Shown piece by piece: positions 1-40,581 of a stretch of DNA of 40,581 bases. Source of the DNA: Desulfonatronum sp. (lineage in GTDB: Bacteria; Desulfobacterota; Desulfovibrionia; Desulfovibrionales; Desulfonatronaceae). A program made the translations under genes and the position numbers. The notes beneath the pieces were generated by a model. The model had not been told where the DNA came from and ran no database searches. It saw only the letters and a list, made by a program, of their open reading frames with translations. Positions within the stretch are counted from its first letter, which is position 1. Every line of letters starts with the position of its first letter. Where the stretch lies: contig DSBL01000030.1 in NCBI GenBank assembly GCA_011049455.1, positions 1 through 40,581 of the forward strand, written 5' to 3'.

Positions 1-16
1 CGTTTCATGCCAATTT

Positions 17-63
17 AGCCCAATTACCAGCCTCTTGTGCGTTGGCAACTGAAGAGGTGGGCT
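17..63. repeat. Nested imperfect hairpin at left edge
   Basis: AGCCCA (17-22) pairs with TGGGCT (58-63). CCTCTT (31-36) pairs with AAGAGG (52-57). GTTG/CAAC forms an inner stem in the loop. The left arm carries an 8-base bulge (23-30) that the right arm lacks. No T-run follows, so it does not look like an intrinsic terminator. Its function is unknown; a folded recombination site or a leftover repeat are both possible. Confidence 0.5.
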
Positions 64-269
64 GAAAAAGCCTCGAAAACATCACAACGGTGTCCAGCCA
101 AAGAAAAAAATACGGATTCAGGGTGTTATTATACGGAATTCAAAAAAACTCCCCTACATATTTTTTCAAAAATTAATTAGCAATTTCTTGATTTTTTTGT
201 CAACTCAGTCCTTGTCAAAAACCATACCTTCCAAGATGTTAGAATGTCTTAGCAATTTTCCACTTGACG

Positions 270-359
270 CCGAGATCAGCTTTATGCTTTGATCTGAAGT
301 CAGCTTTATACAGCAGGCGTGCGCCCAACGTGCAACGTGGAGCATAAAGCCGACCTCGG
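270..359. promoter_or_regulatory. 19-bp inverted repeat overlapping the intI ribosome binding site
   Basis: Positions 270-288 and the reverse complement of 341-359 agree at 17 of 19 bases, separated by 52 bases. The right arm runs into the GGAG (358-361) that serves as Shine-Dalgarno sequence for the integrase start at 368. If the transcript begins upstream of 270, pairing of the arms would tie up the first bases of that site. A second short inverted repeat, AGATCA/TGATCT, sits inside the left half (274-295). It could equally be an integrase or repressor binding site. Confidence 0.5.
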
Positions 360-367
360 AGAAAACC

Positions 368-1849
368 ATGGATGCAACCGCGATCATTTTTGACGACTGG
401 GAGAAGGTCTTGAAGGCCCGCGTTCCTCCGGATCGTTATCGATCATACCGGGAAGCCATCGTCAAATTTCGATACTGGCTCCTGGAAACCGGGAAATCAC
501 CAGATGCTGAAACCTTCAAGCAACACCTGATGTGGAAACAATCTTATCTTGCCCCTGATCTCTTTGCGATCCGGCAAGATGCGTTGCGCTGGTATTATCT
601 GGAAGGGCGCAAGCGCATGACTCAGGCGAGGACGTCCTCGCCTGAAATAACAGCAGCCGGTGTCGATGATCATGTTTCGAGGTCAAACCATACGTCCACC
701 AAAAAAACAAACCCGCCCCAACCGCCCATTTCAGAGAAACACCGAACAGGAACGGTTCGAAAAATCGGCGACTATCGCGTATACTCCATGAACGACGTGC
801 CCACTGACGGAGCCAGAGATATGGGCGGACCGGTGTGGGAGCAGTCATTGGTCCGACGAATACGGGAGAAGAACCTGGCCTGGAACAGCGAGAAGACATA
901 TCGGTCATGGTGCAGGCGGTTCATGTCCTCCATCGGCGACAAGCCTCTTTCTGAGCTGGATAACCATGATGTTCGCGACTGGTTGTCCGACTTGGCCGTC
1001 AAGGAACGCGTGGCCGCGGTGACCCAGGCCCAGGCGTTGAATGCCGTGGTTTTCTTCTTTCGTGAAGTCCTGCGGCGCGATCCCGGAGACTTCGGAGATT
1101 TTTCCAGGGCGCGGCGCGGTCGAAAAATACCCGGCGTCCTGTCGCAGGGCGAATGCAAACGGCTTTTTGATGCCATGGACGGAACCTATCGCCTGATGGC
1201 GGAATTGATGTACGCGGCGGGATTGCGGTTGACCGAGTTGTTGCGGCTGCGGGTAAGGGACGTGGATTTGAAACGCCTCCAACTGTCCGTGCAGTTCGGC
1301 AAGGGGCGCAAGAGCAGGTACACGATGATTCCTCCGCAGCTTGTGAAACGGTTGCGGGCGCATCGCGAGCGGTTGCGAGTCCTGCATGAAAAAGATCGCC
1401 AAGCCGGCCTGCCGGGCGTTGAACTGCCCCAAGCGCTGGAGCGCAAGAAGCCCAGGGCCGGCGAAAAATTCACCTGGTTCTGGCCTTCGCGCAATCTGAT
1501 GCGGGACCATGGCAACGGCATTATCCGTCGACATCATGTGCTGGATACGACGTTTCAGAAAGCCATCCGACTGGCCGCAAAGAGCGCGCGGCTCGACAAG
1601 CGCGTCACGCCGCACACGCTGCGCCACAGTTTTGCGACGCATCTTCTTGCCGGCGGGACCGGCATCCGCGACCTGCAAGACCTGCTGGGCCATGCGGACA
1701 TCTCCACGACCCAAATCTACCTGCACACCGCGAAACAGACCGGCATGGGCGTAAAAAGCCCCTCTGAGCTGATCGCGGATCTGGAGCCCGGGCAAGCACG
1801 GAAGATGCGCCATGAAACCGAATCTACTCCCATTCCCACGTTGGAGTGA
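368..1849 (+). CDS. Integron integrase (IntI-type tyrosine recombinase) with N-terminal extension
   Basis: Site-specific tyrosine recombinase that would catalyse strand exchange between attI and attC sites. The catalytic residues are all present: Arg287 (in GLRLTELLRL), a Lys in FGKGRKSR, His416 and Arg419 (HTLRHSF), His442 (LLGHAD) and the nucleophile Tyr451. The stretch between the two catalytic patches, with LPQALERK and the RRHH motif near residue 390, together with the ending GMGVKSPSEL, is the hallmark of integron integrases rather than XerC/D. At 493 residues it is well over the usual 320-350. Residues 1-80 look like an extra SAM-like core-binding domain, followed by a linker and the normal core-binding domain at about 155-255. 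Start at ATG 368 with GGAG 6 bases upstream. The reading frame is intact. Confidence 0.88.
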   Translation: MDATAIIFDDWEKVLKARVPPDRYRSYREAIVKFRYWLLETGKSPDAETFKQHLMWKQSYLAPDLFAIRQDALRWYYLEGRKRMTQARTSSPEITAAGVDDHVSRSNHTSTKKTNPPQPPISEKHRTGTVRKIGDYRVYSMNDVPTDGARDMGGPVWEQSLVRRIREKNLAWNSEKTYRSWCRRFMSSIGDKPLSELDNHDVRDWLSDLAVKERVAAVTQAQALNAVVFFFREVLRRDPGDFGDFSRARRGRKIPGVLSQGECKRLFDAMDGTYRLMAELMYAAGLRLTELLRLRVRDVDLKRLQLSVQFGKGRKSRYTMIPPQLVKRLRAHRERLRVLHEKDRQAGLPGVELPQALERKKPRAGEKFTWFWPSRNLMRDHGNGIIRRHHVLDTTFQKAIRLAAKSARLDKRVTPHTLRHSFATHLLAGGTGIRDLQDLLGHADISTTQIYLHTAKQTGMGVKSPSELIADLEPGQARKMRHETESTPIPTLE

Positions 1850-2051
1850 ATGACCGTCACAGAGAGGTCAAGTTTGCTCTTGGCTCACAAGTATTCTTTT
1901 TTTCAGCGAATCCATCCTTCTTCGAAACGCCTTTTCCTCTTTCAGCCTGGACTGGAGCCGAAGCAAGGAAATGGTCAAGGATGCTGCTGTCCGTGCTGCA
2001 GGTCCGTATGCCAAATGTCTTTGCGACCACAGGCACCAATAAAATCAAGAT

Positions 2052-2080
2052 GTTACAGCAAAAACTGTAACCTTTTTTTT
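2052..2080 (+). terminator. Intrinsic terminator downstream of intI
   Basis: GTTACAG (2052-2058) and CTGTAAC (2065-2071) form a perfect 7-bp stem with a 6-base loop, followed by one C and eight T residues. It lies about 200 bases after the integrase stop codon, in the right orientation to end that transcript. Confidence 0.8.
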
Positions 2081-2118
2081 ATTGCGTAACGGATAAATAA
2101 CAAATTTGGTGTGGAACT

Positions 2119-2154
2119 GAATTCCGCTCACCCAACAGGCAGTGGAGCGGATTC
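2119..2154. repeat. Imperfect hairpin between intI terminator and lipoprotein gene
   Basis: GAATTCCGCTCAC (2119-2131) pairs with GTGGAGCGGATTC (2142-2154) with one bulged base on each side and a 10-base loop. No T-run follows on either strand. It lies downstream of the minus-strand lipoprotein gene and may help end or protect its transcript. Confidence 0.4.
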
Positions 2155-2276
2155 AGGCATCCGGCGGGCAAGTTGCTCATACTCCTTGATTCGACATAGA
2201 TTATCCAATTAAAAACTCCATTGATCATGGTTACCAGAATAACACGATGGAATCTTCAGATGCCATTATTTCCGTG

Positions 2277-3011
2277 CTATCGTAATGAGAACAGCAACGT
2301 GTGGGTCTGTTGCGAGCCGGTTTCCTTGATTTGAAGGCGCAGCTGTTGTGCTGTTCCGGCTTCATTGGGAAAAAACAGGAATCCGCGGGCCAAGTCGCCG
2401 CTTTGAATGGGCTTGTTCTCCAGTTGCTTTGTGGCCAGGTCGCGAGAGATTCGTCGTCCAGGCTCACCTGAGGCGGTAGCCGCTCCGCCGCCAAGAACAG
2501 CCCCCGTTGCCGCTCCCACTGCCGCACCCTTGCCCAGGGTTTCCAGAACATTGCTTCCGGTGACGATGCCGACAGCAGCTCCGATGAGTGCACCGCCTGC
2601 TGCGCCAAGTACAGAGCCCTTCCCGGCTTCCTTGGCAATGGTGGCGAATTCGGAACTGCTCTCCACACGCTGATACGCCGTTCGACTATCCAACAGGTTC
2701 CACATGCCACCCTGGTTATCAATGAGAAACGTCTGCTCCGGGACCAGGGTCAGAGCATCCGGCCCGGCGTTGTCCACAATGACCTGGACTGGAAGCAGTC
2801 CGGCCCCGCGGATATCAAAACCAAAAGCCTGCTTGGCCTGTCCTTGATCATTGAAGGAATCTGCGGCGATCAAGGCACCGGCTACGGATTGCATGCCTGG
2901 ATAGGCCGTGGGATGGCGAAAGGAAACTTCTTGGCTCTTATAGGGCGTGCAACTCAACGTGCAAGAGCAAAACAAGAGTACGATGAACGTCAGAAAATTC
3001 GATTTTTTCAC
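2277..3011 (-). CDS. Lipoprotein with glycine-zipper segment
   Basis: Predicted lipoprotein of 244 residues. The N-terminus has Lys-Lys, a hydrophobic stretch and a lipobox-like LSC at about residues 19-21 (a CSC just before it is an alternative), so export and lipidation are likely. Residues about 130-180 are rich in Gly and Ala in a glycine-zipper pattern (GAAGGALIGAAVG, GAAVGAATGAVLGGG), seen in outer-membrane-associated proteins that insert or oligomerise. The start is GTG at 3011, supported by GAGGAG 6 bases upstream on the minus strand. It stands alone between integron-associated DNA and pseudogene remnants. Specific function is unknown. Confidence 0.75.
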   Translation of the reverse strand: MKKSNFLTFIVLLFCSCTLSCTPYKSQEVSFRHPTAYPGMQSVAGALIAADSFNDQGQAKQAFGFDIRGAGLLPVQVIVDNAGPDALTLVPEQTFLIDNQGGMWNLLDSRTAYQRVESSSEFATIAKEAGKGSVLGAAGGALIGAAVGIVTGSNVLETLGKGAAVGAATGAVLGGGAATASGEPGRRISRDLATKQLENKPIQSGDLARGFLFFPNEAGTAQQLRLQIKETGSQQTHTLLFSLR

Positions 3012-3095
3012 AATACGCTCCTCGAAAAAAAGTTGCGCGAAAAAAGCTTATCATCAATCCGTATGCCGGACCATGGTCAACCACTAAGCATGTTT

Positions 3096-3440
3096 TCACT
3101 TCCCACCCCGGCCTCCTTCCAACTGGCAACATCCTGCCGTCCTCGGCTGGTCCTTCATGATGATCCAGTGCTTTTCGCGGTGGCAAAAGGGAAAAGATGA
3201 TCGGCTGGACTCATTCAGGTTGAGCTTCATCTTTTTTTCATCCAGCATGCAGCGCATCGCTACGGCCAATTCCTTCAACTGATACGGCTGGCCGATGAAG
3301 CCTGCAACTTCGAATGATCCAGCATCCTTGCCCCGGCCATTGGCAGCATGACCGCTGATGATTGCCACCTTAACCGAAGAGTTGATTCGCAACAATTCCT
3401 GAAAAAATTTATACCCTCTGATGCCCGCCTGACCTGCCTC
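3096..3440 (-). pseudogene. Remnant of a receiver (REC) domain, C-terminal end only
   Basis: Read on the minus strand from just after an in-frame TGA (3441-3443), the frame gives a sequence containing KFFQELLRIN, VAIISGHAANG and GFIGQPYQLKELA, closely matching the last 50 residues of the receiver domain of the hybrid kinase encoded at 4079-6061 (ELMRIN, VLISSGYSPDG, GFISKPYQLAELL). The phospho-acceptor half is missing, and the conserved Lys of the KPYQ motif is Gln here. There is no plausible start codon with a ribosome binding site. I read it as the tail of a second, decayed hybrid kinase or response regulator. Confidence 0.7.
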
Positions 3441-3787
3441 TCAAAAACTGGTCCAACCTGAACATTAAAGGTATAGGGCCGTGAAAAGGCAGCGAAGATG
3501 GGCAAAAAACAGCATACGCCGCCGCGATCCATCATGTTATCCGCCCTGGTCGAGGCCCACATGCAACGACACTTCTCGGCTGCAGCTACAGGGATAGGAA
3601 TGCTGCGAACCCGGGCCGCACACGGATTAGAAAGGGCAACAGCGTTCAAACTCAAACAGATCTCCACGTATTAAAACGGACTTTCCTTGCGTTTTGTTTT
3701 TTTGTATTTTCAGCATTATCCTAGAAAAAAGCAATCAACGAAAAACGATCTGATGATGTTCTCACATCGCCAATCTTTGGCGATTAG
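3441..3787. other. Unassigned DNA between two gene remnants
   Basis: All frames are short. A plus-strand frame of 58 codons from about 3498 and minus-strand frames here carry nothing I recognise. Given the remnants on both sides, this is probably eroded coding DNA. Confidence 0.5.
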
Positions 3788-4000
3788 GAGGGAATCCCCG
3801 TAAAACGCGCCTGCGACGGCGGGAACTTCTCCCTGGCATTGATCTGAATCACGAGCGGAAGGAGACGTCTGGCCTTGATCGTCGACGATCCGCAAGCATC
3901 GGATCCTGCCGATCCAACAATGAGCCAGGGACACTGGATCGTGGACAACCTGCCGATTGCGCGAGGTTCCCTGCCGGAGGGCGTGACAACTGAAGACTAA
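3788..4000 (+). pseudogene. Remnant of a phosphatidylethanolamine-binding (YbhB/PEBP family) protein
   Basis: One plus-strand frame reads GIPVKRACDGGNFS, then a TGA at 3845-3847, then LALIVDDPQASDPADP, GHWIVDNLP and LPEGV before a TAA at 3998-4000. These are in order the conserved pieces of the YbhB/PEBP family (IPxxYTCDG, SLALIVDDPDAPDP, HWVxYNIP, GLPEGV). The in-frame stop, absence of an N-terminus and of the C-terminal half, and a loss of residues around the SPPLSWSG segment show it is not functional. It is on the opposite strand to the receiver remnant. Confidence 0.75.
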
Positions 4001-4007
4001 CCGCGAA

Positions 4008-4035
4008 AAACTGTATGACGACACTCAAACAGTTT
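4008..4035. promoter_or_regulatory. Inverted repeat AAACTGT/ACAGTTT upstream of hybrid kinase gene
   Basis: A perfect 7-bp inverted repeat with a 14-base spacer, ending 43 bases before the kinase start codon. The size suits a dimeric regulator. The CTGT/ACAG half-sites recall LexA boxes, but the spacing is far wider than the usual 8 bases, so I do not call it a LexA site. Confidence 0.3.
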
Positions 4036-4078
4036 AAGTGCACGTTCAATTTCCCGCATTGACACCATGGAGCCGTAG

Positions 4079-6061
4079 ATGCCTCACAACCCCTCTCTCC
4101 AGAAAGATCCAATGGAGAAAGATCATCAAGAGTTGAGCGACATCCTGATGAACGCCCCCATCGGGATCTTCAAGACCTCGCCGCAAGGACGTTTCCTCTC
4201 GGCCAACATCGTCTGCGCTCAATACCTCGGCTATTCCACCCCCCAAGAATTGACGGACTCCGTCACGGACATTGCCGCGCAAATATACGCGGATCACTCG
4301 GACAGGGAGAGGGTCCTCGGTCTTTTGACGCAAAATGAGGAAGTGGTGAATTATGAATGCCGGTTTCTTCGCCGCGATGGTTCTGATTTTTGGGTCAACA
4401 TAACCCTGCGGGCAATCCGGGCAAGCAACGGGAAAATCGCTCATTATCAGGGATTCGCCGTTGACATCACGAAGCGGAAGCAGGCCGAAGAGGCCCTGCT
4501 TCATTCGGAAAAATATTACCGCGCGGTATTCGAGATCTCTGGCGCCGCCCAGATAATCATCGAGGACGACACCACCATTTCCCTGGCCAATTCAAGGTTC
4601 GAGGAACTCACGGGATATTCGCGGAAGGAGATCGAGGGACAAAAATCATGGACCGAGTTCATTCATCCGGATGACGTTTTGTTCATGAAGAAAAATCATC
4701 AGCTGCGTCGATATGAACCGGGCAATGCGCCGCGCAAGTACGAGTTTCGCCTGATAGATCGCCATGGCGAAATGCATGACATTTTTCTATGCGTTGATCT
4801 CATCCCCGGCACCACGCAAAGCGTGGCATCCTGTATTGACATAAGCGATAGGAAGCAGGCCGAGAAGGAGCGGGAGAGGCTCCAGCTCCAATTGCTTCAT
4901 GCCCAGAAAATGGAATCCATCGGGAGGTTGGCCGGGGGTGTGGCCCACGACTTCAACAACCTTCTTCAGGCCATGAGCGGCAATGTTCAGTTGCTCCTCA
5001 TGGGCAAAGAGAATGACCATCCGGACGCCCCACGCCTGAAAACCATCGCCAAATCCATTGACCGCTCTGCCCATTTGGTCCGGCAACTGCTGATCTTCAG
5101 CCGTAAGTCCGAAGCACAGAGGCAACGTGTGGATCTGAATCGCGAGGTGCAGGAAGCTGCCAAAATCCTGGAACGAACCATCCCCAGAATGATCCGGATT
5201 GAACTGCAGCTTGAAAAGCGGCTGCTGCCCGTTCACGCCGACCCGGCGCAAGTCGAACTGCTTCTGCTGAACCTGGGCAACAACGCGGCCCATGCCATGT
5301 CAAACGGAGGACAACTGGTTATACAAACGAAAAACGTGGTGCTGGATGAAAATTATGCACACGCGCATGCAGGGACGAAACCGGGCCGTTATGTACTGAT
5401 GTCCGTCGAGGATACAGGCTGCGGTATGGACAGCAACACCCTTGAACATATCTTCGATCCCTTTTTCACCACCAAGGAAGTGGGCACGGGCACGGGACTG
5501 GGGCTGGCATCGGTTTACGGCATCGTCAACTCCCACGACGGGATCATCCTCTGCTTGAGCGAACAGGGCCGGGGGACCACATTTCAAATCTTCTGGCCGG
5601 TCATGCCCGGACCAGTTGAAGCGAAACACGCACCGCCCATGAACACGGTAATGCGCAAAGGAACGGAATCCATACTGGTCGCGGACGACGAAGAGGTCAT
5701 CCGGGAGGTGACCCGGGAGGTTCTGGAAAACTCGGGCTACACCGTGATCACCGCGGCCAGCGGTGAAGAGGCTTTGTCCCTGTTCGCCGAAAAGGGCCGC
5801 CTCGTGGACATGGTCATTCTGGACCTGAGCATGCCCGGAATGGGCGGTCGCCAGTGCCTTGAGGAATTGATGAGGATCAACCCCGCTGCCCGGGTGCTCA
5901 TCTCCAGCGGATACTCGCCCGACGGGCCGGCACAAAAAATCTCCAAGGTCGCGACAGGATTCATCAGCAAACCCTATCAGCTCGCCGAGTTGCTGGCCAA
6001 GGTGCGCCAAGTGCTGGATGATACGCAGGATACAACCGCGGAACGTGTCCCTTCCCCATGA
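4079..6061 (+). CDS. Hybrid sensor histidine kinase: PAS-PAS-HisKA-HATPase-REC
   Basis: Cytoplasmic hybrid two-component sensor of 660 residues with no membrane segment visible. Two PAS/PAC units occupy about residues 15-135 and 140-260 (both end in the PAC-like DITKRKQAEE and DISDRKQAEK). The dimerisation/phosphoacceptor helix carries His290 in AHDFNNLLQ. The ATPase domain shows N (LGNNAAHAM), G1 (DTGCGM), F (FDPFFTTK) and G2 (GTGTGLGLASVYG) boxes. The C-terminal receiver has the acidic pair ADDEE, phospho-acceptor Asp582 (ILDLSMPGM) and Lys631 (SKPYQ). No output domain is fused and no response regulator lies next to it, so the partner is elsewhere. The ATG at 4079 has GGAG about 7 bases upstream; an in-frame ATG at 4112 is an alternative. 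Confidence 0.92.
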   Translation: MPHNPSLQKDPMEKDHQELSDILMNAPIGIFKTSPQGRFLSANIVCAQYLGYSTPQELTDSVTDIAAQIYADHSDRERVLGLLTQNEEVVNYECRFLRRDGSDFWVNITLRAIRASNGKIAHYQGFAVDITKRKQAEEALLHSEKYYRAVFEISGAAQIIIEDDTTISLANSRFEELTGYSRKEIEGQKSWTEFIHPDDVLFMKKNHQLRRYEPGNAPRKYEFRLIDRHGEMHDIFLCVDLIPGTTQSVASCIDISDRKQAEKERERLQLQLLHAQKMESIGRLAGGVAHDFNNLLQAMSGNVQLLLMGKENDHPDAPRLKTIAKSIDRSAHLVRQLLIFSRKSEAQRQRVDLNREVQEAAKILERTIPRMIRIELQLEKRLLPVHADPAQVELLLLNLGNNAAHAMSNGGQLVIQTKNVVLDENYAHAHAGTKPGRYVLMSVEDTGCGMDSNTLEHIFDPFFTTKEVGTGTGLGLASVYGIVNSHDGIILCLSEQGRGTTFQIFWPVMPGPVEAKHAPPMNTVMRKGTESILVADDEEVIREVTREVLENSGYTVITAASGEEALSLFAEKGRLVDMVILDLSMPGMGGRQCLEELMRINPAARVLISSGYSPDGPAQKISKVATGFISKPYQLAELLAKVRQVLDDTQDTTAERVPSP

Positions 6062-6235
6062 CAATAGACAATAGGGCTGCGCAGATCCCGGCCCTGACAA
6101 CATCTCTCTTTCCGACCAAGGTGGCATGGCAGCCTCTTTACCAGAAGAGATATTCAGGATAGTTGGATATCAGGTAAAGTGGGCCAGTAATCCTTGTTTC
6201 GCGTCACCCGTGTCTCGCGTCAATGGGAAGCCCAA

Positions 6236-6949
6236 ATGAAGGACCTCCAGGAAAACAAAGCCACCTCAAAACTGATCCAGCCCTTGGCCCAGCAATCAAT
6301 CCAGGAAAACGGCAAGAACCTGACAATGCGCATGGGAGAACGGCTGCACCTGGAAATCCAGAACACGGGAGAACGGCTGTGGGGTGAGCTTGCGGGATGC
6401 AAACAAGGTGCGTTTCTTCTGGTGTGGCTGCCCGCATTGGCACGTTACCGTCAATCCCTGGTGGTCGGCTGTACGGTTACGGTCCGGGGGGTAAACTGCG
6501 ATTTTCAGCTCTGCGGATTCCGAACCTCGATTTCCAAGGTGCTCTATAGCCCGCATCCCCTCATTTTTCTCCACTTCCCCGAAATGTTTGAAAAACTCCA
6601 TCTGCGGCGCCACGACCGCGTGGAATGCTTTCTTCCCGCCTTTGTACTGATGGAAGGCCAGGAATACGCAGCAATCATCGTCAATCTTTCCAAAGGCGGG
6701 GCCAGGATAGTCCTGGACCCCTTGCAACAGCCCCTCCATTTGGATCAATTTGAAAACCAGGAAGCCTTTTTGATGTTCAAGACCGTGGAAAACGGTCGGG
6801 AAATCTGCGCAAAAACTCATGTTCGCAGCGTCTGCAGCCATGAGGGCCGCCTCACCTTGGGGACGGAATTTCTCGATCTGATCGGTAATTCAGAAACGAT
6901 CATTGACGAATATGTGGCCAACATCAGGGAATACTCCGCAATAAAATAA
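6236..6949 (+). CDS. PilZ-domain protein (YcgR-like c-di-GMP effector)
   Basis: Predicted cyclic-di-GMP binding protein of 237 residues. The C-terminal half is a PilZ domain with the RxxxR motif (LRRHDRVE) and the NxSxxG motif (NLSKGGARI). The N-terminal half (about 30-120) resembles the YcgR-like flagellar-brake module that precedes PilZ in motility regulators. I chose ATG 6236 because GGGAAG sits 5 bases upstream; the longer frame from TTG 6194 adds residues with no family match. It is 23 bases upstream of an EAL-HDOD gene, so the two are probably cotranscribed. Confidence 0.82.
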   Translation: MKDLQENKATSKLIQPLAQQSIQENGKNLTMRMGERLHLEIQNTGERLWGELAGCKQGAFLLVWLPALARYRQSLVVGCTVTVRGVNCDFQLCGFRTSISKVLYSPHPLIFLHFPEMFEKLHLRRHDRVECFLPAFVLMEGQEYAAIIVNLSKGGARIVLDPLQQPLHLDQFENQEAFLMFKTVENGREICAKTHVRSVCSHEGRLTLGTEFLDLIGNSETIIDEYVANIREYSAIK

Positions 6950-6972
6950 CACCTGGAACACGGAGTCAAGCG

Positions 6973-8244
6973 TTGCTGGTGCCGACCAAAAGCATTTATC
7001 TCCCGATTTTCGTGGGTCGACAGACAATTTATGATGCCGGCCTGAACGTCTGGGGATATGAACTCCTCTTCAGGTCGGGAGGTCAAGAGCAGTTCGCCCA
7101 GTTCAAAAATGCCGAACAGGCCACGGCCGCGGTGATCATCGAAGGATTTTCCATTGCAACCGCTTCCCTGCCAAGAGGCAGAAAAATCTTCATCAATTAT
7201 CCCCAGGAACTGCTCCTCAAGGAGGCGCCCGTGGCTTTGCCCAGGGACGACTGCGTGATTGAGGTTCTGGAAACGATTGATCCCTGTCCGGAACTCATGA
7301 ACTCGCTGCGCAATCTCAAGGAATTTGGCTACATCATAGCCCTGGACGACTACGTCGGACAGCCTGAATACGCCCCGCTCCTGGAATTGGCCGATATCAT
7401 CAAGGTTGAAATCCTGGGCAGGTCATGGAAAGAGATCATCAAAATCAGCCAAATGCTTCGCCAATACAACTGCCTTCTCCTGGCGGAAAAAATCGAAAAC
7501 AAGGATTCCTTTGATTTGGCGATTTCCCTGGGGTTCTCCTTCTTTCAGGGCTTTTATTTTTCACGCCCCGAAATACTTTCCGGCAGAAGCATCCCCACCG
7601 CAACTGTCAACCGGCTCCGCCTGATCCATGAAATGAGCGGACATGATTTTGAAATGGGCCGGGTGGCCAAAATCATCAGCCAAGATACGGGAATGAGCTT
7701 TCGGTTGCTCAAACAGATCAATTCCGTTTCCTACTCCTTCAGGCACAAGGTCCGCTCCATCGCCCAGGCAGTGACCTTGATGGGCACCCGGGCCCTCAAG
7801 CAATGGGTCATGCTGGCGATGCTCGCGGATATTGATTCGACCGGCAGGGCGCAGGAGCTGCTGTTCAGATGCGTCCACCGCGCCCGCTTTCTGGAAATGC
7901 TGGCCTTGGAGATCAAGGATGGCAGGTATGACCCGGACTCCCTGTTTCTTTTGGGTCTTTTTTCAAATCTTGACGCCATGCTCAATCTGCCCATGGAAGA
8001 GATTACCAAACACCTGCCCCTGGAAAAGGATCTCAATGCCGCCCTGCTTGGCGAAAAAAACAATTTGCGCCAATGGATCGAACTGAGCGCCGCAGTGGAA
8101 AACGGCGACTGGAACAGCCTGGATTCACTCTTGCATCTTTTACACCTCGACGAGCAGAACACCGCTGTCAAGCATATCCAAGCTGCTGACTGGGCCGTCA
8201 GAATGCTCGATATCCCAGATGCAGGCGAACCGCGCAAATCATAG
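6973..8244 (+). CDS. EAL-HDOD (YuxH-type) signalling protein
   Basis: Two-domain protein of 423 residues. Residues about 12-215 form an EAL-type domain: GYELLFR replaces the EAL triplet, but Asn (FINYPQ), Glu (VIEVLE), the Asp pair (ALDDY), Lys (IIKVE), Glu (LLAEKIEN) and Gln (FQGFYFSRP) are all there, so c-di-GMP binding or hydrolysis is possible. Residues about 220-410 form an HDOD domain (MSFRLLKQIN, AVTLMGTRALKQW), a degenerate HD domain common in signalling proteins. The start is TTG 6973 with GGAG 7 bases upstream; GTG 6979 is an alternative. It follows the PilZ gene directly. Confidence 0.85.
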   Translation: MLVPTKSIYLPIFVGRQTIYDAGLNVWGYELLFRSGGQEQFAQFKNAEQATAAVIIEGFSIATASLPRGRKIFINYPQELLLKEAPVALPRDDCVIEVLETIDPCPELMNSLRNLKEFGYIIALDDYVGQPEYAPLLELADIIKVEILGRSWKEIIKISQMLRQYNCLLLAEKIENKDSFDLAISLGFSFFQGFYFSRPEILSGRSIPTATVNRLRLIHEMSGHDFEMGRVAKIISQDTGMSFRLLKQINSVSYSFRHKVRSIAQAVTLMGTRALKQWVMLAMLADIDSTGRAQELLFRCVHRARFLEMLALEIKDGRYDPDSLFLLGLFSNLDAMLNLPMEEITKHLPLEKDLNAALLGEKNNLRQWIELSAAVENGDWNSLDSLLHLLHLDEQNTAVKHIQAADWAVRMLDIPDAGEPRKS

Positions 8245-8251
8245 GGCATCC

Positions 8252-8270
8252 AGGGCCCCTTTCCCTGGCA
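8252..8270 (+). terminator. Hairpin just after the EAL-HDOD gene
   Basis: CCAGGG (8252-8257) and CCCTGG (8265-8270) form a perfect 6-bp GC-rich stem with a 7-base loop, 7 bases after the stop codon. An outer AGGG/CCCT pair may extend it. No T-run follows, so it may be a weak terminator or a transcript-end stabiliser. Confidence 0.35.
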
Positions 8271-8443
8271 TTGGCCCTGCACCGGCAAGATTTTAGGCCA
8301 GTTGTTGAATTTCTCCAGCCTTGCCTCATGCTTGCCGATGCCTATGAAAACCTGCCCGGGAATGCGTTCGGCATTGCTGACTGAAACTATTCCATAAACT
8401 TTTCTGAACATGCACAAGCATACCCCGGACAAAGGAGAATACG

Positions 8444-9055
8444 ATGCACAACCCGTTGCAAAAAACCATTACCGCGATATTGCCGTCATCCCTCAAGATT
8501 GCTGGGTGTATTTTTGGAATGTTTGTTTTGTCGTTGCTCCACTCTGGTTGTGCGGGACCCGTGGGCCAGGGCAACCTGGCTTTGATCCGGGGAGATTACC
8601 AGGGGGCGGAGGCAATTTTTCTGCAAGTTCTGCAGGATAATCCGGAGAACGTGACCGCCAGAAGGCGGCTGGCCATGACGTATTTCTATATGGGCCGAGA
8701 CAGCGAACCGGAAAAATTCAACCAGGCCGTGGCGCAATTCATGTTTATCAAGGAAAGACGAATCCTGCAGCCGGAAGAGCAGTTCTATTACGGGCTTTCT
8801 CTGGTCGGAAAAAACCACAGGCACGAGGGATTTGCCGTGCTCAAGACCTTGAGCCACCCGACAAAATTCCGGGTTCAGCAGTTCGTCCGCCAGCGGGCCG
8901 CCCAATTGGAAAACTATGGGGAAATGCCTCTGCGCAAGCTTATTGCTGAAATGGAAAAATCCTGGCGAGAAGGAGAAGAAGAGGACCAGCGGGAAAAAAT
9001 CGATGAACGATTCAGCGACCGCGATGTCCGGGATTTACCAAACCCCTTGCGTTGA
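8444..9055 (+). CDS. TPR-like lipoprotein
   Basis: Predicted lipoprotein of 203 residues. The N-terminal membrane segment (about 16-35) ends in the lipobox LHSGC. Residues 42-80 (NLALIRGDYQGAEAIF followed by a second helix pair) look like a tetratricopeptide repeat, suggesting a protein-protein role in the envelope. The C-terminal 45 residues are highly charged (EEEDQREKIDERFSDRD). GGAG lies about 7 bases before ATG 8444. It converges on the minus-strand gene ending at 9083. Specific partner unknown. Confidence 0.7.
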   Translation: MHNPLQKTITAILPSSLKIAGCIFGMFVLSLLHSGCAGPVGQGNLALIRGDYQGAEAIFLQVLQDNPENVTARRRLAMTYFYMGRDSEPEKFNQAVAQFMFIKERRILQPEEQFYYGLSLVGKNHRHEGFAVLKTLSHPTKFRVQQFVRQRAAQLENYGEMPLRKLIAEMEKSWREGEEEDQREKIDERFSDRDVRDLPNPLR

Positions 9056-9082
9056 TGCCGGCACAAAGAAACGGTTTTTCCG

Positions 9083-9607
9083 TTACGCCCTGTCCAGCCA
9101 GGAGCGCAGGGCCTGCAATTCTTTATCCCAATCGGACGAAAAACGCAGTTTCAAAAACCGCAGAAACAACTGATCAAAGAAAAACAAGGCCCGCTCCAAG
9201 AGATACATCTTCTCCAGAAACGGACCGTCCGGGTCCTGGCCTTCTTCCAGGTGAAAATCCACCTTGGGAGTCTTGAACCCGCTCAGGCTGAAATCCTCGG
9301 CCTTGACTGTCACCCGCCATTCGTGTCCGTCCTCTTCCAGCCGCAGCTTGGCCTGCTGGACCTTCTTGCCCCGGACCAAGCCCGTCCTGGCCTCATGCAA
9401 TTCCGCCCCGGGACCGCTGCATACGGCGGTTTCCAGACTTTCGCCCTCGCCGCTTTGAACCATCACCCTGCCTTCAAAAGCGAGTCCAAAGGGAGCACCC
9501 TCCACCGTCTGCCACTGCCCGTTGTTCTGCTCGCTGCGAAACCACAACCACGTCAAATAGTCCTGGCCAATGATCAAATCCTTGGCCTTAAGCGGTTCCA
9601 AGATCAT
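9083..9607 (-). CDS. RdgC-like protein, C-terminal half (separate gene)
   Basis: Protein of 174 residues, translationally coupled to the gene upstream through an ATGA overlap (9604-9607). Its middle (RGKKVQQAKLRLEEDG, then DFSLSGFKTP) parallels the C-terminal part of E. coli RdgC (AGKVVTKLALDW, then DGSIKRLKF), and its start (YLTWLWFRSE) parallels the LTEWVRSG region. Together with the upstream gene it would make a RdgC-length protein divided in two. RdgC is a ring-shaped double-strand DNA binding protein that restrains RecA. The match is from memory of the family, and homology of this half is less certain than for the first half. Confidence 0.55.
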   Translation of the reverse strand: MILEPLKAKDLIIGQDYLTWLWFRSEQNNGQWQTVEGAPFGLAFEGRVMVQSGEGESLETAVCSGPGAELHEARTGLVRGKKVQQAKLRLEEDGHEWRVTVKAEDFSLSGFKTPKVDFHLEEGQDPDGPFLEKMYLLERALFFFDQLFLRFLKLRFSSDWDKELQALRSWLDRA

Positions 9608-10239
9608 TGCGTGGTCTCCCTTCCCGGGGCAAACACCGCCCCTTCAAATTCGTTCAGGCGGTGACGAACACCCTCTCCCAACTGGTCCAGGGCCAAGGTG
9701 ACGGGAGTTAACGGCTCCAATGCCGTTTCAAAAGTACGGGCGAATATGTCTTCGAAAAGCGTGCGGATTTTCGAATTCGTGGTGGCCAGGTAGACCCGGT
9801 TGTCGCGCGTGTTCCATGCCACGTCGAACACCGCCGGGATGGGCAGGCTGCGTGCCAAAAGGCGCTGGCGCACATGTTCACGCAGTTTTATTTTTTGATC
9901 CCTGGTTAAAAATTTTCGACCCTGTTCAGCCAGTTCTTTCTGTGTCTGCTTCAGGGCCAGCAGCCAATGCTTTTTGAACACCGCCGGCGAAATGCGCCGG
10001 GTGTCCAGCCGCAGGGAAAAGGCCAGATATGGCCCCTTTTCCGGACCGGCCGTGTGCCACTCGGCGTCCAGCAGGTCGTCAATACACACCCACCCGAAGG
10101 ACCGCTCTTCCAAACCGTGATCAATGTCCACGAAAGCAAAGCTCTTCAGGCGGCGCGGCACATCCATGAGCACTTCGTCTCCAACCTCTTCCACCGCCCG
10201 ATACCTGGTCAAGCCGGTGCTTGCTGAAAGAATTCCCAC
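9604..10239 (-). CDS. RdgC-like protein, N-terminal half
   Basis: Protein of 211 residues. The section after about residue 85 (ISPAVFKKHW, then a charged helix, then LREHVRQRLLARSLPIPAVFD, NRVYLATTNSK and PLTPVTLAL) follows the layout of the recombination-associated protein RdgC (LPSPVIKQALEAK, LHSLLPRAFSR, NGLIMVDCASAK, LPVVPLAL in E. coli). I prefer GTG 10239 because GGGGGA lies 7 bases upstream; the frame can extend to GTG 10254. It ends in an ATGA overlap with the next gene. It lies 25 bases after the FAH-family gene, in what looks like one transcript beginning at plsC. Confidence 0.6.
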   Translation of the reverse strand: MGILSASTGLTRYRAVEEVGDEVLMDVPRRLKSFAFVDIDHGLEERSFGWVCIDDLLDAEWHTAGPEKGPYLAFSLRLDTRRISPAVFKKHWLLALKQTQKELAEQGRKFLTRDQKIKLREHVRQRLLARSLPIPAVFDVAWNTRDNRVYLATTNSKIRTLFEDIFARTFETALEPLTPVTLALDQLGEGVRHRLNEFEGAVFAPGRETTQ

Positions 10240-10264
10240 GACGCTTTCCCCCACGGGTTATACT

Positions 10265-11044
10265 TTATTGAATTACTCCATGCACCTGCCCGGAATCCTC
10301 TTCGGAAACAACGGGAGAGATCAGCAGGGCCACGCCGGAGATTTCCACCTGCACCTCGTCGCCGGCGGACATGGGGCCGATGCCCGGGGGAGTGCCGGTC
10401 AGGATCACATCTCCAGGCAACAGGGTCATCACGCTGGAAGCAAAGCTGACCAGTTCCCAGGGGCTGAAAATCATGTCCGCGCTGGCGCCCTCTTGTCGCA
10501 CCTCGCCGTTGAGCCTGGTAACGATGGTCACGTCGGAAGGATCCGGCACCACGGTCTCGATCCATGGTCCCATGGGAGCAAACGTGTCAAACCCCTTGGC
10601 CCGCCCATACAGGCCGTCCTTGGCCTGCAGATCCCGGGCGGTCACATCGTTGGCGCAAGTATAGCCGAAAATATACTCCGAGGCCTGGTCCACGCTCACA
10701 TGACGACAGAGTTTGCCCATAACCACGGCCAATTCTCCCTCGTAATCCACCCGGGAGGATTGCGAGGGCAGAATGATCGGTTGCCAGGCCCCGATGATCG
10801 CGGAAGGCGGCTTGAAAAAAAGTACCGGTTCCTCCGGAACAGCCTTGTTCATTTCCCGCGCATGGGCGTGATAGTTCAAACCCGCGCAAATGATTTTACT
10901 GGGCGCCACGGGCGGCATGATCGTGATCTGATCCAGGGGCAGAGGTTCGCTCAATCCGAGATCCTTGTTCAGGCACTGCACTTGATTTCCTTCCAGGCTG
11001 GCGTAAAATACGCGGCCTTCATGTCTGACACGCACAACACGCAT
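10265..11044 (-). CDS. Fumarylacetoacetate hydrolase (FAH) family protein
   Basis: Predicted soluble hydrolase, decarboxylase or isomerase of the FAH superfamily, 259 residues. The metal site pattern is present (VDYEGELAVV with two Glu, then NDVTARD with Asp), along with ICAGLNYHAHA and the LTGTPPGIGP motif near the end, typical of 2-hydroxyhepta-diene-dioate isomerase or acylpyruvase-like members. The substrate cannot be told from sequence. ATG 11044 is chosen because GGAG lies 7 bases upstream; a longer frame reaches 11071 and would overlap the RNase J gene. It starts 13 bases after the RNase J stop. Confidence 0.88.
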   Translation of the reverse strand: MRVVRVRHEGRVFYASLEGNQVQCLNKDLGLSEPLPLDQITIMPPVAPSKIICAGLNYHAHAREMNKAVPEEPVLFFKPPSAIIGAWQPIILPSQSSRVDYEGELAVVMGKLCRHVSVDQASEYIFGYTCANDVTARDLQAKDGLYGRAKGFDTFAPMGPWIETVVPDPSDVTIVTRLNGEVRQEGASADMIFSPWELVSFASSVMTLLPGDVILTGTPPGIGPMSAGDEVQVEISGVALLISPVVSEEDSGQVHGVIQ

Positions 11045-11057
11045 ACATGCACTCCAT

Positions 11058-12716
11058 CTATACACTGACAATCAGCGGCAAAACAACGGGGTCCCGATCC
11101 AAAACCTTGCGAAAAAAGCTGCGCAAGGCCATACGAATCCGCTCCGCGCTTTTCTTTGGAGACAAATTGGGAGAAAATTCAAAAATATCCAGGATCAAAC
11201 ACTTGGAATCATCCAGCATGTGCTCGTACTGCTGCTCGAAGACAAATCCCTTGGTGATCAGTTCGGGCCCGATCAAAATATGCCCGGTTTCCTGATCCAG
11301 CACCACGTGCACAATAACCAGACCCTCCTCGGCCAGCAGCCTGCGCTCCTTGAGCACGCTAGCGCCGACATCGCCCACCCCCTTGCCGTCCACCAGGGTT
11401 GAATCCACCCGGATTCTCTCTTCAAATCGAATGCCCCGTTCGAAAAAAGTCAGCGGCTGGCCGTTGTCCAGGACAATCGCCCGTTCAGGGGCCACTCCGC
11501 ACTCCCTGGCCAACTGACAATGTTTCACCAGATGTCTGTATTCTCCATGCACAGGGACAAAAAACTTGGGCTGAACCGTGGTCAACATGGTGCGCAGTTC
11601 CTCCCAATGGGCATGTCCCGATGCATGGATGCCCTGAACCTTCTCGTAAAGCACCTCGGCTCCGAGGCGGTAAAGATTGTTGATCACTCGTGAAATGGCC
11701 TTGGTGTTTCCAGGAATGATCCGCGACGACATCAGCACGAGATCGCCTTGGTGGATGCTGATCTGGCGATGCTCGCCCGAGGCGATGCGGCTCAATACCG
11801 ACAAAGGCTCTCCCTGGGATCCAGTGACCAACAGCACCACTTTGTCGTCAGGCAACCCAACCATGTCCTCAAGACTGCAAGTAACGTCCGAAGAGATACG
11901 CATATAGCCGAGATTTTTAGCCAAGTTGATGTTGTTCACCAGGCTGCGTCCGTTCACCGCAACCTTGCGGCCAAAAAGCGCGGCCAAGTCGAAAATTTCT
12001 TGTATGCGCTGGATATGGCTGGAAAACAAGGTAATAATGATCCGACCTGTACATTGCTTGAAAACCCGCTCCAGCGAAGACTTGATCTCCCGCTCGGTCA
12101 AGGTGGAGCCCTCCCGCTCAATGTTCGTGGAGTCGGACAGCAATAACAGCACGCCGGGCTTGGAAAAACGGGCAAAGGCGTCCAGATCCGTGAATTGGCC
12201 GTCCATGGGCGCGGGGTCGATCTTGAAATCCCCGCTGTGCACGATCCGTCCCGCCGGAGTCTCGATGCCCAGACCATAACCGTTGATAATGGAATGGCAG
12301 ACCGGGAAAAAATGAAAGGTGAACGGATTCAATGTTACCTGATCGCCGGCGCTGACCGGAACGAGGTCCACGTACTTGTTCAGATTATGCTCCTTGAGCT
12401 TGGAATCCAGCAAAGCCAAAGTGAATTCCGAGCCGTAGACGGGCACATCCAGATAAGGCAACAGCCACGGCAGTGCGCCGATATGGTCTTCGTGGCCGTG
12501 GGTCAGGATAATTCCCTTGATCTTGTTTTTTTGCGCCAGCAGGGTATCGAAACGCGGTATGAGCACGTCCACGCCATAGTGAAAATCGCTGGGAAACATC
12601 AGTCCGCAGTCGATGATCACGATGCTCCCGGCGGATTCGAGCACCATGCAGTTCATGCCGATTTCGCCCAGACCCCCTAGAGGTGTGAGGGTAATCGACG
12701 TATCTTGTTCAACCAT
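11058..12716 (-). CDS. rnj: Ribonuclease J
   Basis: Metallo-beta-lactamase/beta-CASP ribonuclease of 552 residues, acting on mRNA and rRNA as 5'-exonuclease and endonuclease. The metal-binding motif HGHEDH is at residues 73-78, after the typical PLGGLGEIG start. Later landmarks are GDFKID, LLSDSTN, TGSQGEPLSVLSR, SRIIPGN and HASGHAH, then a C-terminal domain with DGKGVGDVG. Its start overlaps the end of plsC by 40 bases, and the start is fixed by the family's conserved N-terminus, so the overlap appears real. Confidence 0.95.
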   Translation of the reverse strand: MVEQDTSITLTPLGGLGEIGMNCMVLESAGSIVIIDCGLMFPSDFHYGVDVLIPRFDTLLAQKNKIKGIILTHGHEDHIGALPWLLPYLDVPVYGSEFTLALLDSKLKEHNLNKYVDLVPVSAGDQVTLNPFTFHFFPVCHSIINGYGLGIETPAGRIVHSGDFKIDPAPMDGQFTDLDAFARFSKPGVLLLLSDSTNIEREGSTLTEREIKSSLERVFKQCTGRIIITLFSSHIQRIQEIFDLAALFGRKVAVNGRSLVNNINLAKNLGYMRISSDVTCSLEDMVGLPDDKVVLLVTGSQGEPLSVLSRIASGEHRQISIHQGDLVLMSSRIIPGNTKAISRVINNLYRLGAEVLYEKVQGIHASGHAHWEELRTMLTTVQPKFFVPVHGEYRHLVKHCQLARECGVAPERAIVLDNGQPLTFFERGIRFEERIRVDSTLVDGKGVGDVGASVLKERRLLAEEGLVIVHVVLDQETGHILIGPELITKGFVFEQQYEHMLDDSKCLILDIFEFSPNLSPKKSAERIRMALRSFFRKVLDRDPVVLPLIVSV

Positions 12717-13417
12717 AGCCTGGTCTCCTTGAAATGTTCATGCATCAATGTCCACATATTTTGTTTCAGCTTCTCACGCTCCGTGAGCGTATATGAATCT
12801 TTGGTTTTCACTGCGGGAAAGAATTTTACCACCACATGATTGGGAAAAATTCGCAGCGTATTTCTGGGAAGAACATCGCTGGTCCCGGCGATGAGCACCG
12901 GAACAATAGGCCTTTCGCTTTTAATGGCCAGGATCATGCCTCCGATCTTGAATTCCCCAAGGTTTTCATGCCTGGTTCCCTCTGGAAAGATCAAAATGGA
13001 TGCATGGGACGACTTTTCGATGGCTTCATGAATGCTTTTCATGCCGCGCCGGGGATTCGACCTGTTAATGCCGATGTATCCGATACGGGACATGGCTTGT
13101 CCGAAAAAGGGTATCCGGAAAAGGCTCTCCTTGGCCACAAAACGAAACTGATGGCCTTTGAGAGACGCCAGTAGCACCGGGATGTCGAACCAGCTCTGGT
13201 GATTGACCATGAGAATAAACCGGCCCGACGGATTAAACTTCCCTCTGTCCACATGCACCGTAACCCCGGCCAGATTGCAAACAAGGCCGCCCCAAAACAG
13301 ACTGATTCTGTTCGCGAACCTGCCCGTGGAGTCATAAAATGAGACAAGGATGACGACAAGAGCAAAAAAAAACGTCAAGGGTAAAAAGAGGGGATAAAAC
13401 AGGATAAGGCGCAACAT
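12677..13417 (-). CDS. plsC: 1-acyl-sn-glycerol-3-phosphate acyltransferase
   Basis: Inner-membrane acyltransferase of 246 residues that makes phosphatidic acid from lysophosphatidic acid. An N-terminal membrane helix (about 4-26) is followed by the HX4D catalytic motif in NHQSWFD, the FFGQAMSRIGYIGINR block, the substrate motif FPEGTR and IVPVLIAGT. Length and order fit PlsC. The start ATG 13417 has only a weak AAAGG upstream. The gene runs into RNase J with a 40-base overlap. Confidence 0.92.
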   Translation of the reverse strand: MLRLILFYPLFLPLTFFFALVVILVSFYDSTGRFANRISLFWGGLVCNLAGVTVHVDRGKFNPSGRFILMVNHQSWFDIPVLLASLKGHQFRFVAKESLFRIPFFGQAMSRIGYIGINRSNPRRGMKSIHEAIEKSSHASILIFPEGTRHENLGEFKIGGMILAIKSERPIVPVLIAGTSDVLPRNTLRIFPNHVVVKFFPAVKTKDSYTLTEREKLKQNMWTLMHEHFKETRLWLNKIRRLPSHL

Positions 13418-13492
13418 AGACGAAACCTTTAGTCATTTAACGACAAAAAGTAAATGAATCACATTGCTTTGGGGTATTGCATGAAAAAATAT

Positions 13493-14662
13493 TCATCCCT
13501 TGCGCCGATACGGCAGAATACTGTTCAAAGCTGTAATGTCACGCATTTCCAAATGGTTGTATTCAGGGATGTAGCTTTCCATGATCCCATGCAGCCGCTT
13601 GTCGAAAAATTTGTGCAAACTGTAGCCGGGCGTAGAGACGAAGCCCCGAAAAGCCTTATGCACCCCGCCCATGCCCGGGTCGAAAAGCCGGAGACCCTGC
13701 TCGATCATCCATTCCATGGGCTGGTAATAGCAGAGTTCAAAATGTAGAAAGTCCATCTTGACTCTCGCACCCCAATACCTGCCGAACAGGCGATCGCCTG
13801 AGACAATGAGCAGGGCCATGGCCAGCGGTTCGGGGTCATCAGGTGCAAAGGCGACGATGAGCAGGATATTATCCCGGAAATGTGTCTGCAGCCCATCAAA
13901 AAAGGCCGGCGTCAGGAATTTGCAGCTCCATTGCCCGAAACGGTCATTGTGTCGCGCATAAAATGTATACATCAAGGAAAAATACTCATCCGGGACCGAA
14001 TCGGCAAACAGTCGGACAACACGGATGCCGTTCTTGCGCAGCGACCGTCGTTCCCGGCGGATGCTGCGGCGGTGAGTGCTCTTCAATCCGGCAAGATAAT
14101 CGTCAAAGGAGCAAAACCCGGCATTCAACCAGGCAAAGCCCTGGTGCAGCCAAACCCTGTAGCCCAGCTTCTCCAAAATTCGGCCCCAGCTTGGATTCAC
14201 AAAATGAAAGCCGCAGCCTGAAACCTCTTTTTCATGACAAAAGGACTCAATCTCGCGGTGCATGGCCATGCATATCAAAATCTCATCCATGTCCGGGACG
14301 GTTAAGAATCGATAGACCGGCACAGGCGTAAATGGACTCATGCCCACCATTTTCGGATAATAGCGAATCCCCATGCCCAAGGCCACTTGCGCCCAGGAGT
14401 GATCAAACACGAATTCACCTTCACTGTGTTCCTTGACGTACAGGGCGGCGGCGCCCAACAGCTTGGTTTGGGAGCGCACGGTCAAATGACAGGGCTGCCA
14501 GCCTGTTCCGGGGCCGACGCTGCCTGAATCTTCCAGAAGGCGCAGCCATTCCCATTGCAAAAACGGCCGGTCCTTCTCCCGACACAGGCTGTTCCACTCG
14601 CAGCAGTCAATCTGAGAAATGTTCGAGTGCCATGCGGCTATCATCGAGGAAATCGCGGTCAT
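13493..14662 (-). CDS. FemAB/GNAT-like acyltransferase (DUF482, peptidogalycan biosynthesis family)
   Basis: Cytoplasmic protein of 389 residues. The N-terminal signature RPFLQWEWLRLLEDSGSVG followed by GTGWQP, and the FDHSWAQV and YYPKMVGMSPFTP stretches, are characteristic of the DUF482 family, whose members are annotated as peptidoglycan biosynthesis/recognition N-acyltransferases. The later SGDRLFGRYWGA and FDPGMGGVHKAFRGF motifs also fit. No biochemical role is firmly established for the family. ATG 14662 overlaps the azlD stop codon (ATGA); a longer frame from 14707 would overlap azlD by 49 bases and adds no family-like residues. Confidence 0.82.
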   Translation of the reverse strand: MTAISSMIAAWHSNISQIDCCEWNSLCREKDRPFLQWEWLRLLEDSGSVGPGTGWQPCHLTVRSQTKLLGAAALYVKEHSEGEFVFDHSWAQVALGMGIRYYPKMVGMSPFTPVPVYRFLTVPDMDEILICMAMHREIESFCHEKEVSGCGFHFVNPSWGRILEKLGYRVWLHQGFAWLNAGFCSFDDYLAGLKSTHRRSIRRERRSLRKNGIRVVRLFADSVPDEYFSLMYTFYARHNDRFGQWSCKFLTPAFFDGLQTHFRDNILLIVAFAPDDPEPLAMALLIVSGDRLFGRYWGARVKMDFLHFELCYYQPMEWMIEQGLRLFDPGMGGVHKAFRGFVSTPGYSLHKFFDKRLHGIMESYIPEYNHLEMRDITALNSILPYRRKG

Positions 14663-14988
14663 CCCCATAACCCCCGCAACAGAACCACAGCCAGGACCCC
14701 CATGCATAACGCCGCGACCAAATTGCGGGTCAAGACGGCCACCACCACGGTGAACCCCGCGGCAATCAGTTCGGATAGCGTTCCCTTGACCAGATTTGGG
14801 ACAATGATCGCCACCAGGATGGAAGCGGGCACGTGCCGCAGGAAAGCCTCCACCCTGGGCGTGGGCTTGACCCTGGCGATCAAAAACAACCCGGTAATCC
14901 GGGTCAGATAAGTGGCCGCAGCCATGCCCGCCAGGACCAGAGCCACGGTCCAGGCCGAAGCCTCATGCAATAACTCAACGGCCATGCC
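14659..14988 (-). CDS. azlD: AzlD family branched-chain amino acid export subunit
   Basis: Small membrane protein of 109 residues with about four hydrophobic segments. The motif TYLTRITGLF near residue 30, then RHVPASILVAIIVPNL, is typical of AzlD, the partner of AzlC in two-component branched-chain amino acid or azaleucine exporters. Its start lies inside the 3' end of azlC (14-base overlap) and its stop overlaps the next gene's ATG. The longer upstream frame to 15222 is azlC read in another frame. Confidence 0.88.
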   Translation of the reverse strand, partial: GMAVELLHEASAWTVALVLAGMAAATYLTRITGLFLIARVKPTPRVEAFLRHVPASILVAIIVPNLVKGTLSELIAAGFTVVVAVLTRNLVAALCMGVLAVVLLRGLWG

Positions 14989-15706
14989 GCCACGCTCCGA
15001 ACAGCCCCCCGGCCAGGCCGCCGCAAAGGATGTACCACTTGCCCGGCATAACCAGGAGCCCGACCCAGGCCGCAAATCCGGCGACCAGCCAGACCGGAAC
15101 GTCTTGCTGGCCCTGCCAGAAAAAAATGAGCAGGCTGATGAACACTGCGGTAAAGGCGAAATCAAGGCCCAACCGGGCCGGATCAGCCATGGCCGAACCC
15201 AGAAAAAAACCGCTGGATGCACCCAGACAGGTGGCGCAAAACCAGAACAGATAGATGCACAATCCCGCGCCGAGAAGAAACGCGGCGTCCCTGCCGCCGG
15301 AGGCCAGTTCGCGCATGGACAAGGCCCAGGATTCGTCGGTCATGAAAAAAAGCGAACCATAGGCCTTCCAGGGGGAAATTCCGGTCAGCCAGTCCCGTAA
15401 AGCGGCACCCATGAGCACGTGCCGCAGATTGACGATGAACGTGGTCAGGATGATGCCGGCCACGGGCAACGCGGGGCCCCAGAATTCCAGGACCATGAGC
15501 TGGGACGCTCCGGCAAAGGTGGTCAGACTCATGGCTCCGGCCAGTATCGCTTTCATCCCGGCTTGTACGGCCAACACGCCGAAAACCAAACCGTAGGCGA
15601 AAACGCTCACGCCCAGAGGCAGGCATTGCTTGAACCCGCGCCAGGCCCCGGACGGGGTGAACCGAACCGGGCGCACTCCATTGCTTTCAAGGCCGAGGGA
15701 AGTCAT
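14975..15706 (-). CDS. azlC: AzlC family branched-chain amino acid permease
   Basis: Inner-membrane protein of 243 residues with at least six hydrophobic segments. GVSVFAYGLVFGVLA, the SLTTFAGASQLMVLEF stretch, NLRHVLMGAAL and FFMTDESWAL are AzlC landmarks. With AzlD it forms an exporter for branched-chain amino acids. Its ATG overlaps the stop codon of the acetyltransferase gene (ATGA at 15703-15706), so the two are translationally coupled. Confidence 0.92.
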   Translation of the reverse strand: MTSLGLESNGVRPVRFTPSGAWRGFKQCLPLGVSVFAYGLVFGVLAVQAGMKAILAGAMSLTTFAGASQLMVLEFWGPALPVAGIILTTFIVNLRHVLMGAALRDWLTGISPWKAYGSLFFMTDESWALSMRELASGGRDAAFLLGAGLCIYLFWFCATCLGASSGFFLGSAMADPARLGLDFAFTAVFISLLIFFWQGQQDVPVWLVAGFAAWVGLLVMPGKWYILCGGLAGGLFGAWRHGR

Positions 15707-16263
15707 GGATTCAGCGGATCACCAGGATACTCACCCCAGGCATTGGGTGCGGAAACAGGCATAAGCTTGTCCTGCTCTTCCACACGGGTCAAACGAAAGC
15801 CCCTGGCCTGATAGTGGGCCAGGGCATGGGGATGGTCCAGGGAGGACGTGTGCAGCCAGACCCGGTGCGGGCCCATGGCCCAGGCCCGGCGTACCGCGAA
15901 ACAGAGCAAATGGCCGCCCAATCCTTGGCCCGTGAACGGCGTCAGCAGACCGAACATCACAATTTCCACGCCGCCGTCGGCGTCCGGCAGCAATTCGAAG
16001 TACCCGGCCGGCGTGGAGTCATGCAGGGCGAGCCAGGTTTCCAGACCCGGCTGTGAGAGATAGCTCGCCCATTGCGCAAAGTCCCACGGCAGGCGTTCGG
16101 TCCAATTCCAGTCCTTGCCGATGGTCTGGTAAAAAAAACGATTCATCTCCGGCAAAGGCCGGCTGAATTTGCGCACCTCCAGTTCTTCGGCTCGCCTTTT
16201 GGGCGCGACGAGTTGGCCGGGGTCGGTCATTTCCAGATAGTGAACTTTTTCCTTGCAAATCAT
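15703..16263 (-). CDS. GNAT family N-acetyltransferase
   Basis: Protein of 186 residues with a GNAT fold: the acetyl-CoA binding turn is in FTGQGLGGHLL (about 113-123), followed by VWLHTSSLDHPHALAHYQARGF, the usual closing strand and helix of the family. The N-terminal third (RPLPEMNRFFYQTIGKDWNW) resembles acetyltransferases annotated as acting on small amines or amino acids, but the substrate is not evident. First gene of a four-gene coupled operon with azlC, azlD and the FemAB-like gene. The start ATG 16263 lacks a clear ribosome binding site; ATG at codon 12 is possible. Confidence 0.82.
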   Translation of the reverse strand: MICKEKVHYLEMTDPGQLVAPKRRAEELEVRKFSRPLPEMNRFFYQTIGKDWNWTERLPWDFAQWASYLSQPGLETWLALHDSTPAGYFELLPDADGGVEIVMFGLLTPFTGQGLGGHLLCFAVRRAWAMGPHRVWLHTSSLDHPHALAHYQARGFRLTRVEEQDKLMPVSAPNAWGEYPGDPLNP

Positions 16264-16324
16264 GGGGGATGCTTCACACGTATTGTTCTGTTGAAAGTTT
16301 TGATTGGGATTTTCTTTCCTCGGG

Positions 16325-16470
16325 ATCGAAGTCGCTATCGGGATCGAAATCGACGCTGCAGGCCGCGTGCCCTGCTCGAACTGGGGAGCCTATCGAAAGA
16401 CGATAGACATCCAGTTTCTCGTGTCCAAGCGGCATATCTCTTCGATTTCGATCCCGATCCCGATTTCGAT
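16325..16470. repeat. Large nested palindromic repeat with GATCGAAATCGA-type arms
   Basis: Outer arms 16325-16353 and 16442-16470 are 29-base inverted copies matching at 26 positions, built from short GGGATCGAAATCG units. Inside are further nested stems: GCCGC/GCGGC (16362-16366, 16429-16433), AACTGG/CCAGTT (16379-16384, 16411-16416) and a perfect CTATCG/CGATAG hairpin with a 5-base loop (16390-16406). The whole can fold as one extended hairpin. It fills the gap between two minus-strand genes. Such arms recall dispersed palindromic elements in many bacterial genomes, but copy number cannot be seen here. Confidence 0.75.
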
Positions 16471-16504
16471 TTGAATTATCCCAACAAGAAGCTCTTCCGA
16501 TATC

Positions 16505-18142
16505 TCATTCAGCCAATGCCTCCCGACACGCCGCGGCAAAATCCTCGGGATAATGTCCAACGATGTTCCGCAACTGGGCCTCGCTGAAACCTCCCGGCGC
16601 ATAGGGCAGCTTGGGCAAAAAAGCATACAGCAGACGCTGGTCTCTGTCCGGAGAATCCAGCCTGCGCGAATATTCGAAACTGCTGACCATGCGTGCCCCC
16701 AGGCCCTCCAGAATTTTTTGCGCCGTCAGCATGGCCCGGTCCAGGGACCTCCGACAGTCGGCATTTGCTTCCAGAATATTGCCCACAGGCTTGACCGGCA
16801 TAAGTTGCAACTCCCAGCCCGAGGTTTGCGCCTTGGGCACGAAGAGCACGACATTATCGTCCTCATGGACGATCAGGCTGGAGGGACCGGGCCGGCCGTT
16901 TGTGCGTCTGTTGCCGCGCAATGCCCGTAAATAATCCTGGAAAAATCCCTGCCCGTTTTCAGCCCGATAGCGGGCCACTACCTCAGCCACCAAATCCCCG
17001 CAGGCGAAAGTTGAAAACGATGAAGCATTTTTCTGATCCAGATTGTTTCCAAATGACGCCGTTGAAGGGATCAACGCGTATTGCTGGTGTACCTGTTGGT
17101 GCGACGCATGCAGCCTGTAGCCGCTGGGCGCAAAATCAAACCCAAAATTCCAGCCCCAAAGAATGCTGTTGAAAGATAATTCTCGTTTTTTGCCGCGCAT
17201 CGATTCCAGTTCGGCCAAAATCGTCAGGCGCAGCCCCTCCAATTCATTCGAGTCCAAACATCTGCTCCGGGGAGCGGCCAAACCAAGTTCCTCGGCCAGT
17301 CGAACATAGGTGCGTTGATAATACAAATGGCGCAACCCTCGTATATCCGCCAAAGACAAGTCCCGAACCGCGTAACGTACTGTGTCGTCAGCCATGTTGG
17401 CTGCGTAGTGGCCCCAAGGGATATAGCTGTTGCGCCGCAGGTATTCAAATACGTGGGTCTGTTTCCCCTGTCCTGCGACATCGCCGACGATCTCGCTGTC
17501 GCCCTGCACGCCTGGACGCAACACCAATGCCCTTTTCAGCTCATCGGGAAGATGGGGATTGTTCACCAGAACTTCGAACAGATCATGCCGGCGAATAACA
17601 GGCGTCATCCGACCCTGTTCGTCTGCGGCATACTGTAAACCGAAAAGCCCGGCCGGTCCGGGAATGGCAACCATGTCGCAGGATATTCGAGCCAGAGCCC
17701 GCAAGTCCTCCGGATCCGTGGTCGTTGCGGCCAGGGCCAACAAAAGCGGTTCAGGCAAACTCTCAAAAGAGCTTTCCAAAAAATCCGAGGTGCTTGCCCC
17801 TGGCATGTTGGACCGGGTTTGAAACCATTTGCTCAGTGAACATTCCACGGGCGCGGGCAACCGAATGGATGCGGGATCGCGAGACTTGGCGTCGGCCCAG
17901 GAGGAATCGATATACGTGGTTCCGCGAAACGGAAAGGCATTGGGTATCTCATAAATCCTGGACGCCTGTGCAACAGCAACATCCTGTCCGGGAAAGTTTC
18001 TGCGGTTGTCCAAAACCTGTCCGCTATCATCCAAGCCCAGAACAGTGATATGTTCCTGTTCCCGCAGATTGGCCACGTTGTAGGATGGATCATGAACGCC
18101 GATGCAAAAACCGAAAGGGGTAACGCAGGTTCGCAGTTTCAT
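16505..18142 (-). CDS. Uncharacterised protein with GalT/HIT-superfamily resemblance
   Basis: Protein of 545 residues with no firm family assignment. Around residues 342-358, GYRLHASHQQVHQQYALIP resembles the active-site region of galactose-1-phosphate uridylyltransferase (GAS-x-HPHGQ), with His352 in the place of the nucleophile. About 80 residues later, IVHEDDNVVLFVPKAQTSGW and ELQLMPVKPVG resemble the ENEHF / P-F-E / P strand that follows in GalT and HIT hydrolases, in the same order. The first 300 residues match nothing I know. A nucleotidyl transferase or hydrolase activity is an inference. No strong ribosome binding site precedes ATG 18142. Large unrelated palindromes lie on both sides. 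Confidence 0.6.
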   Translation of the reverse strand: MKLRTCVTPFGFCIGVHDPSYNVANLREQEHITVLGLDDSGQVLDNRRNFPGQDVAVAQASRIYEIPNAFPFRGTTYIDSSWADAKSRDPASIRLPAPVECSLSKWFQTRSNMPGASTSDFLESSFESLPEPLLLALAATTTDPEDLRALARISCDMVAIPGPAGLFGLQYAADEQGRMTPVIRRHDLFEVLVNNPHLPDELKRALVLRPGVQGDSEIVGDVAGQGKQTHVFEYLRRNSYIPWGHYAANMADDTVRYAVRDLSLADIRGLRHLYYQRTYVRLAEELGLAAPRSRCLDSNELEGLRLTILAELESMRGKKRELSFNSILWGWNFGFDFAPSGYRLHASHQQVHQQYALIPSTASFGNNLDQKNASSFSTFACGDLVAEVVARYRAENGQGFFQDYLRALRGNRRTNGRPGPSSLIVHEDDNVVLFVPKAQTSGWELQLMPVKPVGNILEANADCRRSLDRAMLTAQKILEGLGARMVSSFEYSRRLDSPDRDQRLLYAFLPKLPYAPGGFSEAQLRNIVGHYPEDFAAACREALAE

Positions 18143-18150
18143 AGCTGAGT

Positions 18151-18303
18151 GTTGAAAAAGTCCTTATCCGGCAGTCCGTTCAAAAACCCCAAGTGCAAGG
18201 AGCAAAAAAAGTTCAAGGTCGAAGCGTATTTATTCATACGTGAGAGTTTGAACTTTTTGCAGCGACGCAGCAATTGGGAGTTTTTCAACGGGCCGATAAG
18301 GGA
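18151..18303. repeat. Long palindromic repeat element (about 150 bp)
   Basis: The left half (from about 18161 to 18234) and right half (18236 to 18303) are imperfect inverted copies. CCTTATC-CGGC at the left end pairs with GGCCGATAAGG at the right, GTTCAAAAACCCC (18179-18190) with GGGAGTTTTTCAAC, and GCAAAAAAAGTTCAA with TTGAACTTTTTGC near the centre. GTTGAAAAA at 18151 is a further partial direct copy. It looks like a MITE-like or REP-like dispersed element. Two short open frames inside it are products of the repeat, not genes. Confidence 0.75.
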
Positions 18304-18399
18304 AAGGATAATATTCAGGGTTCAGGCTGTCCCGCTCTGACCTGTCCTTTTGAAGTAAGCGCAAGATGTGCAACAGCATATAACTACCCCTGACCGTCC

Positions 18400-18428
18400 T
18401 TGATGACAAGCAGACTCTGTCATACATT
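18400..18428 (+). promoter_or_regulatory. Candidate sigma-70 promoter for tatD
   Basis: TTGATG (18400-18405) and TACATT (18423-18428) are separated by 17 bases and each match the sigma-70 consensus at 4 of 6 positions. The predicted start point, near 18435, would leave about a dozen bases before ATG 18448, enough for the GGAG site only. This is a by-eye match and could be chance. Confidence 0.3.
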
Positions 18429-18447
18429 GCCGCTCCAGGAGAAAACA

Positions 18448-19278
18448 ATGGCTTCGAAAAAAAAACCGGAACCGCAATGTTTCCATCTGCCCCCGGTGGG
18501 CGTGGAAACCCATGCTCACCTCGATCTTCCTGAGTTCGCCGGCGATTTGAACCAGGTTTTGGAGCGGGCCAGGCAAGCGAGCATCGTCTGGATCGGCAAT
18601 ATCTTCCTTTCCGTCAAGGCCTATAAAAAACACCGTCCCGCGTTGGCCCAAAGCCCTGGACTGTTCTTTACCCTGGGCGTGCATCCGCATGAAGCTGCGT
18701 CTGTAAATGAACATGTCCTGGGAGACATGGAAAATCTATTTCGACAAGACCACGAACTCCGCGCCCTGGGGGAAATCGGCCTGGACTTCTATTGGGACCG
18801 CAGCCCGCGAGACGTGCAGATCAGGGCGTTCCAGGACCAGTTGGTCTTGGCCAGGGAACTGGAACTGCCCGTGGTCCTGCATTCTCGGGATGCTGTGGAG
18901 CAGACCTTGCGGATCTTGGAAAAGGCAGGCTTTGCGGACCGCCCTCTGCTTTGGCACTGCTTTGGCGGGGGACCGGATCTGGCCGAAAAAATTCTGGCCA
19001 TGGGCTGGCGTCTTTCCATTCCCGGTACCGTGACCTTCCCCAAGAACACGGCCCTGCGTGAAGCCGTGACCACGATTCCTCTCTCACGCATGGTCCTGGA
19101 AACCGACTGCCCGTTTCTGACGCCGCATCCCTTTCGGGGCCGACGCAATGAACCAGCCTTCATGGTCTACATTGCGGCGGAAATCGCCAAGCTTCGGGGC
19201 GAGACAACGGAGCTGATTTGGACGGAGTGCTCTGCCACGGCCAAAACCTTCTTCAATCTGCCGCCGGGGGATGCGTGA
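18448..19278 (+). CDS. tatD: TatD family metal-dependent hydrolase (DNase)
   Basis: Cytoplasmic TIM-barrel nuclease of 276 residues. The metal ligands are present in order: HAHLD near the N-terminus, Glu in GEIGLDFYW, His in VVLHSRDA, His in WHCFGG and Asp in ETDCPFLTP. RGRRNEP also fits the family. Start ATG 18448 has GGAG about 7 bases upstream, so the 16 extra codons to 18400 are left out. Its last 26 bases overlap the end of a convergent gene. Confidence 0.93.
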   Translation: MASKKKPEPQCFHLPPVGVETHAHLDLPEFAGDLNQVLERARQASIVWIGNIFLSVKAYKKHRPALAQSPGLFFTLGVHPHEAASVNEHVLGDMENLFRQDHELRALGEIGLDFYWDRSPRDVQIRAFQDQLVLARELELPVVLHSRDAVEQTLRILEKAGFADRPLLWHCFGGGPDLAEKILAMGWRLSIPGTVTFPKNTALREAVTTIPLSRMVLETDCPFLTPHPFRGRRNEPAFMVYIAAEIAKLRGETTELIWTECSATAKTFFNLPPGDA

Positions 19279-19711
19279 CCTGTTCCTTGAAGGTTATCCG
19301 CCGAATATCTCCGGCTTCGAGGTTGACCTTGCCCCAGTCGGTCAGGCCGAAAAAAGACAAATCCGGTTCCATGAAAAAATCTCGGCTTGAGCCGTTTTTA
19401 AAGGTGACCGTGGCCTGCACCCGATCGCCCTGCAGATAAAAACGGGCCTCGGTTATCTCCGCGAAGTCCAAACTGATCTGGGCTTTGCCAGCGGTAACAG
19501 GCAGCAGGGTGAGACCGTCCATGGAAAACTCCCGCAAGCTGAAGGAGACGTCCTCAACGTCCACCACCTCCACATTAAAAAACCGATCCGGCCTGGGGAT
19601 CTTGGTGACCACCTCCCGCTCGCCCAGACCTCCCATGCCCAGACACATCAGGGCCGCAACCGCCAAACAAACAAGCGCCAATCCATTTCCTGGACATCGA
19701 TTTCCACACAT
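19253..19711 (-). CDS. Membrane-anchored or secreted conserved protein, unknown function
   Basis: Protein of 152 residues. One hydrophobic segment near the N-terminus (about residues 9-28) would act as signal anchor or signal peptide; the rest is soluble and strand-rich (VQATVTFKNGSSRDFFMEP, GDIRRITF). I chose ATG 19711 because GGAGG lies 8 bases upstream; the frame can start at GTG 19717, but that is too close to the same site. It lies about 40 bases after the DUF4911-like gene, so the two are likely cotranscribed. Its 3' end overlaps tatD tail to tail. Confidence 0.65.
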   Translation of the reverse strand: MCGNRCPGNGLALVCLAVAALMCLGMGGLGEREVVTKIPRPDRFFNVEVVDVEDVSFSLREFSMDGLTLLPVTAGKAQISLDFAEITEARFYLQGDRVQATVTFKNGSSRDFFMEPDLSFFGLTDWGKVNLEAGDIRRITFKEQVTHPPAAD

Positions 19712-19750
19712 TTCCACGTCCTCCCTTTTGTCGCCAATCAGAAGAATATC

Positions 19751-20014
19751 CTAGGGCTCATTTCCCCGGCACGACCAGACTTCCGTCCAGGGGGTTTCCA
19801 AGGCAACGGCATGGAGAAAACGCCGCACTTCAATTTCCTGGTCCGGCGCGAAAACCAGCCGCGCTACGGCCGTATGCGGACTGATCGTGCTCAAAAACGC
19901 CAGATTGTCGCAAGCCTCCAGAAAAAATTTCATGACCGCGATGTCCCCCGGATCAACGCGCAGGTAAATTCGGCTGGACCATCTCGGGCCGCGGCCCGTG
20001 TTCGATTCGGACAT
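19751..20014 (-). CDS. DUF4911-like small protein
   Basis: Small soluble protein of 87 residues. The central part (IYLRVDPGDIAVMKFFLEAC, then NLAFLSTI and ARLVFAPDQE) resembles DUF4911, a family of short proteins in sulfate reducers thought to adopt an alpha/beta fold. Function is unknown. It is divergent from fliK, with about 160 bases between, and upstream of the 152-residue membrane-anchored protein gene. No clear ribosome binding site before ATG 20014. Confidence 0.6.
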   Translation of the reverse strand: MSESNTGRGPRWSSRIYLRVDPGDIAVMKFFLEACDNLAFLSTISPHTAVARLVFAPDQEIEVRRFLHAVALETPWTEVWSCRGNEP

Positions 20015-20174
20015 GAAAGGCTACTACTGTATCGCCGCCTCTGGGACAAGCCTCGCCATGCGAAACATGCAGTACGGACCTCCCGTAGATTTCACCATAA
20101 TCCGCAATCCTCAAACAGCATCCCGCCACAGTTGGAACAGCTTTTGAAGAACAAGGCTGTAAGGAGAAATAACC

Positions 20175-22085
20175 ATGCAGATTTTTCCCTCGTTCGCATC
20201 CCTCGGAAAATCATCCCGCCTGGAAGCATTGGGCTCTGAATTGGGTTTCCTTGACCCTTCCGATATTGATTTCTCCAATATCTTCCATATGTTCATGCAT
20301 CGAAATGACGGCACTTTTATTCAGCATGCGCCCCCCGACCGGGCCGAGACCTCCCATATTGCCTTGCCGGCTGACCAAGTATCCGCGCATGACGCCCCCG
20401 CGGCAAGCGTTCACCAGAGACAACTCCCGGCCAACAGGGAAGATTTTGCCCGGTTGCGGGAAAAGCTGGAAAGCCTGGGCGTGGACAAGGAAGTCCTGGA
20501 CCGGGTGGAGGATCTGTTCGACCAACCCGGCACGGTCACCTGGGGCCAAGTCTACGACGTGCTGCGCGAACCCCTGAAGCAGAAGGCCAACATCGAGCTG
20601 ACCGCGGTACAGCAGCGGGACATTCTGAACCTGTTCAACAAGATGGGCTTCACCCCCCAAGACGCCAAAACGTTGCTGAGCGATCTGCTGGATAACAAGT
20701 CCGACGCGGTCTGGGAAAAAGTGCAACAGATGCTCTCCACCCTGGGCAACGGGAACAATCTTTCCATGACCATCAAGGAAATCGTCTCCCTGCTCAGGGC
20801 TTTGGGACTGGATCTGTCCGAGATCGCCCAAAACGGTCTGAAGCATCTTGATGCCAATGCCCGGGCCGCCCTGCAAAAAGTGGTGAACAACGCCTCTAAA
20901 ATCCCACCCGAAACCTTGACCGCCCTGGAGACGGTCCTGGCCTCGGCCAAGGGCGAGGCCAAGCCTGACGGCGAAGCGCTTTCCGCCATGCAAAAAGTCG
21001 TGGAAGCGGCCCTCAAGGGCGAAATCAAGCTGGATCAGGCCACTCTGGCCGCGTTGAAAAAGGGCCTGGGAGCAGCCGGCCTGGATGCGGCCAAATTCGG
21101 GCAGATACTGCAGCAGGCGGGCGACCAGGAACTTACGCCCGAGCAGTTGCGCAGCCTGCTGGCCACGATCCGGGACGCAGCCGCGGCCAATACGCAGACC
21201 GACAAGGCGAATAAAGGGGAGATCCTCTCGGAAATCCATAAGGCCATGGCCGCCGCGGAAAACAACGACCAGCGCATGGCCCGGGCCGACCGCATGGATT
21301 CCGGTGGAACGTCCCGGCTTAGCCAGTCCGACGCGTTCAGCGGCATGAAAAGCAACACGAGCAACAACTTTGGGGCTAATGCCGGATCCGAAACCACGGA
21401 TCAAAACGCCAATGGCAATGCCCAGCGGAACACCGCCGACAAGTCGGCCCAGAACTGGGACAATTTCTGGAACAAGATCAATGTCAAGAATTCGGCCGAC
21501 GGAACAGCGATGCTCCGGGACGCCGGAATGGACGCCCGCCCAGTGGTCGGTCAGAGCCAGGCGGCCAATGCGGCCGAGGCCGCGGCCAAAAGGGTCATCA
21601 ACAACGTCCCTGCCCCGCACCGGACCGTTCTGCAGCAGGTCCATTCCGGACTCTTGCAGAACATGGGGCAGGGCCGGCAGCAATTGACCCTGCAGCTCAA
21701 CCCGCCGGACCTGGGCAGCCTGACCGTGAACCTGAAGGTCGTAGGCAAGGAAATTCAGGCCGTGCTGCGTGCAGAAAACCAGGATGCCCGCCAAATCATC
21801 GCCGAGAACATGCCTCTGCTGCGCCAATCCCTGGAGGCTCAGGGCCTGCGGGTCACCCGGCTGGAAGTGCAGACCCAGCTGCAGGACCAGAACCAGTTCA
21901 CCCAGCTCTGGCAGGGCATGGACGGCCAGAAATTCCAGGAGCAAGGCGCCAAAACCCAGTGGAGCGCCCTGGGCCGCGGCCAGTTCAAGGACGGCATAGC
22001 CAAGGCCGATGGGCAGGGTGATTTGGATCTGGCGGAAATGCTTCACCCTCTGGGCCGCGAGGGCGGCATTGACCTGATCGCCTAG
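20175..22085 (+). CDS. fliK: Flagellar hook-length control protein FliK
   Basis: Secreted molecular ruler of 636 residues that sets hook length and triggers the switch to filament export. The C-terminal domain has the conserved LTLQLNPPDLGSLTVNLKV followed by LPLLRQSLEAQGLRV. The long N-terminal and middle part is low in complexity, rich in Ala, Lys, Asp and Asn, with repeated helical units (LTALETVLASAKGE and similar between about 250 and 340), as expected for the ruler part. AAGGAG lies 8 bases before ATG 20175. First gene of a fliK-flgD-flgE run. Confidence 0.9.
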   Translation: MQIFPSFASLGKSSRLEALGSELGFLDPSDIDFSNIFHMFMHRNDGTFIQHAPPDRAETSHIALPADQVSAHDAPAASVHQRQLPANREDFARLREKLESLGVDKEVLDRVEDLFDQPGTVTWGQVYDVLREPLKQKANIELTAVQQRDILNLFNKMGFTPQDAKTLLSDLLDNKSDAVWEKVQQMLSTLGNGNNLSMTIKEIVSLLRALGLDLSEIAQNGLKHLDANARAALQKVVNNASKIPPETLTALETVLASAKGEAKPDGEALSAMQKVVEAALKGEIKLDQATLAALKKGLGAAGLDAAKFGQILQQAGDQELTPEQLRSLLATIRDAAAANTQTDKANKGEILSEIHKAMAAAENNDQRMARADRMDSGGTSRLSQSDAFSGMKSNTSNNFGANAGSETTDQNANGNAQRNTADKSAQNWDNFWNKINVKNSADGTAMLRDAGMDARPVVGQSQAANAAEAAAKRVINNVPAPHRTVLQQVHSGLLQNMGQGRQQLTLQLNPPDLGSLTVNLKVVGKEIQAVLRAENQDARQIIAENMPLLRQSLEAQGLRVTRLEVQTQLQDQNQFTQLWQGMDGQKFQEQGAKTQWSALGRGQFKDGIAKADGQGDLDLAEMLHPLGREGGIDLIA

Positions 22086-22119
22086 CATCCTCTCAAATTC
22101 ATACTCAAGGAAGACCATC

Positions 22120-22938
22120 ATGGAAACAAGCCCCTATGTCAGCCAGTACTCCAGTGATCTCGTGGGCCGGGCCGAACAGGACTTCGTCCCGGAAGACCCC
22201 AAGACCGGAAACAAATCCGAGCTGGACCGCAATGCGTTCCTGCGCCTGCTGACCACCCAACTCGCACACCAGGATCCCTTGAATCCCATGGAGGACAAGG
22301 AGTTCGTGGCCCAGCTGGCACAGTTTTCCAGCCTGGAACAATTGAACAACATTTCCGAAAGCCTCGGTGAATTCAAAGAGGTCTTTGCCCGTCAAGAATT
22401 GCAAAATGCGGTCAGCTTCATTGGCAAGGAAATCCGGGCCGAGGGCTGGAGCATCAGCAAGAACGGTACCGCGGTGAGCTCCTTTTCTTACGAGCTGCCT
22501 GAAGTGGCCGAGAAACTGTACATGAACATCATGGACGCCAACGGCAACATTGTCCGCTCCATCATCCTGCCCGGACGAATGCCCGGACAGCACGAATTCA
22601 TCTGGGACGGCAAGGACCATAACAACAATGACTTGCCGGACGGAGTGTATTCCATCTTCATGGCCGCCGAGGGAGCAAATGGGGAGGCCCTGATGGTCAA
22701 CACCAAAACCAGCGGCGTAGTCTCCGGCGTGGTTAATGAAGAAGACCAAATTTTCCTGCGGCTCGCAGATGGCAGAAAAGTCAATTTTCGGGAGGTGCTT
22801 GAAGTTGTGGGCGACACCTCAACAGCGGGCATCGCCGCTTTGACCTCTCAGCTGCAGGGACTGACCGGAAGCATGAACGGGCTGAGCGGACTTCTCTCGG
22901 GCTACAGTTCCACCGAAGACCTGTTGAACAATCTGTAA
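22120..22938 (+). CDS. flgD: Flagellar hook capping protein FlgD
   Basis: Scaffold protein of 272 residues that caps the growing hook. The N-terminal signature FLRLLTTQLAHQDPLNPMED followed by EFVAQLAQFSSLEQ is diagnostic. The central region has a FlgD Ig-like fold with HEFIWDGKDHNNNDLPDGVY. AAGGAAG precedes ATG 22120. It lies 34 bases after fliK and 106 bases before flgE. Confidence 0.95.
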   Translation: METSPYVSQYSSDLVGRAEQDFVPEDPKTGNKSELDRNAFLRLLTTQLAHQDPLNPMEDKEFVAQLAQFSSLEQLNNISESLGEFKEVFARQELQNAVSFIGKEIRAEGWSISKNGTAVSSFSYELPEVAEKLYMNIMDANGNIVRSIILPGRMPGQHEFIWDGKDHNNNDLPDGVYSIFMAAEGANGEALMVNTKTSGVVSGVVNEEDQIFLRLADGRKVNFREVLEVVGDTSTAGIAALTSQLQGLTGSMNGLSGLLSGYSSTEDLLNNL

Positions 22939-23044
22939 GGCTGATATCACCCAGACACAACAATACGAGTCACATACCAATTAACAGTCCAACCCCCTGC
23001 AACAATTTCAACAACGGAACAGGGCAACAGCAAGGAGCAAAACC

Positions 23045-24496
23045 ATGAGTCTCACGGCGTCAATGTGGACCGGAGTCAGCGGCCTCAGGGGGCACGGCCA
23101 GAAAATGGGCGTGATCGGCAACAACATCGCCAATGTGAGCACGGTGGGGTTCAAGGGCTCGCGCATGCACTTCGAGGACTTCATGAGCCAGGACATCAGC
23201 ACGGCCAGCGGCGTTGGCCAGGTGGGCCGGGGCGTGACCGTGGGCACGGTGCTGGGCGACTTCAGTCAGGGTGCCCTGGAATCCACCAACGAGGCCACGG
23301 ACGTGGCCATCACGGGCAACGGCTTCTTCATTGTCAGCCCCCCGGGCGAGGAGATCCAGTACTATACCCGGGCCGGCAACTTTCGATTCAACAAGGACGG
23401 GTACCTCGTCGATCCTCACGGCTACCGGGTAATGGGCTGGGAAATGGCGAATGGGAGCATTCAGGGCGTGCCCGGGGACATCCAATTGGAAAATTTTCAA
23501 TCTCCGCCCGCAGAAACAGCAAGGGTGAGCATGGTTCTGAACCTGGACTCAGAAAGCGAGACAACAAACCCGGCTGTAGGTAATGGAATATGGGATTTAT
23601 GGCGTCCGGATCTTGACCCGGACCAGCCCATCGGCCCGGAAGCTTACACCTATCAATCCACGCTCCGGGTCTATGATGAAAACGGCGGCGGCCATAATTT
23701 GACCATCTATTTTCAGCAAAGAGATGCTCAAGGCGCCGAACCCGTTGCCAACAAGTATTGGCAATTCATCGTGACCGTTCCCCCGGCTGAAGATCAAAGA
23801 GGGCTCGGCGGCGCGGATGATGGTCTGCTCTTTCAAGGCGAGATGGTATTCAATGCAGCCGGCGAACTGATCAACATGCAAAACCTGGCAAGCATACAAA
23901 ATGCAGACGGCAGCGAACCCGACCCAGTATTCTCCACAAACGGGCACCCATGGGTTTATGCCAATTTCCTTGGCGTGGACCAGGCTGAAATGCAACCCAT
24001 TGAACTGACCTTTGGGTTGCGCAACGTAAACCCTGACCCTAATCCAGCTCTGTGGGATTGGACTCCTTCGGCCCTTAATTCAACGAGTTACGCCACTGCC
24101 TCCACAACCCTGTTCCAGACCCAGGACGGCTACACCGCGGGCTTTCTGCAGAACGTGTCCATCAGTCGGGAAGGCGTGCTCACGGGCCGCTATTCCAACG
24201 GTCAGGTACAGGAACTTTACACCCTGACCTTGGCCGACTTCAACAATGTCTGGGGCCTGCGCCGTGAAGGCGGCAACCTGTTCGCGGAAACCCGGGACTC
24301 CGGTCCGGCCTTGACAGGATTAGCCGGTGCGGGTCGTTTGGGCACCGTAGCCTCCAACTCCCTGGAGCTGTCCAACGTGGATCTGGCCACGGAATTCGTG
24401 AAAATGATCAGTACCCAGAAAGGCTTCCAGGCCAACAGCAAGACCATCACCACCACGGACACCATGCTTGACGAAGTCATCCGCATGAAGCGGTAA
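23045..24496 (+). CDS. flgE: Flagellar hook protein FlgE
   Basis: Major hook subunit of 483 residues. The N-terminal rod/hook motif (MGVIGNNIANVSTVGFKGSR) and C-terminal SNVDLATEFVKMISTQKGFQ with ITTTDTMLDEVI are the helical D0 segments typical of FlgE. The GNGFFIVSPPG stretch near residue 95 is also typical. The middle (about 160-330) is the variable outer domain. AAGGAG precedes ATG 23045. Two hairpins follow, one of them a likely terminator. Confidence 0.95.
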   Translation: MSLTASMWTGVSGLRGHGQKMGVIGNNIANVSTVGFKGSRMHFEDFMSQDISTASGVGQVGRGVTVGTVLGDFSQGALESTNEATDVAITGNGFFIVSPPGEEIQYYTRAGNFRFNKDGYLVDPHGYRVMGWEMANGSIQGVPGDIQLENFQSPPAETARVSMVLNLDSESETTNPAVGNGIWDLWRPDLDPDQPIGPEAYTYQSTLRVYDENGGGHNLTIYFQQRDAQGAEPVANKYWQFIVTVPPAEDQRGLGGADDGLLFQGEMVFNAAGELINMQNLASIQNADGSEPDPVFSTNGHPWVYANFLGVDQAEMQPIELTFGLRNVNPDPNPALWDWTPSALNSTSYATASTTLFQTQDGYTAGFLQNVSISREGVLTGRYSNGQVQELYTLTLADFNNVWGLRREGGNLFAETRDSGPALTGLAGAGRLGTVASNSLELSNVDLATEFVKMISTQKGFQANSKTITTTDTMLDEVIRMKR

Positions 24497-24535
24497 TGTC
24501 ATAATTCGGATGCTGGAATGCTGGAATGTTAACCC

Positions 24536-24566
24536 GTGAAACCGGGTCCTCTTTAGGGTGTTTCAC
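24536..24566. repeat. Hairpin downstream of flgE
   Basis: GTGAAAC (24536-24542) and GTTTCAC (24560-24566) form a perfect 7-bp outer stem, with an inner CCT/AGG pair. No T-run follows. It lies just after a 9-base tandem repeat (two ATGCTGGA-type units at about 24509-24529). Probably a 3'-end processing or stability element, or a repeat of unknown nature. Confidence 0.5.
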
Positions 24567-24616
24567 TGGGGCTGGGATGATGGGATAACGAGATTGAATG
24601 ATTGTCTGGAAAGACT

Positions 24617-24654
24617 AAGGGTCGGGAGGGATGTTCTCTTCCGGCCCTTTTGTT
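24617..24654 (+). terminator. Intrinsic terminator after the hook operon
   Basis: AAGGGTCGG (24617-24625) pairs with CCGGCCCTT (24641-24649), nine pairs including one G-T. It is followed by TT, G, TT after the TT that closes the stem, giving a short T-rich tail. It would end transcription of fliK-flgD-flgE before the PxxKW gene. Confidence 0.7.
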
Positions 24655-24743
24655 AGGCGCAATTTTTGAGGATGCTTGACAGAACACGCTGCTCGTTAAT
24701 AATAGTCACTTCTTTTGCCACATTCATTGCAGGAGAATTCATC

Positions 24744-24962
24744 ATGTTGGAAGTTCAACCCGTTGTGGAAAAATGCGAAGGCTGCGAGCGGATCAAGGAA
24801 GTGGACGGCATGCGCCGCTGTTCCAGCTATCCGGACCCTGCGGCCAAATGGTCCCTGGGCGTGTGTAATTTCGCCACCCATGTCAAGGCCAGCGTGGACA
24901 AGCATGGCAAGGTCAAGATCAACCCCTTGAAGGCTTCCAAGCGCGCTTCCCGGGGCAGATAA
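24744..24962 (+). CDS. PxxKW family cysteine-rich protein
   Basis: Small protein of 72 residues with the family's PAAKW motif at about residues 31-35 (inside YPDPAAKW), four cysteines (CEGC, one in MRRC, one in GVC) that could bind a metal or form disulfides, and the ending NPLKASKR. This family occurs in sulfate reducers; its function is not known. AGGAG lies 8 bases before ATG 24744; longer frames upstream overlap the terminator. Four bases before the next gene, so it is probably cotranscribed with it. Confidence 0.8.
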   Translation: MLEVQPVVEKCEGCERIKEVDGMRRCSSYPDPAAKWSLGVCNFATHVKASVDKHGKVKINPLKASKRASRGR

Positions 24963-24966
24963 TCCC

Positions 24967-26193
24967 ATGTTTTCCGTTCTGTCCGATCACATCCAGGGCC
25001 AGCGCGAGCGGGTCATCGCCCTGCAACGCGACCTGGTGGCCATTCCCGCTTTGGGACCGGCCAACGGCGGACAGGGCGAACAGGAAAAAGCCGCATACCT
25101 GCTCAATGTCCTTAAAAATCTAGGCATTACGCACATCGAGGAAATCCCTGCCCCCGACAGTGACGTGGCCTGCGGTTTCCGGCCCAATTTGGCCGCCCTG
25201 ATTCCCGGCCGGGACACCTCCAGGACCCTGTGGGTCATCTCCCACATGGACATCGTCCCTCCCGGCGATCCGGCCTTGTGGACAGGATCGCCCTATGAAC
25301 TCCGGGTGGAAGATGACCTGCTTTACGGACGAGGCGTGGAGGACAACCACCAGGGGCTGGTCTCCTCTTTGCTGGTGGCCGATGCCCTGCGTGCCGCGGG
25401 CGATTCACCGCCCATCAATTACGGGATGCTCTTCGTGGCCGACGAGGAAACCACCAGCAAAATGGGCCTGGAATACGTCCTGGAAACCAGGCCTTCCATG
25501 TTCGGTGGGAACGATTTGATCCTGATTCCGGATTTCGGCACGGCAGGCGGAGAAATGGTCGAAATCGCCGAAAAAAGCATCCTTTGGTTGAAAATTTCGA
25601 TCTTTGGCAAGCAATGCCATGCCTCCACTCCGGACAAGGGCAAGAACACCCTGGTGGCTGCGTCGGACCTGATCATGCGCCTGCGCGACCTTTACTCCCG
25701 CTTTGCCGAACAGGACCAACTCTTTGCTCCGCCCATGTCCACCTTCGAAGCCACGAAAAAGGACGCCAACGTTCCGAACATCAACACCATCCCCGGGCTG
25801 GATGTCTTTTACCTGGACTGTCGCGTGCTCAGTCATTACGACTTGGCCGAGATCACCAGCGCCTTGGAGGAATACGCGGCCGAGGTCTGCACGAAACACG
25901 GCGTGCGCGTGGGATGGGAAACCGTTCAGGAGGTCCGCTCGGCCCCGGCAACACCTGAGGACAGCCCCATCGTGCAACGCATCCTTGCCGCGATCCGGGA
26001 CATCCATGGAACTCAACCCAAACCCATGGGCATCGGCGGCGGCACAGTGGCCTCGTTTCTGCGCCGCAAAGGCCTTCCAGCCGTGGTCTGGGCGACCCTG
26101 TTGGGTGCGGCCCACCAGCCCAACGAACATTCCTCCATCCGCAACACCATCGCCGACGCACAGGTCATGGCCCATGTTCTCTGCCAAACCTGA
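24967..26193 (+). CDS. M20 family metallo-hydrolase (ArgE/DapE/CPG2-like)
   Basis: Predicted zinc-dependent amidohydrolase of 408 residues. Metal and catalytic motifs: [10 protein letters not shown] (His, Asp), GRGVEDN (Asp), DEETTS (Glu pair), IPDFGT (Asp) and [11 protein letters not shown] (His) near the C-terminus, with a dimerisation domain in between ([13 protein letters not shown]). These fit M20 deacylases, but the substrate (acetylornithine, succinyl-DAP or a peptide) cannot be fixed; no arg or dap gene is adjacent. The ribosome binding site is weak, perhaps because of coupling to the PxxKW gene 4 bases upstream. Confidence 0.88.
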
Positions 26194-26222
26194 CCTCCGT
26201 CCCCTGCCTTTCGTTTCCTGAT

Positions 26223-28124
26223 ATGCTCAAGCCCCTGGAACCGGAGTGTTTCGACGTCATCGTGGTCGGCGCGGGACACGCAGGGTGCGAGGCGGCCATG
26301 GCCACGGCCCGCCTGGGCCTGACCACCCTGCTTTTGACCATTAACATCGACCGCATCGGTCATCTTTCCTGCAACCCGGCCATCGGCGGTCTGGCCAAGG
26401 GCCATCTGGTCAAGGAAATCGACGCCCTGGGCGGATGCATGGGGATCTGGGCGGACCAGGCCGGCATCCAGTTTCGCATCCTGAACACCCGCAAGGGACC
26501 GGCCGTACGCGCCACCCGAGCCCAGATCGACCGATCCGCCTACATGCTTGTGGTCCAGCGGGACATCTTTGCCCAGAACAATCTTTGGGTACGTCAGGAC
26601 ATGGCCGAGGACCTCCTCCAGGATAACAACCGGGTTGCCGGAATACGCACCCGGATCGGTGAAACAATCCAGTCCCGATGCGTTCTGTTAACCACAGGCA
26701 CGTTCCTGCAGGGGCTGATCCACATCGGGCTGGAACATTTCAGCGGCGGCCGCCTGGGCGACCCTCCCGCCGTGGGGCTTTCCGCGAGTCTAGCCCGCAT
26801 CGGCCTGCGTCTGGGACGGTTGAAAACAGGTACCGTGCCCCGGGTGCGCAAGGACAGCGTGGACTTCAAATCCATGTCCATCCAATCCGGTGACAACCCG
26901 CCCAAGCCTTTCAGCTTCCACTCGCCGGGCATCAGCCTGCCCCAGGTTCCCTGCCACTTGACCTACACCAACGATCAGACCCATGCCGTCATTCGCTCCG
27001 GCCTGGACCGCTCGCCTTTGTTCACCGGGATAATTCAGGGCACAGGAGCCAGGTATTGTCCGTCCATCGAGGACAAAATCGCCCGCTTTCCGGACAAGGA
27101 ACGGCATCAGGTTTTTGTGGAACCCGAGGGGCTGAATCATCCCGAGGTCTATCCCAACGGTCTGCCCACCAGCCTGCCCTTGGACGTGCAGCTCGCCATG
27201 CTGCGCACCATTGCGGGCCTGGAAAAGACGCAAATTGTTCGTCCTGGCTATGCCATAGAATACGACTTCGTGAATCCGGAACAGCTGTTGCCCACACTGG
27301 AAGCCAAGGTTTTGCCCGGTTTATATTTGGCAGGTCAGATCAACGGCACCTCGGGATACGAGGAGGCCGCGGGACAGGGACTCTGGGCGGCTCTGAACAT
27401 TGCCGCGGTCCTGCGCGGGACCAAGCCGTTTTTACCCGGCCGGGACCAGGCCTACCTGGCCGTGCTTGTGGACGATCTGGTGACCAAGGGCACCAACGAA
27501 CCTTACCGCATGTTCACTTCACGGGCCGAACACCGGCTCTTGCTGCGCGAGGGCAACGCAGACCATCGGTTGACTCCTGTTGGTCGGGAAAGGGGGTTGG
27601 TCAACGACGAACAGTGGCAGGCGTTCATGCGCAAGCAACAGATGCTTCAGACACTGCGCCAGGGATTGCAATCCATTGCCATCCGCCCGGATGCGACAAC
27701 CAGAGACATCCTGGAATCACTGCAAACGCCAGTTCCGGGAAAATCCATCACCCTGGAGGAACTGGCGCGCCGCCCTGAACTGCGCCTCCATGATCTGCAC
27801 GCGTTCTGGCCTATGCTTGCAGAAGCCGAGGAAGACCTCCTCAACGAGGCGGAAAATCAAATCAAGTACCATGGCTACCTGATCCGGCAACAGGAGCTGG
27901 CCGACCAAGCCCAATCCATGGAAAATATCCCCTTGCCTTCGGACCTGGATTATGATCAAGTTCATGGATTGTCCCGGGAAATCAGGGAAAAATTGACCCG
28001 CATCAAGCCCTTGAACCTCGGGCAGGCAGGGCGTATTTCCGGGGTGACCCCGGCCGCCCTGGTCTGTTTGCGAATTCATCTGCGTAAAACAGATGGAATA
28101 CGTTCAAAATCTGGTGCGGAATAG
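26223..28124 (+). CDS. mnmG: tRNA uridine-34 5-carboxymethylaminomethyl modification enzyme MnmG
   Basis: FAD-dependent enzyme of 633 residues (MnmG/GidA) that, with MnmE, modifies the wobble uridine of several tRNAs. The FAD-binding [10 protein letters not shown] is at residues 16-25; [33 protein letters not shown] and [10 protein letters not shown] are family signatures, and the C-terminal domain ends with SREIREKL and a TPAAL motif. Length and order are typical. No MnmE gene is nearby. The gene starts 29 bases after the M20 gene. Confidence 0.96.
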
Positions 28125-28144
28125 AGACCGCCTGGAGCTGCGGC

Positions 28145-28924
28145 ATGAACCTGCTTTTGGTGCGGAGACTGGGCCGATGGGGCATTGATCGTTCCCAGAG
28201 TTTTACCAGGATGTTTCACATCCTCTGCCAGGCCTGCGCCGCTGCAATGCGACTGTCTTTTTTCAAACCGGCAGTGGCCCTGGTCCTGGTCCGCCAGATC
28301 TACTTCACGGCCGTCCAGCCCCTGTCCATCATTTTTGTCGCATCCCTGATCATGGGCTCGGTAACTGTCCACTATTTACTGCAATTGCTTTTAGGCCTCG
28401 GGGCATATGAACAAATAGGCGCCTTCCTGATCCGGGTCATGCTCCACGAAATCGCGCCCATCACCTGCTCCCTGATCATTCTTTTACGCTCCGGAACGGC
28501 CGTGCTGACCGAAGTCGCTCTGATGAAAATCAACGGGGAAATTGATACTCTGCACAGCCTGAACATCGCCATGGACGACTATGTCTTCATGCCCCGGGTC
28601 ATGGCATTCGCCTTGGCCGGACCCTGCCTGAGCATTTGCTTCTGCATGATCGCCCTGCTCGGCGGGTTCATGACCCTGGGTTATTGGCACGACATCACCT
28701 TTGCCAACTACAAGGACAGATTGTTCAATGCCCTGGAAATCAAGGATCTGATAATATTGATAACAAAATCCATGGTCATGTCCGTTGCGGCATGCCTGGT
28801 GGCTCTGCAACGAGGATTCAGCGTAAACCGGGCCTTTACGGAAGTTCCCATCCGTCTGATTCAGGGCATGATGCAGGCCATCACCTTGCTGATCGCCGTG
28901 GAAATCCTGTTCATCATTTTCTAA
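28145..28924 (+). CDS. mlaE: MlaE-family permease of a lipid-transport ABC system
   Basis: Inner-membrane permease of 259 residues. About five hydrophobic segments, with the family's RQIYFTAVQPLSIIFVASLI near residue 50, the LLRSGTAVLTEVALMKINGE region (the EIDAL-like motif follows as EIDTLHSL) and a C-terminal hydrophobic helix. MlaE with MlaF and the MCE protein MlaD moves phospholipids between the two membranes in Gram-negatives. GGAG lies about 8 bases before ATG 28145. First gene of a five-gene run with spacing of 0-15 bases. Confidence 0.9.
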   Translation: MNLLLVRRLGRWGIDRSQSFTRMFHILCQACAAAMRLSFFKPAVALVLVRQIYFTAVQPLSIIFVASLIMGSVTVHYLLQLLLGLGAYEQIGAFLIRVMLHEIAPITCSLIILLRSGTAVLTEVALMKINGEIDTLHSLNIAMDDYVFMPRVMAFALAGPCLSICFCMIALLGGFMTLGYWHDITFANYKDRLFNALEIKDLIILITKSMVMSVAACLVALQRGFSVNRAFTEVPIRLIQGMMQAITLLIAVEILFIIF

Positions 28925-28929
28925 ACGCA

Positions 28930-29445
28930 ATGCAGACTCTCTCCATCTTTTCCCTGACCTCGACCCATGAACATCTTTTGTTGAGCTCTCCGGATGAGAC
29001 AACCATCGCCCGCTTGAAAATAATGGTCGTTCAATCAGATTTTCATGTCGGCATGATCAACGACGACTTGCCCTTGTTGGCCAATCTCAACGCCCTGGAA
29101 AACATCGCTCTGGGAAGCATGTACCACAAAAACATGTCCCTGGAAGCATGCCGCCGAAAACTCAAGCCGGCCATCCATCTCTTGGGCCTTGAGCAAGTCA
29201 TGGATCAACGCCAGCAGTACCTGAACAGATCGCAACGCCTGAAAGTACAGTTGCTGCGCTGTCTGGCCGATGATTGCGGCTTTGTGCTGCTGGATTCTCC
29301 GCCACGCTCGGATTGCGACATCCTGGATCGGGCCTTGACCACGCTGGACGCGGGCGTTTTTCTATGGATATGCTGCTTGTCAAGCGAACTGGATGCCTAT
29401 ACTTCCTTGGGCTACGCAATCATGGATCTGGGGCTGTTATCATGA
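28930..29445 (+). CDS. Degenerate MlaF-like ABC ATPase subunit lacking Walker A
   Basis: Protein of 171 residues in the position of MlaF, between mlaE and mlaD. From residue 46 on it follows an ABC ATPase: LPLLANLNALENIAL (Q-loop region), a helical part ending LLGLEQVMDQRQQY, LNRSQRLKVQLLRCLADD where LSGGQ is expected (98-102), and FVLLDSPP (118-125) where Walker B LLLDEP is expected, with Glu replaced by Ser. No GxxxxGKS/T motif exists; the N-terminal part is about 45 residues instead of about 80 and no other frame supplies one. It should not hydrolyse ATP. The frame is intact, and stop and start overlap with mlaD (ATGA), so it seems maintained rather than decayed. Confidence 0.75.
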   Translation: MQTLSIFSLTSTHEHLLLSSPDETTIARLKIMVVQSDFHVGMINDDLPLLANLNALENIALGSMYHKNMSLEACRRKLKPAIHLLGLEQVMDQRQQYLNRSQRLKVQLLRCLADDCGFVLLDSPPRSDCDILDRALTTLDAGVFLWICCLSSELDAYTSLGYAIMDLGLLS

Positions 29446-30425
29446 ATCTGAACCAGCAAAAAATGGAAATCAAGGTCGGGCTTTTCCTGCTGCTGATGCT
29501 GCTCAGCTTGGCCGCTATTATTGTCTATGTAGGATTCAAAAAGGATCTTTTCGCCGAACGCATCAAGTACACCGTGGTCAGCAAGACGGGTGAAAAAATT
29601 GAACCCGGCATGCCGGTCAGGCTTTCAGGATTCACCATTGGACAGGTGTCCGAGGTGACCCTGGATCAGGTCGATTTGGTGCGTATCACGATCAAGGTTC
29701 TGAAACGCTACCAGCAATGGTTCAAGGAAGACTCCAGAATCATACTGGAACAGGAAGGGGTCATTGGCAACAGTTTTCTGAAACTGATCCCGGGCTCGGA
29801 TGCCACCCCCGTGCTGGAAGAGGGAGCAGTCATTCATTTGGACAAAATCGGCGGGATAAACGAATTGATCCAGGAAATGCAGCCGGTGATCGAGGCGTTG
29901 CGGGCCATCGTGATCAATGTCTGGGACTTGACCGACTACCTGGTGGACAGTCAGGGTCCCGTGCGCAAAATACTGGTCAACGCCGAAACCATGACCGAGC
30001 GTTTGCTCTCTGAGCAGGGTCTGGTTCACTATTTGACCGAGGATCCCCGGCCCATCGCCCACGTGGATCAACTCCTGGCAAGGACGGACAAGGCTATGGA
30101 AAGCGCCGACATCCTGCTGCAAAGCGTCACCCGGCGCGTAGAGGACGTGGAACCTCTCCAGGAGGAAATCACCACCGCGGTGCGTGAAACCAGGCTTCTC
30201 ATTGAAGAATTCCACGGCATCCGCCAGGATCTTACACCGTTGATGAACAATATCACTGCAATCAGCGAAGAAATCAAAACCGCAAGCCGGGATCTTGTCA
30301 GCCTGCGCCGCCAGGGAGAATACAGCCTGCGTCTGGGCACCGATCTGTTGCTGCGTCTCAAGGAAACCTGGCCCCTCTCCCGGAGGGAAGCTCCGGACAT
30401 CGAAACCAGCTATCCCTGGCCCTAG
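29442..30425 (+). CDS. mlaD: MlaD-like MCE-domain protein
   Basis: Protein of 327 residues with an N-terminal membrane helix (about 10-29, KVGLFLLLMLLSLAAIIVYVGF) and a MCE domain (PGMPVRLSGFTIGQVSEVTL, then GNSFLKLIPGS) at about 40-120. The remaining 200 residues are helical, with many Leu/Glu heptads, typical of longer MCE proteins that form tunnels between membranes. Its start ATG 29442 overlaps the stop of the degenerate ATPase gene. Confidence 0.9.
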   Translation: MNLNQQKMEIKVGLFLLLMLLSLAAIIVYVGFKKDLFAERIKYTVVSKTGEKIEPGMPVRLSGFTIGQVSEVTLDQVDLVRITIKVLKRYQQWFKEDSRIILEQEGVIGNSFLKLIPGSDATPVLEEGAVIHLDKIGGINELIQEMQPVIEALRAIVINVWDLTDYLVDSQGPVRKILVNAETMTERLLSEQGLVHYLTEDPRPIAHVDQLLARTDKAMESADILLQSVTRRVEDVEPLQEEITTAVRETRLLIEEFHGIRQDLTPLMNNITAISEEIKTASRDLVSLRRQGEYSLRLGTDLLLRLKETWPLSRREAPDIETSYPWP

Positions 30426-30438
30426 CAGGGGCATGACC

Positions 30439-31158
30439 ATGCATTATTTACTCCATTGCCTGACACTGTTCATCGTGTTCTGCACATTGACCTGTGCCTG
30501 CGCCCCTTCCGGCGCCCGATCGGTTTATCCCGCGCCCGATATCTTGCGCATGGCCGAACCCCAGCGACACGAATTCGTGCAACTTTTTTTGCAGGGGCGA
30601 TGGTGCGAAGCCCGCAGCATGTTTGAACGCAGCACCGAGAGCTACCTGATGCAGGATGATTTCTGCTCGGCGGCACAAAACAACATCGTGGCCTGGAAGC
30701 TCAAGCAATACATCGGCATCAGCGACCCGCAGCTTCTGGAAAAGGCCGGTCTGCTCCTGCAAACGGGCATGGATTGCCCTGATGCGATTTTGCCGGACCA
30801 AGGGGCGGAAGGTTCTCCGCCGGACACAGTGACGCAAAAGGACCGCGGGTATCGTGAACTTCTTGATGACGGCCGATTCGACCTTTTGTCCGCCCGCCTG
30901 CGTGCGGAACGCGACCAGCTTTACGCCTCGGTCTATGGACGCAAGGCCGCACGGGCCGCCAGCATCGCCGGCCAGCTGGAACAGGCCGAACAGCTTGTTC
31001 GCCAAACCAGGAGCCTGGATGCACGACAGGGGTGGATCGTCTTTCTGATCCAGGACTGGAAGATGCTCTACGCACTGACCCAGGACCAGGCAGCGAAAGT
31101 CGAAATCCAGGAACGCATCGAACAGTTACAGGATCTCCTCCAGCCATGTCCTTTCTGA
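30439..31158 (+). CDS. Predicted lipoprotein in mla-like operon
   Basis: Protein of 239 residues, N-terminal hydrophobic stretch followed by Cys residues (TCACAPSG) that fit a lipobox loosely. The rest is helical and charged, with repeat-like EQAEQLVRQ and AKVEIQERIEQLQDLL at the end. No family recognised. AGGGG lies 8 bases before ATG 30439, preferred over ATG 30433. It begins 13 bases after mlaD and overlaps the next gene by 13 bases. Its position suggests an outer-membrane or periplasmic partner of the MCE protein, but there is no direct evidence. Confidence 0.6.
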   Translation: MHYLLHCLTLFIVFCTLTCACAPSGARSVYPAPDILRMAEPQRHEFVQLFLQGRWCEARSMFERSTESYLMQDDFCSAAQNNIVAWKLKQYIGISDPQLLEKAGLLLQTGMDCPDAILPDQGAEGSPPDTVTQKDRGYRELLDDGRFDLLSARLRAERDQLYASVYGRKAARAASIAGQLEQAEQLVRQTRSLDARQGWIVFLIQDWKMLYALTQDQAAKVEIQERIEQLQDLLQPCPF

Positions 31159-32192
31159 AAGGAATCTCCGCCCGTCTGCATTTCATCAGCCAGGCTGATT
31201 ACTACTATTTCCGGAACTGGGAATACAGCCTTAGCGAAGCCCAAAGGCCCCTGACCATCACTTTGGGCCTGATTCTGCTTTTTTCCATCGGATACCTGTC
31301 ATACTTTCTGTACCGCAAATGGTTTGTCGGGAAAAAGGACATCTTTTCCACAACCGATTCGGCAAGGATTTTCGCCATTTTCGAGCAGGCCGTGGCTGAA
31401 CGGGCAACCCACGAAATCCAGTTTCACGGCGAGGCCGGGCAGCGCACGATTTTTTTCTGCTCCCCCGTGGGGCTCGAATCTCCAAGGACAATCGTGCTGG
31501 AGGTTTCCGGCTTCATCCATCCACAGGAAAGCTGGGTTGGACGCGGGGTGCGATGCCATTTCAAACTCATCGCCGATAAAAATAAGCAAAAATGGTCATT
31601 CTACCATTTTTTTTCAACCATAACCGGCATCCGTCAGGAGCGAGGCCTTGAGTTCATCCTCGTGAACCTGCCCGGTCAGCTGGAATCCAAACAGCGCCGG
31701 CAGCATCTGCGACTTGATCCGCCCAGCGAAGATATTCCCCTTTTGGAGATCTGGCCGGAGACATTGGGCAATCTTGACCATCCCGACAAAACTTCCCCGA
31801 TGCTGTCCTTCATCCATGGCCGTCTGGACAATCCCCTGAACGTGCTCAACGTCTCCGGAGGGGGTCTGCTTTTGGAGGTTCGCCCGTCGGCGCGGGACAT
31901 CCCGAAAAACGCTCTGGACAAGGGACAACGGGCGTTCTTGAACATGGGATTGCGTGACCCTGAACAGGGCAGGATCACGGAATATTTGTTGCTGGCCCAG
32001 ATTCGCAACGTCTTCATCGACCCGGTCACGGGAAATCGTCTCGTCGGGCTGTCCTTTACCGCGCTACAGGAACAGGACGGCAATGCGGAAGAGAACCGCT
32101 GGACAGCTTTGCACGGAAAAGGAGTCGAAGAAATCGAGGACTGGGTGTTCAAAAGGCATCTGCAACTCTATCGAAAGAAGGGCATTGTTTAA
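31146..32192 (+). CDS. Membrane protein with C-terminal PilZ domain
   Basis: Protein of 348 residues. One membrane helix at about 38-55 (LTITLGLILLFSIGYLSYFL). The cytoplasmic part has a YcgR-like N-terminal module (about 70-175) and a PilZ domain: RRQHLRL (RxxxR motif, about residue 180) and NVSGGG (NxSxxG) near 235. It is predicted to bind c-di-GMP. The start ATG 31146 lies inside the 3' end of the lipoprotein gene, showing coupling to the lipid-transport operon. Confidence 0.78.
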   Translation: MSFLKGISARLHFISQADYYYFRNWEYSLSEAQRPLTITLGLILLFSIGYLSYFLYRKWFVGKKDIFSTTDSARIFAIFEQAVAERATHEIQFHGEAGQRTIFFCSPVGLESPRTIVLEVSGFIHPQESWVGRGVRCHFKLIADKNKQKWSFYHFFSTITGIRQERGLEFILVNLPGQLESKQRRQHLRLDPPSEDIPLLEIWPETLGNLDHPDKTSPMLSFIHGRLDNPLNVLNVSGGGLLLEVRPSARDIPKNALDKGQRAFLNMGLRDPEQGRITEYLLLAQIRNVFIDPVTGNRLVGLSFTALQEQDGNAEENRWTALHGKGVEEIEDWVFKRHLQLYRKKGIV

Positions 32193-32259
32193 TCACTTCA
32201 ACCGTCACGCGATTAGATTTTGGCGTTGCATTTCAAGAAGAACTGCATAAGGAGGAAGC

Positions 32260-33117
32260 TTGGAAGAGGGCAATGAAGGTACACTCTGGAGCATGTTTAA
32301 ACGAATCTTTCGCAGGGAGGATTCCTCGAAGATCGAGGACATCATCAAGGCTGCCAGCGAAGAGGGGGAAATTCGCAAGGAAGAAGTCTCCATCGTGCTC
32401 AAGGTTCTGCGTTTAGGACGAAAACAGGTCCATGAAATCATGATTCCGCGCACGGACATCGTCTGCGCCGAAATCGAAAGCCGGGTCGAAGACATCGTGG
32501 ACATCATCATCACCCACGGCCACAGCCGGATACCCGTATTCAAGGACAACAAGGATAATATCGTGGGCATTATCCACGCCAAGGACTTGTTGCGTCTGGC
32601 GCTCAAACAATCCCTGGATTGTTCGTCCGACGCGCAGGAAGCTTTGTTGGCGAACATCATCCGCGAACCATTATTTATTCCGGACACAAAAAACGTCATG
32701 GAAATGCTTCTGGAATTCCAAAGCAGAAAAAACCACCTAGCCATTGCCCTGGATGAATACGGTGGAACGTCCGGTCTGCTGACCTTTGAAGACGTGCTGG
32801 AGGAAATCGTCGGGGACATCGAAGATGAATACGACTTTCCCCAACCCGACGACATCCAGGTCCAAGCGGACGGCAATCTGCTCATCTCCGGCAGGACCGA
32901 ATTGAAAGAGCTTCAAGAGCACATGCATGTCAACCTGGAAAACGACCAGGTGGACACCATCGGCGGCTATCTCTCGCAACTTGCAGGAAGGGTGCCCCGC
33001 AAGGGCGATGCCTTCGATATCCAGGGTCACCGTTTCACCATCCTGGAAGCCGACCAAAAAAAAGTCCGTTGGATCCGAGTCCAGCTTCTCGTTGATCCAG
33101 CCCCACTGGAACAGTGA
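32260..33117 (+). CDS. CBS-domain protein of the CorC/HlyC (YbeX) family
   Basis: Protein of 285 residues. Two CBS repeats (about 60-185; MIPRTDIV, HSRIPVF, GIIHAKDLL, then HLAIALDEYGGTSGLLTFEDVLEEIVGDI) and a C-terminal CorC/HlyC domain (DTIGGYLSQLAGRVPRKGD). No membrane segments, so it is the YbeX-like cytosolic type rather than a DUF21 transporter. It starts at TTG 32260 with AGGAGG 5 bases upstream. Its stop overlaps the GTG of lnt, the same pairing as ybeX-lnt in E. coli. Confidence 0.9.
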   Translation: MEEGNEGTLWSMFKRIFRREDSSKIEDIIKAASEEGEIRKEEVSIVLKVLRLGRKQVHEIMIPRTDIVCAEIESRVEDIVDIIITHGHSRIPVFKDNKDNIVGIIHAKDLLRLALKQSLDCSSDAQEALLANIIREPLFIPDTKNVMEMLLEFQSRKNHLAIALDEYGGTSGLLTFEDVLEEIVGDIEDEYDFPQPDDIQVQADGNLLISGRTELKELQEHMHVNLENDQVDTIGGYLSQLAGRVPRKGDAFDIQGHRFTILEADQKKVRWIRVQLLVDPAPLEQ

Positions 33118-34625
33118 ACATCTTTGCCCTGATCATCGCCTTGTTGGGGGCTTGGTTCGGCCACGCCAACCTGATCGTCCATATTCCTGGAGCCGTGTTT
33201 CTCTTCCCCGCTGTCCTTGTCTGGATGGGCCTGCATGCCGACTCAACCCGACAGGCTTTGCGGGAAGGTTGGATCTGCGGAAGCCTCTGCTTTTCAGCAT
33301 GTCTGTATTGGGTATTCACCCCGGTGCATGCGCATGGAAATATTCCCTGGCCACTGGCCCTGCCCTGTCCAATTCTTCTGGGCATGTACCTGGGCCTGTA
33401 TGCGAGTGTTTTTACCGCGCTCGTTCATTGGATGCGCTCACGGCTCCCGTCACCCCTGCTGGCCATCACCGCCGGTCTGCTCTGGGGCAGTCTGGAAATG
33501 GCCCAGGGAACTCTTTTCACCGGCTTCTCCTGGCTGACGCTATCAGTGGCCATGGCTCCTTGGCCGCTGACGATTCAAGGGCTGGCCTATGTCGGAGAAT
33601 ACTGGCTGTCCGCCGTGTTCGCCACCTGCACTGTCTGGTTGGTCCTGGGCAAAAATGATCGTCTTTGTCTGGTTCTCGGCCTTGTTTTCAGTACATCCCT
33701 TTTGCTTTGGGGCAACCTTGTCCTGAACAGCCCCTTGGCTGACGCCCCTCATGTCCGCGTCTCCTTAATCCAGGGCAATATTGATCAAAACCAAAAATGG
33801 GACCAAGCCTATCAAGAAGCCACCGTCCATGAATACATACGGCTCACCCGTATGGAGCTCATCCCCGAACCGGACTTGGTCGTCTGGCCGGAAACAGCCA
33901 TGCCGTTCTACCTGCAGGAGGATAATGCACTGGCACGGCAGGTTCGCGGCTTTGTCCGCGACCATCGCATTCCACTGCTCACTGGCACGCCCCGCTATGA
34001 TGTAAATGCCTCCAGCGGGGATATTGGGTACGCCAATTCCGCGTTTTTACTCAATCCAAACGGCGAAACCGTCGCGTTCTACGACAAGGAGCACTTGGTT
34101 CCGTTTGGAGAATACGTCCCCCTGGGCAAATTTTTCCCTTTTGTGAACAGGCTTGCGCCGGGAGATGGAGAGTTTATTCCCGGGAACAATCCAAATCCCC
34201 TGAATTGGGAGGAACTTGCCCTGGGCATGCTTATTTGCTATGAAGTAATTTTTTCGAAACTCAGCCAGGAGAGGGTTCAAGCCGGGGCCAATTTGTTGGT
34301 GAACATCAGCAATGACGCCTGGTTCGGATATTCCTCCGCCCCCCGCCAACATCTTCATCAAGCGGTTTTGCGAGCTGTGGAACAAGGGAGATTCCTCGTC
34401 CGATCTACAAATACGGGAATTACAGCGGTCATAGATCCTCGCGGCAGGCGCCTGGAAACCGGCACTTTGTTTCAAAAATTAACCCTGACTTATTCGGACG
34501 TTCGTCTTTTTCAAGACCTGACATTTTTTCACCAATACCATACCGCTCTTCAATTCGCTCTGCCCCTGGCAACCTGTTGCCTGTTACTGGGCGTAAAATT
34601 GCTTCGCCCGAGATACGCGATTTGA
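33114..34625 (+). CDS. lnt: Apolipoprotein N-acyltransferase
   Basis: Inner-membrane enzyme of 503 residues that adds the third acyl chain to lipoproteins. Several N-terminal membrane helices, then a nitrilase-like domain with catalytic Glu260 (WPETAMPF), Lys325 (YDKEHLVPFGE) and Cys375 (ICYEVIF), then SNDAWFG and RSTNTGITAVIDPRG, all as in Lnt, and a final membrane helix. The start is GTG 33114, overlapping the corC stop by GTGA. Confidence 0.95.
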   Translation: MNIFALIIALLGAWFGHANLIVHIPGAVFLFPAVLVWMGLHADSTRQALREGWICGSLCFSACLYWVFTPVHAHGNIPWPLALPCPILLGMYLGLYASVFTALVHWMRSRLPSPLLAITAGLLWGSLEMAQGTLFTGFSWLTLSVAMAPWPLTIQGLAYVGEYWLSAVFATCTVWLVLGKNDRLCLVLGLVFSTSLLLWGNLVLNSPLADAPHVRVSLIQGNIDQNQKWDQAYQEATVHEYIRLTRMELIPEPDLVVWPETAMPFYLQEDNALARQVRGFVRDHRIPLLTGTPRYDVNASSGDIGYANSAFLLNPNGETVAFYDKEHLVPFGEYVPLGKFFPFVNRLAPGDGEFIPGNNPNPLNWEELALGMLICYEVIFSKLSQERVQAGANLLVNISNDAWFGYSSAPRQHLHQAVLRAVEQGRFLVRSTNTGITAVIDPRGRRLETGTLFQKLTLTYSDVRLFQDLTFFHQYHTALQFALPLATCCLLLGVKLLRPRYAI

Positions 34626-34686
34626 CTCACATCACGTCGCCTGCCTTGATGGACTCGGGTATCATTCGCATCCAGGAGCTTTACAC

Positions 34687-35845
34687 ATGAACACCATTGC
34701 CACAAACCATGCCAGACCCGATAAAAAACTTGTTCAGCTTGCCGACTTGAAAACTGAAAGCTCCATTCTTGAATCCCAGTTTGACAGTTTCTGGAGGAGC
34801 CTTTGACCACGACGCCATCCAAGCCCGCATCATCGAGATAGACAAGGCCATTTCCCAACCTGACGCTTGGGACGACCCGCAAAGCATCACCCCCCTGCTC
34901 CAGGAGAAAACCCGGCTTGCCGATGCAATCCAGGAATGGTCCGAGGTGCGCCGCGTCAAGGAGGATCTTGACGAATGGCTGGCCATGGCCGAGGAGGAAA
35001 ACGGCCCGGAAGCATTGGACGAGGTAAGACATCTTATTCAGGATCTCAGGCGCAAGCTCCAGCAGGTGGAGATGCGCACCCTGCTTAGCGCCCCGGAAGA
35101 CAAGCACCCGGTCATTATGGAAATTCATCCCGGCGCTGGAGGCACTGAAGCCCAGGACTGGGCGGAAATGTTGCTGCGCATGTACAGAAGGTGGTGTGAA
35201 CGCCATGATTTTCGCGTTCTTTTCCTGGACTATCTGTCCGGGGAGGAGGCCGGCATCAAAAGCGTGGTGCTGCAAATTGAAGGTGCCAATGCCTACGGAC
35301 TGCTTAAAAACGAAAAAGGCATCCATCGCTTGATCCGGATTTCCCCGTTTGATGCCTCCGGCAGGCGGCACACCTCCTTTGCGTCTGTGGACGTCTATCC
35401 GGATGTGGGTCAGGATATTGAGATCGATATCCAAGAGGATGATCTACGCATTGATGTCTTTCGAGCCAGTGGTCCCGGAGGCCAGCACGTCAACAAGACC
35501 AGCTCGGCCATTCGCATTACCCACTTGCCCACGAATATCGTTGTGCAGTGCCAAAATGAAAAATCCCAGCATCGCAACAAGGATGCGGCGATGAAAATGC
35601 TAAAGGCCCGTCTCTACGAACGCGAACTGCAGCAGCGCGAGGAACAAAAACAGGCGCAGTACGCAACAAAGGACAGCATTGCCTGGGGCAGCCAGATTCG
35701 AACATACACTTTGCAGCCCTACCGCCTGATCAAAGACCATCGCACGGGTTTTGAAACAGGCAATGTAGAAAGCGTTCTGGACGGAGACATCGACGACTTC
35801 ATCCGCAACCATCTTCTGCAAATTCATGCCCAAAAACCCGTCTAA
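34687..35845 (+). CDS. prfB: Peptide chain release factor 2, made by programmed +1 frameshift
   Basis: RF2 of about 385 residues that reads UGA and UAA stops. It is in two frames: ATG 34687 opens 39 codons ending in CTT (34801-34803) and an in-frame TGA; slipping by one base continues at GAC 34805 through to 35845. The SPF tripeptide that recognises stops is at residues 219-221 and the GGQ motif at 264-266. AGGAG lies 8 bases before ATG 34687. The N-terminal part (VQLADLKTESSILE...) matches RF2, with about 14 extra residues compared with E. coli (slip after codon 25). Low RF2 levels favour the slip, giving autoregulation. A frame starting at 34769 is only part of the product. Confidence 0.93.
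34793..34807 (+). promoter_or_regulatory. RF2 programmed +1 frameshift site
   Basis: Shine-Dalgarno-like GGAGG (34793-34797), three bases, then CTT TGA C (34801-34807). This is the arrangement of the classic prfB site: internal ribosome binding sequence three bases before the slippery CTT, and a TGA in the poor context of a following C. Confidence 0.92.
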
Positions 35846-36704
35846 ACCAAAGAAATACGGCGACGATTCAACAATCATCGCCGAACTGGACGCTCTGCGA
35901 CGGGAATTGCTGGGCCATATGCACCGCGCCTCGGATAAAAAGAAAATCGAAGAAGATCTGGTCGTATTTCGATTTGTCTATGGACTTTCCCGGAAAAAAT
36001 GGATGGAGCTGACCGGCAGGCCTGACCTTGCTGCCTGGCTGGCCATGCCTTTGCGCGAAAACACCTATGTGGCATTGCAGCGCATGCAGCAGACCCTGGA
36101 GAATATATCCCATGCTGCCGGCCACGACGACCTCACTGGTCTCGCCCGTCGAGATATGTTTGAACGCTCGCTCATCTCCGAGATGGAACGGGCCAGACGC
36201 ACCAAATCGTCGGTCAGTTTGGCCATCTTGGATATCGACGACTTCAAACAGATCAACGATTCTTGTGGACACGTCCAGGGAGACGCGGTCCTACGCGCCT
36301 TTGCCGCCGTTCTTCAGGAAGGAACCCGTGAAACAGATCTCTGCGCCAGATTCGGCGGTGAAGAATTCGCCCTGATCATGCCCGCCACACCCATGGTCAA
36401 GGCGCTGCCTCTGCTGGAACGACTGATGACAGCCGTACGCCACCTGGATATTCATTGTCCTGAATTGAACTTTGGCATCAAAATCACCTGTTCTGCGGGC
36501 CTGGCCTGCTACAAGGGACTGGGCGATCTTCACCCTGGGGAATTTATAGAAATGGCCGATAAAGCCCTTTACTCGGCCAAACAAAAAGGCAAGGATCGTA
36601 TCGAAAAAGCTCCGTTCAAGGATATTGCCCCGGACTGGTCGGACAAAACGCTTGTGAATTCCAGTGAAAAATCCTTTTTCTTCACCAAACAATCCAACTC
36701 GTAG
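35826..36704 (+). CDS. GGDEF diguanylate cyclase
   Basis: Protein of 292 residues. The N-terminal 110 residues are helical with no recognised sensor domain. The GGDEF domain covers about 118-270: HDDLTGLARRDMFE, LAILDIDDFKQIND, the active-site GGEEF at 177-181 and the inhibitory RxxD site RETD at 168-171, then ADKALYSAKQKGKD. It should make c-di-GMP and be feedback-inhibited. The start ATG 35826 is inside the 3' end of prfB (20-base overlap). With PilZ and EAL-HDOD proteins in this window it suggests local c-di-GMP signalling. Confidence 0.9.
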   Translation: MPKNPSKPKKYGDDSTIIAELDALRRELLGHMHRASDKKKIEEDLVVFRFVYGLSRKKWMELTGRPDLAAWLAMPLRENTYVALQRMQQTLENISHAAGHDDLTGLARRDMFERSLISEMERARRTKSSVSLAILDIDDFKQINDSCGHVQGDAVLRAFAAVLQEGTRETDLCARFGGEEFALIMPATPMVKALPLLERLMTAVRHLDIHCPELNFGIKITCSAGLACYKGLGDLHPGEFIEMADKALYSAKQKGKDRIEKAPFKDIAPDWSDKTLVNSSEKSFFFTKQSNS

Positions 36705-36718
36705 CCGATTGTTTCCTC

Positions 36719-37525
36719 ATGAAACCCGTGATCAATAAAACATTGAGCATCTCCGTCTTCAGCGGCAAGGGCGGAGTCGGAAAATCCAGTCTCTGTGCGA
36801 ATCTGGGGTTTTGCCTCAGCGAAATCGGCGCGCGCTGTTTACTCATGGATTGCGATCTTGGTCTGGCCAACCTCGATGTCTTGTTGGGAGTGACCACCGG
36901 CGCCAATTTGTACGATCTTTTGCGTGCCGATACTGACGCCCAAAACATTATTCTGCCCATTGCCAAGGGACTTGACCTGATCCCCGCCGCCTCAGGCATT
37001 CCCGAACTTGTGGAAATGGATGAAGACCAACGCGCTCTCCTGCTGGAAAAGCTGCAGCCTCTTCTGAAAACATACGACTTTTTGATTTTGGACATGGCCG
37101 CAGGATTGAATCCGACGGTTCTTTCCCTGGCCCATGCCACATTCAAACGAATACTCGTACTGACCCCGGAACCGACATCCCTTACTGACGCCTATGCCAT
37201 GGTCAAAGTCCTTTCATCCAAAAACAAGAAACGTGATTTTCTCATCCTGGTCAACCAGGTTCAAAACCGCGAGGAAGCTCAAAACACCTTTGCCCGTCTG
37301 GACAATGCCGTGAGCAAATTTCTCGGGTTTCACCTGGTTTACCTGGGCATGGTTCGCGAAGACGACAACATGGGTCTGGCTGTCCTCCGGCAACAGGCTT
37401 TGATCCAGATCGCCCCGCAAAGCATGGCCGCGAAGGACATCAAAAATATTGCCCAGCGCATCCACACGCTGCGCACAGCCTTGCTTCCAGAACTTTCCGG
37501 CATGCCTGTGCTCAAGAATTTTTAA
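36719..37525 (+). CDS. MinD/ParA family ATPase, FlhG-like
   Basis: P-loop ATPase of 268 residues. The deviant Walker A KGGVGKSS is at residues 17-24, followed by LLMDCDLGLANLDVLLG and the ILDMAAGLNPTVLS switch region, which is closer to FlhG/YlxH than to MinD or ParA. FlhG normally sets flagellar number with FlhF; no flhF is next to it here. It starts 14 bases after the GGDEF gene. No clear ribosome binding site. Confidence 0.82.
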   Translation: MKPVINKTLSISVFSGKGGVGKSSLCANLGFCLSEIGARCLLMDCDLGLANLDVLLGVTTGANLYDLLRADTDAQNIILPIAKGLDLIPAASGIPELVEMDEDQRALLLEKLQPLLKTYDFLILDMAAGLNPTVLSLAHATFKRILVLTPEPTSLTDAYAMVKVLSSKNKKRDFLILVNQVQNREEAQNTFARLDNAVSKFLGFHLVYLGMVREDDNMGLAVLRQQALIQIAPQSMAAKDIKNIAQRIHTLRTALLPELSGMPVLKNF

Positions 37526-37627
37526 TAGGCAAACCTATGGAAATTTACTATGAAACGGTGTATCCAAAATACATCGAGTCACTGACGCCTTGAAAACGTT
37601 TTTTCTATTATTCTTTGAGGGAGTGCC

Positions 37628-37903
37628 ATGAATAAAAGCGAATTGATCAAAACTTTGGCCGAACAAAACGGATTGCAGATGGAAGAGGCGACAAGCTTTG
37701 TTAATATTTTCTTCCAATCCATCAAGGATGCCCTGATCCAGGGAGATCGCGTGGAAATCAGAGGGTTTGGAAGCTTCAAGGTCAAGGACTATCAGGGATA
37801 TAACGGCCGCAACCCCAAAACCGGACAATCCGTAAAGGTCAACCCGAAACGCTTGCCCTTTTTCAGACCCGGCAAAGAACTCAAGGACTTTCTTAATATC
37901 TAA
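37628..37903 (+). CDS. HU/IHF family nucleoid protein
   Basis: DNA-bending protein of 91 residues. The arm with RNPKTGQ (NGRNPKTGQSVKV) and the core GFGSFKVK and FRPGKELKDFLN are typical of the HU/IHF family. The length fits a single subunit. Sequence alone does not separate HU from an IHF-type subunit. GAGGGAG lies about 6 bases before ATG 37628. Confidence 0.92.
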   Translation: MNKSELIKTLAEQNGLQMEEATSFVNIFFQSIKDALIQGDRVEIRGFGSFKVKDYQGYNGRNPKTGQSVKVNPKRLPFFRPGKELKDFLNI

Positions 37904-38160
37904 GTAACGCCGCCATGGCTTCCAAGGGCCTTTCGCCGGGTGATCTTGGCCTGTCAATCGGCTCTTCGTGCTTGTCTCTCCAGGACAAGTGTTGAGCGCG
38001 GCATTGCCTTGGTAAAAACACCGCGGCGCCCAGAAAAAAATCCTTTACCTTTCTCCGCGAGGTCCGCGAGAGGGTGCTGCTTGGCCAGAGAACGCCATTG
38101 CCGGCAGACCTCGCAAACGATTCCAGTGTTGCTTTTTCCGCATTCCCACCGGAGTGTGCA

Positions 38161-39057
38161 ATGCCCGCCACCACGTTTTCCAACCGTAACCACGCCCTTT
38201 GGGTTGAATGCTATAAAATGCAAGGGAGTGGCAATGATTTCGTTCTTCTGGACAACAGATCACTGCGGCTTCCAAAGGAACAGATGCCCCAATGGGCCAG
38301 AAAAATCTGTCGTCGTGCCTTTGGCGTGGGGGCTGACGGTCTGATTTTTTTGGATTCTCCGCAGCCAGGCCAGCAAGTTGATTATATCTGGCACTTTTAC
38401 AACGCTGACGGCTCCAGAGCCGAAATGTGCGGCAACGGTTCTCGTTGCGCCGCCCAATTGGCATGGCAACTGGACATGGCTCCTGAAAAGCACATCCTGG
38501 GTACGGACGCAGGTCCCATCACGGCTCATGTTTTTCCCGACAGCGATCTGGTCAAAGTCCAGTTGACTCCCCATTGCGATCTTCGGACGCATCTCTCCCT
38601 GACAATCCAGGAACGCGCTTGGGAAGCCCATTTCATAAACACTGGCGTGCCGCATTTAGTGCTCATCATGCCTGACATCGCGACCGTTGATGTGCAAACA
38701 TTGGGCAGCCAATTCAGGTTTCATCCACATTTTTCCCCCCATGGCACCAATGTAAATTTCGTCCAAATCGTGGACAAGGAAAATATATTATTGCGCACCT
38801 ATGAACGTGGCGTGGAAGGAGAAACCTATGCTTGCGGTACGGGCGCTGCAGCCGCGGCACTGATCTGCTCATTGACCGGGCACACCAGCGACACTGTTCG
38901 CGTTACAACATCAGGACGAGAAGAACTACGCATTACCCTTGAAGACAAACAGATTTTTCTGACAGGCAAGGCTGTGCTCGTGTTCGTCGCCAAGCTCTTC
39001 CTGCCAAGCCTCGACCTGGAGCATGGATTCGCATCCACCACCCACGATCAAAAATAA
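38161..39057 (+). CDS. dapF: Diaminopimelate epimerase
   Basis: Enzyme of 298 residues that converts LL- to meso-diaminopimelate for lysine and peptidoglycan. The two catalytic cysteines are Cys90 (EMCGNGSRC) and Cys225 (ACGTGAAA). The opening KMQGSGNDFVLLD is typical. ATG 38161 has GGAG 6 bases upstream; the frame extends to 38074 but those residues do not fit the family. dapA follows 86 bases later. Confidence 0.95.
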   Translation: MPATTFSNRNHALWVECYKMQGSGNDFVLLDNRSLRLPKEQMPQWARKICRRAFGVGADGLIFLDSPQPGQQVDYIWHFYNADGSRAEMCGNGSRCAAQLAWQLDMAPEKHILGTDAGPITAHVFPDSDLVKVQLTPHCDLRTHLSLTIQERAWEAHFINTGVPHLVLIMPDIATVDVQTLGSQFRFHPHFSPHGTNVNFVQIVDKENILLRTYERGVEGETYACGTGAAAAALICSLTGHTSDTVRVTTSGREELRITLEDKQIFLTGKAVLVFVAKLFLPSLDLEHGFASTTHDQK

Positions 39058-39070
39058 TGTTTTGAATTTC

Positions 39071-39100
39071 TTGTTCAAGCGTATTGTCCCATGATAAAAA
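39071..39100 (+). promoter_or_regulatory. Candidate sigma-70 promoter for dapA
   Basis: TTGTTC (39071-39076) and TAAAAA (39095-39100) are separated by 18 bases and lie about 45 bases before the dapA start. Both hexamers match the consensus partially. A by-eye call in the AT-rich dapF-dapA gap; dapA may instead be read from a dapF promoter. Confidence 0.3.
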
Positions 39101-39143
39101 TATGCAATGATCTTGATTTCAAAATGCTCACCAAGGAGGATAT

Positions 39144-40034
39144 ATGACTTTCAACGGCGCATTCACAGCTCTGGTGACGCCTTTCAGCAATGGCGTCATT
39201 GACGAAGAATCTTATCGAAAATTGATTGAATGGCAGATCAAAGAGGGGATTGAAGGCCTCGTGCCCTGCGGCACGACTGGTGAATCGGCAACCTTGTCTC
39301 ATGCCGAGCACGCTCAGGTGGTCAAGATTTGCGTGGACCAGGTCAAGGGCCGGGTTCCAGTGCTGGCAGGGTCCGGTTCCAATAGCACCAAGGAAGCCAT
39401 TGAGCTGACCAAAGTCGCCAAACAGGCCAAAGCGGACGGGGCGTTGCTGATCACTCCCTACTATAACAAACCCACCCAAGAAGGGTTGGTCGCGCATTTC
39501 AAAGCCGTTGCCAAGGAAGTCTCCATTCCCCTGATCCTTTACAACGTCCCTGGGCGGACATGCGTGAATCTCTTACCGGAAACCCTGGGCAGACTGTTCC
39601 GGGAGGTCCCGGAGGTCAAGGGCGTCAAGGAAGCCACTGGAAACCTTTCTCAAGTTTCCGAAGTCCTGGAGTATTGCGGACCAGATTTCATTGTCCTTTC
39701 CGGCGATGATTTTACGGTCCTGCCCACCCTGGCCCTGGGTGGAAAAGGTGTGATCTCCGTCGTCTCCAACATCGTACCGGACAAAATGAGCATGTTATGC
39801 CGGTCTTTCCGGAATGCTGATCTGGGCAAAGCACAGGATCTGCACTTTGAATTGGCTCCATTGTGCCGGGCCATGTTTTTGGAGACCAATCCGGGGCCCG
39901 TCAAAACATCCTTGGGATTGATGGGCAAAATCAAGACCGAACTGCGTTTGCCCATGGTTCGAATGCAATCCAACACCGAAGCTCGACTCAAAGATATTTT
40001 GGGCAAGGCAGGCTTGATCACGCTGAAAAAATAG
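39144..40034 (+). CDS. dapA: 4-hydroxy-tetrahydrodipicolinate synthase
   Basis: First enzyme of the diaminopimelate/lysine branch, 296 residues. The Schiff-base Lys162 (GVKEATGN), Tyr133 (LYNVPGRT), PCGTTGESATLS and YYNKPTQEGL are all in place. AAGGAGG lies about 5 bases before ATG 39144. A perfect terminator follows. Confidence 0.96.
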   Translation: MTFNGAFTALVTPFSNGVIDEESYRKLIEWQIKEGIEGLVPCGTTGESATLSHAEHAQVVKICVDQVKGRVPVLAGSGSNSTKEAIELTKVAKQAKADGALLITPYYNKPTQEGLVAHFKAVAKEVSIPLILYNVPGRTCVNLLPETLGRLFREVPEVKGVKEATGNLSQVSEVLEYCGPDFIVLSGDDFTVLPTLALGGKGVISVVSNIVPDKMSMLCRSFRNADLGKAQDLHFELAPLCRAMFLETNPGPVKTSLGLMGKIKTELRLPMVRMQSNTEARLKDILGKAGLITLKK

Positions 40035-40095
40035 CCTTGCCATGGGACAGTATTCCGAACAGTAACAGTAAATATTTCCTTCTGATAATGCTCGA

Positions 40096-40127
40096 CAGGA
40101 ACAGATTTTTTCTGTTCCTGTTTTTTT
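40096..40127 (+). terminator. Intrinsic terminator after dapA
   Basis: CAGGAACAG (40096-40104) and CTGTTCCTG (40112-40120) form a perfect 9-bp stem with a 7-base loop, followed by seven T residues. It ends the dapF-dapA transcript before the transporter gene. Confidence 0.9.
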
Positions 40128-40160
40128 GAGAAAAGCTCATACCTGCAATTTTCCTGTTGC

Positions 40161-40581
40161 GTGCGCACCTATCTAAAACTCCTTTTCACCTCCATGTTCT
40201 GGGGCGGCACATTCGTGGCCGGCCGGGTGACCGCCCAATACATGGGTCCTTTTTCCGCGGCCTTTCTGCGCTTTGCCATTGCCAGTTCCTGTCTGGTATT
40301 ACTGGTGCGCATTTATGAAGGCGGCTTGCCCAAATTGAAACGCGACCAGGCGCTGCCCATTCTGATTCTGGGACTGAGCGGCATTTTTGCCTACAATGTA
40401 TTGTTTTTTGTCGGCCTGAAAAGCGTACTGTCTGGACGGGCCGCCATCATCGTGGCCACCAATCCCATTTTTGTCGCCCTTTTGGCCGCCCTGCTCTTCA
40501 AGGAACCGCTGACGAAAATGCGGAGCATGGGTATCGCCCTCTCCGTCTGCGGAGCTGTGCTGGCCATCACTGCGGGCCATC
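40161..40581 (+). CDS. EamA/DMT family transporter, N-terminal part (cut by window end)
   Basis: The first 140 codons of a drug/metabolite transporter-type membrane protein. From GTG 40161 the frame reads TYLKLLFTSMFWGGTFVAGR, then PFSAAFLRFAIASSCLVLL and NVLFFVGLKSVLSGRAAII, then ATNPIFVALLAALLFKEPL, the typical order of helices of an EamA unit. A complete protein would have ten helices. No good ribosome binding site precedes GTG 40161; ATG 40194 is a weaker alternative since it cuts the first helix. The substrate is unknown. The opposite-strand frame is a shadow. Confidence 0.85.
   Translation, partial: MRTYLKLLFTSMFWGGTFVAGRVTAQYMGPFSAAFLRFAIASSCLVLLVRIYEGGLPKLKRDQALPILILGLSGIFAYNVLFFVGLKSVLSGRAAIIVATNPIFVALLAALLFKEPLTKMRSMGIALSVCGAVLAITAGH

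Follow-up and report, generated by a model that had tools for sequence, protein, structure and literature searches.

A P-loop-less MlaF relative in Desulfovibrionales and graded degeneration of ATPase subunits in a clade of MlaE transporters

Whether Mla-type transporters depend on ATP, for what purpose, and which way they carry phospholipids is disputed. For the canonical Mla system, lipid passage from MlaD to MlaC is spontaneous and is prevented by ATP hydrolysis; apo MlaE is open toward MlaD in the known structures (PMC10212509). In ABC transporters, the permease inserts its coupling helix into a cleft of the nucleotide-binding domain (NBD); in MlaE, this helix links TM2 to TM3 (PMC7790496, PMC7367683). 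The E. coli ATPase subunit MlaF has in addition a C-terminal extension that is needed for subunit pairing and function (PMC7367683). Among the open-licence papers searched, none describes an MlaF that lacks the P-loop.

The psiF locus

We studied a 40,581-nucleotide stretch of DNA (the window) from a Desulfonatronum draft genome (2.87 Mb, 164 contigs; order Desulfovibrionales, phylum Thermodesulfobacteriota). Between its mlaE and mlaD lies an open reading frame in the slot of mlaF, as already noted in the initial annotation, which we label psiF. The genes and the segment considered are, in their order along the locus:

26223-28124: mnmG, upstream of mlaE
28145..28924, + strand: mlaE, permease of a divergent clade (PF02405 and tree), coupling-helix segment altered but kept
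28930..29445, + strand: psiF, pseudo-ATPase of 171 aa in the slot of MlaF, every catalytic ABC motif gone
29059..29130, + strand: psiF residues 44-67, turn of the Q-loop together with the beginning of the helical subdomain, block of highest conservation and presumed MlaE docking patch
29442..30425, + strand: mlaD, long form with one TM, MCE domain and long C-terminal helical part (PF02470, TIGR04430)
30439..31158, + strand: conserved lipoprotein with all-helical repeat fold (synteny, model)
31146-32192: 348-aa one-TM protein, after the lipoprotein gene
32260-33117: corC-like gene, after the gene of the 348-aa protein
33114-34625: lnt, after the corC-like gene

Only 5 bases separate mlaE (end 28924) from psiF (start 28930), and the psiF stop codon TGA overlaps the mlaD ATG as ATGA (29442-29445), i.e., the coupling to mlaD is as first described. 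The permease neighbour belongs to the MlaE family (PF02405, 143 bits vs. cut-off 22.5, E 1.3e-41) and the MlaD neighbour to the MCE family (PF02470, 49.3 bits vs. cut-off 25.1, E 6e-13), the latter also matching NCBIfam TIGR04430 (1.7e-15) and having its TM at residues 7-36. Genes for MlaA, MlaB and MlaC are absent from the operon.

The lipoprotein has a Cys21 that is invariant in the alignment and an AF2 model of all-helical repeats (pLDDT 89.6); it matches no Pfam family and shows only weak TPR/SNAP-like similarities. Its gene follows mlaD in every psiF locus read, and the protein is probably an outer-membrane partner. Lipoproteins of a similar kind are also found after mlaD in three related loci (L185-L187). 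The 348-aa protein is syntenic with psiF in most loci and has no match in Pfam or PDB; its assignment as PilZ-type was dropped for lack of support in either database.

Fold, motifs and conservation of psiF

At the sequence level, the evidence for homology is weak from the psiF protein alone and clear for the family. As a single sequence, psiF scores below the cut-off of PF00005 (20.1 vs. 25 bits, E=0.001), and it matches FtsE (3.3e-7) and GlcV (6.5e-8) in NCBIfam and again GlcV (5e-8) in a phmmer search of the PDB. Comparing profiles with hhalign, the 22-member psiF family matches six canonical MlaF sequences with a probability of 97.1% (E 5.9e-11), which bears out the proposed relationship to MlaF, and 12 of the intermediate NBDs described below with 98.7% (E 3.7e-16). 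The AlphaFold model based on the 22 sequences (pLDDT 93.0, pTM 0.88) shows an ABC ATPase fold: ABC NBDs top the Foldseek list (best E 2.7e-8), and VIA-align superimposes the model on CysA with Z 15.2 and on the MlaF of MlaFEDB (6xbd_I, PDB 6XBD) with Z 14.2 (rmsd 3.5 over 165 residues). Profiles and predicted structure thus identify psiF as truly related to the Mla ATPase, i.e., as a member of the ABC fold superfamily and the MlaF lineage.

As reference for reading the catalytic motifs, we used an intact MlaF encoded on contig C14 of the window's genome. At the Walker A position, psiF reads SPDETTIA, which does not fit GxxxxGK[ST]. The Q-loop reads GMINDDL with the Gln lost; the signature reads LNRSQRLK in place of LSGG; Walker B reads FVLLDSP, without the catalytic Glu; and the H-switch region reads WICCLSS, without the His. 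The initially reported changes, i.e., LNRSQ for LSGGQ and DS for DE, are therefore those of the alignment. They extend to the orthologues: Walker A Lys, Q-loop Gln and H-switch His are each present in 0/22 psiF sequences vs. 8/8 canonical MlaF. The first signature Gly is retained in 1/22 and the second in 0/22, such that SGG is never found, while both glycines are present in 8/8 canonical sequences. For Walker B, Asp is kept in 4/22 and Glu in 1/22, again compared to 8/8 each.

With 171 residues, compared to about 250 in MlaF, psiF lacks the first strands, the whole antiparallel-beta (ABC-beta) subdomain and the C-terminal extension. In the model, the strand before the P-loop (E16-20) and the helix following it (H23-35) remain and the loop itself is gone, which refines the earlier statement that the P-loop is missing. 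The protein ends with the last core strand and helix (E163-166, H167-170), where MlaF continues into its extension. The model thus well supports a reduced ABC NBD that comprises the RecA-like core and the helical subdomain, and loss of catalysis with retention of the fold is likewise well supported. An ABC ATP site is composed of Walker A from one subunit and the signature from its partner. Since psiF has neither, a psiF:MlaF heterodimer would be left without any complete ATP site. We consider psiF very probably a non-catalytic structural subunit.

Next, we assessed how far the reduced form extends. A psiF profile search of 348 Desulfovibrionales genomes (threshold E<1e-20) finds P-loop-less psiF in 22, which cover 12 genera and 4 families of the order and include 7/8 genomes of the window's genus; the P-loop loss is thus conserved in relatives. 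Two weaker hits, at about 1e-14, are ordinary ABC ATPases. A profile of the psiF-clade MlaE recovers exactly these 22 of the 348 genomes at E<1e-87, i.e., this MlaE and psiF occur one-to-one; a 23rd genome (1.6e-36) has a canonical MlaE with an intact ATPase (L103). A contig search with a narrower alignment yielded two records from the same genus and one doubtful short match in Fervidobacterium.

All 13 relatives' loci that were read at length share the order mlaE, psiF, mlaD, lipoprotein, and nearly all of them have mnmG upstream and corC and lnt downstream. In one locus (L069, genome G337), mlaE and psiF are split by an unrelated inserted ORF (L069:6403-7791), which on visual inspection resembles a CarS-like/metallophosphoesterase fusion.

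The gene is under purifying selection: in pairwise comparisons psiF has dN/dS values of 0.16-0.47, and mlaE from the same pairs 0.12-0.21. Within psiF, residues 44-67 are the most conserved (mean 0.544 vs. 0.425 overall; no value as high arose in 20000 random draws), while the P-loop and signature positions are conserved below average. Trp146 and Arg110 are invariant in all 22 sequences, the former without counterpart in canonical MlaF. On the permease side, the MlaE segment matching the coupling helix is present in the psiF clade in a changed form that differs from that of canonical MlaE in the same genome. Because residues 44-67 are best conserved and the matching MlaE segment is kept, the likely retained function of psiF, judged from sequence and by analogy, is docking on MlaE through this patch.

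Explaining the reduced gene by a sequencing error, a frameshift or decay into a pseudogene is close to negligible in probability. A P-loop segment upstream of 29060 was looked for and none was found; there is no room for it, as mlaE is complete up to 28924, and the 22 genomes, several of them in one or few contigs, agree on the reduced form. Decay is incompatible with the intact frames in relatives, the dN/dS values and the confidently predicted fold.

Degenerate ATPase subunits in an MlaE superclade

To place psiF in a wider context, we searched 395 genomes of the phylum with the psiF-clade MlaE profile. Canonical MlaE proteins score at about 1e-31 to 1e-35, and about 60 intermediate matches range from roughly 1e-36 to 1e-58. 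All NBDs read beside intermediate MlaE are degenerate. In the MlaE tree, a superclade of 76 rows is split from canonical MlaE with support 100/100. Its NBDs are degenerate in 74 cases and complete in none, with SGG in 0/74, while those beside canonical MlaE are complete in 8/8.

The degree of degeneration varies. Forty superclade NBDs are close to full length, with between 0 and 4 of the six catalytic features still in place; 12 are shorter, with about 130-170 residues (L115-L117, L122, L123, L130, L131, L133, L134, L139, L144, L171). All motifs are gone from the short forms except the Walker B Asp, and a PLISN...NIAL patch is kept. In L119, L124, L129, L137, L145, L148, L150 and L154, Walker A is intact but the signature is altered (LSLG, ISIG, LSLE) and the H-switch His is missing. 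By their sequences, these NBDs may still bind ATP but could hardly hydrolyze it. A lone H-switch His occurs in L135 and is possibly an alignment accident. Complete NBD loss, considered for the MlaE of L114 and L167-L169, was rejected, as a degenerate NBD adjoins mlaD elsewhere in these genomes; the loci L140 and L142 end too early to judge the presence of an NBD.

Mapped on the MlaE tree, the Walker A state requires at least three changes. Removing the psiF rows leaves the superclade with its 100/100 support, but without them the 12 short forms have no firm place within it. In the full tree, a single origin of all short NBDs receives 100/99, but this 12-row group sits on a very long branch and we do not claim it. 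Within this large MlaE clade of the phylum, NBD degeneration is graded, and psiF stands at one end of it. As a side observation, a gene that by eye encodes a metallo-beta-lactamase-fold hydrolase adjoins mlaE in three superclade loci from different families (L016:2383-3198, L111:702-1487, L121:732-1490).

Proposed mechanism, alternatives and known systems

On balance, we lean towards psiF being a structural pseudo-ATPase that clamps MlaE within a transenvelope MCE conduit run without local ATP hydrolysis. Here, psiF would dock by its Q-loop/helical patch onto the coupling helices of the cognate MlaE and would perform no ABC-type ATP hydrolysis. It would keep the MlaE dimer together in a resting, periplasm-open state beneath the long MlaD needle, such that MlaE, psiF, MlaD and the lipoprotein may form a transenvelope lipid conduit with passive flow. 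Net flow would be set by the lipid gradient instead of ATP, probably from the inner to the outer membrane. With spontaneous passage and an open apo state in canonical Mla, a transporter with a hydrolysis-dead NBD should therefore stay open to MlaD and let lipids move down their gradient. A passive bridge is the simplest reading because of the open state without ATP, the long MlaD and the conserved helical-repeat lipoprotein; given that psiF is a non-catalytic structural subunit, we consider such a passive lipid conduit reasonably probable. Three observations weigh against this model. ATPase-dead E. coli MlaF (K47A, E170Q) fails complementation, i.e., a dead motor is not tolerated there (PMC7367683); psiF lacks the C-terminal extension that pairs the E. 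coli MlaF subunits; and MlaF-type ATPase genes, whose products could work in trans, are present in each of the 22 genomes.

The initial annotation had offered three readings, i.e., energy from an outside ATPase, operation without ATP hydrolysis, or a role of the protein as bridging subunit. We favor the last two in combination, because the docking patch is kept, all catalytic motifs are lost and no complete ATP site is available even with a partner. An outside ATPase is not favored; we consider it unlikely, though possible, that an intact MlaF of another Mla operon replaces psiF on MlaE, with psiF acting as placeholder, assembly factor or inhibitor that idles the permease. Candidates for action in trans are present: every one of the 22 psiF genomes contains 1-4 matches of MlaF type (E<1e-70), almost all in open frames, and a search for an active MlaF elsewhere in the window's genome finds two with complete motifs. 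MsmX is a shared ABC ATPase. A further precedent is MceG of mycobacteria (PMC9947336). However, both MlaF genes of the window's genome lie beside their own mlaE and mlaD, as does each canonical MlaF examined at gene level. Furthermore, psiF retains best just the docking patch and so should fill the site; only its replacement, not a heterodimer, would restore activity; and the psiF-linked MlaE and the genome's canonical MlaE differ in their coupling-helix segment.

It is improbable that another energy source, e.g., the proton motive force or a partner like the membrane protein encoded downstream, drives transport with psiF as a coupling adaptor. The one-TM protein of 348 aa follows in most loci, and for PqiABC, an MCE system without ATPase, passive transport, an unknown ATPase and the proton motive force have all been considered (PMC10897342). 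Against this, Pfam reveals no known ion-translocating domain among the proteins of the psiF operon, and MlaE shows no such sign. We give equally little credence to a new function of psiF unrelated to MlaE transport, e.g., as a regulator or scaffold via the newly invariant Trp146, Arg110 and Cys111. The invariance of Trp146 and Arg110 would fit such a role, but psiF strictly co-occurs with its MlaE, sits between mlaE and mlaD except for the one locus with the insertion, and conserves the coupling patch.

Extending the preferred clamp model from psiF to the whole branch is tentative, and here our doubts slightly prevail: the MlaE superclade of the Thermodesulfobacteriota may have given up ATP hydrolysis, with its NBD decaying stepwise and repeatedly to a clamp, which would yield ATP-free transenvelope phospholipid conduits and possibly a lipid route to the outer membrane. 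psiF-type loss is common to this whole transporter branch, which may thus move lipids between both membranes without burning ATP. The MlaE transporters form a natural series, under selection, in which the motor ranges from intact through impaired and dead to a remnant of about 150 residues. This makes the disputed role of ATP testable by comparing lipid flow in hydrolysis-incapable and hydrolyzing systems. Naming by gene order alone would call the dead subunits MlaF.

In heterodimeric ABC transporters of the TAP and CFTR type, a degenerate NBD stays in the complex and one complete composite site is kept. Catalytic residues are lost there as in psiF, while psiF lacks both site halves and a whole subdomain. 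PqiABC and LetAB (PMC10897342, PMC5561183) are likewise MCE needles without a cognate ATPase, and Pqi also has an outer-membrane lipoprotein, PqiC, of another fold than that of the psiF locus. Their inner-membrane part, in contrast, is PqiA/LetA instead of an ABC-type MlaE, and they have no NBD-fold subunit. E. coli MlaFEDB (PDB 6XBD, 6XGY, 7CH7) shares with the psiF locus MlaE, the MCE protein MlaD and an adjoining NBD-fold gene, and the predicted psiF fold matches its MlaF (6XBD, Z 14.2). psiF differs in lacking the catalytic motifs, the ABC-beta subdomain and the C-terminal extension, and its operon in having no MlaA, MlaB or MlaC gene and in encoding a long MlaD. The MlaEFD bridge of Veillonella parvula shares the minimal three-gene core and a long MlaD, whose proposed reach extends to the outer membrane (PMC10665443). 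Its mlaF closely resembles that of model diderms (PMC10665443), whereas psiF is dead and mlaD is followed by a helical lipoprotein.
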